NCBI GenBank assembly: GCA_944380845.1
Contig: CALWIU010000008.1
Coordinates: 1-53,991 of the forward strand
Source: an uncultured Clostridia bacterium
Lineage (GTDB): Bacteria; Bacillota; Clostridia; Oscillospirales; Acutalibacteraceae
Length of the DNA: 53,991 nucleotides
Reading direction: 5' to 3'
A program made the position numbers and the translations under genes. Of the stretch, positions 1 to 53,991 are shown piece after piece (within the stretch, counting starts at the first letter, position 1; each line of letters starts with the position of its first letter). The notes below the pieces were generated by a model. It saw only the letters and a list, made by a program, of their open reading frames with translations, made no database searches and was not told where the DNA came from.

Positions 1-3000
1 CCCATTCGCCGTAGCTGTGCGGCAAAAGAGGCAGAATTTGCTCATTCATGGTTTCGTCACAGCGCAGGCAGACATCATATTCGACACCTGCAACGGTGCA
101 GGTGGATGGAATTACAACATGCTCAAGGTCATGACCCAGCGCGGGAATTTCTTCCTGCGCCGTCAAAATCTCACCGCAGACCGCGCATTTCACGCCTTCG
201 GTCAATCCAGCTTCGGTGCAAGTCGCTGCCTTGCCGGGAAGCACTTCCTCGGTATGACCCAGTGCCGGAATCTCTTCCTGCGCAGTCAGAATCTCGCCGC
301 AGACTGCGCATTTCACGCCTTCGGTCAATCCGGCTTCGGTGCAGGTCGCTGCCTTGCCGGGAAGAACTTCCTCGGTATGACCCAGTGCATTTGTAAACGC
401 CGTTTCAGTGTAACCGCACACTTCGCATTCACGAACACACATTCCTGAAGCGCTACAGGATGCTTCCGATATATTCTGCCATTCGCCAAAGCTGTGTTCA
501 ACACAACTATTGTCATGAGTCAGAGGAATAACTTCCATTACTTCCCCGCAGATTTCGCAGCATTTCACCGCGAATCCGTCACTCTCCTCAGACAGAGGAA
601 CCACGACTTCCTGCGAACCGGCAACGCAGTCATGTTTTTCAACAACATCAACCTCATAAGTATACCGGTTACCATAGCTGTCTTCAACATATAAGGTGTA
701 ATCCTCTGACTCCGCAGCCTGTACAGAAATCATACTGTCTCCCGTAAAGGTCAGCATACCATTTTTAATCTCTGCCGACTCATTATCACAGGACAGAGCG
801 ATTGAATCGGCATTATCAGTTTCAGCGCTTGCGTCTCCTGACACTGCGTCAGTTACTTCCACCCATGCTTTAAAGGTGACTTTTCCTGTTGCGTCTTTCG
901 CTTTAAACCGTGCAATTTCATCTTCCGTTGCCTGAATATACTGAATGGTTTCTTCCCGGTTAAAGGGATCATCCAGCGTCGGGATTAACTGCATATAACC
1001 AGGCACCGCTTCTTCATAAATTTCAGACATCGCCATTTTGGCCAAAGACCACACATATTGGCTGACACTGGAAACGCCGAAATACTGTGGTGCCGCTTCC
1101 GACACCGAATACGACCAGGGGATGCTTGTTGTATTGGCGGGATCTTCCGTCATCACAACACTGGTAAGCGCATACCGGATGGGAATGGCAGATATCGCTG
1201 TTCTAAGTGAATCAAAAATATCAAACTTCCTTGATTTCTCACTACCGCTTATAATGGCAGTTTCAAGAGCGCCTATATGATCCAGCAGATCCTGAATATC
1301 TTTGGCAGAATGCTTTTTGAGCCAGTCACCGGGATCAGTTGTAATGGCGTTTAGCGTTGCCATTAATCCTGAACTTGCAAGACCCGCCGCGGCATCCATG
1401 GCTTTATTACCCGTTGTGCAATATGAACCCGCGAAACCCGCAATTTTACTGTATAGCTCTTTGAAAAGTTCTGCTTTTTTGGTGCCGCTCTCGACCACAG
1501 AAGAATAATCAAATTTTGCAAGCGCGCTTGCACAACCGCTGACGCAGCTCACCATGCCACCCAATATATCGATGCCAGCTTGAATTGCCTGAATTGAGGC
1601 TAACAGCTGCTCTGCGCCGTCAACCAAATGAATCAGATTTTCCAGCTGCTGCTGAATTTTTTCTGATTCAAAAAAGATATTGACAGATGCTTCAATAATA
1701 ATTTTATCTCCCGGGCGGAATTCTTTTACGCCCACATTTTTCCATTCAGATCTTTCAATCCTCTTTTTCGATGTCCCATCAGAATAATAAATTTCCATTC
1801 CCTGCTCAATCTGAACCAAATGGTTCACATGATACAGGGTAATATCCGAAACATTTTCAAGCGTAATTGTAATCGGATAGTCTTCTGCATAATAGGCTGC
1901 ATTGGGGAACTCAAAGTCTAAATGCATCGCATTGCCAGCCCAAACCTGCAGCTCATTTTCAGAAACAAACAAATCGTTAATCGGCTCCTCAAAAGGCATG
2001 ACCATACCCTGCAACCTTGCCTGCAGGCTGTAACTGCCTGCCTTGTCACCCCGCACATACCAATGCACAGATTTGCTTTCGCCCTGACCGATATGCGCAA
2101 TGTTCTGTGACGCTGTCTGCGGCTCTCCGACCATATCCGCCAACGATAACCCATCAGCCAAATCCAGAGTTGCCGTAAGGTCTTCCAATGTATCGGTTTG
2201 TGAGTTGTTAATCACAAGCATCTCAACATCAAACATTTCTTTTAGCCAGTTTACCTCGCCTCTGACAATCAGATAAAAATGTTCGTTTACCGGATACACC
2301 GTCACAACATCGTCCTTGACTTTGACAGGTATGCCTGTGTTTGTTATAGGCTCAGCAGGTTCCGGTCCTTCTCCGATATAAACCCAGCGACCGTATACCT
2401 TAGTGGAGTAATCCTCAATATGCACAGATGTAATTTTTTCGGTCAGATCTGCGTCTTTATACCAACCGTCAAAGACATAATCTTCATCCGTGCGCGAAGG
2501 GCGATATGTCAAAGCAGCATTTTGCCCTTTCTGTACGGTTACGGTTTTACACCATGGGTGTGTATATCCTCCGTTGACAATATGATAATGCAAGGTATAT
2601 TGCGGCTCACCGGACCCTGACCCTGTCTCATTTCCGCTGTCCGATGAATAACCGCCGATAAAAACACCATCTGCATTGAAATAAGCAATAATACTTGAAA
2701 CATCAATTTCCGGCTCAAATGAAAGTTTTAGCTCATATTTATATACATGCTGGTTTCCGGGAGCGGAAATGTCAATTCCGGCGTCTATGATTTCTTCTTC
2801 TGTCATAAGCTCCGATGTGAGCTCTGCGTCGTAAACAGGAAGACTGCTCAATCCAATTTCCGGAATTTCATTGATACCGGGTTTGACGGTAATCTTCAAA
2901 TTTCTTGTCAGGCAGCCATCGGCATAGGCCGAAACAACCTGCTTGCCAACCGGCAGAACCACACTGACCTTACCCTGGGCATCTGTTTTGAAGGTATTTT

Positions 3001-6000
3001 CGCCATCTTTTTCCGTTGAAACAAAGATTTGCGCATTGCTGATCGGCTCCAGTGTCTGGGCTTGCACCACTGTGAACTCGGCAAGGCCATAGTTTTCATT
3101 GGTATCAATATCAATGCTTATACGATCCAACACTTGGGTTTCTTTTGTTTCACAAACGGAGCAAGTGCGCTCCCTTTCGCCCTCAGAAAGCACGGTTGCC
3201 TGCCGCACAACACCCCATTCCCCAAAGCGATGCCCGGGGGCTTCTATGCTGCGGAATTCTTCATGTCCGCATATCAGACAGGTGCGTTTTTCTCTGCCCT
3301 GTTTGGTGCAGGTCGGAAGTATATCCACAAACCAATCGGTATAATTATGACCTGTTGCCGGCAAAACGGTAATATCTCCCTTTGCGTCACAGCGGGAGCA
3401 ATGGTGAGACTGCGAACCGGCTTCCGTACAGGTCGCTTCGCGGTCGACTGTCCATTCAGCGGAGAAATCATGCCCCAACGCCGGAATTTCCTGGTTTTCT
3501 TCCGCTCCGCAAACCGTGCAGGTATGTTTTTGCGAACCCGCCTCGGTGCAGTTCGGCTCTTTCGTTACCACCCATTCGCCGTAGCTGTGCGGCAAAAGGG
3601 GCAGAATGTGCTCATTCATGGTTTCGTCACAGCGCAGGCAGACATCATATTCAATGCCCGCAACGGTGCAGCTGGACGGAATCACAACATGCTCAAGGTC
3701 ATGCCCCAGCGCCGGAATCTCTTTCTGCGCGGTCAAAATCTCTCCGCAGACAGAACATTTTATGCCTTCGGTCAATCCGGTTTCGGTGCAAGTCGCTGCC
3801 TTGCCGGGAAGTACTTCCTCGGTGTGTCCATGAGCCGGGATTGCGGTAACATCCGCTTTCGCATCACAGCGGGAGCAATGATGGGACTGTGAACCGTCTT
3901 CTGTGCAGGTTGCTGCACTGTCGATTGTCCACTCAGATTCCCAATCATGTCCCAGTGCAGCAACAGCACGAGTTTCTTCCGTCCGACAAATCGAACAGAT
4001 TCGCCGATCCTGACCTGCCGCGGTGCAAGTCGGATCCTGAACACGCGTCCACGCAGTGAAAGAATGCCCATGAGCAGGAATTGAGGTAACATCTGCTTTC
4101 GCATCACAGCGGGAGCAATGGTGAGACTGCGAACCGGCTTCCGTACAGGTCGCTTCGCGGTCGACTGTCCATTCATCGGAGAAATCGTGACCCAGCGCGG
4201 GAATCGCCTGGGTTTCCTCCGTCCCGCAAGCCGTGCAGGTATGTTTTTGCGAACCCGCATCGGTGCAGTTCGGCTCTTTCGTTACCACCCATTCGCCGTA
4301 GCTGTGCGGCAAAAGAGGCAGAATGCGCTCATTCATGATTTCGTCACAGCGCAGGCAGACATCATATTCGACACCTGCAACGGTGCAGGTGGACGGAATC
4401 ATAACATGCTCAAGGTCATGCCCCAGCGCGGGAATCTCTTCCTGCGCGGTTAAAATCTCTCCGCAGACAGAACATTTTATGCCTTCGGTCAATCCGGTTT
4501 CGGTGCAAGTCGCTGCCTTTCCGGGAAGCACTTCCTCGGTATGCCCATCCGCACAAGAATCCTCTGAACCATTCCGGAAAATCAATTCCGCATTCAGCAA
4601 ATCTTCGTTGCCGGAACTTATTATATCAATTTGATTCCATTGCTCCTGCGTGCCGGTATAATAAACCGTGGTCAAGCTGTCGCAGTAATAAAATGCAGCC
4701 TCGCCAATACTTTTCACACTGTCGCCAATCTCCACCGTGGTCAGGCTGTCGCAGTAAGCAAATGCAAAATCGCCAATACTTTCCACACTATCGGGAATCG
4801 TCACCGTGGTCAGGCTGTCGCAGTAACAAAATGCCTCATCGCCAATACTTTCCACACTGTCGCCAATCTCCACTGTGGTCAGACTGTTGCAGGAATAAAA
4901 TGCAGCTTCGCCAATACTTTTCACACTGTCGCCGATCTCCACCGTGGTCAGGCTTTCGCATCCATAAAATGCCTCATAGCCAATACTGGTCACACTGTCG
5001 CCAATCTCTACCGTGATCAGGCTATCGCAGTTATAAAACGCCTGATAACCAATACTTTCCACATTGTCGGGAATCGTCACCGTGGTCAGGCTGTCGCAGG
5101 AAGCAAATGCATACTCGCCAATACTGATTACACTGTCGGGAATTACATAGCTTGTGCGCGCATGGCCAATAGGATATTGAATCAATGTAGTTTTGCTCTT
5201 ATCGAACAACACCCCGGAAGCATCGGAGGAATAATTCGGATTGTTTTCATCCACCTGAATGGATTTCAGGCTGTCACAGTTAGAAAATGCGCAGCTGCCA
5301 ATACTGGTCACACTGTCGGGAATCGTATAACTTGTGCGCGCATTGCCGATAGGATATTGAATCAATGTGGTTTTGTTCTTATCAAACAATACACCGGACA
5401 AATCGGAGGAATAATTCGGATTGTTTTCATCCACTTGAATGGATTTCAGGCTTGTGCAGTTATCAAATGCATTTCTACCAATACTTTCCACACTGTCGCC
5501 AATCTCCACCGTGGTCAGACTGTCGCAGTAACGAAATGCCCCTTCGCCAATACTTTCCACGCTGTCGCCAATCTCCACCGTGGTCAGACTGTTGCAGGAA
5601 TAAAATGCATCATCGCCAATACTTCCAACCGGATAGCCGTCCAGCGTATCGGGAATCACAAGCACCGAATCTGCACCCCTATAGTCAGTGATCTGCACTG
5701 TGCCATCGGATAATACCCGATAGCGATAATCCTCCGATTCGCGATGATGACAAACAGCACAAACTCCATCCACATATTGATGCCCGAGAGGAGGAAGAAT
5801 CCGCGAGTCCACTTGCTGCCCACAAACCAGGCAGTACCGCACCTCATAGCCAGAGGTGGTGCAGGTTGCTTGAGATTCGACCTCCCACTCCCCATATTCA
5901 TGCTCCAGGCAAACGCCGGTTTGCTCCAGCATAAAGAGAGTAAAACCGCATGCCGTCGGAATCATATGGGATTTTTCCGCATTGATTGCACGCAGGATAT

Positions 6001-9000
6001 TTGCAGCAATAGCGGCAAGGCTGTCGTTTTGAAGCAAATGATCAATGCTGATCAGCATATCATCGGGAATGGCACCCGGGAAAACCGAATCTAATGCATG
6101 CTGCGCAATACCCAGCGCAGCATCAAGCATGGTTTGGGAATAAAATGAATTGTTTTGTTTTGGATTCAATTCAAAGATGGAAAGGAATCCGGCAATATCC
6201 AAATTTAAAAGATCTGTCAGAACATGCTCCTCAATCAAAACGCCTAAATCGAAATCCAGCGTTTCAAAGCCATAGCTTTTTTCGCAATGATTAAAGATCT
6301 GCCCCATTGGCACCAGCTCATTTAAAATACGGCTGAGCTTGTACCAAGGCCCATTGCCATCGGTTACGCCTCTCTCACAATCCAGTTCATCATAAATGGA
6401 GAAAAATCCGCCGCAAAGCTGTAACGCCCAATCAACCACATCGTCAAAAAAGTCAATATATGTCCATCCCGCAGCCTTTCGCTGGGCAACGGTATCAGGG
6501 TCAAGGCCGATATCCACAACAAGATCCAGATAATAGACTCCCAGATCAACCGCAATGGTCAGCATGATATCCAGCCATTCCCGCTCGGTATATTCAGCAG
6601 GAATCTGCTGGTCAATATCGGAAAAGATAACAGAATCATAGGTATAAGGAAAAACATCAGGGAAGCAATGCGCCAATGTATTCAGCACATAGGCGCCATA
6701 TTGCTCCAGACTTTCTGCCTTGCCGGGCAAAGGCAGCAGCCCTATTTCCTCATTATCATTATCAATTTCTTCCCACATTCTTTCCAGCGCAGCTACTGCA
6801 AGTTGCTCAAATGTCAACTGCGCAACACTTTCTTCTAAAAAAGCAGGATCGGAAAAATACGCAAGATCACCAACATCACTAAAAAATGCGGCAAGTTTGG
6901 GGAATAGAAAATGAGCCAACGAATCAAGGTTAGCCGTAAAGCAATCCGCAGTGCTGCCATCCTGCCAGTCAATCGCAGCAGACACTGCATCCGTAAAAAT
7001 AAGATCAATGATATTTTTTACGATATGGTTTATTTGCTCTATGTATCCGCCATAGGTTTTATAATCTTTGGCGAAATCTACCATCTCAGGATTGTAGACA
7101 AAATCGAGAGAAAAAAGATTGATAAAATCATTGCTTTCCGTATTGCGAACAGATGCCAGCTGATACGGGGGAACTTCGCCTTTTACCTCCAAAAGCTCTG
7201 GACACTTCGGCAAAACATCCTGCAAAGGCAGCAATTGTATGCCAGTCCATGCCCCTTCGCCTTTTTCCATTATGTAATAATAACCATCATACTGCACCAG
7301 CTTTGCAGACTCGTCATTGCCGTCAAAGACATCTTCCAATGATAATGATTCAACTGGAGAATTGTAATAAAACATTCCATATAGATATGATGAAAGATCT
7401 GAAAAAACCGTTCCCTGATCTACAATCGTCTGTGCATCCAGTCCAAGGCTTTCCAACTCCTGGGCTGCAAAATAGACCTCATCAGCGCCCAATTCGTTAC
7501 CTATCGCTGTGCCGCCCTCTACAAAGTACTGCTCATAAAAAACATCCCGATCCGCGTCATAATAATACGCCATTCCATCAGAAGCAGCCCAAAGCGTGTT
7601 GCCATATTCCGGCTGATACTCCTGCCGAAGCAAAGCGATTTGTTCATCTTCTCTGACCGGAACCGAAAGAGTGACAGCATAGCTTGTATAATATCCGTCT
7701 TCTGTTTGATAAGATGGACACAGTTTGTATAATGCGTCTTGCCCAAAAAAGTCGGTACTAACAAAATAGATCGACTCATCACAAAAATAATATGTTTCCG
7801 AATCCGGCGATTCGGCAGGAGCGAAACCATAGTCGGACAGATCAAAATATTGAATGAGATTTTGATCTTGCCACACCCGTTGCTCTTCGCTATCGGGAAT
7901 TGCAAATTGGAACACAAACTCATCAAAATAATCAACCTCAGTGATTAGTCGATAAAAGTTTGACCCAACCAAAAAATACTGTTTTCCTTCAAAAAGAAAA
8001 ATAAATTGGGATAAATTCGCCTCATGTGCACGCTGTAATTCCGCAATTTTTTCCGCGTCATTGACCGGAACTGCCGCATAGGTCCCCAATACTTCTGCAT
8101 CCGGCAACACCAGTTGTTCAAAATTCAGCGTCAATGATGACTCATTGCTATTGTAATGCGTCAGATAGATGGTGCCGTCTTCAGCTGTCCACATGACATC
8201 ATCGCCATATTGATACTGCGAATAAAAATACCGTTCAACTTCTTCCAGTTGCTCCGGATCTTCTATCGGCTGTAATTCTGCGCCGGGATAGCGAAAAGTC
8301 AAAAGACCGCTACGCAGCATGTAAACGGCTTCATAGGCTGTATTCTCTATAAAATATCCAAACAGATTTGAAATAACGGAATACCCGAAATCATAGACAG
8401 ATACTTCAGTAAAATCAAAATCAGAGGCGCTTATCGGATATTTTTTACTGGTTAAACCATCACCGAAAAAAGAAAGCATTGCTTCCTGAAACAGTGGCAA
8501 AAGAATCTCATCGATAGGCTGCAAATTTTGTTCATCATAGGGAAAAGCAGAATAAATCAGAGAATATAAATCCAGCGTGCCCATGAGATCAGAAAAAATC
8601 GAACCGGTTTGCGGGTTCTTCAGCAAAATGCCATAATCAAATTCTGCATTAACAACCTTTGCCAAAAGGTCTGCATTATCCGCCAAAAACTGAAGGAATT
8701 GATTGACAAAACGGATGTTTCCGTCCTCCCGGCGCAAACCAACCAGTGCGGACGGATCAAAATCCACAAAATCGCCACCAAGCTCATCCTTGTGCTCCGT
8801 CAATGCCGTCGCAGCACTTTCAACAATGCTGTTAAGCGAATCAAACCGAAAAATGATATCATCGCTTATTGCAAACGAAGAAGGCTGGATAGTGACAAAA
8901 ATCTCATCCAGAGCGTCTAACAATCGCTTGATGTTTTCTTCATTTTTTTCGTCCGCCGATAATTCGGCAATGCCATCCTCCGGCAATATGCGTTGCTCAG

Positions 9001-9088
9001 CAAGAGATGCAAAAGCCGTCATAGGAAGGCTGCTGAACACCAAAATGACCGTCAACATCATAGCTATGCAGGTTCTTAGTTTTTTCAT
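1..9088 (-). CDS. Giant secreted LRR / Cys-rich repeat surface protein (3' end beyond window)
   Basis: One uninterrupted reading frame of over 3,000 codons runs from an ATG at 9088 to the left edge, where the stop lies outside the window. GGAGG at 9096-9100 sits 7 nt upstream of the ATG. A signal peptide is clear (MKKLRTC... hydrophobic core ...MTAFA, residues 1-27). In order: an acidic domain I do not recognise (about 30-1050), one Cys repeat (about 1060-1110), 11 BspA-like LRR_5 repeats with SIGxxAF cores (about 1130-1480), 12 Cys repeats of about 40 residues (about 1510-1985), a carboxypeptidase-regulatory-like beta domain (about 1993-2066), an InlB-type B repeat (FDGWYKD, about 2160-2235), an unrecognised region, and further Cys repeats from about 2800. 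Most Cys repeats read C-x3-G-x6-C-x2-C and end in GH, so metal binding by three Cys and one His is plausible. Presumably extracellular; the function (adhesion?) is inferred. Base composition is lower in GC than its neighbours. Confidence 0.9.
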   Translation of the reverse strand, partial: MKKLRTCIAMMLTVILVFSSLPMTAFASLAEQRILPEDGIAELSADEKNEENIKRLLDALDEIFVTIQPSSFAISDDIIFRFDSLNSIVESAATALTEHKDELGGDFVDFDPSALVGLRREDGNIRFVNQFLQFLADNADLLAKVVNAEFDYGILLKNPQTGSIFSDLMGTLDLYSLIYSAFPYDEQNLQPIDEILLPLFQEAMLSFFGDGLTSKKYPISASDFDFTEVSVYDFGYSVISNLFGYFIENTAYEAVYMLRSGLLTFRYPGAELQPIEDPEQLEEVERYFYSQYQYGDDVMWTAEDGTIYLTHYNSNESSLTLNFEQLVLPDAEVLGTYAAVPVNDAEKIAELQRAHEANLSQFIFLFEGKQYFLVGSNFYRLITEVDYFDEFVFQFAIPDSEEQRVWQDQNLIQYFDLSDYGFAPAESPDSETYYFCDESIYFVSTDFFGQDALYKLCPSYQTEDGYYTSYAVTLSVPVREDEQIALLRQEYQPEYGNTLWAASDGMAYYYDADRDVFYEQYFVEGGTAIGNELGADEVYFAAQELESLGLDAQTIVDQGTVFSDLSSYLYGMFYYNSPVESLSLEDVFDGNDESAKLVQYDGYYYIMEKGEGAWTGIQLLPLQDVLPKCPELLEVKGEVPPYQLASVRNTESNDFINLFSLDFVYNPEMVDFAKDYKTYGGYIEQINHIVKNIIDLIFTDAVSAAIDWQDGSTADCFTANLDSLAHFLFPKLAAFFSDVGDLAYFSDPAFLEESVAQLTFEQLAVAALERMWEEIDNDNEEIGLLPLPGKAESLEQYGAYVLNTLAHCFPDVFPYTYDSVIFSDIDQQIPAEYTEREWLDIMLTIAVDLGVYYLDLVVDIGLDPDTVAQRKAAGWTYIDFFDDVVDWALQLCGGFFSIYDELDCERGVTDGNGPWYKLSRILNELVPMGQIFNHCEKSYGFETLDFDLGVLIEEHVLTDLLNLDIAGFLSIFELNPKQNNSFYSQTMLDAALGIAQHALDSVFPGAIPDDMLISIDHLLQNDSLAAIAANILRAINAEKSHMIPTACGFTLFMLEQTGVCLEHEYGEWEVESQATCTTSGYEVRYCLVCGQQVDSRILPPLGHQYVDGVCAVCHHRESEDYRYRVLSDGTVQITDYRGADSVLVIPDTLDGYPVGSIGDDAFYSCNSLTTVEIGDSVESIGEGAFRYCDSLTTVEIGDSVESIGRNAFDNCTSLKSIQVDENNPNYSSDLSGVLFDKNKTTLIQYPIGNARTSYTIPDSVTSIGSCAFSNCDSLKSIQVDENNPNYSSDASGVLFDKSKTTLIQYPIGHARTSYVIPDSVISIGEYAFASCDSLTTVTIPDNVESIGYQAFYNCDSLITVEIGDSVTSIGYEAFYGCESLTTVEIGDSVKSIGEAAFYSCNSLTTVEIGDSVESIGDEAFCYCDSLTTVTIPDSVESIGDFAFAYCDSLTTVEIGDSVKSIGEAAFYYCDSLTTVYYTGTQEQWNQIDIISSGNEDLLNAELIFRNGSEDSCADGHTEEVLPGKAATCTETGLTEGIKCSVCGEILTAQEEIPALGHDLEHVMIPSTCTVAGVEYDVCLRCDEIMNERILPLLPHSYGEWVVTKEPNCTDAGSQKHTCTACGTEETQAIPALGHDFSDEWTVDREATCTEAGSQSHHCSRCDAKADVTSIPAHGHSFTAWTRVQDPTCTAAGQDRRICSICRTEETRAVAALGHDWESEWTIDSAATCTEDGSQSHHCSRCDAKADVTAIPAHGHTEEVLPGKAATCTETGLTEGIKCSVCGEILTAQKEIPALGHDLEHVVIPSSCTVAGIEYDVCLRCDETMNEHILPLLPHSYGEWVVTKEPNCTEAGSQKHTCTVCGAEENQEIPALGHDFSAEWTVDREATCTEAGSQSHHCSRCDAKGDITVLPATGHNYTDWFVDILPTCTKQGREKRTCLICGHEEFRSIEAPGHRFGEWGVVRQATVLSEGERERTCSVCETKETQVLDRISIDIDTNENYGLAEFTVVQAQTLEPISNAQIFVSTEKDGENTFKTDAQGKVSVVLPVGKQVVSAYADGCLTRNLKITVKPGINEIPEIGLSSLPVYDAELTSELMTEEEIIDAGIDISAPGNQHVYKYELKLSFEPEIDVSSIIAYFNADGVFIGGYSSDSGNETGSGSGEPQYTLHYHIVNGGYTHPWCKTVTVQKGQNAALTYRPSRTDEDYVFDGWYKDADLTEKITSVHIEDYSTKVYGRWVYIGEGPEPAEPITNTGIPVKVKDDVVTVYPVNEHFYLIVRGEVNWLKEMFDVEMLVINNSQTDTLEDLTATLDLADGLSLADMVGEPQTASQNIAHIGQGESKSVHWYVRGDKAGSYSLQARLQGMVMPFEEPINDLFVSENELQVWAGNAMHLDFEFPNAAYYAEDYPITITLENVSDITLYHVNHLVQIEQGMEIYYSDGTSKKRIERSEWKNVGVKEFRPGDKIIIEASVNIFFESEKIQQQLENLIHLVDGAEQLLASIQAIQAGIDILGGMVSCVSGCASALAKFDYSSVVESGTKKAELFKELYSKIAGFAGSYCTTGNKAMDAAAGLASSGLMATLNAITTDPGDWLKKHSAKDIQDLLDHIGALETAIISGSEKSRKFDIFDSLRTAISAIPIRYALTSVVMTEDPANTTSIPWSYSVSEAAPQYFGVSSVSQYVWSLAKMAMSEIYEEAVPGYMQLIPTLDDPFNREETIQYIQATEDEIARFKAKDATGKVTFKAWVEVTDAVSGDASAETDNADSIALSCDNESAEIKNGMLTFTGDSMISVQAAESEDYTLYVEDSYGNRYTYEVDVVEKHDCVAGSQEVVVPLSEESDGFAVKCCEICGEVMEVIPLTHDNSCVEHSFGEWQNISEASCSASGMCVRECEVCGYTETAFTNALGHTEEVLPGKAATCTEAGLTEGVKCAVCGEILTAQEEIPALGHTEEVLPGKAATCTEAGLTEGVKCAVCGEILTAQEEIPALGHDLEHVVIPSTCTVAGVEYDVCLRCDETMNEQILPLLPHSYGEW
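3571..4540 (-). repeat. Direct DNA repeats encoding the Cys-rich modules (717-bp super-repeat)
   Basis: A block beginning cccattcgccgtagctgtgc occurs at 4288 and, nearly identical, at 3571 (717 bp or 239 codons apart) and again at position 1. Near the left edge, two nearly identical 123-bp (41-codon) units lie in tandem at 135-257 and 258-380. All spacings are whole codons, so recombination between copies would keep the giant protein in frame. Confidence 0.85.
4640..5690 (-). repeat. LRR_5-coding tandem repeats (69-bp unit)
   Basis: Repeated 69-bp units, each carrying a version of caccgtggtcaggctgtcgc, encode 23-residue LRR_5 repeats (SLTTVEIGDSVESIG..AF). Two units carry a longer insertion with the DENNPNYSSD motif (around 5130-5450). 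These are coding repeats inside the giant protein, not CRISPR spacers. Confidence 0.85.
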
Positions 9089-9131
9089 CTGAATACCTCC
9101 ATATCGTCGCAGGAAAAAATGTTTGTAGTTA

Positions 9132-9180
9132 TGTTTATATTTATAAACAAAATATTATCATATATAAAAACTAATGTCAA
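9132..9180 (-). promoter_or_regulatory. Promoter and palindromic operator candidate for the giant surface protein
   Basis: On the minus strand TTGACA (9175-9180), a 17-bp spacer and TAATAT (9152-9157) form a near-consensus sigma-A promoter about 60 bp before the start codon. Just downstream of the -10 lies a perfect inverted repeat, TGTTTATA-tt-TATAAACA (9132-9149), at the expected transcript start. Its position suits a repressor site; the regulator is unknown. Confidence 0.7.
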
Positions 9181-9490
9181 CATGTTATACATAATCTATA
9201 AACATTTTATAAAAAACAAATACCAACCCCTGCAATACAAGCCATGCTTCTGTATTCAATTACAATATAATAAATATTCAGGCAGCACTAAAATTGTAAG
9301 ACCTTTTGTTACCATCAACATCCTGTGTTTTCTTGCATAGTCTCTCGAATACAAACAGCTTGTTTATTTCAACGATATTCCTTCTCTTTGTTTTGATTCT
9401 AACGAATGATATAAGGAACCTTTATAAGGAAAAATCTTTTTTACATGATACATTTATAATGCAGAGTCCATCAATACGAAACAACAAAAA
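9181..9490. other. AT-rich intergenic stretch without recognisable gene
   Basis: This strongly AT-rich stretch separates the giant gene's promoter from the terminator of the next unit. I see no open frame with a ribosome site, no tRNA and no clear repeat. TATAAACA-type motifs recur (for example near 9200), which may extend the operator region. Confidence 0.5.
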
Positions 9491-9533
9491 GAACAGTTCC
9501 GGGGTAAACCGCAGATTTACCCCGGAACTGTTC
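9491..9533 (-). terminator. Strong intrinsic terminator
   Basis: A perfect 18-bp inverted repeat (gaacagttccggggtaaa at 9491-9508, 7-nt loop, complement at 9516-9533) is followed on the minus strand by TTTTTGTTGT. It ends the transcription unit of the small gene at 9672-9782. Confidence 0.85.
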
Positions 9534-9671
9534 TTCGCTTGCAATACTTCCATAGTCACAAAAAATCGCTTGCAAATATGTTAATTCCCCAAAATTTTTC
9601 ATTATGTATTTCATCTGATATGCACAAAAAGGACTTGCTTATACTGAAAGACGACAATTTCACCAATGAAA

Positions 9672-9782
9672 TCAGCAAGAACTACTATCACCGGATTCTG
9701 CCGCCAGCACCGTTACCGGGAAAGAAGTCAGGATCAGCACCACCGATAAGATCACAGCGGCGATCCGTTTTCCTGTTTTCAT
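9672..9782 (-). CDS. 36-aa signal-peptide-like small protein (possible gene remnant)
   Basis: An ATG at 9782 with AAAGGGG upstream opens a 36-codon frame: a typical signal peptide (MKTGKRIAAV... TSFPVTVLAA) followed only by ESGDSSSC and a stop. The signal sequence closely matches that of the LRR-dockerin protein next door (MKTGRKLIAV... TSLPVTVQA), so this is probably the 5' end of a duplicated gene whose body has been lost. It nevertheless keeps a promoter (9812-9840), a ribosome site and a strong terminator (9491-9533), so it may still make a short secreted peptide ending in a single Cys. The 138 nt between its stop and the terminator do not resemble LRR or dockerin sequence in any frame I read. 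Confidence 0.55.
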   Translation of the reverse strand: MKTGKRIAAVILSVVLILTSFPVTVLAAESGDSSSC

Positions 9783-9811
9783 GCCAACAACCCCTTTTGC
9801 TCTTTTTTTCA

Positions 9812-9840
9812 ATCATACCATGTTATATTCCATTATGCAA
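9812..9840 (-). promoter_or_regulatory. Sigma-A promoter for the 36-aa gene
   Basis: Minus strand TTGCAT (9835-9840), 17-bp spacer, TATGAT (9812-9817), about 30 bp before the ATG at 9782. Confidence 0.6.
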
Positions 9841-9886
9841 CACATAAACCAATTTATTTTCAAAACACAATTTCACAACAAAACAA

Positions 9887-9915
9887 GAAGCGCCCCGGCG
9901 AGACCGAGGCGCTTC
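9887..9915 (-). terminator. Terminator after the LRR-dockerin gene
   Basis: Inverted repeat gaagcgcc (9887-9894) / ggcgcttc (9908-9915), GC-rich, lies 28 bp after the stop at 9943. T-rich sequence flanks it on both sides (TTCTTGTTTTG on the minus strand, cgttttt on the plus strand). Confidence 0.65.
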
Positions 9916-9942
9916 CGTTTTTACATACTAAAAATGTTTTTA

Positions 9943-11742
9943 TTAAAATTGATCCAATCCAACCGCAACACGCAGGATCTTTCGTGCGTCCGAGGAACGG
10001 ACATTGCCGTCCCGGTTCACATCCGCCGCCGCTTTTTGTTCTTCGGTCAGATCTTCCAGCCCGACTGCTGCCCGCAGCGCCAGCCGTGCATCAGACGAAT
10101 TCACCTTTCCGTCGCCGTTCACATCACCGAAAGGGATTTGCGGCTCGGTATCGATCGGCCGATCCTCTCTTGTGGTCAAATGGGTGCCGTCCTGCGGCGG
10201 AACAACCGTCGTCTCGGTCAGATTGGTGTCGCTTTTGGACGGTGCGGCACCAGTCTGCTGCGGATCGCCGGCACTCCCCATCGGATCGTCTCCCGGCTCG
10301 GTTGACGCGGCGTCACTCGGTTTTGGATCCGCATCCGTCGCCGGCAGCGGCTCGGTCGAAGGCGTGGTCAAATGCTCTTCCGGCGGCCTGGTACCCGGTT
10401 CGGTCAGGTGCTCTTCCGGGAGGCTGTCGGTAAAAATCAGCTCCGCATCCCCCAAAGCATCGTTGCCGAACAGAATGATCATTTCCTTCCACTGCTCCGG
10501 CGTGCCAACGAAGGAAACCTTTTTCAAGCCGTCAAGCTGATCGAAGGCATACGCATCGATCCCTTTGACGCTGCTGGTCAGCACAAGCAGCCGCAGGGTT
10601 CGGCAAGAGCGGAACGCCCCATAACCGATTTCGGTCACAGTAGAAGGAACGGTATATTTCCATTGCTCGCTGTTTTCGGGAAATTGCAGCAGCGCAGTTT
10701 TTTCTTTATTAAACAAAACACCGTAGGAATCCGAAGAATACGCAGGATTCTGCCCGTCTACCCGAATGCGTTCGAGTCTCTGACAGGCAGAAAAAGCGTC
10801 GTCACCGATGGAAAGAACGCTTTTCCCGATTTCGACCGAACGAAGGTTTTTGCACCCCGCAAAGGCTGAATCCCCGACCTCGGTCACGCTGTCAGAAAGA
10901 ACCAGCGACAGCAGGTCGGTGCAATCGGCAAACGCCCGGTCCGCCACGGAAAGGATGCTGTCAGGGATGGTCACCGATTTCAGGCTGTCACAGCCGCCGA
11001 AAGCAAAAGACCCGATTTCCTCTGTGCCGAACGGGATGACATATTCCGTTCGGGCGCTGCCGATGGGATATTGCAGAAGCGTTGTTTTGTCTTTATTGAA
11101 CAGAACGCCGTATTCATCGGAAAAATAAAAAGGGTTCCGGCTGTCCACACGGAATTCTTCCAGCCGGGAACAGGCAAAGAACGCGCCTTCTCCGATAAAA
11201 GTCACGCCGGCGGGAATGTCAACAGAACGAAGGTCGGTGCAGGAACGGAAAGCGGACATACCGATGGTCAAAAGTCTGTCGGGAAGATCGACGGATTCCA
11301 GACTGCCGCATTCCTCAAAAGCCGAAAAGCCAATAGCGGTCACGCCGGAGGGAAGCGCCGCCTCGCGCAAACGGCCGCAGTTATAAAAAGCGAACGAGCC
11401 GATTCCGGTCAGGGATTCGGGAAACGCGACCGCCGTCAGATTTGCGCAGGATGCGAATGCCGAATCCGCAATAGCGGTCACGCGGTCGGGAATCACGACC
11501 GATCGCAGGCTGTCCAGATACGAAAATGCCCCCATGCCGATTTCTGATACAGGATAGCCATCCAGCGTTTCCGGAAGGATCAATTCCGATGCCGAACCGA
11601 AATACGCAGTAATCCGAGCGGTTCGATCGCTTTTTACCGTATAGCGATAATCCCCGGCCACTGCCTGAACCGTCACCGGCAGCGATGTCAGTACCAGCAG
11701 CACCGAACAAAGAACCGCTATAAGCTTTCTCCCTGTTTTCAT
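9943..11742 (-). CDS. Secreted LRR_5 (BspA-like) protein with C-terminal type I dockerin
   Basis: The frame is open further upstream, but the ATG at 11742 has AGGAGGG 9 nt before it and opens directly on a signal peptide (residues 1-28), giving 599 aa. Twelve LRR_5 repeats (IGxxAFxxC) cover about residues 40-410, two of them with the longer NPxYxSDxYGVLFNK insertion also found in the giant protein. A Pro/Thr/Asp-rich linker follows (about 425-530). The C-terminus holds two dockerin F-hand repeats, FGDVNGDGKVNSSDARLAL and ADVNRDGNVRSSDARKIL, with the Ca2+-binding Asp/Asn positions intact. A dockerin implies docking onto a cohesin-bearing scaffold outside the cell; no cohesin is in this window. 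LRR_5 proteins of this kind are usually adhesion or binding proteins; the partner here is unknown. Confidence 0.92.
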   Translation of the reverse strand: MKTGRKLIAVLCSVLLVLTSLPVTVQAVAGDYRYTVKSDRTARITAYFGSASELILPETLDGYPVSEIGMGAFSYLDSLRSVVIPDRVTAIADSAFASCANLTAVAFPESLTGIGSFAFYNCGRLREAALPSGVTAIGFSAFEECGSLESVDLPDRLLTIGMSAFRSCTDLRSVDIPAGVTFIGEGAFFACSRLEEFRVDSRNPFYFSDEYGVLFNKDKTTLLQYPIGSARTEYVIPFGTEEIGSFAFGGCDSLKSVTIPDSILSVADRAFADCTDLLSLVLSDSVTEVGDSAFAGCKNLRSVEIGKSVLSIGDDAFSACQRLERIRVDGQNPAYSSDSYGVLFNKEKTALLQFPENSEQWKYTVPSTVTEIGYGAFRSCRTLRLLVLTSSVKGIDAYAFDQLDGLKKVSFVGTPEQWKEMIILFGNDALGDAELIFTDSLPEEHLTEPGTRPPEEHLTTPSTEPLPATDADPKPSDAASTEPGDDPMGSAGDPQQTGAAPSKSDTNLTETTVVPPQDGTHLTTREDRPIDTEPQIPFGDVNGDGKVNSSDARLALRAAVGLEDLTEEQKAAADVNRDGNVRSSDARKILRVAVGLDQF

Positions 11743-11769
11743 GCGGGCATTCCCTCCTGTCTGTCCTTT

Positions 11770-11798
11770 ACTATAGCACAATTTTTTCCCTTTTTCAA
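11770..11798 (-). promoter_or_regulatory. Promoter of the LRR-dockerin gene
   Basis: Minus strand TTGAAA (11793-11798), 17-bp spacer, TATAGT (11770-11775), about 28 bp before the ATG at 11742. Confidence 0.65.
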
Positions 11799-11828
11799 TG
11801 CGCTTAGACAAGATTCGCCACGAAAAAA

Positions 11829-11853
11829 CCGGAACAGGGAAACCCTGTTCCGG
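11829..11853 (-). terminator. Terminator directly after tRNA-Pro
   Basis: Perfect 11-bp stem (ccggaacaggg 11829-11839, loop aaa, ccctgttccgg 11843-11853) followed on the minus strand by six T. It begins two bases after the tRNA CCA end. Confidence 0.9.
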
Positions 11854-11855
11854 TC

Positions 11856-11931
11856 TGGTCGGAGTGAAGGGATTCGAACCCCCGACATCCTGCTCCCAAA
11901 GCAGGCGCGCTACCAACTGCGCTACACCCCG
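11856..11931 (-). tRNA. tRNA-Pro (anticodon TGG)
   Basis: Read on the minus strand the sequence folds as a 76-nt tRNA. The acceptor stem CGGGGTG pairs with CACTCCG (one G-U) and the CCA end is encoded. The D arm contains AGTTGGTA and the T arm contains GGTTCGAATCC. The anticodon stem CCTGC/GCAGG encloses the loop TTTGGGA, so the anticodon is TGG (proline). Confidence 0.95.
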
Positions 11932-12314
11932 ATATGATACTGTATGAAACGAAAGGCTGTTTTTATCTGCTTGTGTCCTGCGACTGCTTTGCTCGCCCTC
12001 TCGCAAAATAGTCGTCTTGCTCGCCGCTTCCCGCGGCTTCGTAATACTCCTTTTTGCTTCGCCTTTTCGAGCTCCCTGTTTCCGCCCCCGGCGGCGGTCG
12101 CTCTCAAAGCCCAAAGCAGGCGCGCTACCAACTGCGCTACACCCCGATATGATACTGTATGAAACGAAAAGCTGTTTCTATCTGCTTGTGTCCTGCGGCT
12201 GCTTTGCTCGCCCTCTCGCAAAATAGTCGTCTTGCTCGCCGCTTTCCGCGGCTTCGTAATACTCCTTTTTGCTTCGCCTTTGCGAGCTCCCTGTTTCCGC
12301 CCCCGGCGGCGGTC
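11895..12314 (-). repeat. Tandem duplication including the 5' half of tRNA-Pro
   Basis: Two units of about 205 bp (11895-12099 and 12110-12314, period 215 bp) differ at only about five positions that I could see. Each holds the tRNA-Pro sequence from its 5' end to the anticodon loop, then about 170 bp of upstream spacer rich in short GC palindromes (ccgcggcttcg, cccccggcggcgg). Only the left unit is joined to the tRNA 3' half. No reading frame with a ribosome site is evident in the spacer. Confidence 0.85.
12110..12146 (-). pseudogene. 5' half of tRNA-Pro (tRNA fragment)
   Basis: This 37-nt stretch is identical to the intact tRNA-Pro from its 5' end to the anticodon loop (ending ...CTTTGGG on the minus strand), after which the sequence diverges. 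It lacks the anticodon 3' stem, T arm and acceptor 3' strand. It lies between the likely promoter (12337-12365) and the intact tRNA, so it should be transcribed in the same precursor. Confidence 0.85.
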
Positions 12315-12336
12315 TGCCAGCGTAGTACTGTCCCTT

Positions 12337-12365
12337 ATTATAATACACGAACCGGCGCTTGTCAA
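12337..12365 (-). promoter_or_regulatory. Consensus promoter driving the tRNA-Pro unit
   Basis: Minus strand TTGACA (12360-12365), 17-bp spacer, TATAAT (12337-12342), a perfect sigma-A consensus. It overlaps the stop end of the PHP gene and reads towards the half-tRNA and the intact tRNA. Confidence 0.8.
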
Positions 12366-13084
12366 TCCTGCAATTCCTGCCGCAGCAAAGCCAAAAGCGC
12401 CTGCGGCGTATTCTCCGGAAGCGAAAGTTTCTCATCCGGTTCGCGCATTTTTTCCAAAGAATGGGCGTCGGAATCCGACAAAAGCCGCATCGTACGCAAA
12501 ATCGGATGCCGCCGGGAAAGCGGCTCTCGCTGTGTTTTTTCATAAACCTCGGCAGCGGTGAAACCAAAACTGGGGTCGATCGCGCCCAGATTCGACAAAA
12601 CGCTGTAAGAATCGCGATCGATATGCGCCGGAAAACAGAACCCGCCGCCTTCGCGAACCGCAGCCGCCGCCTGTCCCAGCGTAAGGGAAGAAGCCGTCAG
12701 CAACAGGATTTCCTCTTCGCCGCTGATCTCGTCGGATTCATTGCGGTATAGCTGCCTGCCGAAAATGTCCGGCCGGTTGCGCACTGGCGGCAGCGTGGTT
12801 CTGACAAAATCGGAAAAAGCCTCGGCGCGTTCGATATCCGGGAACAGGCAGACCATATGTACTTCCTCGGCGGTGCAAAGCTCCATACCGGGCACAACGG
12901 TGATTTGCGCCTGTTCCCCCGCCAGCATGGCGGCGCGGCAGTTGCCTGCCGTATTGTGGTCGGTCAGGGCGATCAGATCAAAGCCCAGCAGTTTCGCCAT
13001 ATTGACCAGATTATACGGGGTCATCTCGTCGTCCCCGCAGGGCGACAAACAGGAATGGATATGCAAATCATAAAAAAGGTCCAT
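12362..13084 (-). CDS. PHP-domain metal-dependent phosphoesterase
   Basis: A 240-aa protein, ATG at 13084 with a G-rich ribosome site (GGGGGACGG) just upstream. The PHP metal motifs are present: DLHIHSCLSPCGDDE (residues 6-20), LTDHNT (about 40-45), a central Glu/His region (PGMELCTAEEVHMVC), PAHID (about 150) and a final SDSDAHS (about 203-209). This small stand-alone PHP type hydrolyses phosphate esters, often nucleotides or nucleic-acid ends. It is the last gene of a minus-strand set with the DRTGG and DUF1015 genes (25-bp gap), a neighbourhood seen in other Clostridia. The exact substrate is unknown. Confidence 0.85.
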   Translation of the reverse strand: MDLFYDLHIHSCLSPCGDDEMTPYNLVNMAKLLGFDLIALTDHNTAGNCRAAMLAGEQAQITVVPGMELCTAEEVHMVCLFPDIERAEAFSDFVRTTLPPVRNRPDIFGRQLYRNESDEISGEEEILLLTASSLTLGQAAAAVREGGGFCFPAHIDRDSYSVLSNLGAIDPSFGFTAAEVYEKTQREPLSRRHPILRTMRLLSDSDAHSLEKMREPDEKLSLPENTPQALLALLRQELQD

Positions 13085-13109
13085 TTCCGTCCCCCACTTT
13101 TACGCGCCG

Positions 13110-13439
13110 TTATTTCAGCAGCTCATACAGCTTTACGGCGGTCCGGTATGTGTTGTCCGCCGTGGTCAAAATCGTAACATCGTTGCTTTGGGCGCGGTTT
13201 TTCGCATCCTCATCCAAAGCGGCGTTTTCCGTCAGGATGATGCAGGAGACATCCGTCAGGACGGCAACGCCCACCGAATTGACATTGCCCATCACCGTCA
13301 GCCAGGCGTTTCCGGCTTCGGCACGGGACATGACCCAGCTCAAAAGATCCCCGCAGTAACAGCCCGTCACCTCGGCGGAAAGATCCCCTTCGGTCAGAAC
13401 CGTCAGGTTTAGCCGGTCGATCAGCTCGCGAACGCACAT
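13110..13439 (-). CDS. DRTGG-domain protein
   Basis: A 109-aa soluble protein whose ATG (13439) directly follows the stop of the upstream DUF1015 gene, so translation is likely coupled. Length and pattern (VTGCYCGDLLSWVMSRAEAG, then VAVLTDVSCIILTEN) match the small stand-alone DRTGG-domain proteins of Clostridia, which are often encoded beside PHP phosphoesterases. The domain is related to regulatory modules found with CBS domains and phosphotransacetylase; a ligand-binding role is inferred. No membrane segment or catalytic motif is visible. Confidence 0.75.
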   Translation of the reverse strand: MCVRELIDRLNLTVLTEGDLSAEVTGCYCGDLLSWVMSRAEAGNAWLTVMGNVNSVGVAVLTDVSCIILTENAALDEDAKNRAQSNDVTILTTADNTYRTAVKLYELLK

Positions 13440-14690
13440 TCAGTTTTCCTCCCCGAACAGCGGATGAATAAACAGGCCGCTCAGCAGCTTCGGTTCAAAC
13501 CAGGTGGATTTCGGCGGCATAACCAGCCCCGCATCAGCGATTGCCATCAGGTCATCCAGCCCGGTCGGGAACATGGAAAACGCCAGCTTCATATCGCTTG
13601 TCGCCCGTTTTTCCAATTCCTGAAGACCCCGGATCCCGCCGACAAAATCAATGCGCTTATCGGTACGCGGATCGGTGATCCCGAAGATCGGCGCGATCAC
13701 CTCATTTTGCAGGATCGAAACATCCAGCCGGGCGACCGGATCGGTTTCGTCAATGATTTCCTTTTCTGCTTCCAGCCGGTACCACATTCCGTCAGTGAAC
13801 ATCCCAAAAGTATGCTTTTTTCCCGGGCGGTATGCCTGTTTGCCCACCGGCGTCACCACGAATTTTTTCTCCAGCAGCGACAGCAGTTCGGGCACGGTGT
13901 GGCCGTTTAAATCCTTCAGCACGCGGTTATAATCCATGATCGCCAGTTCGTCGCTTTTAAACAGCACCGCCAAAAAGAAATTGAATGCTTCCTTCCCGGT
14001 GTACTCTTTTTTCTCCTCGCGGCGCTTCTGCGCAACTTTTACGGCGCTTGCCGCGCGATGGTGCCCATCTGCGATATACAGCGCGGGAATGGCGTCAAAG
14101 GCTTTCCGCAGCGCTTCGATATCGGCTTTGTCCCCAATCACCCAAACGGTGTTGCGCACCCCTTCGGGGGTCGTGAAATCATATTCCGGCTCGTTCTTCA
14201 CATATTTTTCCAAAATGCTGTCTACCGCGCCGCTTCCCCGGTAGGTCAAAAAGATCGGTCCGGTATTCGCGTCGCAGGTGTCCACATGGCGGATGCGGTC
14301 CGCTTCCTTGTCCGCGCGGGTGTGCTCATGCTTTTTGATGACATCGTTCAGGTAATCATCCACCGATACACAGGCGACCAGCCCGGTCTGCGCCCGGCCG
14401 TCCATGATCTGCCGGTAAATATAAAACTTCGGTTCGCTTTCTGTCAGGCAGGCGTCTTTTTCCAGCTTCATCAGATTTTCCCGCGCCTTCTCATAAACCG
14501 CATCGCTGTACAGATCGGTTCCGACCGGCAAATCGATTTCCGCCTTATCCACATGCAAAAAGGACAGATCGTTCCCTTTCACCGCTTCGCGGGCTTCCTC
14601 GCTGTTCATTACATCATACGGAAGCGCCGCGACCCGGGCGGCAAATTCTTTTTTCGGTCGGACAGCGCAAAAAGGTCTTACAACAGCCAT
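13440..14690 (-). CDS. DUF1015 family protein
   Basis: A 416-aa cytoplasmic protein. Of the possible starts (14738, 14699, 14690), the ATG at 14690 is chosen because GAAAGG ends 9 nt before it, whereas the 14699 ATG abuts that site. It opens MAVVRPFCAVRPKKEFA, and the family hallmarks follow: AALPYDVMNSEEAR, the YIYRQ region, KKHEHTRADKEADRI, and IADGHHRAASA with its two conserved histidines (about residue 200). DUF1015 members are widespread in Clostridia, often near serine-biosynthesis genes, but I cannot assign a reaction here. It lies 25 bp after the lipoprotein gene and directly before the DRTGG gene. Confidence 0.85.
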   Translation of the reverse strand: MAVVRPFCAVRPKKEFAARVAALPYDVMNSEEAREAVKGNDLSFLHVDKAEIDLPVGTDLYSDAVYEKARENLMKLEKDACLTESEPKFYIYRQIMDGRAQTGLVACVSVDDYLNDVIKKHEHTRADKEADRIRHVDTCDANTGPIFLTYRGSGAVDSILEKYVKNEPEYDFTTPEGVRNTVWVIGDKADIEALRKAFDAIPALYIADGHHRAASAVKVAQKRREEKKEYTGKEAFNFFLAVLFKSDELAIMDYNRVLKDLNGHTVPELLSLLEKKFVVTPVGKQAYRPGKKHTFGMFTDGMWYRLEAEKEIIDETDPVARLDVSILQNEVIAPIFGITDPRTDKRIDFVGGIRGLQELEKRATSDMKLAFSMFPTGLDDLMAIADAGLVMPPKSTWFEPKLLSGLFIHPLFGEEN

Positions 14691-14715
14691 ATTTTTCATC
14701 CTTTCACGGGCGCCG

Positions 14716-16320
14716 TCAGGAACGGGACGCCCCGGCAAAATAAATCAGGGTTTCACTGTTTCCGCGGACGATGCCGCTGATGTCGTTTTGACAGATAAAA
14801 TAGGAATTTTCCACATAAACCGGCTCATACACGGCGTTCTGAATCAGATGATCGAGCGCGGCGTTGACGGCGTCGGCCATCGCCTTTTCATCGGCGGCGG
14901 CGCTGACTTTTTCAAATAACGCGTCATATTCCGCCGAAGCATAGCGCGTCACATTCTCTTTGGAAGAAGAGGTAAAACCGGCAAGGAAATCGACCACCGA
15001 ACTGCTTTTTGCCCGCAGCGGATAAAAAGCGGCTTCAAAGTCTCCTTCCTCGACGCGCTTCATCAAATCGGTGCGAGTGACAGCCTCCACACGAACCACC
15101 AGCGAAACGCCCAGCACCCGCTGCCACTGCTGCATCTGGTTTTTCAGCGCGGCTTCGTATTCCGGCTCGCAAAGGATCGTGATTTCGGCGCTCTCCGCGT
15201 CCAGCGCCAGAAGCGCCGCGCCCAACGACGCGCGCGCGTCATTTTCGCTGAAAGACGGCAGCGTATTTTTACTCACACCGTCCGGCAGCTGGATGTTTTC
15301 GGGCAAAAAATGCTGTGCCGGCGTTTTGCCGTCCGTTTCAAAAAACGAAGCGTTCCAGCTTGCCAGCAAGGCGGTACGCAGGGATTTGACAGCGGGAACC
15401 TCATTCTGGCACTGGAAAATCAGGCTGTACAGCATATTCTCGATCGGCTCTGCGGTCAGTTCCTTTTCCACCGTTGAGACATCAAAAACCGCGTTGCCGG
15501 TGATCCCCGCGCTGTAAACGCCCGTCGCGAGCTTCCGGTTCATTTCCCCGATATCGTCGTTCAGATACAGCCATACCGTATCGGGTTTGGCGGGCGTCGG
15601 CCCGGTATACACATCGCTTTTGGTCATGCGGAACGATTCATCGGTGTTCCAGCGGCTGAAATAAAACGGTCCGTTGGTCAGCATATATCTGGTCATCAGC
15701 CCGTAGCGCCCACCGCAGGCGGTAAAAAACGCCTCGTTGCAGGGCATGGCGCACGGTTCGGCCAATTTCTGTAAAAACAGCGGGTCATCATGCGCCAGCG
15801 TAATGGTCAGAACATAATCCGATTCCGCCGTGACGCCGATACGCTCCGGCTGCACCGTACCCGCCATCGCCTCGGAAAAATTTCGGATACAGCGGAACAA
15901 ATAGGCGTCCGGCGCATTGGTAGCCGGGTCGCAGAGCCGGCGGAAGGCAAAAACAAAATCATGGGCTGTCACCGCAGGCGCAAAGGCTTGCGGCAGCTTG
16001 CCGCTCATCCCTTCTTCGGCGGTGGACGACAGCTTCCAGACGGCGTCACTGCGCAAAGTAAAGCGGTAGGTCAGGCCGTTCTTTTCATATTTTTCGGCGG
16101 CGGCAGGCTGTATGCTGCCGTCCTGCGCGATGCGCACCAGCCCTTCAAAGCAGTTGACGGCGATCAGCTTGGCGGTAGAGGAAGTCGCATACTGCGGATC
16201 CAGCGTCCGTACATTTTCATAAACCGGCCACGCCAGATTCAGCCCGTTGTCGGAACAGCCGGAAAAAAGAGACAAGATCAAAAGTATCGCCAGCAAAAGC
16301 GCGCCGATCCGTTTTTTCAT
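14716..16320 (-). CDS. ABC-transporter substrate-binding lipoprotein, oligopeptide type (SBP_bac_5)
   Basis: A 534-aa lipoprotein precursor; the ATG at 16320 has GGGAGG 9 nt upstream. The signal peptide ends in the lipobox LFSGC (Cys 22). The mature part fits family 5 solute-binding proteins: RTLDPQYATSSTAKLIAVNCFEGLVR near the N-terminus, then YRFTLRSDAVW (about residue 88), TAHDFVFAFRRLCDP (about 120) and a C-terminal NAALDHLIQNAVYEPVY. No permease or ATPase gene is adjacent, so it is either an orphan receptor using a transporter encoded elsewhere or has another surface role. It is the first gene of the unit running on to DUF1015, DRTGG and PHP. Confidence 0.88.
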   Translation of the reverse strand: MKKRIGALLLAILLILSLFSGCSDNGLNLAWPVYENVRTLDPQYATSSTAKLIAVNCFEGLVRIAQDGSIQPAAAEKYEKNGLTYRFTLRSDAVWKLSSTAEEGMSGKLPQAFAPAVTAHDFVFAFRRLCDPATNAPDAYLFRCIRNFSEAMAGTVQPERIGVTAESDYVLTITLAHDDPLFLQKLAEPCAMPCNEAFFTACGGRYGLMTRYMLTNGPFYFSRWNTDESFRMTKSDVYTGPTPAKPDTVWLYLNDDIGEMNRKLATGVYSAGITGNAVFDVSTVEKELTAEPIENMLYSLIFQCQNEVPAVKSLRTALLASWNASFFETDGKTPAQHFLPENIQLPDGVSKNTLPSFSENDARASLGAALLALDAESAEITILCEPEYEAALKNQMQQWQRVLGVSLVVRVEAVTRTDLMKRVEEGDFEAAFYPLRAKSSSVVDFLAGFTSSSKENVTRYASAEYDALFEKVSAAADEKAMADAVNAALDHLIQNAVYEPVYVENSYFICQNDISGIVRGNSETLIYFAGASRS

Positions 16321-16354
16321 GCTGATTGCCTCCCGGGTTTTACTATCTTGTAGT

Positions 16355-16373
16355 ATTATACCAAACTGTTTGG
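16355..16373 (-). promoter_or_regulatory. Extended -10 promoter and palindrome before the lipoprotein gene
   Basis: Minus strand TGG-TATAAT (TATAAT at 16355-16360) forms an extended -10. The spacer upstream carries a perfect palindrome CCAAAC-t-GTTTGG (16361-16373), suitable for a repressor. The -35 (TGGAAA) is poor. Confidence 0.6.
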
Positions 16374-16433
16374 CGCTTTTCCACTGAAAAATGCCATTTT
16401 TCTTTCGATTTTTTTCGACAGCCGGAAAAACAA

Positions 16434-16462
16434 TTGCAAAACGCGCGAAACTGCTGTATGAT
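16434..16462 (+). promoter_or_regulatory. Promoter of rmuC
   Basis: TTGCAA (16434-16439), 17-bp spacer, TATGAT (16457-16462), about 28 bp before the start codon; divergent from the lipoprotein promoter. Confidence 0.7.
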
Positions 16463-16489
16463 AGTAGAAAAAAGAAGGGGAAACAAAAG

Positions 16490-17824
16490 ATGGAATATGT
16501 GATTGCCGCCGGGGTTGCGGTCGTTATCGTCCTTGCGGTTCTGCTTCTGGCGGCGGTAAAAAAGGCGCAGCCTCAGCAGGATACCCGCTCAAACGAAGAG
16601 ATGATCCGCCTGCGGCAGGAAATCGAGCGCGTCGCTCCCGCCATTGCGGAGGAATTCGCCCGGTCGCGCCGGGACGAACAGAACCGCGACGCTTCCTTGC
16701 GCGCCGAAATGAGCGCAGATCGGGAAAAAATCACCGCCCGGCTGGACAAATCGGAAAAAGCAGGGCTGGAACGGGAACTGCAGCTGAATCGGCTTTTGAG
16801 CAACTCGCTGACGCAGCTGCGCGACCGCAACGAACAGCACGCCGAAAAACAAACGCGGGTGCTGGAAGAAAGTCTGGAGAAACTGCGCGAAGGAAATGAA
16901 AAAAAGCTCGAGCAAATGCGCGCCACCGTCAGCGAAAAGCTGGATGAGACGCTGGGCAAACGGCTGGATTCCTCCTTTGAAACGGTGTCGAAACAGCTGG
17001 AAAATGTATACCGCTCCCTGGGCGAAATGAAAGAGCTTTCCGCCGGCGTGACCGACAATGTTTCCGCCTTGAACCGGGTGCTGACCAATGTCAAGGCGCG
17101 GGGCACCTGGGCGGAGGTGCAGCTCAAAGGGATCCTTGACCAGATCATTCCCGGGCAGTATGTGGAAAATTACAGCCCGAAAGGCACCGGAAGCGTGGAA
17201 TTCGCCGTCATCATTCCCTCCGCCGACGGAAAAAAGACCTATCTTCCGCTGGATTCCAAATTCCCGATGGAAGATTATATCCGCGTGACGGAAGCGGCGG
17301 AAAAGGCGGACGCCGCCATGCTCAAAGAAGCGCGCAAAGCGCTGCAAAACCGCGTCACGGAGGAAGCAAAGGACATTTCCTCCAAATACATCAGCGTTCC
17401 CGCCACCACCCCCTTTGCCATTCTGTATCTGGCGACCGAGGGGCTTTATGCCGAAGTCATGGCGTCCGGCAGCGGCCTTGCCGAAAAACTGCATACCTCC
17501 TACCGGGTGCTGGTTGCCGGGCCGACCACCATCACGGCGCTGCTCAATTCCCTTGCCATCGGGTTCCGCTCGGTCGCGATCAACGAAAAGGCGGAGCAGG
17601 TCCGCGTGATGCTGACCGCCGTCAAGGCGCAGTACGATAAATTCGGCGACCTTTTGGCAAAAGCGCAGAAAAAGGTCGATGAAGCGGGCAAGGTATTGGA
17701 GGACGCGCAAAAACGAAATGTGCTGATCCACAAAAAATTACGCGAGGTACAAACCATGGAAGCGGACAAAGCGGACGCCCTTCTGCTGGACGAAGAAACG
17801 CCCGCCGCCTTCCCTGAAGAATAA
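16490..17824 (+). CDS. rmuC: DNA recombination protein RmuC
   Basis: The ATG at 16490 is chosen because AAGGGG lies 9 nt upstream and the promoter ends only about 28 bp before it, leaving no room for the longer frame. The 444-aa product has one N-terminal membrane segment (residues 3-22), a long charged coiled coil (about 35-190) and the conserved RmuC core (about 190-400) with KARGTWAEVQLKGILDQIIPG and LPLDSKFPMEDY. The core resembles a nuclease fold; the family limits inversions and acts with damaged or invading DNA at the membrane. The GH3 gene follows 21 bp downstream, so they are probably co-transcribed although unrelated in function. Confidence 0.93.
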   Translation: MEYVIAAGVAVVIVLAVLLLAAVKKAQPQQDTRSNEEMIRLRQEIERVAPAIAEEFARSRRDEQNRDASLRAEMSADREKITARLDKSEKAGLERELQLNRLLSNSLTQLRDRNEQHAEKQTRVLEESLEKLREGNEKKLEQMRATVSEKLDETLGKRLDSSFETVSKQLENVYRSLGEMKELSAGVTDNVSALNRVLTNVKARGTWAEVQLKGILDQIIPGQYVENYSPKGTGSVEFAVIIPSADGKKTYLPLDSKFPMEDYIRVTEAAEKADAAMLKEARKALQNRVTEEAKDISSKYISVPATTPFAILYLATEGLYAEVMASGSGLAEKLHTSYRVLVAGPTTITALLNSLAIGFRSVAINEKAEQVRVMLTAVKAQYDKFGDLLAKAQKKVDEAGKVLEDAQKRNVLIHKKLREVQTMEADKADALLLDEETPAAFPEE

Positions 17825-17845
17825 CATACGAAAGGTTGAATTGCG

Positions 17846-20290
17846 ATGAAACACCCGGAGCTGATCGCGAATCTGACGCTCGAAGAAAAAGCCGCCTTCT
17901 GCGACGGCAAGGATTTCTGGCATTTACAGGATCTGCCGCGGCTGGACATTCCCAGTATCATGGTCACTGACGGCCCGCACGGTCTGCGCCGCGAACCTGA
18001 TGAAAAAACCGGGCACAAGCTGCTTTCCAGCGTGCCCGCCACCTGTTTTCCCACCGCAGCCACCACCGCTTGCAGCTGGGATCCGTCCCTGTTGGAGGAA
18101 ATGGGCAGAGCCATCGGCGAAGAAGCCCTTCAGGAAGGGGTCAGCGTTGTGCTGGGGCCCGGCGTCAATATGAAACGCTCGCCCCTGTGCGGCAGAAACT
18201 TTGAATATTTTTCCGAAGATCCGATTCTGGCGGGAGAAATGGCGGCAGCCGTGGTCAACGGTCTGCAATCCGTCGGCGTCGGCGCCTCGGTCAAGCATTT
18301 TGCGGGCAACAATCAGGAAACGCGCCGCCTTGCCATCGATACCGTTGCAGACGAAAGAGCCCTGCGGGAAATTTATCTGCCTGCCTTTGAAATCGCCGTC
18401 AAAAAGGCGAAGCCGTGGACGATCATGAATTCCTACAACCGGCTGAACGGCGTTTACACCGCGGAAAACCAGTGGCTTCTGCAAAAGGTTCTGCGCCGGG
18501 ACTGGGGCTTTGACGGGCTGGTAGTCACCGACTGGGGCGCGGAAAACGACCGCGCACAGGGCATTCGCGCCGGCGGCGATCTGGAAATGCCGACCTCCTC
18601 CGGCCTTGGCGCAAAGGCGATCATCCGCGCCATTGAAAACGGCGATCTGAAAATAGAAGAGCTGAACGAATGCGTTGACCGGGTGCTGGATCTGATCTTG
18701 CGATCCGATGCCAACCGCCGCAATTTCCTCTACGATAAAAAAGCCCATCATGCGCTGGCGCAGAAAATCGCCGAGCATTCCATGGTGCTGTTAAAGAACG
18801 ACGATCAGATCCTTCCGCTGAAAAAGGGGCAGACCATTGCCGTCATCGGCGAAATGGCGCGCAGTCCGCGCTATCAGGGCGCCGGTTCCTCCGGGATCCA
18901 GCCAACCGAGCTGGATAATGCCTTTGATCAGCTTCTGGCGGCAGGCGTTTCGGTGCGTTACGCGCCGGGCTACAGCAAAAAGAGCGATGTACCGGACGCG
19001 CGTTTGATTGGCGAAGCGGTACAGGCGGCTGAAAAAGCCGATGTTGCCGTGGTTTTCGCCGGTTTGACCGAAGTCTATGAGTCGGAAGGGTACGACCGTG
19101 TCCATATGCAGATGCCGGCAGACCACAACGCCCTGATCGAGGCTGTCGCCCGGGTAAACCCCAATACGGTTGTTGTGCTTTCCGGCGGTTCCCCCGTAGA
19201 AATGCCGTGGCTTCCCCATGTCAGGGGGCTGTTAAACGCCTATCTGGGCGGTCAGGCATCCGGCGCCGCCGTCGCCTCTCTTTTGACCGGCAGAGTCAAT
19301 CCTTCCGGCAAACTGGCGGAAACCTATCCGCTGACCCTTGCCGACAATCCGTCCTATGAAAACTTCCCCGGCGGCAGAAAAACCGTCGAATACCGCGAAA
19401 GCATTTACATCGGCTACCGGTATTACGATACGGCAAAGCAGCCGGTGCTTTTCCCCTTCGGCTATGGCTTGTCCTATACCGAATTCACCTATTCCGGCCT
19501 TCGCCTTTCCGCCAAAAAAATCAAGGACAGCGACAAGCTGACCCTGTCCTTTACCGTCAAGAACACGGGCAAATGCGACGGCGAAGAAATCTGTCAGATC
19601 TATGTGCGCGACAACGAAAGCACGATCTTCCGTCCCGAAAAAGAGCTGAAAGCCTTCCGCAAACTCTTTTTGAAGGCAGGCGAAAGCCAAAAAGTGAAAG
19701 TGGAATTGTCCAAACGGGATTTCGCCTTCTATAACATCAACGGCGGCTGGCAGGTAGAAAGCGGCGAATTCACCATTCTGGTCGGCGCGTCCTCGCGGGA
19801 TATCCGCTTAAAAGCCACGCTGACCGTGGAATCCGACTGCCAAACGCCGATTCCCGATTACCGCGAAAGCGCCCCGGAATATTATACGGCGGATGTCCAT
19901 CACATCAGCGATTCATCTTTTGAAGCGGTGCTGGGCAGACCCATTCCCCCCAGCGAACCGGCGCCGGACGAAAGCCTGACCATGCTTTCCACACTGGAAG
20001 ACGCCATGCAGACGCCCCGCGGAGAATTCGTCGGCAAACTGCTTGACACGGTGATGAACCGCATCGGCTCAGGCGATGACGATCCCGCCGCACGGATGGC
20101 AAAGGCCATGGCGCTGCAAATTCCCATCCGCAGTCTGGTGGCAATGAGCATGGGCGTTTTTACGCCGGAAATGGCGCAGGCGCTTCTGGACATCTTAAAC
20201 GGCGGCAGTCTGCCGAAGGGCATTTTTAAACTGCTCCAGGGGCTGGCGCTGTCGTTAAAGAACATTCAGAACCTGCTTTCGGCGGTCTGA
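17846..20290 (+). CDS. Glycoside hydrolase family 3 beta-glucosidase-like enzyme
   Basis: An 814-aa protein with GAAAGG 10 nt before the ATG. It has no signal peptide, so it should act in the cytoplasm on imported oligosaccharides. The GH3 N-terminal barrel holds VTDGPHGLR, GRNFEYFSEDP, KHFAGNNQE and the nucleophile region LVVTDWGA (Asp about 229). The GH3 C-terminal domain (about 300-530) includes GAGSSGIQP and ends in LFPFGYGLSYTEF. A fibronectin III-like domain follows (about 545-660). Residues from about 690 form a Met/Leu-rich helical extension that I do not recognise. The substrate is probably a beta-linked glucoside or xyloside; the sequence does not settle which. Confidence 0.92.
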   Translation: MKHPELIANLTLEEKAAFCDGKDFWHLQDLPRLDIPSIMVTDGPHGLRREPDEKTGHKLLSSVPATCFPTAATTACSWDPSLLEEMGRAIGEEALQEGVSVVLGPGVNMKRSPLCGRNFEYFSEDPILAGEMAAAVVNGLQSVGVGASVKHFAGNNQETRRLAIDTVADERALREIYLPAFEIAVKKAKPWTIMNSYNRLNGVYTAENQWLLQKVLRRDWGFDGLVVTDWGAENDRAQGIRAGGDLEMPTSSGLGAKAIIRAIENGDLKIEELNECVDRVLDLILRSDANRRNFLYDKKAHHALAQKIAEHSMVLLKNDDQILPLKKGQTIAVIGEMARSPRYQGAGSSGIQPTELDNAFDQLLAAGVSVRYAPGYSKKSDVPDARLIGEAVQAAEKADVAVVFAGLTEVYESEGYDRVHMQMPADHNALIEAVARVNPNTVVVLSGGSPVEMPWLPHVRGLLNAYLGGQASGAAVASLLTGRVNPSGKLAETYPLTLADNPSYENFPGGRKTVEYRESIYIGYRYYDTAKQPVLFPFGYGLSYTEFTYSGLRLSAKKIKDSDKLTLSFTVKNTGKCDGEEICQIYVRDNESTIFRPEKELKAFRKLFLKAGESQKVKVELSKRDFAFYNINGGWQVESGEFTILVGASSRDIRLKATLTVESDCQTPIPDYRESAPEYYTADVHHISDSSFEAVLGRPIPPSEPAPDESLTMLSTLEDAMQTPRGEFVGKLLDTVMNRIGSGDDDPAARMAKAMALQIPIRSLVAMSMGVFTPEMAQALLDILNGGSLPKGIFKLLQGLALSLKNIQNLLSAV

Positions 20291-20331
20291 TTTTCCCGTA
20301 TATACGAAAAGACTGCGAAAAAGGCAGATGA

Positions 20332-20390
20332 AGAAAGGCTTTGGCGAATTCAGCCGTACAGAAGTACCGCCTTGCCGCCAAAGCCTTTCT
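20332..20390 (+). repeat. 15-bp inverted repeat after the GH3 gene
   Basis: agaaaggctttggcg (20332-20346) and its exact complement (20376-20390) flank 29 nt about 40 bp after the GH3 stop. No T run follows, so it is a processing or termination-like hairpin of uncertain role. The remaining bases up to 20563 show no convincing gene; a minus-strand frame at 20350-20553 lacks a ribosome site. Confidence 0.6.
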
Positions 20391-20563
20391 GCCAATCAAC
20401 GGCTTCGTTTTTTTCCTGTTTGTTGGATAACGAGCCTTTTTCCGATGGCGCGGAAGCGCTGTTTCCCTTTTGTTTTGGCGGTTCGACCCGCTTTCTCGTC
20501 AGTCTGAAGCCCGCGCTGCGCGGCACGGGCTTGTTTTTTATTCTGTTTATCACATGAGGTCTT

Positions 20564-21532
20564 ATGAAAGAAAAATACCCCTATGACAGCCATTTCAAAA
20601 AGCCGATCGGCGTAGGAAACCTGAATTTTGAAAACCCGGCGCTTCGTCCGCTTCTGGACGCTTACACCCGCGCCATTGAAAAAAGAACCGCCCTTTACGA
20701 GCCGCCCCGGATGGTCAACAAACGGCGGATCTTCGTGCCGTCCGCCGCAGGGGATATCCCCTGCTACCTGCTGGAACCGTCCAACGATCACCACCTGCTG
20801 CCGGGGCTTTTGTACCTGCACGGCGGCGGCTTCCTGTTCCCGATCCTGCACAGCCGTCTTGCCAACGCGATGTATTACGCCATGACGCTGGGGTGCCGGG
20901 TCATCATGCCGGAATACCGGCTGGCGTGGGAGCATCCGTTCCCCTGCGCCTTTGAGGACTGCACCGCAGTTTATGAATGGCTGCTGCGAAACACCGGTTA
21001 TCTTTCCATCGATGAAAACAAACTGCTGATCATGGGCGACAGCGCGGGCGGGTGCCTGGCAGCCGGGGTCACGCTTTATGCCCGTGACCGGGGCATCAGC
21101 CGGCTGAAAGGACAGCTTCTGATCTACCCGGTGACCGACGACCGCCGCAGCGACGAAACCCTGCGCCAATACAAAGACGCGGCATGGACGGCGTCATCCA
21201 ACCGCCATATGTGGAATCTGTATACCGCCAACGGTTTTTATGATCTGCGGCAGTATGCCGTCCCCTATTCCAACCCCGACTTATCCGGTCTGCCGCCCGC
21301 CTATATTGAGCCGCAGGAAATGGACTGTCTGCGCCGGCAGGCGTTGGATTATGCCGAAAGATTGCGGGAAAGCGGCGTTCCGACCGAAGTCAAGGTCATT
21401 CCCGGGTCTTACCACGGCTTTGATGTCGATATGAAAAACAAGGTGGTTCTGCGCATTTTGCTGGATCGCTGCCGCGTCATGCAAGCCATGCTGGACGGCG
21501 GGTTTGTCCGTGAACACGGCGGCGGTCATTAA
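20564..21532 (+). CDS. Alpha/beta hydrolase, hormone-sensitive-lipase-type esterase
   Basis: A 322-aa protein without signal peptide, ATG at 20564 preceded by a weak GAGGT site. The HSL-family oxyanion motif YLHGGGF occurs near residue 85, the nucleophile elbow GDSAGG near Ser 160, and the catalytic His in SYHGFD near 284. The acidic member is probably in the IEPQEMDCLR region (about 250-258). These enzymes cleave short acyl esters and, beside glycosidases, often remove acetyl groups from sugars. Placement after a cytoplasmic GH3 makes intracellular deacetylation of imported oligosaccharides a reasonable inference, not shown directly. Confidence 0.88.
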   Translation: MKEKYPYDSHFKKPIGVGNLNFENPALRPLLDAYTRAIEKRTALYEPPRMVNKRRIFVPSAAGDIPCYLLEPSNDHHLLPGLLYLHGGGFLFPILHSRLANAMYYAMTLGCRVIMPEYRLAWEHPFPCAFEDCTAVYEWLLRNTGYLSIDENKLLIMGDSAGGCLAAGVTLYARDRGISRLKGQLLIYPVTDDRRSDETLRQYKDAAWTASSNRHMWNLYTANGFYDLRQYAVPYSNPDLSGLPPAYIEPQEMDCLRRQALDYAERLRESGVPTEVKVIPGSYHGFDVDMKNKVVLRILLDRCRVMQAMLDGGFVREHGGGH

Positions 21533-21606
21533 ACAACAACTGTCGGATTGTATAAAAAACACAAAATTTCACAAAATTTATTCATATTCTTTTCATAGCT
21601 TTTTTC

Positions 21607-21635
21607 TTGTATCCCCGCACAAAATATGGTAAAAA
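21607..21635 (+). promoter_or_regulatory. Promoter candidate for the PepSY-like protein
   Basis: TTGTAT (21607-21612), 17-bp spacer, TAAAAA (21630-21635); the -10 is only partial. Confidence 0.45.
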
Positions 21636-21687
21636 AGAAGACGAGATAATCCTTCTCTAAAAATAAAAAAGAAAAGAGTTGATCCGG

Positions 21688-22368
21688 ATGAAAAAAACCA
21701 AAAAACTGTTAGCCCTTCTGTTGAGCCTCCTGCTTTTCGGCTCGATGATGATCGGCGGTTTTGCCGCAGATGATTCCATCGGCGTTTGGGAAGCCTGCCG
21801 GCTGACCATGGCGGATGCGGGACTGAATTACGACCGCCTGGAACGGGAACATTTTATTCCCTATATGAGCGATATTCACTGGAAAGAAAATTTCAGCAAA
21901 GACCCCTTTGCCCTGACCGGCTATGAAATCGATTTTGTTTACCGTGGACAGCAATATGCGTATCTTGTCGCCCCCAACGGCGCGATTCTGGAAAAAACCG
22001 TCACCAACACCATGCCGGCGATTTCCGCCGACCGTCCCCTGACCGAAGATCTGGCACGCGCCATCGCCGTGGCGTATATCGGCTACCCGGATCAGCTGGA
22101 TCAGGCAAAGAACTGGAAGATCCAGTTTGACATGGACGACGGACGGTATGTCTGCGATGTGGATTTCCTGTTTGACGCAAGAAGCGCCTCCGTCAGTGAG
22201 CCGAACGCGATTTACGAGTATGAATACGAACTGGAAATCGACTGCAATACCGGTGCGATCCTCTCTTCGGACTGCGAAGACAATACCCGGTCGTTTTTAA
22301 GCCTGCTGACCGACTTCTTCAATCGCATCGTCATTTTCTTCCGCCAGATCTTTGGCGTATTTGCCTGA
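21688..22368 (+). CDS. Secreted PepSY-like protein with amphipathic C-terminal tail
   Basis: The ATG at 21688 (226 aa) is preferred over an in-frame TTG at 21679 because GAAAAGAG lies 9 nt before it. Residues 1-26 are a signal peptide (MKKTKKLLALLLSLLLFGS...GGFA). Two PepSY-like units follow: YEIDFVYRGQQYAYLVAPNGAILEK (about 65-90) and WKIQFDMDDGRYVCDV to YELEIDCNTGAILSSD (about 148-195). PepSY domains often bind or inhibit proteases; that role is inferred. The last 25 residues (SFLSLLTDFFNRIVIFF...IFGVFA) form an amphipathic, aromatic-rich helix resembling small peptides and another secreted protein in this window. No cell-wall sorting motif is present. Confidence 0.8.
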   Translation: MKKTKKLLALLLSLLLFGSMMIGGFAADDSIGVWEACRLTMADAGLNYDRLEREHFIPYMSDIHWKENFSKDPFALTGYEIDFVYRGQQYAYLVAPNGAILEKTVTNTMPAISADRPLTEDLARAIAVAYIGYPDQLDQAKNWKIQFDMDDGRYVCDVDFLFDARSASVSEPNAIYEYEYELEIDCNTGAILSSDCEDNTRSFLSLLTDFFNRIVIFFRQIFGVFA

Positions 22369-22453
22369 TACGAAACGGGGAAACCTACCGATTCTCATTT
22401 CTTTTAGATCCTCATTTTTCCTCTTTCCCATGGTTTCGTTTTCCCTGAAAAGA

Positions 22454-22484
22454 GATCGCCCGCTCCCCAAAGGAGCGGGCGATC
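22454..22484 (+). terminator. First of twin terminator hairpins
   Basis: Perfect 13-bp stem gatcgcccgctcc / ggagcgggcgatc with loop ccaaa, followed by TTCTT. It lies 85 bp after the stop of the PepSY-like gene. Confidence 0.75.
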
Positions 22485-22516
22485 TTCTTATGGAAAAAAG
22501 TCTTTATCAACAGTCT

Positions 22517-22552
22517 GACCGCCCACTCCCCAAAGGAGCGGGCGGTCTTTTT
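22517..22552 (+). terminator. Second of twin terminator hairpins
   Basis: A 13-bp stem gaccgcccactcc / ggagcgggcggtc with one G-T pair and the same ccaaa loop as the first hairpin, followed by TTTTT (22548-22552). It probably also ends the convergent 37-aa gene on the minus strand. Confidence 0.8.
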
Positions 22553-22562
22553 CGGATGACAG

Positions 22563-22676
22563 TTACTGTGCTGCGTCCCCTGCGGCTCCGCCGACAGAAC
22601 CGAAGATCAGGCTGGCAAGTGTGACGACCAGCGTCAGCAGGACACGAAACAGACGGTAAAAATCCATTGCTTTCAT
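22563..22676 (-). CDS. 37-aa hydrophobic small peptide
   Basis: An ATG at 22676 with GGGGAGG about 8 nt upstream opens a 37-codon frame: MKAMDFYRLFRVLL, a hydrophobic core LTLVVTLASLIFG, then SVGGAAGDAAQ. The core could be a single membrane helix or an uncleaved signal. A perfect consensus promoter (22712-22740) lies about 35 bp upstream and a hairpin (22517-22547) lies downstream, so it is a complete transcription unit. I know of no family for it. The IFG ending of the helix recalls the tail of the secreted protein at 21688-22368 just across the terminator. Holin-like, toxin-like or regulatory membrane peptide roles are all possible; none is shown. Confidence 0.65.
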   Translation of the reverse strand: MKAMDFYRLFRVLLTLVVTLASLIFGSVGGAAGDAAQ

Positions 22677-22711
22677 GACAAAAGCCTCCCCTTACTTTTC
22701 TTCTATCCATA

Positions 22712-22740
22712 ATTATACAGGAAGCGGAAATCCTTGTCAA
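22712..22740 (-). promoter_or_regulatory. Perfect consensus sigma-A promoter for the 37-aa peptide
   Basis: Minus strand TTGACA (22735-22740), exactly 17-bp spacer, TATAAT (22712-22717). It begins 17 bp past the aroQ stop, with a run of eight T on the minus strand (22742-22749) between them. Confidence 0.85.
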
Positions 22741-22756
22741 TAAAAAAAATACCGTC

Positions 22757-23194
22757 TCAGTGCGCCGTCAGTTTTTGATATAAAAAGCGAATCGCTTCCT
22801 CGTACCCGTCAAACCCCTTGCCGCAGATCGTCCGAACCGCGACCGGCGAAACGAAGGAATGCCGGCGGAACGCCTCCCGGCTGTTGATGTCGGATAAATG
22901 CACCTCCACGCAGGGGATGCTGACCGCTTTCAGCGCGTCGGGAATCGCGACGCTGGTATGGGTGTAGGCGGCGGGATTCGGAATGATGCCGTCGGTATTG
23001 CCGTAGGCGGCCTGGATCCGATCGACCAGCGCGCCCTCATGATTGGACTGAAAACTTTCCATCTGCACACCCAGTTCGTCGCAGACCCGCTGACAGCGCG
23101 CCAAAAGCGCGTTCATATCTTCTTTTCCGTAAATATCCGGCTCCCGCAGTCCCAGCAGGTTCAAATTGGGGCCGTTCATAATCAAAAATTTCAT
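22757..23194 (-). CDS. aroQ: 3-dehydroquinate dehydratase, type II
   Basis: A 145-aa protein, the usual length for type II dehydroquinases (about 12 subunits, cytoplasm), which convert 3-dehydroquinate to 3-dehydroshikimate. It opens MKFLIMNGPNLNLLGLREPDIYG; the catalytic Tyr 22 and Arg 17 area, QSNHEGALVD (about 49-58), NPAAYTHTSVA (about 73-83, usually NPGAYTHTS) and VEVHLSDINSREAFRRHS (about 96-113) are all present. The ATG overlaps the stop of the aroE/aroK fusion (ATGA), so translation is coupled. It is the last gene of the aro operon. No hairpin follows its stop, only a T run, so readthrough into the 37-aa gene is possible. Confidence 0.95.
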   Translation of the reverse strand: MKFLIMNGPNLNLLGLREPDIYGKEDMNALLARCQRVCDELGVQMESFQSNHEGALVDRIQAAYGNTDGIIPNPAAYTHTSVAIPDALKAVSIPCVEVHLSDINSREAFRRHSFVSPVAVRTICGKGFDGYEEAIRFLYQKLTAH

Positions 23195-24426
23195 TTGCGT
23201 ACCTCCAAATCACACAGGCGGCAAATGGCGTGCGCTGTTTTTTCCACGCCGTCCCCGCAGGAAATCTCATGGTCGCACCAGGCGCGGTACAGCGGCAAAC
23301 GCTCCTTTGCCAGCTGTTCAACGCCCCGGCTTTCCGAAAGGGGACGCCCGGCAGTGGGCAAATCGGCGATCGGACGGTTCAGGAACAAAATCACACTGTT
23401 CTGCCGAAGCAGCGGCAGATTGCGCGGTTCGGTAACCACACCGCCGCCGGTCGAAAGGATCACGCCGCTTTTTTTGGCGTGTTCGGCAAGAATGTCCGTT
23501 TCCACCCGGCGAAAGACTTCTTCTCCGTCCTCGGCAAAAAGCCGCGCAATGCTCTTGCCCGCTTTTTGAGGGATCAGCTCGTCCAGCTCGATCAAAGTCC
23601 GTCCGGTCAGGCGGGAAAGCGTCTTGCCCACCGCTGTTTTCCCGCAGCCGGGCATTCCGATCAGGGCGATATTTTTGGTTTGGCATTCAATTTTATGAAC
23701 GATCTCGGGAATGACCTGATCGTCGATGGTCTGTCCCAGAAACAGCTCCGCCGCTTTTTTCGCCTGCGCGACCAGCATCGGCAGCCCGTTCATAAAGGGA
23801 ATGCCCCGTTCCTCGGCGTCCAGAAGCAGTTTGGTTTTCGACGGATTGTAAATGATGTCGATCACGCCTTCACAGGCGGGAAAATCTGAAAGGGAAACCG
23901 CCGCTGCGCCGCAGTTGGGGAACATCCCCACCGGGGTGGTGTTGACGATCAGATTCGCGTCGGCATGACGATCCAGATTCTGATAATTGTCCGCGCCGGT
24001 GCGAGAGATCACAACGATTTGCGCCGCGCCCCGGTCATGCAGGACCGCACGGGCGGTTTTGGACGAGCCGCCGGAGCCAAGCACCAGCACTTTTTTCCCC
24101 TTCGGGTCAAGCCCCGCCCGCCGCAGCAGGAAATCAAAGCCGTCGTAATCGGTATTGTGCCCTTCCCACGCGCCGTCTTTTTTCAAAAGCGTGTTGACGC
24201 TGCCGATTTTTTGAGCCGTATCTGACAAAACGCGGCAAAACGGCAAAACCGTTTCTTTATAAGGAATGGTCACATTCATGCCGGCAAGGTCGGTCGTTTC
24301 CAGAAAGGAAGCGACTTCCTCCGGCTCTTTTTCATAAAGAAGATATTCATAGTCCGCCAGCAGGCGGTGTATCTGCGGGGAAAAGCTGTGTCCCAGCTTT
24401 CTGCCCAATAACCCGTATTTTTCCAT
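23191..24426 (-). CDS. aroE-aroK: Fused shikimate dehydrogenase - shikimate kinase
   Basis: The ATG at 24426 overlaps the TGA of pheA by one base (TGATG). The frame is open further upstream inside pheA, but the homology starts here. Residues 1-240 are AroE: LGHSFSPQIHRLL (shikimate binding), NVTIPYKE with the catalytic Lys, NTDYDGF and the NADP motif VLGSGGSSKTA. Residues from about 248 are shikimate kinase: Walker A GMPGCGKTAVGK (about 255), ELDELI, the STGGGVV loop (about 330) and GRPLSESRG with the lid Arg. One 411-aa chain would therefore carry two consecutive pathway steps, dehydroshikimate to shikimate to shikimate 3-phosphate. The linker is only about 10-15 residues and no internal start is needed. 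Confidence 0.93.
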   Translation of the reverse strand: MEKYGLLGRKLGHSFSPQIHRLLADYEYLLYEKEPEEVASFLETTDLAGMNVTIPYKETVLPFCRVLSDTAQKIGSVNTLLKKDGAWEGHNTDYDGFDFLLRRAGLDPKGKKVLVLGSGGSSKTARAVLHDRGAAQIVVISRTGADNYQNLDRHADANLIVNTTPVGMFPNCGAAAVSLSDFPACEGVIDIIYNPSKTKLLLDAEERGIPFMNGLPMLVAQAKKAAELFLGQTIDDQVIPEIVHKIECQTKNIALIGMPGCGKTAVGKTLSRLTGRTLIELDELIPQKAGKSIARLFAEDGEEVFRRVETDILAEHAKKSGVILSTGGGVVTEPRNLPLLRQNSVILFLNRPIADLPTAGRPLSESRGVEQLAKERLPLYRAWCDHEISCGDGVEKTAHAICRLCDLEVRK

Positions 24427-25568
24427 CACACGATCTCCGAATAACTGCCGAGGTATTTGAATTTTTCGCAAAGCCCGTCCAATTCGCACAAAAGCCGCAC
24501 AAACTGGTCGGAATAGACCTGGCTTTCCAAATCGAAATAGAACATCCATTCAAAATCCCGCTGGGGGATCGGCCGGCTTTCCAGCTTGATCAGGTTCAGA
24601 TCCAGCGCATAAAAGCGGGAAAGCACCTTATACAGCGAACCGGGCTTGCTGGAAGTCACCATCATGATGCTGGTTTTGTCCGCGCCGGGATAAATTTCCA
24701 GATTTTTGGAAATGCAGATAAAGCGGGTGTAATTGTTGCCGCTGTCCTGCACCGAATCCTGAAGAGACTGCAAGCCGTACAGCTTGGCGCAGGAATGGGA
24801 CGAGAGCGCGGCGACATCCGTTCTGCCGCTTTCGGCAACCATTTTTGCCGCCACGGCGGTGTTCTCGCAGATGTGGATATTGACCGGCTCCATGGATTTC
24901 AAAAAGGACGCGCACTGGTTGATCGCCTGTTCGTGCGAATAAATATCGCGGATATCCTCTTTTTTCGTACCGCGGGGCGCCAGAAGGCTGTGGTCGATTT
25001 TCAGGCGGACGCTGCGCACGATGCTGAAATTATGGGCGCTCATCAAATCGTAGATTTTATTGACCGAACCGGCGGTACTGTTTTCAATGGGCAGCACGCC
25101 GAAGCGGCACATTCCGCTTTCGACGGCGGCAAAAACATTTTCCCAGCTTTTGTAATACAGGATCTGCGGCGATTTGAACAGCTTATCGCACGCCTGCTGG
25201 GAATATGCGCCCTCCACACCCTGACAGGCGACCGTGGCGCTTTCGGGGAACAGACGGTCGGTGTTTTCAATGGCTTGCAGCACCCGCTGTTTCAGTTCCG
25301 AATCGGGGTGGACAACGCTTTCCTGATAAGCGCGGCTCAGCTCAAAGATCTGTGAAAACAGCACGCCGGTATACGGGCGCACCGTTTCGTCGGACAGCGA
25401 AGCGATCTCGGCTAATTTTGCACGCTCCCGTGCCGCGTCCAGGACCGGCAGATGATGTTCGACCTTATATTCCGCAATGCCGTGAGCGATGTTCATTCGC
25501 TCGGTGAACAGGCGGATCAATTCCCGGTCAATGCTGTCGATCCGCTCGCGATATTGACTTAAATCCAT
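24426..25568 (-). CDS. pheA: Bifunctional chorismate mutase / prephenate dehydratase (P-protein)
   Basis: A 380-aa protein with three parts. Residues 1-90 are an AroQ-type chorismate mutase (RIDSIDRELIRLFTERM, then IAEYKVEHHLPVLDAARE). Residues about 108-285 are prephenate dehydratase (CQGVEGAYSQQACDKLF; LPIENSTAGSVNKIYDLM; TRFICISKN, where the usual Thr-Arg-Phe motif is intact). Residues about 295-375 are an ACT domain with KPGSLYKVLSRF and ESRPIP, the phenylalanine-sensing motif. It makes phenylpyruvate from chorismate and is expected to be inhibited by Phe. It lies 12 bp after aroC and overlaps aroE/aroK by one base. Confidence 0.95.
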   Translation of the reverse strand: MDLSQYRERIDSIDRELIRLFTERMNIAHGIAEYKVEHHLPVLDAARERAKLAEIASLSDETVRPYTGVLFSQIFELSRAYQESVVHPDSELKQRVLQAIENTDRLFPESATVACQGVEGAYSQQACDKLFKSPQILYYKSWENVFAAVESGMCRFGVLPIENSTAGSVNKIYDLMSAHNFSIVRSVRLKIDHSLLAPRGTKKEDIRDIYSHEQAINQCASFLKSMEPVNIHICENTAVAAKMVAESGRTDVAALSSHSCAKLYGLQSLQDSVQDSGNNYTRFICISKNLEIYPGADKTSIMMVTSSKPGSLYKVLSRFYALDLNLIKLESRPIPQRDFEWMFYFDLESQVYSDQFVRLLCELDGLCEKFKYLGSYSEIV

Positions 25569-25580
25569 AGAATCCCATCC

Positions 25581-26660
25581 TTATTTTTCCAATAACCGAT
25601 CGTATACCGCCACTGCCGCAGCCGCTTCCACCACGGGAACGGCACGAACGGCAACGCAGGGATCGTGTCTGCCCTGAATGCACAGGGTCGTGTTTACTTT
25701 CTTTTGCAGATCCACCGTCTGCTGACGCAGTGCGATGGAGGGAGTGGGCTTGAACGCCACGGTAAACAGCACGGGCATACCATCGCTCATGCCGCCCAGA
25801 ATACCGCCGCAGTGATTGGTTCTGGTACGCACCACGCCTGCGTCGTCATAATAAAAGGGGTCGTTGTTTTCACTGCCTGCCATTTTGGCGGCGTCAAACC
25901 CCGCGCCGAAGGAAATGCCCTTGACGGCGGGAATTCCAAACACCACCGCCGCGATCGAACCGTCCAGCCCGCCGTATCCGGCGTTGCCAACGCCCACCGG
26001 CAGACCGTCCACCCGGCATTCCACCGTTCCGCCGACGCTGTCCAGCGCCAGCCGCGCCTGTTCGATCCGCTCCTGCATCCGCCGTCCCGCCTCTTCGTCC
26101 AGTGCCGGGAAAGCAGCGCCGGCAAAAAGGGCTTCCTCCTCAGCCGAAAAGGCAAGGGGGTCACAGGGACGATCCGTCACCTCGCCGACGCTGAGCAGGT
26201 GCGCATGAATCGTAATGCCCTGCGCTTTGAGAGCCTGCAAGGCAATGCCGCCCACCACACAGAGCGGCGCGGTCAGCCGCGCAGAAAACTGCCCGCCTCC
26301 GGCGATGTCGTTCATGCCGCCGAATTTGACCGCCGCAGGATAATCGCTGTGGCCGGGGCGGGGCTTTGCCCGCAGTTCATCATAATCCCGTGAACGGGTG
26401 TTGTTGTTTTCAATGATTGCCGTCAACGGCGCTCCGTTGGTTTTGCCGCCGGTCAGCCCGCAAAGAAAACGGGGACTGTCCGCCTCCTTGCGCGGTGTGG
26501 TGCCCTTCTGTCCCGGCGCACGGCGCGCCAGAAAATGGCTCAGTTCGTCCATATCCACCGCAAGCCCCGCCGGGAACCCCTCGACGGTCACGCCGATGGC
26601 TTTGGAATGGGACTGTCCGAAAATGGAAACCTGTAATTGTCTGCCAAAAGAAAAAGCCAT
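25581..26660 (-). CDS. aroC: Chorismate synthase
   Basis: A 359-aa protein that opens SFGRQLQVSIFGQSHSKAIG, the family start with the catalytic His. It contains RRAPGQKGTTPRKEAD, NNNTRSRDYDELRAKPRPGHSDYPAAVKFGG and GGGQFSARLTAP, which shape the FMN and EPSP pocket, and RTNHCGGILGGMSDG. It makes chorismate from EPSP by anti-1,4 elimination using reduced FMN. The aroA stop lies 4 bp upstream. Confidence 0.96.
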   Translation of the reverse strand: MAFSFGRQLQVSIFGQSHSKAIGVTVEGFPAGLAVDMDELSHFLARRAPGQKGTTPRKEADSPRFLCGLTGGKTNGAPLTAIIENNNTRSRDYDELRAKPRPGHSDYPAAVKFGGMNDIAGGGQFSARLTAPLCVVGGIALQALKAQGITIHAHLLSVGEVTDRPCDPLAFSAEEEALFAGAAFPALDEEAGRRMQERIEQARLALDSVGGTVECRVDGLPVGVGNAGYGGLDGSIAAVVFGIPAVKGISFGAGFDAAKMAGSENNDPFYYDDAGVVRTRTNHCGGILGGMSDGMPVLFTVAFKPTPSIALRQQTVDLQKKVNTTLCIQGRHDPCVAVRAVPVVEAAAAVAVYDRLLEK

Positions 26661-26664
26661 GCCG

Positions 26665-27933
26665 TCACGCTCCTGTCTGTATGATCTGCGCGCCCAGAGA
26701 GGAAAAATCCTCCCAGAACCGCGGATAAGATTTTTTCACGGCGCCCGCATCCGTCACCGTGACGGCGCCGTCACAGCAGCAGGAAGCGATGGCGGCGGTC
26801 ATGGCGATCCGGTGGTCGTTGAAGGAATCGCAGACCCCGCCGTGCAGGGAACCGCCTTCCAGAATCAGCCCGTCGTCGGTTTCTTCGACTTTTCCGCCCA
26901 GGGAACGGATCGTACTGCTGACGGTCGCGAGGCGGTCGCTTTCTTTCAAACGAAGCCGCGCGGCATGATCGATGACCGTTCTGCCCTTTGCCCGTGCGGC
27001 AAGCAGGGAAAGGATCGGCACCAGATCGGGAATGTTTTCGGCATTGATCGAAATCCCCGAAAGCGCCGACGGATAGACGGTGCAGGTTCCTGCCGCCGGA
27101 TCCGTTTCGACTTTCGCGCCGAACTGCCGCAGCAGATCGACAATCGCCTTATCTCCCTGCAACGAATCCATATGCAGTCCCGTCACCGTGACCGGCGCTT
27201 TTCCCAAAGCGCCCGCAGCCAAAAAGAACGCCGCATTGGACCAGTCGCCCTCCGCAGCGGCACGCCCCGGCGAAACATACCCTGCGGCGGGTACGATATA
27301 GGTATTGCCGTCAAAGCGCGGCGAAACGCCGAAGGCAGCCATTGCCCCGGCGGTCATATCCACATAGGAACGGGACTCAAACCGTCCGCTCAGATGCAGG
27401 CGGCACTCGTGCCCTGTCAGCGCAAAAGCAAACAGCAGCCCGCTGATGAATTGTGAGGACACATCCGCCGCAATGGAAAAATCCGATCCCGTCAGTTTTC
27501 CGCGCACCGAAAAAGGAACGCTGCCTTTTTCCGAAAGCCAAACGCCGTGCTCCGTCAACACCTCATAAAGGGGCGATAACGGGCGCTGCGGAATGCGCCC
27601 GGTCGGATAAAAATCCGCCTCAATGCCCAGCGCCGCCGCCACCGGGATCAAAAAGCGGAAAGTCGCGCCGCTCTCCCGGCTGTGGCAGTCCGCCCGCGCA
27701 GGCAGCGTCCCGACTGGCGTCACCGAAAAACCGTCGGCGGTGCGCACAATTTTCGCGCCGAAAGCACGCAGGCAGTCGGCTGTCGCCTCAATATCCTCCG
27801 AAGTATCGGTGCAGATCAGTTCGGTATTGCCCCGGCTGAGAGCGGCACAGATCAAAAGCCGATGTGCGGCGGATTTAGAAGTCACCGCCCGTAAGAAGCC
27901 GCCTGCTGGCGGCTGTTTGATGCAAATATCCAT
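26665..27933 (-). CDS. aroA: 3-phosphoshikimate 1-carboxyvinyltransferase (EPSP synthase)
   Basis: A 422-aa protein of normal length. Recognisable positions: the N-terminal SKSAAHRLLICAALS (phosphate-binding Lys-Ser; most bacteria have SKSxxxR), DTSEDIEATADCLRAFGA, HSRESGATFRFLIPVAA, SSQFISGLLFA and, near the C-terminus, LKESDRLATVSSTIRSLG and DSFNDHRIAMTAA. It transfers enolpyruvate from PEP to shikimate 3-phosphate. The usual GNAGT glyphosate-site motif is replaced by RESGAT, closer to class II-like or divergent clostridial enzymes. That difference is visible; its effect on inhibitor binding is not. Confidence 0.95.
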   Translation of the reverse strand: MDICIKQPPAGGFLRAVTSKSAAHRLLICAALSRGNTELICTDTSEDIEATADCLRAFGAKIVRTADGFSVTPVGTLPARADCHSRESGATFRFLIPVAAALGIEADFYPTGRIPQRPLSPLYEVLTEHGVWLSEKGSVPFSVRGKLTGSDFSIAADVSSQFISGLLFAFALTGHECRLHLSGRFESRSYVDMTAGAMAAFGVSPRFDGNTYIVPAAGYVSPGRAAAEGDWSNAAFFLAAGALGKAPVTVTGLHMDSLQGDKAIVDLLRQFGAKVETDPAAGTCTVYPSALSGISINAENIPDLVPILSLLAARAKGRTVIDHAARLRLKESDRLATVSSTIRSLGGKVEETDDGLILEGGSLHGGVCDSFNDHRIAMTAAIASCCCDGAVTVTDAGAVKKSYPRFWEDFSSLGAQIIQTGA

Positions 27934-27944
27934 CCCGATTCCCT

Positions 27945-28994
27945 TTACATCCCTTTCTGGAAGAAATCCGGCAGCTCGCTGACATTCATCGGCAGCAGCT
28001 CGGCTTTTCCGATGTCCCGGGGCACCACCAGCGTGATCGTATCGCCCCGGCGCTTTTTATCCGAAAGGGCTTTTTCGCAAAGCCGCTTTGCCGGATACGG
28101 ACAGGAAAGATCAAAACCGTACATACGCAAAAGCAAAAGAATTTCATCCCGGCAGACCGCGTCGCAAAAACCCATGGCTTCCGCCGCGCGGCTTTCCGCC
28201 GCCATACCGATGGCGACACCGCCGCCGTGGCTGACGGCAAAATGACTGCACGCCTCGACCGCGTGCCCGACGGTATGCCCGAAATTCAAAAGCTGCCGAA
28301 GCCCCGTATCAAATTCATCCTGCGCCACAATGTCCCGCTTGATCCCGACGCACCGGGTAATGATTTTTTCCAGCTGCGGGCGAATCGGCTGTTTCAGCGC
28401 CGCAAACAGTTCGCGGTCGGCAATCACCGCGTATTTAATGACCTCGGCGCATCCGTCGCGGAAAATCTCCTCCCGCAGGGTATCCAATGTTTTGATATCG
28501 CAGATCACCAGTTCCGGCTGGTAAAACGCGCCCGCCAGATTTTTTCCGGCCGGCAGATCGATGGCGGTCTTGCCGCCGACAGAGGAATCCACCGCCGCCA
28601 GAAGGGTGGTCGGCAGCTGAATGAAGTTCATGCCCCGGTTAAAGCACGCCGCCGCAAACCCCGCCAAATCGCCGACAACGCCGCCGCCCAGCGCGGCAAC
28701 CACATCGGAACGGGTAAATTTCTTCTCCGCAAGAAAATTCAAAATCGCCAGAAAGTTTTCGGCATTTTTCGACGCTTCCCCATGCGGTATCACAAAGGTT
28801 TCGACCCGATATCCCGCCTGCCGCAGCGAGGCGGTAAAGGTTTTCCCGTACAGCCCGTCCACCGTGTCATCCGTCACGACCAGCACCGCGTCGCCGCCGG
28901 TGGTCTGCCGGATCCTTCCGCCTGCCTCGGGCAGCAGGTTTTCGCCGATCAGGATTTCATATGTTTTGGACGCCTTAACAACTACTTTTTCCAC
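27945..28994 (-). CDS. aroB: 3-dehydroquinate synthase
   Basis: The start is taken as the GTG at 28994, because GAGGAGG ends 9 nt before it and a TTG at 29003 would abut that site; the product is 349 aa. It contains VTDDTVDGLYG, PHGEASKN, ALGGGVVGDLAGFAAACFNRGMNFIQLPTTLLA (NAD and metal region, about 95-130), SVGGKTAID, and the Zn ligands in EVIKYAV, NFGHTVGHAVE and SHGGGVAIGM. It converts DAHP to 3-dehydroquinate. The gene starts 20 bp inside the end of tyrA. Confidence 0.95.
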   Translation of the reverse strand: MEKVVVKASKTYEILIGENLLPEAGGRIRQTTGGDAVLVVTDDTVDGLYGKTFTASLRQAGYRVETFVIPHGEASKNAENFLAILNFLAEKKFTRSDVVAALGGGVVGDLAGFAAACFNRGMNFIQLPTTLLAAVDSSVGGKTAIDLPAGKNLAGAFYQPELVICDIKTLDTLREEIFRDGCAEVIKYAVIADRELFAALKQPIRPQLEKIITRCVGIKRDIVAQDEFDTGLRQLLNFGHTVGHAVEACSHFAVSHGGGVAIGMAAESRAAEAMGFCDAVCRDEILLLLRMYGFDLSCPYPAKRLCEKALSDKKRRGDTITLVVPRDIGKAELLPMNVSELPDFFQKGM

Positions 28995-29823
28995 CGCCGT
29001 CAACCTCCTCTTTGATTTCTCTGCCCTCTTTCAACAGGGCTTTGAGGGTGTTTCCATCCGCCGTTTCCAGCGCGGTTTTGTATTTTTCCAGCTCGCCGAT
29101 CAAATGCGACAGCTCAAAAATCAGGTTTTCCCGATTGTCCAGAAACAGCTCGGTCCACATGGTTTCATTGAGCCAGGCGACCCTTGTCAGATCCTTATAG
29201 CTTCCCGCCGAAAAACCGGTATGCCGCCTCGCGGTCGGGCTTTTGATATAGGCGTTCGACACCACATGCGCCAGCTGCGAAGTAAAGGCAATCAGCCGGT
29301 CATGCTCTTCGGCGCTTGTTATCGACAGGGTGCCGAACCCCGCCGGCGCCAACAGCCGTTTGATGTTCTCAAGATACGCCATATCCACGCCTTTTTTCGG
29401 CACCAGCACCATCGGCGCGCCCCGGAACAGATCCCCATCTGAATATTTAAAACCGGAAAACTGCGTGCCCGCCATCGGGTGACCGCCCACAAACGAAAAC
29501 CCCTGCTCTTCTGCAATGGGGAAACACGCGTCGCAAACGGCTTTTTTCACGCCGCAGCAATCGATCACCGTTGCGGTTTTGGCAATTTTTTCCTTATTTT
29601 CCCGCAGCCAGGCAATCGAAGCGTCCGGATACACGGTCAGCAAAATCAATTCACAGCGGGGAATGGTCTCATCATCCAACAGCCCGTCCGACGCGCCTGC
29701 CAGTATGGCGAAACGGGCGGTCTGCTCCGTGCGGTTGGAAGCGTAGACCGTACAGCCCGCTTTTTTATACGCCTTTGCCATGGACCCCCCGATCAGTCCC
29801 AGCCCGACAATTCCGACAATCAT
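28975..29823 (-). CDS. tyrA: Prephenate dehydrogenase
   Basis: A 282-aa protein that begins with a Rossmann motif, IVGIVGLGLIGGSMAKAYKK. It carries VIDCCGVKKAVCDAC, GGHPMAGTQFSGFKYSD with the catalytic His region (about 130-145) and TSQLAHVVSNAY with the second conserved His. It oxidises prephenate to 4-hydroxyphenylpyruvate, the tyrosine branch. Unlike many Firmicutes forms it has no C-terminal ACT domain, so feedback control may rest on transcription (see the leader) rather than on this enzyme. It overlaps aroB. Confidence 0.93.
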   Translation of the reverse strand: MIVGIVGLGLIGGSMAKAYKKAGCTVYASNRTEQTARFAILAGASDGLLDDETIPRCELILLTVYPDASIAWLRENKEKIAKTATVIDCCGVKKAVCDACFPIAEEQGFSFVGGHPMAGTQFSGFKYSDGDLFRGAPMVLVPKKGVDMAYLENIKRLLAPAGFGTLSITSAEEHDRLIAFTSQLAHVVSNAYIKSPTARRHTGFSAGSYKDLTRVAWLNETMWTELFLDNRENLIFELSHLIGELEKYKTALETADGNTLKALLKEGREIKEEVDGGGKSSC

Positions 29824-29836
29824 ACCTGTCTCCTCC

Positions 29837-30844
29837 TTATCGTTTCACCGCATCCAGCACCGCGCGCACGCCCTGCGCCAAATCGGCGAACTGCGCCGGC
29901 GTCAGGGACTGCGCACCGTCGCACAGCGCCTTCTGCGGGTCGTTGTGTACCTCGATCATCAAACCGTCCGCTCCGGCTGCCGCTGCCGCCAGCGCCATCG
30001 GCTTGACCATGCGGGCAATCCCCAGCGCATGGCTCGGATCCACCACCACCGGCAAATGCGTCAGCTCATGCAGAACCGGCACTGCGGACAGATCCAGCGT
30101 GTTGCGCGTAACGGTTTCATAGGTGCGGATTCCCCGTTCACACAGAATGATCTGATCGTTGCCGCCCGCCATGATGTATTCGGCGCTCATCAACAGTTCC
30201 TTGATGGTTGCCGCCAGTCCTCTTTTCAGCAAAATCGGTTTTCTGATCTTGCCCAGCTCTTTTAACAGCTCAAAATTCTGCATATTGCGCGCGCCAACCT
30301 GAATGATATCGACATTTTCAAACATCGGCAAATGGTTGGCGTTCATGATCTCGGTGATGATCGGCATCCCGGTTTTCTTTTTCGCTTCCTCCAGAATGTG
30401 GATGCCCTCTTCCTTCAAGCCCTGAAAATCATAGGGAGAGGTACGCGGTTTGAACGCACCGCCGCGCAGCACCCCTGCGCCCGCCTTTTTGACTTCGGCG
30501 GCAATGTTCTGCACCTGCTCGCGGCTTTCCACCGAACAGGGACCGGCGATGAACTGAAAATGTCCGCCGCCGAACTGCACATCGGGCGTCACGCGCACCA
30601 CCGTATCGTCCGGGTGGAATTTGCGGTTGGCGTTTTTATACGGCTCGGTAATGCGCTTGACCGATTCAATGATATCCAGTCCCTGCAAAAGGTCAATGTC
30701 GATTTTCGCCGTGTCGCCGATCAGCCCCAGAATGGTGCTGTACTCTCCCCGCGAAACATGAACATCCAGCCCCTGATCCTTGAACCAGTCGATCAGATTC
30801 TGCATTTGTTTTTCGTCTGTGCCCTGCTTCAATACTGCAATCAT
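29837..30844 (-). CDS. aroF: DAHP synthase (type I beta, with N-terminal FPD domain)
   Basis: The ATG at 30844 has GGAGGG about 8 nt upstream; an upstream in-frame extension overlaps the terminator hairpin and is rejected. The 335-aa product starts with a ferredoxin-like regulatory (FPD) domain (residues 1-70) and continues with the KDSA/AroG barrel: FIAGPCSVES, GGAFKPRTSPYDFQG, QVGARNMQNFELL, LLKRGLAATIKE and VVDPSHALG with the metal-site residues. It condenses PEP and erythrose-4-phosphate, the committed step. As first structural gene of the operon it stands directly behind the aromatic leader and its terminator. Confidence 0.96.
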   Translation of the reverse strand: MIAVLKQGTDEKQMQNLIDWFKDQGLDVHVSRGEYSTILGLIGDTAKIDIDLLQGLDIIESVKRITEPYKNANRKFHPDDTVVRVTPDVQFGGGHFQFIAGPCSVESREQVQNIAAEVKKAGAGVLRGGAFKPRTSPYDFQGLKEEGIHILEEAKKKTGMPIITEIMNANHLPMFENVDIIQVGARNMQNFELLKELGKIRKPILLKRGLAATIKELLMSAEYIMAGGNDQIILCERGIRTYETVTRNTLDLSAVPVLHELTHLPVVVDPSHALGIARMVKPMALAAAAAGADGLMIEVHNDPQKALCDGAQSLTPAQFADLAQGVRAVLDAVKR

Positions 30845-30869
30845 AGAAAATCCCTCCGATGAAATCATT

Positions 30870-30904
30870 ACAAAAAAGAAAGCCATGCAGTGATCCCGCA
30901 TGGC
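30870..30904 (-). terminator. Attenuator terminator of the aro operon
   Basis: Inverted repeat gccatgc (30882-30888) / gcatggc (30898-30904) followed on the minus strand by TTCTTTTTTGT (30870-30880). It lies between the leader-peptide stop (30951) and the aroF ATG (30844), the layout of a transcription attenuator. The loop contains ATCACT on the minus strand, complementary to AGTGAT just after the leader stop, a possible antiterminator contact. Confidence 0.85.
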
Positions 30905-30930
30905 GTTTTTCCGTAAAGAGAAAACGAAAC

Positions 30931-31004
30931 CTTTTCAGCAGAAATCACTTTCACTCAGCCAAAGCAAAGTAAAAGTAATAAAAGTAATATTCAGCTGAAA
31001 AAAG
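30931..31004 (-). promoter_or_regulatory. Leader RNA hairpin enclosing the aromatic codons
   Basis: On the minus strand CTTTTTTCAGC (complement of 30994-31004) can pair with GCTGAAAAG (complement of 30931-30939). It encloses the Tyr/Phe codons and the leader stop, as the 1:2 pause hairpin of classical attenuators does. I judged this by eye; no energy was calculated. Confidence 0.55.
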
Positions 31005-31016
31005 CCGATTCAACAT
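30951..31016 (-). CDS. Aromatic leader peptide (YYFYYFYF) of the aro operon
   Basis: The ATG at 31016 has GGAGA 8 nt upstream; an in-frame ATG at 31022 is too close to that site. The 21-codon frame reads MLNRLFSAE, then eight aromatic codons in a row (YYFYYFYF: four Tyr-Tyr-Phe/Tyr-Phe steps using TAT, TAC and TTT), then ALAE and TGA. It follows a consensus promoter and precedes a terminator hairpin and aroF. A ribosome short of Phe-tRNA or Tyr-tRNA would stall there and could favour readthrough into the operon. This is ribosome-mediated attenuation by analogy with pheA/trp leaders, here covering the entire common pathway. Aromatic runs of this length are very unlikely by chance. Confidence 0.85.
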   Translation of the reverse strand: MLNRLFSAEYYFYYFYFALAE

Positions 31017-31044
31017 TTTCATTCTCTCCGTTTCTTTGACAAAC

Positions 31045-31073
31045 AGTATAGCACGCAGCGCCTGCGCTGTCAA
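31045..31073 (-). promoter_or_regulatory. Consensus promoter of the aro operon
   Basis: Minus strand TTGACA (31068-31073), exactly 17-bp spacer, TATACT (31045-31050). The transcript should start near 31038, about 22 nt before the leader-peptide ATG. Confidence 0.88.
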
Positions 31074-31185
31074 CCGTCGCCGCCGGGGCAGATTGACCGA
31101 ACTTCTTCCGTTTTTTTAGATAACTTTCACAATTTAAAGCCGCATTGCTTTGCATTGCAAAAGAAAATTGAATATTTTAAAAAAT

Positions 31186-31968
31186 TTATGTACGATTTCT
31201 AATGTATATATGTTTTACGCCCTTGTTGTTGGTATCGCGGAAATCCGTTTCAAACATATCGGTACTGCGGATCAGGTCAGACAGCTTGGGGAACCCATAG
31301 TTCCGGCTGTCGAAATCCGGACGCTTTTTGGAAATCAGATTGCCGATCTCCCCCAGGAACGCCCATCCCTCGTCGTCGGCGACGATGTCGATGGAATTGG
31401 CAATCAGGCGAATGACATCCTTGGGCAAAGGCGTGTTCTTTCTGATTTTGGACTGCGCTTTCTGTTCCGTCCTGACGGTTTTGCCCTTGACGGTTTTTTT
31501 CTCGTCCTTTTCCTCCATATGCGGTTTCAAAATTTCCAGATAAATGAATTTTTCACACGCGGCAATAAACGGCGCCGGGGTCTTTTTTTCACCGATGCCG
31601 ATCACCTTCATCCCCGCTTCCCGCAGTCTGGTGGCAAGGCGCGTGAAATCACTGTCGCTGGAAACGATGCAAAAGCCGTCAACTTTGTTGCTGTATAAAA
31701 TATCCATCGCGTCAATAATCATGGCGGAGTCGGTGGAATTTTTGCCGTAGGTATAGCTGTATTGCTGGATCGGAATAATGGCGTTTTCCAACAGGCAGTT
31801 TTTCCACCCGGAAACCGTCGGCTGGGTCCAGTCGCCGTAAATGCGCTTGAGTGTCGGCGTCCCGTAGCGGGTAATTTCCTCCAGCATTTCCTTTACATAA
31901 GAATAAGGCACATTGTCCGCGTCGATCAGCACCGCCAGTCTGAGATCCGAAGCATCGTTATTATTCAT
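31186..31968 (-). CDS. NYN-domain (PIN-like) RNase-type protein with LOTUS-like C-terminus
   Basis: A 260-aa soluble protein. The N-terminal NYN domain (about residues 9-150) shows the four-Asp pattern of the family: AVLIDADNVP, a central KNSTDSAMIIDAMD, and FCIVSSDSDFTRLATRLREAG. A Lys-rich linker (about 150-185) leads to a helical C-terminal domain with DEGWAFLGEIGNLISKKRPDFDSRNYGFPKLSDLIRS, the pattern of OST-HTH/LOTUS RNA-binding domains. Such proteins are predicted RNases. The ATG lies 8 bp inside the end of the transporter gene, so the two are translationally coupled. The aro promoter starts about 110 bp downstream; that gap is AT-rich and shows no clear terminator. Confidence 0.85.
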   Translation of the reverse strand: MNNNDASDLRLAVLIDADNVPYSYVKEMLEEITRYGTPTLKRIYGDWTQPTVSGWKNCLLENAIIPIQQYSYTYGKNSTDSAMIIDAMDILYSNKVDGFCIVSSDSDFTRLATRLREAGMKVIGIGEKKTPAPFIAACEKFIYLEILKPHMEEKDEKKTVKGKTVRTEQKAQSKIRKNTPLPKDVIRLIANSIDIVADDEGWAFLGEIGNLISKKRPDFDSRNYGFPKLSDLIRSTDMFETDFRDTNNKGVKHIYIRNRT

Positions 31969-33310
31969 GCGTTCCGCTGTCCTTTCCGTTTTTGTTTTCC
32001 CGCTTTTGCTCCTGACTCTTCCGTTCGGATACCGCGCGGGTAATAAAGGCGGCTAATTTCTGACCGGGATTGTTCGGCTCAATGGGCGCGGTACGGCTTG
32101 CGAGCACCTCTTTTTCAAAGCGTTCGTCGATCTCCTCCGGCGACAGACCCGCCTGCTCCTGCACCCGGCGCTTTTCACTGCGCTCGGTTTTAAGAAAGCT
32201 GATGATGCCTTCGTCCGCCAGCAGCTTGATGACGATCACCGTCAGCGGCAGCAGGAACAACCCGATGGCGCCGAAAATTTTGGTGCCGATATACATCGAA
32301 GCGATGGTCACGATGGCAGGAAGATCAAACTGTCCGGCAACCAGCTTCGGTTCGATGATCTGCCGGATCACGGAAATGATCGCATAGACGACGATCAGCC
32401 CGATGCCCATACCGGTATTGTCGGTAATCAGGGAAATGACCGCCCAGGGGATCAGCACGGTGCCCGTGCCGAGAACCGGAACGATATCGATCAGCGCGAT
32501 GATAACGGAAATACCGATGATATAGCCGCTGTTGTAAAAGCCCAGCAGCTTTAATACAAACAGGCCGATCGACAGTTCGCAGGTTGTGATTAAAATAATA
32601 AGAAGATAGGATTTTACGATTTTGCCGATGGAAAAAGCGACCAGCTTTTTCGCGCGGGAGATTTTCTGACGGCTGTGTTCGGAAACCTGCCGCATGATAA
32701 AGTCGCGTACCACGCCGTAATCCTTGGTCAAAAAGCAGGCGGAAATAATGGTAATCAGCACCGCCACCAGGAAGGACGGAAGCTGACGCACCGTGCTCCA
32801 CGCGCCGCTCAGGGGGGTTTTCAGCGCGTTGAACAGATTATCCGTCGTAAGCGCTTCGCCAATGCTGTCCAGGAGCCGGTCGGCGGAAAAACCGCTGATG
32901 GCGTCGGTCACCGCGCCCGCCAGCGCGTCCGGCAGATTGGCGGCAAAGCTCAGCAATTCATTCTGCACGGAAGTAATCAGCGAAGGAATGCTTTCGAGTT
33001 TGGACGCAAGGAAGGAAATGAAGCTCTGCACCGGATCGACCGCCCGGGCACCGGCAAGGCCGATGAGCGTACCGGCAGCGCCAACGATCAAAAGCACCAG
33101 CACCGTTCCGGTGATCCCGCGCGGGAGTTTCGCCTTCTGGTGCAGGGCGTTGACGGGCTTCTGCAAAAGCGCCGCCAGCACAAACGCGATCAAAAACGGC
33201 GCGACCAGCGGCAGGGCCCAGCGAACAAACAGGTAAAACAGCGCAATAAACACCGCAGCATAAACCAGATTGACAAGGAAAGAAAATCGTTTGCCGGTTT
33301 TTTCGTCCAT
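31961..33310 (-). CDS. AI-2E family (PerM/YdbI-type) membrane transporter
   Basis: The ATG at 33310 (449 aa) is chosen because GGAGGT lies 7 nt upstream. The protein has two N-terminal membrane segments (LVNLVYAAVFIALFYLFVRW, VAPFLIAFVLAALL), a third near 60-80, an extracytoplasmic region (about 80-165) and a cluster of membrane helices (about 165-370) including DIVPVLGTGTVLIPWA, a family hallmark. The C-terminal tail is charged and cytoplasmic. Members have been linked to autoinducer or small-ion export; the substrate here is unknown. Confidence 0.87.
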   Translation of the reverse strand: MDEKTGKRFSFLVNLVYAAVFIALFYLFVRWALPLVAPFLIAFVLAALLQKPVNALHQKAKLPRGITGTVLVLLIVGAAGTLIGLAGARAVDPVQSFISFLASKLESIPSLITSVQNELLSFAANLPDALAGAVTDAISGFSADRLLDSIGEALTTDNLFNALKTPLSGAWSTVRQLPSFLVAVLITIISACFLTKDYGVVRDFIMRQVSEHSRQKISRAKKLVAFSIGKIVKSYLLIILITTCELSIGLFVLKLLGFYNSGYIIGISVIIALIDIVPVLGTGTVLIPWAVISLITDNTGMGIGLIVVYAIISVIRQIIEPKLVAGQFDLPAIVTIASMYIGTKIFGAIGLFLLPLTVIVIKLLADEGIISFLKTERSEKRRVQEQAGLSPEEIDERFEKEVLASRTAPIEPNNPGQKLAAFITRAVSERKSQEQKRENKNGKDSGTHE

Positions 33311-33420
33311 GAGTGAACCTCCATACAATCAGCGAAACTACTTTAAGCCATCCCAACAGGAATCCACATGTTTTCCGGCGTGCTTTTCGGAAAGCGCGCC
33401 GCCGAGTAAAGTTACCTTAT

Positions 33421-33449
33421 ATCATACAGGATTACCCCCGGCATTACAA
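33421..33449 (-). promoter_or_regulatory. Promoter for the AI-2E transporter / NYN unit
   Basis: Minus strand TTGTAA (33444-33449), 17-bp spacer, TATGAT (33421-33426), with about 105 nt of leader before the ATG. The 380-bp gap to rpmH otherwise holds only this and the divergent rpmH promoter. Confidence 0.6.
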
Positions 33450-33562
33450 GACATACCGCCGAATAAATTATGAAAAAAGTTTAACATTTCCAAAAATGAG
33501 CGTTTTCAGCGTCTGTTCGCTTCGCAAAAGCACCGGCTGAAAGCGGAAATTTCAAAAAAAGG

Positions 33563-33592
33563 TTGACAGGCTCCCGGCATTTGATATATAAT
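33563..33592 (+). promoter_or_regulatory. Promoter of the rpmH cluster
   Basis: TTGACA (33563-33568), 18-bp spacer, TATAAT (33587-33592), giving a leader of about 90 nt before rpmH. Confidence 0.8.
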
Positions 33593-33690
33593 TGTCCCTT
33601 GCAAAGGGTTTATACCTTGTTTTTTCATGCCCGGACGGCATCCCCGGCCGGACTTGTTTCACATCATTTTACAGAATGGGGGTTCCCGGT

Positions 33691-33825
33691 TTGAAACGCA
33701 CCTATCAGCCTAAAAAACGCCATCGCAAGATGGAGCACGGCTTCCGCAAGAGAATGGCCGACCGCAACGGAAGAAAAGTTCTCGCCCGCCGCAGAGCAAA
33801 GGGCAGAAAACAACTGACCTACTGA
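33691..33825 (+). CDS. rpmH: Ribosomal protein bL34
   Basis: A 44-aa basic protein, [20 protein letters not shown]... ending [13 protein letters not shown], the full length of bL34. It starts with TTG at 33691, with GGGGGT 7-8 nt upstream. The longer in-frame start at 33592 overlaps the promoter -10 and is rejected. bL34 is a late-binding 50S protein; the gene is followed 23 bp later by rnpA as in nearly all bacteria. Confidence 0.97.
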
Positions 33826-33848
33826 TTTTGGCAGGTGACAGTTGCCCC

Positions 33849-34199
33849 ATGGCAGTGACCTTAAAAAGCAACAGCGATTTCCGCCGGGCGTATGCCCGCG
33901 GGAAGTCCTACACGGATCCCGCGCTGGTCACCATTGTGTTGAAAAACCGCGCGGGGAAATGCCGTTACGGCATTACGACAGGCAAAAAAATCGGCGGCGC
34001 GGTACAGCGCAACCGGGCGCGGCGGATCATTCGCGCCGCGTTTTTTTCCTTTGCGGACAAGCTCCCCGCCGGGTATGACCTGGTGTTTGTCGCCCGCGGA
34101 AAGACGCCCTTTTTAAAAAGCACCGATGTCGCCGCCGCCATGAGCCGGCATCTTCACGCGGCAGGTCTTTTGAAAGGGGAAGAAAAGCCATGCGACTGA
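33849..34199 (+). CDS. rnpA: Ribonuclease P protein component
   Basis: A 116-aa basic protein from the ATG at 33849 (AGGTGA 10 nt before). It has the RNase P protein pattern [43 protein letters not shown] (the RNR motif region, about 48-73) and [11 protein letters not shown]. It assists the catalytic RNA in trimming tRNA 5' ends. It overlaps yidD by 10 bp. Confidence 0.97.
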
Positions 34200-34444
34200 A
34201 AAAGGCGGCGCTCAGCGCCATTCATTTCTACCAGAAGCGCATATCGCCTCTGCTGCCGGCACGCTGCCGGTATTACCCGACCTGCTCAGCGTACACCTAC
34301 ACCGCCATTGAGCGGTTTGGGCTGCTTAAGGGCGGTTGGATGGGACTGCGCCGCATCCTGCGCTGTAATCCCCTCTGGCCCGGCGGTTATGACCCCGTGC
34401 CGGAAAAAAAAGAGTCGGAGGTAATCCATGACAGCACTTTATGA
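34190..34444 (+). CDS. yidD: Membrane protein insertion efficiency factor YidD
   Basis: An 84-aa protein with the family signature [32 protein letters not shown] and [18 protein letters not shown], including the three conserved Cys. YidD sits on the inner face of the membrane and assists YidC/Sec insertion. It overlaps rnpA at its start and yidC at its end (17 bp), so translation is coupled. Confidence 0.97.
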
Positions 34445-35366
34445 TCTGCTCGCCGTCCCCTTCGGATATATCATCGGTTTCTTTTATGACATCAGCAACA
34501 ACTATCTTTTTTCGATCCTGATTATCACGATCTTAACGCGGCTGATCCTTTTGCCCTCCACCATCAAACAGCAGCGTTCCTCCGCGGCGCAGATGCGCCT
34601 TCAGGCAAAGATCAAGCGCATTCAGGAAATGTACAAGGGGAACCAGCAGAAAATCAACGAAGAAACCCAGGCGCTATACCAGCGGGAAGGCTTCAACCCC
34701 ATGTCCTCGGGGTGCCTGCCGCTGCTGATCCAGTTCCCGGTCATGATCGGGTTGTATTCCGCCATCCGTACCCCGCTGACCAATGTTTTGCACCTTGGCA
34801 GCGATGCCGTCGCCACCCTGACCGGCGCCGTTGAAAAGGTCGCCGAGATTTCCAGCCAAGGCAGAGCGACCCTTGAAATCGAAGTGCTCAAGCACTTTTC
34901 CTCCCTTCAGGGACTGGTTTCGGGCGTTTCGGAAAAAGATCTCGAAACGGTCAAAAACTTCAGCGATTCCTTTTCCCTGTTCGGGATCAATTTAGCGGAC
35001 ACGCCTCAGGTCAGCGAACCGAGCATTTTGTGGGTTCTGCCGATCATTTCCGGTCTGACCGCTCTTCTGACCAGCATCTTTCTGCTGATCCGCCAGAAGA
35101 AACAAAATCCTGATATGGCAAAAAACCCCATGATGGGCTGCACCTTCCTGCTCAGCCCCGTCATGTCTATTTACTTCGGCTTCCTCTTCCCCGGCGCCAT
35201 CAGTATTTACTGGATCATCGGCAATATTCTTTCCTTTATCCAGACGGTGGTTCTCAATTACACCCACAAGCCGGGCAAGGTCTTAGCGCAGCTGATGATC
35301 GATGAAACCGTCAACAGCCGCGCCAGAGAGCAAAGCATTAAAAACACCGCAAAATACCGCGACTGA
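34428..35366 (+). CDS. yidC: Membrane protein insertase YidC/Oxa1
   Basis: A 312-aa membrane protein of the Gram-positive Oxa1 type, lacking the large periplasmic domain of proteobacterial YidC. The first helix ([18 protein letters not shown]) has no lipobox. TMs follow at about 25-45 ([17 protein letters not shown] with the conserved hydrophilic-groove Arg), 95-115 ([18 protein letters not shown]), about 200 and 235-270. A cytoplasmic helical hairpin (about 50-90) carries [12 protein letters not shown]. It inserts membrane proteins with or without SecYEG. Confidence 0.95.
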
Positions 35367-35407
35367 GCGGCAGCGGTCATCCGATTACAGAGGAAATGGT
35401 GACAACA

Positions 35408-36463
35408 ATGATCAAAGAATTCATCGCCGAAGCCGCAACCATCGAGGCGGCAACGCAGGCGGCGACCCGGGGTCTTGCAGCGCCCGAAACCGCCGATGTC
35501 AAATATGAAGTATTGGCTCAGCCGAAAAAAAAGACGCTCGGTCTGTTCGGCGGCTCTCCGGCGCGCGTGCGCGCCTATTATGAAGCGCCCGATCCCGCAC
35601 CGGTGAAAAAACCGGCGGCAGCCCCCGCCGAGCCGAAGGCAGCGCCCAAAGCCGAAAAGAGCGCACCCGCTGCGGCAAAGAGCGCACCCAAAGCGGAAAA
35701 GCCCGTCCCGCAGGCGGAAAGCGCGGCTGAGGAACAGCCCGCATCTGCCCAGCCGCAGGAAGAAAAAGCTGAGGCAGCGCTTGTTTATGAGCCGGTGTCC
35801 GATGACGATACCGTGGGCGCTTACCTGAAAAAAATCGTTACGCTGATGGGTCTGACAGACGCGCAGATCACCGTTGCGCACAACGGCAAAAGCATCGCTT
35901 ACAGCATTGAGAGCGAAGGCGATCAGGGGCTTCTGATCGGCAGACGCGGCGAAACGCTGGACGCCCTGCAATATCTTTGCCGTCTGGTGGCGAACCGCAG
36001 CGAAAAAACCTATGACCATGTGGCGATCAATGTCGGCAATTACCGCGAAAAACGCGAAACCGGTCTGCGCTCCCTTGCCAAACGCAGCGCCGCCCGGGTT
36101 CTGAAATACGGAAAGAATGTTTCCCTTGAGCCGATGAACCCCTATGAACGCCGCATCATTCACACCGCGATTCAGGAAATTGAAGGCGTGCAGTCCTTCT
36201 CCGTTGGTTCCGATGCTTCGCGCCGGGTCGTCATCGCCCTTCAGGAGGGCGTACAGCCGACCAACCCGTCCCGCGGCGGTTACAACAACAACCGTTCCCG
36301 TTCCAGAGGCGGCTACAATAACCGTTCCCGCGGCGGCTATAACAACCGCTCCCGCGGCGCCTATGTCCCCAGAGAGACGCCTGACCGCGCACCGAAAAAC
36401 GATGCGGCCGGCAGCGGACTGTACGGCAAAATCGAAGTCAGAAAACCGGAAACGGAAGAATAA
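35408..36463 (+). CDS. jag: Jag/KhpB RNA-binding protein with RG-rich tail
   Basis: Starts at 35396 (ATG), 35399 (GTG) and 35408 (ATG) are possible. I take 35408 (351 aa) because the Jag-N domain naturally begins MIKEFIAEAATIEAA. Jag-N covers residues 1-50 (ending KKTLGLFGG). An Ala/Pro/Lys/Glu-rich linker follows (about 60-125), then a KH domain with the LLIGRRGETLDALQYLCRL loop (about 175-200) and an R3H domain (YREKRETGLRSLA ... MNPYERRIIHTAIQ, about 210-275). The last 60 residues hold repeats of the type (S)RGGYNNRS, an RG/RGG-like tail. Jag/KhpB binds RNA with KhpA and influences cell-wall synthesis and division in other Firmicutes. The gene is normally next to yidC, as here. Confidence 0.92.
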   Translation: MIKEFIAEAATIEAATQAATRGLAAPETADVKYEVLAQPKKKTLGLFGGSPARVRAYYEAPDPAPVKKPAAAPAEPKAAPKAEKSAPAAAKSAPKAEKPVPQAESAAEEQPASAQPQEEKAEAALVYEPVSDDDTVGAYLKKIVTLMGLTDAQITVAHNGKSIAYSIESEGDQGLLIGRRGETLDALQYLCRLVANRSEKTYDHVAINVGNYREKRETGLRSLAKRSAARVLKYGKNVSLEPMNPYERRIIHTAIQEIEGVQSFSVGSDASRRVVIALQEGVQPTNPSRGGYNNNRSRSRGGYNNRSRGGYNNRSRGAYVPRETPDRAPKNDAAGSGLYGKIEVRKPETEE

Positions 36464-36515
36464 TCCGATGGAATGACAAAACCTTCGTCAAAAGTTTACC
36501 TCTTTTTTACACTTT

Positions 36516-36548
36516 TCAAGACAATCTGTCTTGATTCCATGGTAAAAT
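36516..36548 (+). promoter_or_regulatory. Promoter with embedded inverted repeat before the TM2 gene
   Basis: TCAAGACA-atc-TGTCTTGA (36516-36534), a perfect 8-bp inverted repeat, sits immediately upstream of a -10-like TAAAAT (36543-36548). No good -35 is visible, so an activator or repressor acting at the repeat is plausible. Confidence 0.45.
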
Positions 36549-36580
36549 AGCGGTAACCTAATTTTGACGGAGGTTTTTTT

Positions 36581-37063
36581 ATGATTTGTTCTAACTGCGG
36601 AAACACAATAGATGATTCGGCGCGCTTCTGCCCGCACTGCGGTGCTGCCGCGCCTTTGCAGGATCCGGAACCACCCAAAGAAGAGGCGCCGTCTCACGCG
36701 GCAGCTTTCTGCCCCAATTGCGGCGCAGCCCTTCCGCCGGGCGCTCCGGTCTGTCCGAACTGCTCCATGCCGCTGGGCAGCGGCGCCGCCGCTCCCTATC
36801 CCAACGCCCCGTATCATCCGCCCTTCCCGACCAAGCCCCGTTCCCGCCTGGTCGCCGCCTTTCTGGCGCTGTTTTTCGGCGTATTCGCACTGGAAGATTT
36901 TTATCTGGAAGAAAACACCATGGGCATCCTTCACCTGATCGTTTCGCTGGTGACCTGCGGCGTCGGCGGCTTGATCTGGGGGTATGTCAACGCCATCCGC
37001 CTTTTGAAGCGCGAGGTTCTGACCGACGGCAGAGGCATGGAACTGAAGGACTTTGATTTTTGA
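36581..37063 (+). CDS. Double zinc-ribbon, TM2-domain membrane protein
   Basis: A 160-aa protein preceded by GGAGG. Two zinc ribbons stand at the N-terminus: CSNCGNTIDDSARFCPHCG (3-21) and CPNCGAALPPGAPVCPNCS (about 44-62). A Pro-rich linker leads to a TM2 domain (about 88-150): FLALFFGVFALEDFYLEE, then LIVSLVTCGVGGLIWGYVNAIRLL. The TM2 hallmark usually reads GxFGxHxFYxG; here it is degenerate (LEDFYLEENTMG). Membrane-bound with cytoplasmic metal-binding ribbons; the function of this family in Firmicutes is unknown. Confidence 0.85.
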   Translation: MICSNCGNTIDDSARFCPHCGAAAPLQDPEPPKEEAPSHAAAFCPNCGAALPPGAPVCPNCSMPLGSGAAAPYPNAPYHPPFPTKPRSRLVAAFLALFFGVFALEDFYLEENTMGILHLIVSLVTCGVGGLIWGYVNAIRLLKREVLTDGRGMELKDFDF

Positions 37064-37192
37064 TTTCCTTTCTGTCTGACCGCAGGGGGACGGCAATGTT
37101 GCATTCGTCTGTTTTTTGTGTGAAACAGGTAAAACGGATTTGTAAAAATTATCTGTCCCCTTGCATTTTTATGGAAAACAACGAAAAAACGG

Positions 37193-37253
37193 TTGACAGC
37201 CCGTCCCCTTTGCTCTATAATAAAGTAGCGTAAATGTATCGAGAAACGATACA
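37193..37253 (+). promoter_or_regulatory. Consensus promoter and 5' hairpin of the secreted protein gene
   Basis: TTGACA (37193-37198), 17-bp spacer, TATAAT (37216-37221), a perfect match. About 13 bp on, the leader begins with TGTATCG-agaaa-CGATACA (37235-37253), a 7-bp hairpin at the RNA 5' end that could stabilise the mRNA or serve as an operator. Confidence 0.82.
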
Positions 37254-37282
37254 AGTTGTCATTGTTTTTAGGAGGAAAAGAC

Positions 37283-38557
37283 ATGAAAAAGGCTCTATCC
37301 CTGCTGCTTGCCGTTGTTATGGCGTTCGGCTGTATGTCTACGGCATTTGCCGACACTTATACCGACAGTATTGCATCCGCCGACGGCACCCCCATCCAGT
37401 TTGAGAGCGGCGATATCATCAGCGGTAATGTTACGCTTGAAAACGGCACCACCGCCATTATCCCGCAAGGCGTTACGGTCAATGTTGCCCCCGGCACCAA
37501 CTTCATCGTCAACGGCACGCTGATCAATAACGGCACGCTGGTTCTTCAGTCCGGCAGATCCCTTTCCGCCAACGGCACCGGCAGCGTCATCAGCGACCGT
37601 GCGGTCATGACCGTCAATTCCATTTTGACCAACTCCGGCACCATCACCAATGAAGGTTCCATCGTCAACCCCAACAACATCTATAACGGTGAAACGGGTA
37701 TTCTGCAGACGCTGGTTCTGGTGCCTGCCACCAAAGCCTCTGACGCGCTGCATCCGTATCATGTCAGAGTTGCTCCTCTCACCATGACGGAGGATGAGTT
37801 TAAAAACGATCCCGACGCCGCCTTTGCCAATTCCGCAGTCAATGTCGGCTCCGATGCTTATGTCAAGAGCGGCTCTTCTCTGTTCTTCACCCTTGATTTT
37901 GAAGACGAAGCCGTTGATCCCACCAAGTTCGGCGTTTACGGCAACGGCGTTCGCGTTTATCGCGAAATGAACGGCTATCAGGTCACCCCGGTGGGCGAAT
38001 CGGTCAGCATCACCTACGGCGACTATGTCCGTGAAAACCTGCTCAAGCAAATTAAAATCAAACTCCCCTACGGCGAAGGCTATCGCGTGGTTGCGTACGG
38101 CTACACCCTCGATCAGGCAACCATGGAAAACATCGAGTACATCTATGCCGATTACGGCTCCACGGTCAGCTTCCGCGTCGAAGTCTATCAGGGCTGGCAG
38201 GATTCCGATTATCTGGTCACCATCGGCGGTCAGGATCCCTCTGTTCAGGCGGATGATTCCCTGATTTCCGGTCCCGACGCTTATGGCTATTATACCATCC
38301 GCGACATTACCGATACCAAAGCCGCGCAGGGCGCTTATGATATCTATGTCGCCGGTGTCGTCGCCGATGAAACGCAGGATATGATCATGCGTATCCTGAC
38401 GGCGGTCCGCCAGATCTTTGAAACGATCATTGACATTTTCCGCACCTTCTTTGAATCGCTGGGCGGTATGTTCGGCGGCCTTGGCGGCGGTAACACGACC
38501 ACCCCGCCTGCCACCACCACTCCCAGTGTCACCGTTCCGGTAACGCCTACGGTGTAA
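37283..38557 (+). CDS. Secreted protein with amphipathic C-terminal segment, function unknown
   Basis: The ATG at 37283 has GGAGG 8 nt upstream; the product is 424 aa. Residues 1-24 are a signal peptide (MKKALSLLLAVVMAFG...STAFA). Residues about 30-135 are rich in short beta repeats (NGTLINNGTLVLQSG, NSGTITNEGSIVN), like the start of a beta-helix or adhesin. Residues about 150-360 alternate acidic and aromatic strands (SLFFTLDFEDEAVDP, YGYTLDQATMENIEYIYADYG) and match no family I know. Near the end MRILTAVRQIFETIIDIFRTFF is amphipathic, followed by Gly-rich and Thr/Pro/Val-rich residues (TTTPPATTTPSVTVPVTPTV). It has the strongest promoter in the region and a dedicated terminator, so it is probably abundant. 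Confidence 0.82.
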   Translation: MKKALSLLLAVVMAFGCMSTAFADTYTDSIASADGTPIQFESGDIISGNVTLENGTTAIIPQGVTVNVAPGTNFIVNGTLINNGTLVLQSGRSLSANGTGSVISDRAVMTVNSILTNSGTITNEGSIVNPNNIYNGETGILQTLVLVPATKASDALHPYHVRVAPLTMTEDEFKNDPDAAFANSAVNVGSDAYVKSGSSLFFTLDFEDEAVDPTKFGVYGNGVRVYREMNGYQVTPVGESVSITYGDYVRENLLKQIKIKLPYGEGYRVVAYGYTLDQATMENIEYIYADYGSTVSFRVEVYQGWQDSDYLVTIGGQDPSVQADDSLISGPDAYGYYTIRDITDTKAAQGAYDIYVAGVVADETQDMIMRILTAVRQIFETIIDIFRTFFESLGGMFGGLGGGNTTTPPATTTPSVTVPVTPTV

Positions 38558-38575
38558 GAAAAGAACCTTTTCTCC

Positions 38576-38608
38576 GGGAAGCGAGCCTTTGCCCGCTTCC
38601 CTTTTTTT
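38576..38608 (+). terminator. Terminator of the secreted protein gene
   Basis: Stem gggaagcg (38576-38583) / cgcttccc (38594-38601), followed by seven T (38602-38608). Confidence 0.9.
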
Positions 38609-38698
38609 ACGCCTTCTGTCCTGAAAATAACGCCGCCGCAAACGGGAGGCAAAGACGAAAGACGAAAAAAACTTTTTTGCATTCTCACCTGTAAAATC

Positions 38699-38727
38699 TT
38701 GACAGGAGTTATAAAATGTGTTAATCT
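38699..38727 (+). promoter_or_regulatory. Promoter of the riboswitch / P-type ATPase unit
   Basis: TTGACA (38699-38704), 17-bp spacer, TAATCT (38722-38727). The transcript should begin a few bases before the riboswitch. Confidence 0.8.
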
Positions 38728-38740
38728 TATCTAAAATAAC

Positions 38741-38833
38741 CCATGAGGGAGTAGTTTGCACGCTGGCGTGTTCCTCCTGCCAACATCATAGCGCCCCGGC
38801 GCTTGGCACTGGATGAAAAAACAAGACTCATGC
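38741..38833 (+). ncRNA. yybP-ykoY (Mn2+) riboswitch
   Basis: The aptamer opens with CATGAG (38742-38747) and the family core GGAGTAG. Two helical arms follow (cacgctggcgtg; gccaacatc ... gcgcttggc, with the internal gcgccccggcgc stem), then ACAAGA and closing CTCATG (38827-38832). CATGAG/CTCATG form P1. CTCATG can instead pair with CATGAG at 38853-38858 to make a terminator, so the two folds exclude each other. In this class Mn2+ stabilises P1, which here would prevent termination and switch the ATPase on. Assigned from memory of the family consensus; downstream gene type agrees. Confidence 0.82.
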
Positions 38834-38867
38834 AGGCGCCGCAGGTTCCCGCCATGAGTTTTTTTTT
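38826..38867 (+). terminator. Riboswitch-controlled terminator
   Basis: ACTCATG (38826-38832) / CATGAGT (38853-38859) followed by a run of nine T to 38867. The 5' strand is shared with riboswitch P1. Confidence 0.88.
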
Positions 38868-38907
38868 ATTATTACTTTCCCTTTCTGGGACGAAAGGAAG
38901 GATCTTT

Positions 38908-41592
38908 GTGGAGTTCTATTTACAGGAAGTACCCGAGGTATTCCGAACAGTTAACAGCAGTGAGGGTGGTCTTTCCTCTGAGGAAGCAGCCAAACGGCTG
39001 GAACAAAACGGAAAAAACAAGCTCAAAGAAGCCAAAAAGGATTCCCTTTTTGTCCGCTTCCTCAACCAGTTAAAAGATCCGATGATCATCATTCTGATCG
39101 TTGCCGCCGTCATTTCCGCCTTTACCGAATATTTTGAGGCCAGCGCGGCAGGTGCGTCCTATTTCCCGACCGATACTTTCATTATTTTGATCGTCGTGCT
39201 GATCAACGCGATTCTCGGCGTTTTTCAGGAAAGCAAGGCGGAAAAAGCCATCGAGGCTTTGCAGGAAATGTCCGCCGCCACCACCAAAACCCTGCGCGAC
39301 GGAAAGCTTGTGCAGGTACGCAGTGAAGATCTGGTGGTCGGCGATGTCATCGTACTGGAAGCGGGCGACGCCATTCCCGCCGACTGCCGCATTTTTGAAT
39401 GCGCCAGTATGAAGATCGAGGAAGCGGCGCTGACCGGCGAATCGGTTCCGGTCAACAAGATCATTGCCGCCCTGACTGGCAAACAGGGTGAAAACACCGT
39501 GCCCTTAGGCGACCGCAAAAATATGGCGTACATGGGTTCCACGCTGGTTTACGGCAGAGGCAAGGCGGTCGTCACCGCCACCGGCATGGATACCGAAATG
39601 GGTAAGATCGCCGACGCCATCGCCAACGCACAGGAGGGCGAAACGCCCCTGCAAATCAAGCTGAACCAGCTTTCCAAAGTCTTAACCAAACTGGTTGTCG
39701 GCATTTGTATTTTCATTTTCGCTTTCCAGCTGATCATGCACCGTTCGGAATTCAGCTTTGATATCGCGCTGGAGAGCTTTATGGTCGCCGTATCTCTTGC
39801 GGTTGCCGCCATCCCGGAAGGCCTTGCCGCCGTTGTGACCATTGTGTTGTCAATCGGCGTCACGAATATGTCCAAAAAGAACGCCATCATCCGCAAGCTG
39901 ACGGCGGTAGAAACCTTAGGCTGCGCGCAGATCATCTGTTCAGATAAAACCGGCACGCTGACCCAAAACCTGATGACCGTTGTCGATCACTACGGACAGG
40001 ATGAAAAACAGCTTGCCATTGCCATGGCGCTTTGTTCCGACGCGGAAATCGACGACGAAGGCAAGGTCACCGGCGAGCCGACGGAAGCGGCGCTGGTCGC
40101 CTACGCTGCCAAACTCGGTTACCCGAAAAACGCGTTGAAACAGGAATATCCCCGTGTCGGGGAAGCGCCCTTTGATTCCGGCAGAAAGATGATGTCCACC
40201 GTTCATAAGAGCGGGTCAGGATATGTCCAGTATACCAAGGGCGCGCCGGATGAGATCCTGAAAAAATGCCAGTCGGCGCTGGTGGACGGAAAGATCGTCC
40301 CGATGACCCCCGACATTCTTAAAGCCGCCCTGACAGACAATAAGCGCATGGCGGATAAGGCGCTGCGCGTGCTGGCAGCGGCATTCCGCCTGTATGAAAC
40401 GGAACCGACGAGCTACGAAGCCGCCGACCTTGAAAAAGATCTGATTTTCCTCGGTCTGGAAGGCATGATCGACCCGGTTCGTCCGGAAGTGAAAGATTCC
40501 ATTGTCGAATGCCGCAGCGCCGGCATTACGCCGATTATGATTACCGGCGACCACAAGGATACCGCCATTGCCATTGCCACAGAGCTGGGCATTCTGCATG
40601 ACGCCTCCGAAGCCATGACCGGATCGGATCTTGAAAAACTCTCTGACGAAGAATTTGATAAAATCGTTGAGCATGTTCATGTTTATGCCCGCGTACAGCC
40701 CGAGCATAAAACCCGCATCGTCAACGCCTGGAAGAAAAAAGGCTATATCACCGCCATGACCGGTGACGGCGTCAATGACGCACCGTCGATCAAGAGCGCC
40801 GATATCGGTGTCGGCATGGGTATTACCGGAACCGATGTCACAAAGAATGTGGCGGATATGGTTCTGGCGGATGACAACTTTGCTACCATCGTTTCCGCCG
40901 TTTCGGAAGGCAGACGGATCTACGACAATATCCGAAAAGCCATTCAGTTCCTGCTGGGCTCCAATCTGTCGGAAGTGCTGTCGATTTTCATCGCCACGCT
41001 GCTGAACTTCACGATCTTGAAACCCGTCCATCTTCTGTTCATCAACCTGGTCACCGACAGCTTCCCCGCGCTCGCCCTCGGCGTTGAAAAACCGGAAGCG
41101 GATATCATGAAACGCCAGCCCAGAAACCCGAAATCCGGTATTTTCAGCGGCGGTCTCGGTCTGGACTGCGCCTATCAGGGCGCCATCGTCACCGTGCTGA
41201 CGCTCTTTGCCTTTTTCATCGGTGAATTTCTGGAAACCGGACACTGGCAGTTCTATAACATCGCCGACTGTGAAGAAGGCATGACCATGGCGTTCCTGAC
41301 CATGTCCATGTGCGAAATCTTCCATTCGCTGAATATGCGTTCGCAGCGCGGTTCCATTTTCGTAATGGCAGCGCGCGGCAGCCACAACTGGTACCTGCTG
41401 GGCGCAGCGGCGGCATCGCTGGTGCTGACGACCGTCATCATCGAAGTTCCGTTCCTGGCAAACGCCTTCGGCTTCACCCCCATCGATATGGAAGAATATG
41501 TCATTTCTATCGCGCTGGCGTTCAGCATCATTCCCATTGTCGAAATCGTCAAAGCCTTCCAACGGCTGGCTGCCAAACGCAAGCAGTCCTGA
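38908..41592 (+). CDS. P-type cation-transporting ATPase (PMCA/SERCA-like; probable Mn2+ exporter)
   Basis: The start is taken as GTG at 38908 (AAAGGAAGGA upstream). The frame continues upstream, but through the riboswitch terminator. The 894-aa protein has the cation-ATPase N-terminus, TGES in the actuator domain (LTGESVPVNK), TM4 motif AAIPEGLAAVV (Pro about 303), phosphorylation site CSDKTGTLTQN (Asp about 346), KGAPDEILKKC and the hinge MTGDGVNDAPSIKSADIGVGMG (about 615-635). About ten membrane helices are evident. The TM4 PEGL and C-terminal half fit Ca2+-type pumps. The yybP-ykoY riboswitch upstream argues for Mn2+ as a physiological substrate, as established for such genes in other bacteria. 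Confidence 0.93.
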   Translation: MEFYLQEVPEVFRTVNSSEGGLSSEEAAKRLEQNGKNKLKEAKKDSLFVRFLNQLKDPMIIILIVAAVISAFTEYFEASAAGASYFPTDTFIILIVVLINAILGVFQESKAEKAIEALQEMSAATTKTLRDGKLVQVRSEDLVVGDVIVLEAGDAIPADCRIFECASMKIEEAALTGESVPVNKIIAALTGKQGENTVPLGDRKNMAYMGSTLVYGRGKAVVTATGMDTEMGKIADAIANAQEGETPLQIKLNQLSKVLTKLVVGICIFIFAFQLIMHRSEFSFDIALESFMVAVSLAVAAIPEGLAAVVTIVLSIGVTNMSKKNAIIRKLTAVETLGCAQIICSDKTGTLTQNLMTVVDHYGQDEKQLAIAMALCSDAEIDDEGKVTGEPTEAALVAYAAKLGYPKNALKQEYPRVGEAPFDSGRKMMSTVHKSGSGYVQYTKGAPDEILKKCQSALVDGKIVPMTPDILKAALTDNKRMADKALRVLAAAFRLYETEPTSYEAADLEKDLIFLGLEGMIDPVRPEVKDSIVECRSAGITPIMITGDHKDTAIAIATELGILHDASEAMTGSDLEKLSDEEFDKIVEHVHVYARVQPEHKTRIVNAWKKKGYITAMTGDGVNDAPSIKSADIGVGMGITGTDVTKNVADMVLADDNFATIVSAVSEGRRIYDNIRKAIQFLLGSNLSEVLSIFIATLLNFTILKPVHLLFINLVTDSFPALALGVEKPEADIMKRQPRNPKSGIFSGGLGLDCAYQGAIVTVLTLFAFFIGEFLETGHWQFYNIADCEEGMTMAFLTMSMCEIFHSLNMRSQRGSIFVMAARGSHNWYLLGAAAASLVLTTVIIEVPFLANAFGFTPIDMEEYVISIALAFSIIPIVEIVKAFQRLAAKRKQS

Positions 41593-41698
41593 TTTTTATG
41601 CTTTGGATATTTTGCATGATAAATCCCCTTCTGACGCTGAAAAAAAAGTAAAAACTTTTCTCTTTATTCCATTCGCTAATTATATTGTTACAGGAATG

Positions 41699-41707
41699 TG
41701 ATATACT
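41699..41707 (+). promoter_or_regulatory. Extended -10 promoter of the 49-aa peptide gene
   Basis: TGA-TATACT (TATACT at 41702-41707) gives an extended -10; no standard -35 lies 17 bp upstream. AGGAGG follows at 41748-41753. Confidence 0.55.
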
Positions 41708-41762
41708 GCATTCATAGTGAAGCAAATCCTGCTTCCGGCATCTTTTCAGGAGGCGTATTCCC

Positions 41763-41912
41763 ATGATACAGGCACTGTTTCAAACCATTTCCAATTTCTT
41801 TGTGGACCTTCCTTCCATTAAAGATCTTTTTGGCAACATCTTCTCCGGTGAGATCGATTTTCTGGGCGGCTTCGTCTCCATGATTCAGGGTCTTTTCGGC
41901 GAGAAGGAATAA
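41763..41912 (+). CDS. 49-aa amphipathic small peptide
   Basis: The ATG at 41763 has AGGAGG 9 nt upstream; the frame ends at TAA (41910-41912). Sequence blocks: MIQALFQTISNFFVDLPSIK, DLFGNIFSGEIDFLGGFVS, MIQGLFGEKE. It has no signal peptide and no Cys, is rich in Phe, Ile and Leu, and is spaced like two or three short amphipathic helices; net charge is negative. Promoter, ribosome site and terminator make it a stand-alone gene. In size and pattern it resembles phenol-soluble-modulin or membrane-active peptides, but I recognise no family. The FFxxL...LFGxIF pattern recalls the tails of the secreted proteins at 21688-22368 and 37283-38557. Function unknown. Confidence 0.72.
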   Translation: MIQALFQTISNFFVDLPSIKDLFGNIFSGEIDFLGGFVSMIQGLFGEKE

Positions 41913-41930
41913 GTCACGAACAGCAAAAAA

Positions 41931-41969
41931 GCAGAACCGTTTATGGCAAGTAGCGGTTCTGCTTTTTTT
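41931..41969 (+). terminator. Terminator of the 49-aa peptide gene
   Basis: Stem gcagaaccg (41931-41939) / cggttctgc (41954-41962), flanked by six A upstream and seven T downstream. Confidence 0.9.
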
Positions 41970-41976
41970 GTTTTGG

Positions 41977-42006
41977 TTGACGAACCGGCAAAACCTGTGA
42001 TAAAAT
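41977..42006 (+). promoter_or_regulatory. Promoter of the membrane-anchored protein gene
   Basis: TTGACG (41977-41982), 18-bp spacer, TAAAAT (42001-42006), right behind the preceding terminator. Confidence 0.65.
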
Positions 42007-42033
42007 GAAAGAAAAAAGCAAGCGGGTGCTGCC

Positions 42034-42786
42034 ATGCAGGAGCCGAACAGGGAACTGCGCGAAGACCGCATTCCCGAATCCAAACAAATCAAAAAAGAAC
42101 AGGAAAAGCAAAAAAACCTGCTGCTGCTCGCCATCGCCGGAATCGTGCTGGCACTGGCGGCAGGTTTGGCGCTTTTGCTGTCAGACAGCAGAGGAAACGG
42201 GACTTCGGAAACAAAAGTCGATCCGTATTCCTCTTTTTATGATTATCTCAACGGCGTACAGACCCAGGAAAATTCCGCGCCGTCCGGCATGGCGCCCTCC
42301 GTTTCTGCGAATACCAGCGTACCGGCATCCGTCGTGCCGAATACGGCGCCGGCCGTTTCGGCTTCTCCCTCCGTCTCCGCTTCGCAGCAAACGGACGAGC
42401 CGCAGCCGACCCTGCCCGAGACGCTGCCGCAGCCGAACGGCACCATGGTCGTATCCAACGACCCGCAGAATTCATTCATCCGGCAGATCGCCGAAGCCTA
42501 TCACATCCCCGCCGCCAGACTGACCGCGTTTTACGCAACGCCGAACACCGGTCAGAATTATGTTCTGGAATGGAACGGCGAAACCGCCGCCGACGGCACA
42601 CTGCTGCGCTCCGCAGACACCCTGCGCCGCTGTTTTTTGATCGATGAAAACGGCAATCTGGATTCGGTTGCCGCCACCGACCCGGACGAACGCGAAAACA
42701 TGAGCCGGGTAGAAAACACCTTCGCCATGCAAACGCTGATAAAGGGCGTGATTTTGCCCAAAGTACTGGAGCAGATCGAGTCTTAA
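42034..42786 (+). CDS. Membrane-anchored protein with Ser/Pro-rich stalk, unknown function
   Basis: A 250-aa protein with a weak ribosome site. A short charged N-terminus (residues 1-27, KQIKKEQEKQKN) precedes one membrane helix (about 28-49, LLLLAIAGIVLALAAGLALLL). A low-complexity Ser/Ala/Pro/Val stalk follows (about 75-130), then a folded C-terminal region (about 135-250) with FIRQIAEAYHIPAARLTAFYA and DTLRRCFLIDENGNL. Topology is N-in with the C-terminal domain outside. The helical IAEAYHIPAARL stretch faintly recalls a LysM fold but is too weak to call. No relation to the next operon is evident. Confidence 0.7.
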   Translation: MQEPNRELREDRIPESKQIKKEQEKQKNLLLLAIAGIVLALAAGLALLLSDSRGNGTSETKVDPYSSFYDYLNGVQTQENSAPSGMAPSVSANTSVPASVVPNTAPAVSASPSVSASQQTDEPQPTLPETLPQPNGTMVVSNDPQNSFIRQIAEAYHIPAARLTAFYATPNTGQNYVLEWNGETAADGTLLRSADTLRRCFLIDENGNLDSVAATDPDERENMSRVENTFAMQTLIKGVILPKVLEQIES

Positions 42787-42828
42787 CGAAAAATAGCCTT
42801 TTTTCGGCGCTCTGTTTGCTGTTTCGCA

Positions 42829-42857
42829 TTGACTTTGCCTGTCTTTGATGGTAAAAT
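42829..42857 (+). promoter_or_regulatory. Promoter of the SCP2-like / aminotransferase unit
   Basis: TTGACT (42829-42834), 17-bp spacer, TAAAAT (42852-42857), then AAGGAGG before the ATG at 42913. Confidence 0.75.
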
Positions 42858-42912
42858 ATAAACAGTTTTTTGCAGCCGGCAAAAACGCTAAGTACCAAAG
42901 GAGGAATTCGCA

Positions 42913-43686
42913 ATGGTGGATTCAAGACCCGACGCCAGGACATTGGCTTATATCAATTTATATGCCGTCCTTGGAACGCTGGAAAATTTATGCGAGCTGG
43001 ATGAAGGCGCGCGGGCGCTTTTAACCAACAAAAAGCCGATCGCAATCGGCTTTCAGGTAAAAGGCGGCCCCTCGGCAACGCTGACCTTTTATCCGAACGG
43101 CCGCTGCCGCATGGAAGACGGCCTGACGCACTGCGACATTCTGCTGCCGTTCTCATCCTGCGAAAAGTTTAACGGCATGATCGACGGTACCGTTACCCCC
43201 ATTCCGTCCAAAGGATTTCAGCACATTAAGTTTTTGCTCAAATGCTTTGTGCCGCTGACGGATCTTCTGACCAAATATATGCGCGCCAAACCCGAGGATC
43301 TGGAAGACCCCGTGTTTTTCGACAAGAGCACGACCCTGATGCTCTATACCATCGCGGTCGCTATCGCGCAAATCGGCAATCAGGACGCCATTGGTAAGTT
43401 CAGCGCCCACCTGATCCCCGACGGAGACATCAGCGTCTGCATCAAAGACGGCCCCGGCGCAACGATCCGCGTTGAAGACCACCATATGATTACCCTGAAA
43501 AAGCCTGCCGCGACCTACCGCGCCGTTATGGAATTCCGTGATATGAAACTGGCGCGTGATTTGTTTGACGGCAATGTCAACGCGGTAGCCTGCATCGGCA
43601 CCGGTGACATTCGCATGGGCGGCATGATCTCCATGGTCGATAATGTCAACCGCATTCTTGACCGTGTCGCGCTGTATCTTGCTTAA
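42913..43686 (+). CDS. SCP2-like protein (two sterol-carrier-type units)
   Basis: A 257-aa soluble protein with AAGGAGG 8 nt before the ATG. Two similar halves can be seen. In the first (about 40-120) KPIAIGFQVKGGPSATLTFYPNG leads to FNGMIDGTVTPIPSKGFQHI. In the second (about 150-255) ISVCIKDGPGATIRVED leads to MKLARDLFDGNVNAVACIGTGDIRMGGMIS. This is the SCP2 pattern: a beta sheet followed by a D-x-x-x-L-x-x-G turn and a G-D-I-x-x-x-G helix start. SCP2 folds bind lipids or other hydrophobic molecules. It is the first gene of a unit with the aminotransferase, 17 bp away. The family assignment is by pattern and moderate. Confidence 0.65.
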   Translation: MVDSRPDARTLAYINLYAVLGTLENLCELDEGARALLTNKKPIAIGFQVKGGPSATLTFYPNGRCRMEDGLTHCDILLPFSSCEKFNGMIDGTVTPIPSKGFQHIKFLLKCFVPLTDLLTKYMRAKPEDLEDPVFFDKSTTLMLYTIAVAIAQIGNQDAIGKFSAHLIPDGDISVCIKDGPGATIRVEDHHMITLKKPAATYRAVMEFRDMKLARDLFDGNVNAVACIGTGDIRMGGMISMVDNVNRILDRVALYLA

Positions 43687-43703
43687 GAAGGAGGAAAATT
43701 CCC

Positions 43704-44966
43704 ATGGCTTCCAAAATCAATACCTATGAAAAAAGCCGCGAGTGGTTTGACCGCGCAACCAAAGTCATTCCCTCCGGTGTTTATGGTCATCTCGGCCCTG
43801 CCGAAGGCTGCTTCATCCCCGTCAGCTCTTTCCCCCTGATGGGCGACAGAGCGAAGGGCTCTTATTTCTGGGATGTAGACGGCAACCGTTTTATCGACTA
43901 TATGTGCGCATACGGCCCCAATGTTTTGGGTTATAACGACCCCGATGTGGACGCGGCTGCGCTCGAGCAGGCGAAAAAGGGCAACTGCATGACCTCTCCT
44001 TCCTACAAAATGGTAGAACTGGCGGAATTGATGGTGGATACCGTCAACTGTGCCGACTGGGCGTTTTTTGCCAAAAACGGCAACGATGTGACCACCGCTG
44101 CCATCATGGCGGCACGCGCCGCGACCCACCGCAAAAAGATCATTTTCGTTAATGGTTTTTATCACGGCGTCGCGCCCTGGACGCAAAAGATCGACTATCC
44201 CGGCGTCCTGCCTGAGGATGTAGCGAACAACCTGTATGTTGACTGGAACGATTTTGAGCAGCTTGAAAAAACCGTTGCGGAAAACGAAGGCGAAGTCGCC
44301 GCGTTCATTTCCACCCCGTATCTGCACGGCAATTTTGCCGATAATGTTCTGCCTGCCGACGGTTATTGGCAGAAGGTTCGCAAGCTCTGCACCGAAAAAG
44401 GCATTGTGCTGATCGTAGACGATGTGCGCGCGGGCTTCCGTCTGGATCTTGCCGGCTCAGATCATTTCTACGGGATCGAAGCGGATATGATCTGCTTCTG
44501 CAAAGCGATTGCCAACGGCTGGAATGTTTCGTGCCTGTGCGGTAAGGATTTCCTGAAATCCGCCGTCAGCAGCCTGTCCTATACCGGCAGCTACTGGATG
44601 AGCGCCATTCCTTTTGCGGCGGGCATTGCCTGCATCAATAAAATGAAAGAGCTGAACCTGCCGGTTCTTCTGCGTGAAAAAGCGCTGAAAGTCACCGGCG
44701 CGCTCAAAGCGGCAGCCGAAAACAACGGGTTTGACCTTCGTGTTTCCGGTGAACCGGCGCTGTTTTATCTGCGCATTGCCAACGATGATTCGCTGGTACT
44801 GCATCAGGAGTGGATCTCCGAAATGGTCAAACGCGGCGTCTTTATGACCAGCCACCACAACCATTTCCTGAATGCCTCCCTGACGGACGAGGACATCAAG
44901 CAGACCGCAGAGATCGCCGATGAAGCGTTCAAAGCTGTCGCTAAGAATCATCCCGATCTGTTTTAA
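43704..44966 (+). CDS. Class III PLP aminotransferase, glutamate-1-semialdehyde-aminomutase-like
   Basis: A 420-aa protein with AGGAGG upstream. It shows the GSA/class III fold: WFDRATKVIPSGVYGHLGP, YFWDVDGNRFIDYMCAYGPNVLGY, the substrate/PLP loop FAKNGNDVTTAAIMAARA (where aminotransferases have N-G-x-E/D), FYHGVAPW, DDVRAGFR (the Asp that holds the PLP ring) and CFCKAIANGWNVSCLCG with the PLP lysine. True HemL enzymes keep a GTxxxxP stretch that differs here, so a tetrapyrrole role is unlikely, and no hem genes are near. The amino acceptor is unknown. A terminator follows (44986-45018), so it forms a two-gene unit with the SCP2-like gene. Confidence 0.85.
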   Translation: MASKINTYEKSREWFDRATKVIPSGVYGHLGPAEGCFIPVSSFPLMGDRAKGSYFWDVDGNRFIDYMCAYGPNVLGYNDPDVDAAALEQAKKGNCMTSPSYKMVELAELMVDTVNCADWAFFAKNGNDVTTAAIMAARAATHRKKIIFVNGFYHGVAPWTQKIDYPGVLPEDVANNLYVDWNDFEQLEKTVAENEGEVAAFISTPYLHGNFADNVLPADGYWQKVRKLCTEKGIVLIVDDVRAGFRLDLAGSDHFYGIEADMICFCKAIANGWNVSCLCGKDFLKSAVSSLSYTGSYWMSAIPFAAGIACINKMKELNLPVLLREKALKVTGALKAAAENNGFDLRVSGEPALFYLRIANDDSLVLHQEWISEMVKRGVFMTSHHNHFLNASLTDEDIKQTAEIADEAFKAVAKNHPDLF

Positions 44967-44985
44967 TCTCTTTGTACTCTCCTGC

Positions 44986-45018
44986 GCCGCGGACGAATTT
45001 CCGTTCGCGGCGTTTTTT
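44986..45018 (+). terminator. Terminator after the aminotransferase gene
   Basis: Stem gccgcggacg (44986-44995) / cgttcgcggc (45002-45011, one G-T pair), followed by six T (45013-45018). Confidence 0.85.
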
Positions 45019-45030
45019 ACAAGGAAAACC

Positions 45031-45135
45031 TTGACTTTTCCCCCATTTCATAGTAAGATAATAGTGTATTTGCATAAAAATTTCCGGGTGATTTTTCCCG
45101 TTTGCGTCACTTCCGCCAAGGGGTTTTCCCGGAAA
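45031..45135 (+). promoter_or_regulatory. Promoter and structured leader of the transketolase unit
   Basis: TTGACT (45031-45036), 17-bp spacer, TAAGAT (45054-45059). The leader contains TTTCCGGG (45081-45088) and its complement CCCGGAAA (45128-45135), able to close a 39-nt loop ahead of AAGGAGG. No known riboswitch is recognised. Confidence 0.65.
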
Positions 45136-45164
45136 CTATGCCAACATAAGGAGGAATACGCAAT

Positions 45165-46037
45165 ATGTCTTTAAGCAAACAGGAATGGCTTGCTCTGGAG
45201 AAAAAAGCGCATGAGCTGCGGCTTTTGTGTCTGGACACCACCTCTTGGGCAGGCAGCGGCCACATCGGCGGCGGCATGAGCTGCATGGATCTTTTGACGG
45301 TATTGTATCACAAATACATGCGCATCCGTGTAGAGGAGCCCCAATGGCCCGACCGTGACCGGTTCATTCTCAGCAAAGGCCATGCCGGTATCGCCTATGC
45401 GCCGGTTCTCTGCGACCTGGGCTTCAACGATCCGGAAATGCTGAAAACTTTCAACCTTTCCGGCTCCAAAATGGGTATCCATCTGGACTCGAACAAGGTC
45501 GTCGGCGTTGACGCATCCACCGGTTCTCTGGGACACGGTCTGCCGATTGCCGTCGGTACGGCGCTTGCCGCTCGTGTGCTGGGCAAAGATTATATCACCT
45601 ACTGCCTTTTGGGCGACGGCGAATGCGATGAAGGCTCCAACTGGGAAGCCGCCATGGCAGCCTCTCACTTCAAAGTAACCAACCTGATCTCCTTTGTTGA
45701 CCGCAACGAATGTATGATCGACGGCAAAACCGAAGATGTCATGAAGCTCGAACCCTTTACCGACAAGTGGGAAGCTTTCGGCTTTATCGTTAAGGACATT
45801 GACGGGCAGAACATCAAAGAGATCTGCGACGCCATTGATTTTGCCCTTGCCAACAAGACCGATAAACCCGTCATGATCATCCTGCACACCAAAAAGGGCG
45901 CGGGCATCGATTTCATGGAAGGCAACTATGTCTGGCACTATGGCGCCATCAATGAGGAAAAATACAATCAGGCGAAAGCCAGCCTTGAGAAATATTACGC
46001 GGCAAGGGTCGCGAGAGTAGAAAAGGAGGCGCAGTAA
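45165..46037 (+). CDS. Transketolase, N-terminal (TPP-binding) subunit
   Basis: A 290-aa protein with AAGGAGG upstream. It covers only the pyrophosphate-binding half of transketolase: GSGHIGGGMSCMDLLTVLY, RFILSKGHAGIAYA, GSLGHGLPIAVGTALAARV and the TPP motif GDGECDEGSNWEAAMAASHFKVTNLISFVDRN (about 150-180), ending after HTKKGAGIDFMEGN. Split transketolases are common in Clostridia and archaea. The partner gene starts 3 bp downstream. It moves two-carbon units between sugar phosphates, and so could make erythrose-4-phosphate for the aro operon; an apulose-type or other specialised substrate is equally possible. Confidence 0.94.
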   Translation: MSLSKQEWLALEKKAHELRLLCLDTTSWAGSGHIGGGMSCMDLLTVLYHKYMRIRVEEPQWPDRDRFILSKGHAGIAYAPVLCDLGFNDPEMLKTFNLSGSKMGIHLDSNKVVGVDASTGSLGHGLPIAVGTALAARVLGKDYITYCLLGDGECDEGSNWEAAMAASHFKVTNLISFVDRNECMIDGKTEDVMKLEPFTDKWEAFGFIVKDIDGQNIKEICDAIDFALANKTDKPVMIILHTKKGAGIDFMEGNYVWHYGAINEEKYNQAKASLEKYYAARVARVEKEAQ

Positions 46038-46040
46038 GCA

Positions 46041-47051
46041 ATGGCAGGCGCGTTAACTTATACAGCGGTCGATTCGACCTCTTTGTCCACAGCTGAAATT
46101 TACGGGCAGGCGCTGGTCGAGCTGGGCAGAGCCCATCCCGAAGTCGTTGCCCTGACCGCCGATCTGGCAAAATCCACCAAGATCGGCGACTTCCAGAAGG
46201 AGTTCCCCGACCGTTTCTTCAATGTCGGTATCGCGGAACAGGATATGTTCGGCATTGCCGCCGGCATGGCGAGAGCGGGTCTTGTTCCGTTCCTGTCGTC
46301 CTTCTCGGTGTTCACCTCTCTTCGTGCGGCAGATCAGCTTCACACCGACCTTTGCTATCAGAATGTCAATGCCAAGGTCATTGCCACCCATTCCGGCACA
46401 TCCTTCGGCCAGGCGGGTTCTACGCATCACGCCATCTGTGACTTTGCCGTCACCCGCGGCATTCCCAATCTGACGGTCATCTGCCCGGCGGACGGGTACG
46501 AGACTTATAATGCGGTCATGACCGCCTATCAGACCCCCGGTCCGTTCTATATCCGCATCAATCGTGGTTTCGACCGCGTATTGTATAAAGACACCAACTA
46601 CGGCTTTGAGCTGGGCAAAGCGGTTACGATCAATGAAGGTACGGATCTGACCATCATCGCCACGGGCTCCTGCGTGTTCCAGGCGTTTGAAGCCGCCAAA
46701 TTTTTGGAAGTCAACGATGGCTTAAAGGTTCGTGTGCTGGATATGCACACCATCAAACCCATCGACCGCGACGCGATTTTGAAAGCGGTTATGGATACCC
46801 GCCGTATCATCACCGTTGAAGATCACAACATCATCGGCGGACTTGGCTCCGCAGTGGCGGAAGTGGTCGTGGAATCCGGCAAGGGCTGCGCCTTCAAAAA
46901 GCTCGGCATCCCGGATCAGTTCGCCCCCATCGGTCTGCATGAGGATATCATGAGTATGCTCGGCATCGACTCCAACGGCATCATCAACGCGGTAAGAGAT
47001 CTGATGAAGATGGACTTCGAGGAAGACGACGACTGGGACGACGAAGCCTGA
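46041..47051 (+). CDS. Transketolase, C-terminal (pyrimidine-binding) subunit
   Basis: A 336-aa protein starting at the ATG at 46041, with AGGAGG inside the end of the upstream gene. It holds the Pyr domain (about 10-175) with the catalytic Glu in FFNVGIAEQDMFGIAAGMA, HSGTSFGQAGSTHHAICD, and the C-terminal domain with VRVLDMHTIKPIDRDAIL and VEDHNIIGGLGSAVAEVV. Together with the 45165 gene it makes a complete enzyme. The C-terminus is unusually acidic (DFEEDDDWDDEA). Confidence 0.94.
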   Translation: MAGALTYTAVDSTSLSTAEIYGQALVELGRAHPEVVALTADLAKSTKIGDFQKEFPDRFFNVGIAEQDMFGIAAGMARAGLVPFLSSFSVFTSLRAADQLHTDLCYQNVNAKVIATHSGTSFGQAGSTHHAICDFAVTRGIPNLTVICPADGYETYNAVMTAYQTPGPFYIRINRGFDRVLYKDTNYGFELGKAVTINEGTDLTIIATGSCVFQAFEAAKFLEVNDGLKVRVLDMHTIKPIDRDAILKAVMDTRRIITVEDHNIIGGLGSAVAEVVVESGKGCAFKKLGIPDQFAPIGLHEDIMSMLGIDSNGIINAVRDLMKMDFEEDDDWDDEA

Positions 47052-47081
47052 TAAACGGAACCGCAGAAAGGAAGAAACAAT

Positions 47082-47891
47082 ATGGCATCCAAAGAAGAAC
47101 TTCTGACCAGTAAAATATTCCTCAACGCGGCTGTCCCGCTTTTGAAGGTCATTGTTGCCGATACGCCCAAGCTCAAAAAGATGTTTGCCACGACCCACTG
47201 TATCTATCAGGTCAGCGCGCTGGATCCCGATGCGCCGGGCGGCAAATGGGCAACGCATTTTCAGGTCAATTGCGACGAATGGATCGTGCACTGCAACAAA
47301 GTAGAGCCAAAGCCATTTGTGGAATTGGAGTTTAAGAGCGTGGAAGCGCTGAACGCCTTCTTCAAAGGCAAAATCAGCCCGGCGACCATGCCGAAAATGA
47401 AAGGCGTTGCCAAGCATCCGGTTTATTTTGTCAATTTCCTGATGGCGCTTTTGAAAATGTCTTCGCTGTTAAGCGCAAACGAAGCGCCGGCTGACGAAGA
47501 TACCAAACGCCTGATGGTAAAATGTATGTTTTACCTCTTGTCCAGCGGCATCAGCCAGCTGAATAAGAACGGTCACGAAGCGGTGCACGAGTGGGCGCTG
47601 AAAAGCCCCGACCGCGTCTACGCCTGGGCGGTTGACAATGAGCCGACGGTTTCCGCGTATATCCGCGTCAAAGCAGGCAAAACCAAAGCAGGCAGAGGCG
47701 TCTACAAACGCGCCATGCCCTTCTTTACCATGCGGTTTGACTCTCTGGACAGCGCGCTGGGCATTCTCCTGTCCACCGACGATATGATTGAGTCAACCCA
47801 AAAGAAAAAGCTGATTATGGAAGGCGCTCCCGAGTTCGGCGCACAAATCGGCGAATACATGATGCTGGTCGGCGCGATGGCAAAGGGCTGA
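47082..47891 (+). CDS. Second SCP2-like protein
   Basis: A 269-aa soluble protein, ATG at 47082 with GAAAGGAAG upstream, 30 bp after the transketolase unit. Its layout mirrors the 42913 gene: a first half with WATHFQVNCDEWIVHCNKV, VELEFKSVEALNAFFKGKIS and MPKMKGV, a middle helical stretch (FLMALLKMSSLL), and a second half with FTMRFDSLDSALGILLSTDDMIES and KLIMEGAPEFGAQIGEYMMLVG. This is again the beta sheet, F-x-G turn, M-E-G and terminal helix pattern of SCP2 folds. Two such proteins flank the aminotransferase and transketolase genes, which suggests both carry or present a substrate of one pathway. Not recognised as a characterised protein. Confidence 0.6.
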   Translation: MASKEELLTSKIFLNAAVPLLKVIVADTPKLKKMFATTHCIYQVSALDPDAPGGKWATHFQVNCDEWIVHCNKVEPKPFVELEFKSVEALNAFFKGKISPATMPKMKGVAKHPVYFVNFLMALLKMSSLLSANEAPADEDTKRLMVKCMFYLLSSGISQLNKNGHEAVHEWALKSPDRVYAWAVDNEPTVSAYIRVKAGKTKAGRGVYKRAMPFFTMRFDSLDSALGILLSTDDMIESTQKKKLIMEGAPEFGAQIGEYMMLVGAMAKG

Positions 47892-47957
47892 TCGGTCCCC
47901 TGCCCCGCCCAAAGGCGTCTGCTTTTCTCAGATTGCTTCTGGTTTTCATAATATGGC

Positions 47958-47993
47958 AAACTGCCCGTTTCCGGTAATCGGAACGGGCAGTTT
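47958..47993. terminator. Bidirectional terminator between convergent genes
   Basis: Stem aaactgcccgtt (47958-47969) / aacgggcagttt (47982-47993) with a 12-nt loop that can itself pair partly. It lies between the SCP2-like gene and the convergent acyltransferase gene; the A/T ends of the stem supply the U run in both directions. Confidence 0.75.
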
Positions 47994-47994
47994 G

Positions 47995-48762
47995 TCATTT
48001 CTTTTCTTCTTCTTTTTTGTATTGATCGCCGTAAAAAGCCATCATTTCCGCTTCGATCTGATCGTGCAGCACAGAAGCCAGATTTTTATATTCCTTCCGA
48101 TCCATGGTCGCGGTGTGAACCGGCGGAAGCACCTTCATGTGCACCGTACCGCCGCGCCATTTGCCGTCCGGAGACGATTCCATATGGATTCCCGTGTCGT
48201 AGATCACCACCGGCACAATGGGCGTTCTGTTTTTTTGCGCGATTTTAAAAGCGCCGTTTTTGAACTCCCCCATCACCGGGTACTGACGGGTGCGCGTGCC
48301 TTCGGGAAAGATCACCATGCTGATCCCTTTTGCCAGCTGATCGGACGCCTCATTCAGCGAACGAACCGCATCGCGGGGATTGCTTCGATCGACAAACACG
48401 CAATCGATCATTTTTGTCCACCCGCGCACCAACGGAATTTTTCCGAGGCTTTCTTTCATGATAAAACCGCAGGGACGATGGCCCTTCACCAGATTCAGCA
48501 TGACCAGCGCGTCCAGGATCCCGCTTTGGTGATTGGCAACAAAAACCACCGTTTCATCGGGAATGTTTTCCCGCCCCTCGATCTCAAGCGACAGTTTTGT
48601 CCAGCGAAGCCCCTCATCGCAAAGCTCATCCACCATGGGGTTCAGCAGTTGGTATTTTTCCTCCTGTTTGCCGGCTTCTTTCAGCTTTTCCAGCTTTTTC
48701 AGCGCGGGCAAACGAGACGACAGAAACCATGCGGCATTCGCCACAATACTGAGTTTGCTCAA
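47995..48762 (-). CDS. plsC: 1-acyl-sn-glycerol-3-phosphate acyltransferase (PlsC-like)
   Basis: The start is taken as TTG at 48762 (255 aa) because AAAGGAG lies about 9 nt before it; a farther TTG at 48789 lies inside the exonuclease gene. Motif I appears as VANHQSGILDALV (where NHxxxxD is catalytic), motif II near DCVFVDRSNPRDAVRS, motif III as FPEGTRTR and motif IV as PIVPVVIYD. An N-terminal hydrophobic stretch (IVANAAWFLSS) can touch the membrane. It adds the second acyl chain in phosphatidic-acid synthesis. Last gene of a minus-strand unit starting at the FGGY kinase; the SCP2-like genes converge on it. Confidence 0.88.
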   Translation of the reverse strand: MSKLSIVANAAWFLSSRLPALKKLEKLKEAGKQEEKYQLLNPMVDELCDEGLRWTKLSLEIEGRENIPDETVVFVANHQSGILDALVMLNLVKGHRPCGFIMKESLGKIPLVRGWTKMIDCVFVDRSNPRDAVRSLNEASDQLAKGISMVIFPEGTRTRQYPVMGEFKNGAFKIAQKNRTPIVPVVIYDTGIHMESSPDGKWRGGTVHMKVLPPVHTATMDRKEYKNLASVLHDQIEAEMMAFYGDQYKKEEEKK

Positions 48763-48778
48763 AATCGCTCGCTCCTTT

Positions 48779-49543
48779 TTATAGATCAATTATCAGTTCG
48801 ACCGGGCAATGATCCGAACCGGTCACATCGGATAAAATCGCCGCCTCCCGGATGTGACTGCGCAGGCTGTCGCTGACAAGAAAATAGTCAATGCGCCACC
48901 CGGCGTTGGTCTGCCGGGCGTGGAAGCGGTACGACCACCAGCTATACGCGCCCTCCCGGTCGGGATACAGCGTGCGGAAAGTATCCACAAAGCCGCCGTC
49001 CTCCAGCAGCCGCGAAAACAATCCGCGCTCTTCATCGGTGAACCCCGCGTTGCCGCGGTTGGTTTTCGGGTTTTTCAAATCGATCTCCTGATGGGCAACA
49101 TTGAGATCGCCGCAGAAGATCACCGGTTTTTTCGCTTGCAGCGCCGAGAGATACGCAAAAAAATCATCCTCCCAGTGCATCCGATAGGAAAGACGCGTCA
49201 GCTCCCGCTGTGCGTTCGGCGTGTAAACGGTCAGGAAATAATACGAAGGGTATTCCAGCGTAATCAGGCGCCCTTCGGTATCATGTTCGGGAATTCCCAT
49301 GCCGTAAGAGACCGAAAGGGGCTTTTCCTTTGCGAAAATCGCTGTGCCGGAATAGCCTTTTCTTTCCGCATAGTTCCAATAACAAAAATATCCTTCCGGG
49401 GCGAAATCCGTCTGTCCTTCCTGCAATTTTGTTTCCTGCACACAGAAGAAATCTGCATCCACATCGCGGAAAAACGCATCAAACCCCTTGTTTCTGGCGG
49501 CGCGAAGCCCATTTACATTCCAGGAAATACACTTTTTCTTCAT
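48779..49543 (-). CDS. xth: Exodeoxyribonuclease III / AP endonuclease
   Basis: A 254-aa protein of the ExoIII/ExoA family: [23 protein letters not shown] (metal-binding Glu), [14 protein letters not shown] with the catalytic Tyr region, [19 protein letters not shown], the loop [23 protein letters not shown], and [10 protein letters not shown] / GSDHCPVEL with the catalytic His. It cuts at abasic sites in base-excision repair. Its ATG overlaps the end of the TSCPD gene by 4 bp. Confidence 0.95.
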
Positions 49544-49839
49544 TTTTCCAAATCAATGGCATTGTCGGGATGACAATGACGGCGAACATCCTTTTGCGCA
49601 GCGCGCAGCGCCTTAGCGAGTTGATCGGGACAGGAAGTCGGTTTGCTGCCGCAGTGGATATCACTCAGTTTGGCAATCACCTTGTTGACCGGCATTCCTT
49701 CCACAAGATGTTCGATTCCCTGGGTGTTCCCCTTACAGCCGCCGACAAACATCACACGGTTCACGGTGTTGCCGTCGTCGGAAATATCAATTTGGATCTC
49801 CCGCGAGCAAACGCCCTGCGGCAGAAAGCTGTAAAGCAT
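49540..49839 (-). CDS. TSCPD-domain protein
   Basis: A 99-aa protein carrying the motif that names the family, [13 protein letters not shown] (about 65-77), and the Cys-containing [18 protein letters not shown] (about 32-50). The TSCPD domain also forms the C-terminus of some ribonucleotide reductases; small stand-alone forms are common in Clostridia and are probably metal- or nucleotide-binding. It is coupled to xth by a 4-bp overlap. The role is unknown. Confidence 0.8.
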
Positions 49840-49854
49840 GGCATTTCACCTCTA

Positions 49855-50730
49855 TTATTGTCCAAGCGCAGAGGAAACAAAGCTCTTTTTCTTTTTGGGT
49901 TTATACTTCGGCGGATTTTCCAACCGTTTACGCGCGCTTTTGCTTTTTTCCAGCAATTTATTGACTTCAATCACCGGCTCGACCATCGGATCGCTCAAAT
50001 AGGGCAGGATATTTTTCATCATGACCGCATCGTTATGGATCGATCCCAAAATGGTCACAGCAATCACATTTTGCGTTTCATTGGTCCCGTTGTCGTAAAT
50101 ATCGCAAAGCTGGTTAAACAGCTTTTTCATCTGCTTTGGCTCATTGTCTCGAATGGTCTGAAGGATCGGTTCGTTGCCGTGGTTCACAAAGAAATCCTCC
50201 GGCAAAAACTCACCGTAATCCTCCAGATTTTTCTTGAAAGCCTCTTTCAGAAACGGATACACACCGACAATGCGGCTGCCGAGGGTCAGCGGATCATAAT
50301 TCATCGCGCCGCTTTTGGCAGCAGATTTGGAAACAGTGGCAGGCATTTTGTTGTTCTTTTTGGCAAGATCTTTTTTGCCGAAATTGTCCTCTATGGTGTC
50401 GCAAAGCTCATTGAGAACCGAACGCGTATCCTTTTCGTCATACTCATCCAGCAGCATCAGAGAGGTGGACAGCTTTTTGAACGCCTTGTCGTCCTCATCG
50501 GGCGCGTCCGTCTCCCCCAGCAAAAGAAAGATCTTGCCTTCGCTGTACAGAAGGCGCAGCTTGCCGCTTTTGCCCGTATAATCAATAAAACAGGCGTCCT
50601 GATTTCGTTCCTTCAACGGCAGAGCGTTGGCTTTCACGCCCTCGGGAAAAACCGGGGAAAAACCGTATTTCTCCATAGAAGCACCCAAACCCTTGTAGAG
50701 GGTATTCATGACATCGTTTCTTTCCAGCAT
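49855..50730 (-). CDS. Hypothetical protein, unknown family
   Basis: The start is taken as the ATG at 50730 (291 aa) with AAAGGA 8 nt before it; a farther in-frame start overlaps the kinase gene. The N-terminal part (about 1-110) is an alpha/beta fold around CFIDYTGKSGKLRLLYSEGKIFLLLG. A Lys-rich linker follows (about 125-145), then a helical region (about 150-265) with NEPILQTIRDNEPKQMKKLFNQL, resembling helical repeats. The tail is very basic (PPKYKPKKKKSFV). No signal peptide or membrane helix. It lies 17 bp after the FGGY kinase gene and 15 bp before the TSCPD gene. Confidence 0.75.
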   Translation of the reverse strand: MLERNDVMNTLYKGLGASMEKYGFSPVFPEGVKANALPLKERNQDACFIDYTGKSGKLRLLYSEGKIFLLLGETDAPDEDDKAFKKLSTSLMLLDEYDEKDTRSVLNELCDTIEDNFGKKDLAKKNNKMPATVSKSAAKSGAMNYDPLTLGSRIVGVYPFLKEAFKKNLEDYGEFLPEDFFVNHGNEPILQTIRDNEPKQMKKLFNQLCDIYDNGTNETQNVIAVTILGSIHNDAVMMKNILPYLSDPMVEPVIEVNKLLEKSKSARKRLENPPKYKPKKKKSFVSSALGQ

Positions 50731-50747
50731 GGCGGTTCCTTTCTTAC

Positions 50748-52346
50748 TCAGCCGTTCAGCGCGGCGAAATTGGCTTTGTTGCATTTATACAGGTTTTTAT
50801 AAACCTGATACTGTTTGTCGTAAATCGGTTTGACTTTGGGGTTCGGAAGATAAGTCTGTTCCGCAGGGATCAGCTTTTTCGCTTCGCCGATATTGTGGAT
50901 GATGCCAAGGCCGACCGCCACGATCACCGCTGCGCCGACTGCGCCGACATTTTGCGGACTTTTGACCACTTCGATCGTTTTGCCGGTCACATCCGCCAAA
51001 ATCTGGCAGGTTGCCCGCGACAGAGCGCCGCCGCCGACAAACCGCATGGTATCGCTCACCGGAACTTTCTTGTTTTCCGTTTCGATAAACCAGCGCAGAT
51101 GATAGCAAACGCCCTCGACCACGGAGCGGATCAGCTCAGACTTACCGGTTTCCAGACTGATATTAAAGAACATTCCTCTTGCGTTGGGATCCTCAAAGGG
51201 GCAGCGGTTGCCGTGCAGCCAGGGGGTAAAGATCACGCCGCCGCTGCCGGCCGGCACCTGCAAAATGACATCGGTCATATAATCGTAAAGGCTGGTATAT
51301 TTTGACTCGTAGCTGTCCGCAACATGGGTTTTTTCCAGATAAATGTCGATCTCGTCCAAAGCCAGATGATCCTTGACCCATTCCAGGCATTTACCGGCGG
51401 TTTCCAATTCGGCAAAATAGATGTATTTTCCCGGATCTGCGCCGACGATGGCGGCAATCATGGCGGAAGCGTCTACCACGCTCTTATCCGTCACCGTAGA
51501 CACCCAGCCGGAAGTACCGGAATAGATATGCGTATCGCCGAGCGCCACCGAACCGGCGCCCACGCCGATCAGCGATGCGTCGCCGCCGCCGCCGAAAACG
51601 GCGATTCCTTCGACCAGACCCAGTTCATCCGCCTGTTCCTTGCGCAGGACGCCGACCTGATCGGTACTGGCCTTGATTTGCGGCAGATGATCGAAATTGA
51701 CGCCGAGCATTTTGCACATTTCACGGCTCCAGCCTTCCCGACCCTTGCGGATATCATAAAGCAGCGTTGCAAAGGCGGAATCTGCGGTCATGACAAATTC
51801 ACCGGTCATGCGGCAGATCAGGTATTCCTTTACATCCAGCCATTTATAAACTTTTTTGAAATTCTCCGGCTCATGCGCTTCGACCCATTTATATTTCCAG
51901 ACCGGGTCTTTGACCGAAGCGGCAACCGCGCCTGTGATCTGCAAAGATTTCAGCAGTTTGGGAATGTTGGCGCCGGCAATTTGCGGCCCGTAAGCGATTC
52001 CCTTTTTCAGCTCTTCCCTTGCGCGCTGATCCATATAGCTCATGGCGCGGCGAACAGGTTTCCCCTCTTTGTCCACCAGCACCAGACCCTGCATTTGTGA
52101 GCAGAAGGAAATGCCTTCGATCTGCGTCGGCTGAATGCCGGCCGTCCCCAAAGCGATGCGCGTCGTCGAGCACATGGCGCTCCACCACTCGTCCGGATCC
52201 TGTTCCGCGCCGCCGTCAGGAAAGACAAAAAGCTGATAGCCCGCCGAAGCAAAGCCCATGATCTCCACCTGATCCGACAGAGCGAACACACAGCATTTGA
52301 CGCCGGTGGTGCCGATGTCATAAGTAATCGCATACTTTTTTTCCAT
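50748..52346 (-). CDS. FGGY-family carbohydrate kinase (xylulokinase-like)
   Basis: The start is the ATG at 52346 (532 aa); AAAAAGG lies about 10 nt upstream. The FGGY ATPase fold begins AITYDIGTTGVKCCVFAL (phosphate 1), then GAEQDPDEWWSAM and SFCSQMQGLVLVD. The catalytic Asp region is VFGGGGDASLIGVGAG (about 245-260), followed by IYSGTSGW and the C-terminal adenosine motif RFVGGGALSRATCQILADV (about 440-458). The substrate could be xylulose or another ketose; residues alone do not decide. With the nearby split transketolase it could form a pentose route (kinase then transketolase), but the genes converge and are separated by five others. First gene of the minus-strand unit that includes xth and plsC. 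Confidence 0.88.
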   Translation of the reverse strand: MEKKYAITYDIGTTGVKCCVFALSDQVEIMGFASAGYQLFVFPDGGAEQDPDEWWSAMCSTTRIALGTAGIQPTQIEGISFCSQMQGLVLVDKEGKPVRRAMSYMDQRAREELKKGIAYGPQIAGANIPKLLKSLQITGAVAASVKDPVWKYKWVEAHEPENFKKVYKWLDVKEYLICRMTGEFVMTADSAFATLLYDIRKGREGWSREMCKMLGVNFDHLPQIKASTDQVGVLRKEQADELGLVEGIAVFGGGGDASLIGVGAGSVALGDTHIYSGTSGWVSTVTDKSVVDASAMIAAIVGADPGKYIYFAELETAGKCLEWVKDHLALDEIDIYLEKTHVADSYESKYTSLYDYMTDVILQVPAGSGGVIFTPWLHGNRCPFEDPNARGMFFNISLETGKSELIRSVVEGVCYHLRWFIETENKKVPVSDTMRFVGGGALSRATCQILADVTGKTIEVVKSPQNVGAVGAAVIVAVGLGIIHNIGEAKKLIPAEQTYLPNPKVKPIYDKQYQVYKNLYKCNKANFAALNG

Positions 52347-52408
52347 ATCTATCACAGCCTTTTTCAAAGAATTTCAAATCAAAAAAAGCAAAGCGCTTTC
52401 GGAAACCG

Positions 52409-53008
52409 TTACATATCCCGTCTGCCTTCCATCGCCCGGGAAAGGGTGACCTCATCGGCATACTGCAAATCGGAGCCGACGGGGATCCCGTAAGCCAAAC
52501 GCGTCACCTTGACAGCAAAGGGCTTGATCAGCCGCGACAAATACAACGCGGTTGTCTCGCCTTCGGTGTCGGAATCGGTCGCCATAATGACTTCCTTCAC
52601 ACCGCCCGCAGCGATACGCGCCATCAGTTCCTTGACGGTGATCTGCTCCGGACCGATGCCGTCCAGCGGGGAGATTGCGCCGTGCAGCACATGGTATACG
52701 CCCCGGAACTCCCGGGTGCGTTCGATCGCCAATAGATCCTGCGGCTGCTCTACCACGCAAATGGTTCCGTGGTCGCGCCGTCCGTCGGCACAGATCGGGC
52801 AAATTTCTTCTTCGGTCAAATCACAGCAAACCGAACAGCGCCGCACCTTTTCGCTGGCGTCCAGAATCGCCTGCGCCAAAGCCGCCGATTCTTCCTTCGG
52901 CAGGGAAATGATGTAATACGCCATACGCTGAGCGGTCTTTCTGCCGATTCCCGGCATACGGGAAAATCGATCCGCCAATCTTTTCAGCGCCGTTGAACCC
53001 TGCGCCAT
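52409..53008 (-). CDS. recR: Recombination protein RecR
   Basis: A 199-aa protein of normal length with GGAGGG before the ATG. It has the helix-hairpin-helix RMPGIGRKTAQRMAYYI, the four-Cys zinc finger CSVCCDLTEEEICPICAD (about 57-74) and the Toprim domain: VVEQPQDLLAIE, HGAISPLDGIGPE and MATDSDTEGETTALYL. It loads RecA with RecO in gap repair. It lies 47 bp after ybaB, in the conserved order dnaX-ybaB-recR. Confidence 0.96.
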   Translation of the reverse strand: MAQGSTALKRLADRFSRMPGIGRKTAQRMAYYIISLPKEESAALAQAILDASEKVRRCSVCCDLTEEEICPICADGRRDHGTICVVEQPQDLLAIERTREFRGVYHVLHGAISPLDGIGPEQITVKELMARIAAGGVKEVIMATDSDTEGETTALYLSRLIKPFAVKVTRLAYGIPVGSDLQYADEVTLSRAMEGRRDM

Positions 53009-53055
53009 CGGGCGTCCCTCCTTTCGCTGTCCATACGCAAAGAAAATGCGCCGGC

Positions 53056-53391
53056 TCAGAACAAACCGGGAATAGAGGGCATCCCTTCCGTAAACTTGCT
53101 CATTTCGCGGTCCATGGTTTCACTCGCCTTGCGAAGCGCTTCATTGGCGCACGCCAGCACCAGATCTTCCAGCATATCCGTTTCTTCGGGATCAACCACT
53201 TCCGGCTTGATTTTGACCGAAAGCAGCTCGTGTTTGCCGTTGACCGTAATTTCCACGGCGCCGCCGCCGGCAGAAGCGGAAAACTCCGTGTTCTCGACCT
53301 CTTCCTGCTTCTTCTGCATATTTTCCTGCATTTCCTGAATTTTCTTCATCATGTTCGCCTGGTTGGGCGCGCCGGGAATTCTTGCTTTCAT
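53056..53391 (-). CDS. Nucleoid-associated protein YbaB/EbfC
   Basis: A 111-aa protein with GAAAGGA before the ATG. It shows the family helix NMMKKIQEMQENMQKKQEEVEN, the beta region SAGGGAVEITVNGKHELLSVKI (about 42-63), DPEETDMLEDLVLACANEA and a final MPSIPGLF. It binds DNA as a dimer. Placed between dnaX and recR as usual. Confidence 0.95.
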   Translation of the reverse strand: MKARIPGAPNQANMMKKIQEMQENMQKKQEEVENTEFSASAGGGAVEITVNGKHELLSVKIKPEVVDPEETDMLEDLVLACANEALRKASETMDREMSKFTEGMPSIPGLF

Positions 53392-53421
53392 GGAAAAAAT
53401 CCTTTCTGATACCGTTTTTAT

Positions 53422-53991
53422 TTATACGATTTTCATGCGCAGGTCTTTGCCGGTTACCGAATGGATGGCCTGTTGTAAAACCTTGCGCATTTCCTCACTT
53501 TTTGCAACGATCGAATGGAACAGCGGGTTGATCGAAGAAACAACCAGCGTATTCCCGTTCAATACCGCGCTGGAACCGTCTACCAGCCCGATCATCGGCG
53601 GAGAGATCCGTTTGGCTTCGGCAATGACCGCAGCCCACTGCGAAAACGCGCCGTCCTGCAACCGAACTTTCCCTTCGGTGCCGGAAGCCGGTTCCTGTTC
53701 CGCTTCCGTAAAAGGCAGTCCCGCCCCTTCAAAAGGCGGCGGCATCGGCTCGTCGTCCGCTTCCTCAAAGGGCATTTCCGCCCCTTCAAAAGGCGGCGGC
53801 ATCGGTTCGTCGTCCGCTTCCTCAAAAGGCATTTCTGCGCCTTCAAAAGGCGGCGGCTTCGGTTCGTCGTCCGCTTCCTCAAAAGGCATTTCCGCCCCTT
53901 CAAAAGGCGGCGGCACCGAATCGCCCTCCGCTTCCCCAAAGGGCCGTTCCGCGCCGGCAAAGGGCCGCGGCATCGACTCGTCGACCGATCC
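53422..53991 (-). CDS. dnaX: DNA polymerase III subunit gamma/tau, C-terminal part (5' end beyond window)
   Basis: The frame is open to the right edge, so only the last 189 residues are seen. Identity rests on position (dnaX-ybaB-recR) and on the tau-like C-terminal domain: FSQWAAVIAEAKRISPPMIGLVDGSSAVLNGNTLVVSS, then HSIVAKSEEMRKVLQQAI. Before it lies a tandem array of a 19-residue unit (PPPFEGAEMPFEEADDEP plus Lys or Met), four to five copies, encoded by nearly identical 57-bp repeats. No AAA+ motifs are inside the window. Confidence 0.85.
   Translation of the reverse strand, partial: GSVDESMPRPFAGAERPFGEAEGDSVPPPFEGAEMPFEEADDEPKPPPFEGAEMPFEEADDEPMPPPFEGAEMPFEEADDEPMPPPFEGAGLPFTEAEQEPASGTEGKVRLQDGAFSQWAAVIAEAKRISPPMIGLVDGSSAVLNGNTLVVSSINPLFHSIVAKSEEMRKVLQQAIHSVTGKDLRMKIV
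53720..53980 (-). repeat. 57-bp tandem minisatellite in dnaX
   Basis: Near-identical 57-bp units (each with cttcaaaaggcggcggc) recur at about 53729, 53786, 53843 and 53900, with a divergent fifth at the edge. They encode an acidic, Pro/Phe-rich linker of gamma/tau. Confidence 0.85.

Follow-up and report, generated by a model that had tools for sequence, protein, structure and literature searches.

A Leader Peptide with Tyrosine and Phenylalanine Codons as a Probable Transcription Attenuator of an Aromatic Amino Acid Operon in Clostridia

An operon of eight genes for the biosynthesis of tyrosine and phenylalanine in an uncultured Clostridia bacterium is preceded by a leader that, judging from its sequence, very probably activates these genes during a shortage of either amino acid. 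Many related gut bacteria possess this device too, with codons matched to the gene behind it. The window, as we call the whole stretch of 53,991 nucleotides that was analyzed (contig CALWIU010000008.1 of assembly GCA_944380845.1), carries this leader on its minus strand. We are confident in assigning it to the ribosome-mediated transcription attenuators, and it would read the charging of tRNA-Tyr and tRNA-Phe together. The mechanism is classical attenuation and not a new kind of system. As a leader attenuator for a whole aromatic pathway in Firmicutes, where T-boxes are the usual description, it would offer an explanation for a common short open reading frame (ORF), and it would provide a natural experiment in how attenuators change their amino acid specificity.

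Results and Discussion

Architecture of the Leader and the Operon

A first-pass annotation of this DNA had described a consensus promoter, a ribosome site, a 21-codon ORF with the aromatic run YYFYYFYF, a hairpin across this run and a terminator in front of aroF. All of these elements are present on the minus strand between 31073 and 30845 (Table 1). The promoter is near-consensus, with 11 of the 12 positions of TTGACA/TATACT in agreement. A second in-frame ATG at 31022 could extend the leader ORF by two codons. Within segment 2, GCUGAAAAGG (30939-30930) pairs with segment 1, and the preceding part of the segment pairs with the control codons. The terminator stem comprises nine pairs, the most among 18 terminator-like sites listed in the interval 22500-31400, shuffles of which contain 13.2 such sites on average. 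The aroF ATG at 30844 has its own Shine-Dalgarno site, located after the terminator.

Table 1. Predicted elements of the aroF leader and genes of the operon behind it (positions in the window)
Feature	Position	Strand	Remark
-35 element TTGACA	31068..31073	-
-10 element TATACT	31045..31050	-	17-nt spacer to -35; TG just before
Shine-Dalgarno GGAG of leader ORF	31026..31029	-
Leader peptide ORF MLNRLFSAEYYFYYFYFALAE	30951..31016	-	21 codons plus stop; ATG at 31016
Eight control codons YYFYYFYF	30966..30989	-	most double as 5' arm of the inner 1:2 stem
Segment 1 CUUUUUUCAGC	30994..31004	-	outer part of 1:2 stem
Segment 2	30930..30954	-	contains the leader stop codon
Antiterminator 5' strand GUGAUUUCUGC	30938..30948	-	inside segment 2
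Antiterminator 3' strand GCGGGAUCAC	30890..30899	-	segment 3: end of terminator 5' arm plus loop
Intrinsic terminator (3:4)	30872..30904	-	G+C-rich stem 30904-30882 with TTTCTTTTTT right behind it; U tract 30881-30872
aroF, DAHP synthase	29837..30844	-	NF006421; N-terminal ferredoxin-like domain PF18152
tyrA, prephenate dehydrogenase	28975..29823	-	PF02153, PF20463
aroB, 3-dehydroquinate synthase	27945..29003	-	TIGR01357
aroA, EPSP synthase	26665..27933	-	TIGR01356
aroC, chorismate synthase	25581..26660	-	TIGR00033
pheA, chorismate mutase-prephenate dehydratase fusion	24426..25568	-	family models
aroE-aroK fusion, shikimate dehydrogenase-shikimate kinase	23191..24432	-	family models
aroQ, type II 3-dehydroquinate dehydratase	22757..23194	-	TIGR01088

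The genes behind the leader are tightly spaced or overlapping and follow the order aroF-tyrA-aroB-aroA-aroC-pheA-aroEK-aroQ. Because pheA and aroE-aroK are fusions, the eight ORFs provide ten activities. The start of aroE-aroK given in Table 1 is our choice; this ORF stays open further upstream. In keeping with the earlier statement that TyrA lacks an ACT domain, we found no ACT match in this protein at E up to 0.001, and two Pfam domains occupy residues 16-266 of its 282. PheA has a weak C-terminal ACT match (16 bits, under the cut-off). As had been suggested in the same place, a large share of the feedback by tyrosine may fall to attenuation. AroF carries PF18152, a ferredoxin-like N-terminal domain which we take to be the Tyr/Phe feedback site in related DAHP synthases, and therefore feedback on this enzyme probably adds to attenuation.

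Conservation of the Aromatic Run

The first-pass annotation had proposed a comparison of aroF upstream regions among relatives, and this comparison came out in its favor: the run, the terminator and the stems are kept. We scanned 350 nt upstream of aroF at 110 loci, of which 30 are the best from 40 genomes with a match (60 related whole genomes were searched) and 80 are the best 80 among the matches listed from named species genomes. A run of at least six aromatic codons in eight was detected at 73 of the 110 loci compared to 0.41% of 2200 dinucleotide shuffles, and since these loci are the closest of their lists, this is a rate among close relatives. Runs of at least seven in eight occur at 41 loci (0.05% of the 2200 shuffles), and uninterrupted runs of eight at 15 (none of the 2200 shuffles). 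For the window's own 350 nt upstream region, none of 5000 dinucleotide shuffles contained eight aromatic codons in eight, and 28 of 2000 shuffles contained at least six. No run of at least five within 350 nt was found at 21 of the 110 loci. At three of these the run sits farther upstream (L084, L096 and L104), and a fourth had just 57 nt of upstream sequence (L097).

At 49 of 58 loci the run follows a Shine-Dalgarno-like motif and a start codon in frame, compared to 49 of 1160 shuffles; these 58 leave out L011, L044 and three loci short of upstream sequence. With a strict rule that allows no mismatch, a terminator could be identified between the run and aroF at 77 of the 92 loci that have a run of at least five within 500 nt upstream of the gene. 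Named carriers include Sporobacter termitidis (L038), Aminicella lysinilytica (L072), Emergencia sp. (L063, without a terminator under the strict rule) and Angelakisella massiliensis (L065, with a run of five). Many other carriers are assemblies from gut or rumen with Clostridia or Oscillospiraceae in their titles, and one carrier locus is titled Treponema (L036).

Three Mutually Exclusive Stems

The relatives share a layout that consists of TTTGCAGC, control codons (e.g., TAC TTT TAC TTT), AAAGTAAAAGTGATTTCTGCTGCAAA as segment 2, a variable spacer and the terminator, the 5' arm and loop of which read GCAGTGAAATCAC (segment 3). Two partners are available to segment 2, namely the preceding TTTGCAGC together with the control codons (1:2) and the following segment 3 (2:3). 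Segment 3 pairs alternatively with segment 4 (3:4), resulting in three mutually exclusive stems. We examined these stems in an alignment of 32 leaders (A1), which were picked out of 63 loci after the swap test described below had been seen.

Because of this choice, and because the structures were drawn from reading this alignment, the figures obtained from it favor the stems. For 2:3, 87.2% of cells are paired compared to 81.1% in letter shuffles and 32-57% in versions slid by 1-3 columns. For the same stem 25 cells changed on both sides compared to 8.8 in shuffles, and 31 of 500 shuffles equal its seven pairs that changed on both sides. For 3:4, 90.6% of cells are paired, and 79 cells changed on both sides compared to 21.0 in shuffles. 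For 1:2, 80.3% of cells are paired compared to 36-52% in slid versions, and 26 cells changed on both sides compared to 11.2 in shuffles; its number of pairs that changed on both sides (13) is equalled by some slid versions (9-15), and its arm is also coding. Among the three stems, 1:2 has the weakest support from conservation, and 2:3 and 3:4 show clear compensatory change.

The swap test addressed all 63 loci, including L011 with a spurious run and L044, a near copy of L005, both of which were left out of the 61-leader sets used for codon counts and folding. The duplex between segment 2 and segment 3 of the same locus has a mean energy of -16.6 kcal/mol compared to -11.8 kcal/mol for segments swapped between loci. 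At 61 of the 63 loci the own duplex surpasses in strength the average duplex that the same segment 3 forms with swapped-in segments. Compared to shuffles, the 2:3 duplex has a z below -2 at 44 of the 63 loci; the window's own z of -0.9 is unexceptional.

Folding of the window's leader in alternative structures, also proposed at the outset, gave the following picture. Without a ribosome the leader forms 1:2, and the energy minimum also pairs the leader's own Shine-Dalgarno site. With the full terminator included and a ribosome placed at any of the eight control codons, the minimum-energy fold keeps the terminator. Hence, the antiterminator must win by forming first, as it likewise has to in other attenuators. 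Across the 61 leaders, folding without a ribosome produced at least seven 1:2 pairs at 46 loci and at least seven 2:3 pairs at 31. When a ribosome was placed at the first aromatic codon and the RNA was cut off just after segment 3, at least seven 2:3 pairs formed at 58 of the 61 loci. Since 727 of 1220 shuffled controls of this stalled-ribosome fold did the same, we place little weight on this number.

Proposed Mechanism

The sequence and its comparison with relatives provide the features by which an attenuator is recognized: a predicted ORF with a Shine-Dalgarno site in front of a biosynthetic operon, tandem codons for the end products, a terminator, and conserved stems 1:2, 2:3 and 3:4 that exclude each other, together with a match between the leader codons and the gene behind them, as described below. 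From this architecture we infer ribosome pausing, an OR logic over tyrosine and phenylalanine, and an effect on readthrough. Transcription would start near 31040, and a ribosome would translate the leader. With either tyrosine or phenylalanine in short supply, this ribosome would pause on one of the eight control codons and prevent these codons and segment 1 from entering 1:2, so that segment 2 would be free for segment 3. The resulting antiterminator (2:3) would take the apex and the loop of the terminator, and RNA polymerase would continue into the eight-gene operon. When both amino acids are plentiful, the ribosome would reach the stop codon inside segment 2 and cover this segment, and the terminator would form.

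Codon Content of the Leaders

In the runs of 61 leaders in front of aroF, 219 codons specify Tyr, 190 specify Phe and one specifies Trp. Tyrosine and phenylalanine are both present in every one of the 61, and Trp occurs anywhere in the leader peptide in four. The Phe codons in the runs are mostly TTT (164 compared to 26 TTC), unlike those in the aroF genes of the same loci (303 compared to 287). Tyr codons are unshifted, with 129 TAC and 90 TAT in the runs compared to 148 and 97 in the aroF genes. We attribute the TTT bias to the double role of the control codons, which also serve as an arm of the 1:2 stem. This reading leaves the absence of a Tyr shift unaccounted for. Operons without tyrA have on average 2.25 Tyr and 4.25 Phe codons in their leaders compared to 3.78 and 3.0 in the 37 operons with this gene, a direction that fits fewer Tyr codons, with four tyrA-less loci being too few for a comparison in which tyrA was possibly missed.

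Leader Codons Follow the Gene Behind Them

A covariance model built from the 32 aligned leaders was run on the class, represented by 391 genomes. At E up to 1e-3 it matched in 45 of these genomes and in 30 of the 223 genera sampled, and some of these matches are false. One match in the window's own genome (C10:40398-40532, L120, E 1.9e-5) comes without an aromatic run or operon proteins and was rejected as a false positive; therefore, E-values near 1e-5 from this model are in themselves no proof. We examined the flanks at 50 of the 55 places that match at E up to 1e-3. At 41 of them, with the window's own place counted, aroF, tyrA or pheA lies behind the match; one place precedes paaK, one precedes tyrS, and at seven, including L120 and L164, which were inspected more closely, none of the eight proteins of the window's operon is matched. 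When the phylum was sampled with 398 genomes, seven genomes including that of the window contained a match at E up to 1e-4. The other six matches have aroF and tyrA behind them and come from genomes listed in the same phylum and not in the same class.

In several genomes of the genus g115, aroF-tyrA and a pheA located elsewhere are each preceded by a match. The family to which this genus belongs was searched in 58 genomes at E up to 0.01; matches were found in 24 of them, and all of these fall into g115. Examination of 32 of the 39 places in this genus identified 16 before pheA, 14 before aroF-tyrA or tyrA, and two before neither. The 16 leaders in front of a separate pheA contain 1 Tyr and 116 Phe codons, and 15 of them have no Tyr at all; these leaders come from one genus, 13 of the 16 are distinct, they were accepted at E up to 0.01, and several have runs of just 4-5 in 8. 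In contrast, the 14 leaders before aroF or tyrA contain 83 Tyr and 44 Phe codons. The rank-test p of 4e-6 for this difference overstates independence, because the sequences are from a single genus and non-independent.

Inspection of nine pheA leaders and six aroF/tyrA leaders from g115 established that each kind has its own pair of segments 2 and 3 that fit each other. In a leader before pheA (L179) AGTTCTCACTGC fits GCAGTGAGAACT, and in a leader before aroF (L200) GTGGTTTGTGC fits GCACGAATCAC. A shift in codons that accompanies the split of the operon is expected of an amino acid sensor, and we regard it as the strongest evidence for function that can be drawn from sequence here.

Other targets are represented by the matches before paaK and tyrS. 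The first (L152, E 2.3e-7) precedes a PaaK-like gene and a gene for an ACT-domain protein; the best family for the PaaK-like protein is phenylacetate-CoA ligase PaaK with 560 bits, below the model cut-off of 646. The second (L154, E 8.4e-6) precedes tyrS and contains three consecutive Tyr codons. Among 30 paaK loci a run of at least six was found at the source locus only, the run of five at L208 being judged unconvincing. Among 30 further tyrS loci there was none, and runs of five at L245 and L258 were judged equally unconvincing. L152 and L154 are therefore single cases, which hint at retargeting of the leader to other genes.

Other Explanations

The conserved run, terminator and stems, and leader codons that follow the gene behind, support the attenuator interpretation of the first-pass annotation. 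Attenuation could respond mainly to one amino acid, most likely tyrosine, with Phe codons kept partly for the fit of UUU in the stem. The reasoning is that the first two control codons are Tyr and that a ribosome under starvation halts at the earliest codon for which charged tRNA is short. The run of the window does start with Tyr, and an excess of TTT over TTC (164 to 26) is expected if the codons form a stem arm. However, Tyr codons show no such shift (TAC/TAT 129/90 in runs and 148/97 in aroF), both residues occur in 61 of 61 leaders, and before pheA alone Tyr goes and Phe stays, which makes the Phe codons informative. We consider sensing of mainly one of the two amino acids unlikely.

Alternative stems by themselves do not name the selector, and the leader ORF might be translated with a protein or a small molecule, in a riboswitch-like or TRAP-like manner, selecting between 2:3 and 3:4. 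This explanation appears very improbable given that no Rfam family reaches its cut-off at the region and that the conserved features are codons, the Shine-Dalgarno site and stems, with codon identity tracking the gene. It is hardly credible that the leader is a chance low-complexity ORF of TTT/TAC repeats in front of the ordinary terminator of an upstream transcript. The gene upstream of the leader (31968-31186) has the same orientation as the aroF operon and could own the terminator, but the promoter, the Shine-Dalgarno site and the leader ORF sit between this gene and the terminator. Furthermore, the conservation of run, Shine-Dalgarno site and stems means that the comparative data contradict a chance origin.

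Relation to Known Attenuators

No Rfam 15 family was found at cut-off in the region. A loose search of 30700-31200 (E up to 10) returned SpF22_sRNA as the best candidate (E 0.038, 22.6 bits compared to a cut-off of 55), which was rejected. The Rfam family Phe_leader (RF01859), which we take to cover the pheA and pheST leaders of enterobacteria, has no match in the window at gathering score and none in 30700-31200 at E up to 10. These enterobacterial leaders consist of an ORF with Phe codons and no Tyr run, the same 1:2/2:3/3:4 logic, and a terminator before the structural gene. The leader described here resembles them in its ORF, its stem logic and its terminator, and differs by a run of both Tyr and Phe codons and by a target that is the whole pathway instead of pheA or pheST. 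Multivalent leaders that read more than one amino acid are exemplified by ilvGMEDA and thrABC of E. coli. The Tyr and Phe leader would be multivalent in the same sense, but those leaders contain branched-chain or Thr/Ile codons and belong to gammaproteobacteria.

The closest published counterpart that we found, as far as the accessible parts of the literature describe it, is uORFC-13-1 of Acholeplasma, an upstream ORF before aroF represented by 24 sequences from Acholeplasma and environmental DNA (PMC8632094). According to the portion of that report considered here, uORFC-13-1 comprises promoter regions, a ribosome binding site, a terminator and a U run that encodes one Phe or more, and incorporation of Phe was proposed as the signal; the same portion mentions an earlier hypothesis that aroF of E. 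coli is subject to attenuation. Compared by description, the two leaders have in common an upstream ORF at aroF, a promoter, a ribosome binding site and a terminator. Unlike for the Clostridia leader, neither a Tyr run nor an antiterminator is given in that part of the description. Leader attenuators in Firmicutes are described, in the excerpts at hand, for hisS/hisZ (PMC2965389) and for his operons (PMC9413887), and PMC4833913 cites the cases of hisZ and of lysQ in Lactococcus. These share leader-peptide attenuation with our case and differ, by the same excerpts, in that they concern histidine-related genes and lysQ in few lineages. Within the open-licence literature searched, no report of a Tyr and Phe leader attenuator in Clostridia was found by title or abstract, and what appears to be new within this literature is the Tyr and Phe specificity, the whole-pathway target, the wide occurrence in Clostridia and the switching of codons.

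Coexistence with T-Boxes and the Missing Trp Codons

The window contains no T-box match. In the genome from which it comes we found eight matches to the T-box family (RF00230), five of them over the cut-off and the best in front of pheS. Genes behind these T-boxes include pheS, ileS and genes for a TrpX-like transport protein and a TrpB-like enzyme. In Firmicutes, T-boxes often control amino acid genes; they bind uncharged tRNA directly and have one specifier codon. Like the aromatic leader, a T-box sets a choice between terminator and antiterminator by tRNA charging, and the difference lies in its direct binding of the tRNA. Both devices coexist in this genome, and one cell appears to read the charging of Phe-tRNA via a T-box at pheS and via a leader peptide at the aromatic operon. 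For the 21 relatives that lack a near run, we also considered that a T-box might control aroF; this candidate was rejected, as no T-box at gathering score was found at the 14 of these loci that were searched.

In a wider picture, gut and rumen Clostridia would share a clade-wide aromatic leader-peptide regulon in which one ancestral architecture was copied or moved and re-specified by its codons (Tyr and Phe for the operon, Phe for pheA, Tyr for tyrS, and Tyr/Phe for paaK with the ACT-domain protein). Such leaders would work beside T-boxes because one leader answers either of two tRNAs, unlike a single T-box specifier. We see the chances of this picture being right or wrong as evenly balanced.

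The first-pass annotation had remarked that Trp codons are missing from the leader even though Trp, too, is derived from chorismate. The absence of a Trp codon holds, and the second part requires qualification: neither Anth_synt_I_N (trpE/pabB) nor IGPS (trpC) was found in the window's genome, which is 87% complete, and therefore chorismate may not feed Trp in this organism. The simplest reading is that chorismate serves phenylalanine and tyrosine and that the cell imports Trp or makes it from indole; this would explain why Trp codons are missing. Anth_synt_I_N is present in 5 of 27 leader-bearing genomes searched. However, these five carriers likewise lack a Trp codon in the run, although Sporobacter has one just after it.

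Tryptophan supply and T-box targets

Two T-box (RF00230) matches in the genome from which the window comes lie next to genes with a connection to tryptophan: one (L112) stands upstream of a gene for a TrpX-like transport protein, and the other (L117), which scores below the family cut-off, precedes a gene for a TrpB-like enzyme. A search of this genome (87% complete) for trpE- and trpC-type genes found none. Together with the two T-box matches, this makes it likely that the organism covers its tryptophan demand by import or by indole salvage. A further match, above the cut-off (L114, G000:C2:13708-13915), precedes a nicotinate-nucleotide adenylyltransferase gene, an unexpected T-box target that may be the first gene of an operon.

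Leaders upstream of other genes

In another genome, a leader with Phe/Tyr codons that matches our covariance model (L152/L205, G165:C158:10811-10974) precedes genes for a phenylacetate-CoA ligase-like protein and an ACT-domain protein. Judged from these genes, the leader could possibly control synthesis of aromatic amino acids from arylacetates. A leader with Tyr codons was found upstream of tyrS (L154, G410:C4:30958-31114); none of the 30 other tyrS loci examined contains an upstream run of at least six aromatic codons in a window of eight.

Features flanking the aroF operon

Additional features in the window
Feature	Position	Strand	Location
Sigma-70 promoter, perfect consensus TTGACA-17-TATAAT	22712-22740	-	immediately downstream of aroQ
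37-aa ORF, central part hydrophobic (MKAMDFYRLFRVLLTLVVTLASLIFGSVGGAAGDAAQ)	22563-22676	-	downstream of the 22712-22740 promoter
Gene with NYN and OST-HTH/LOTUS domains	31186-31968	-	upstream of the Tyr/Phe leader

A 90-aa plus-strand reading frame (22352-22624) contains the phrase DRPLPKGAG twice, perhaps a small repeated intergenic element.
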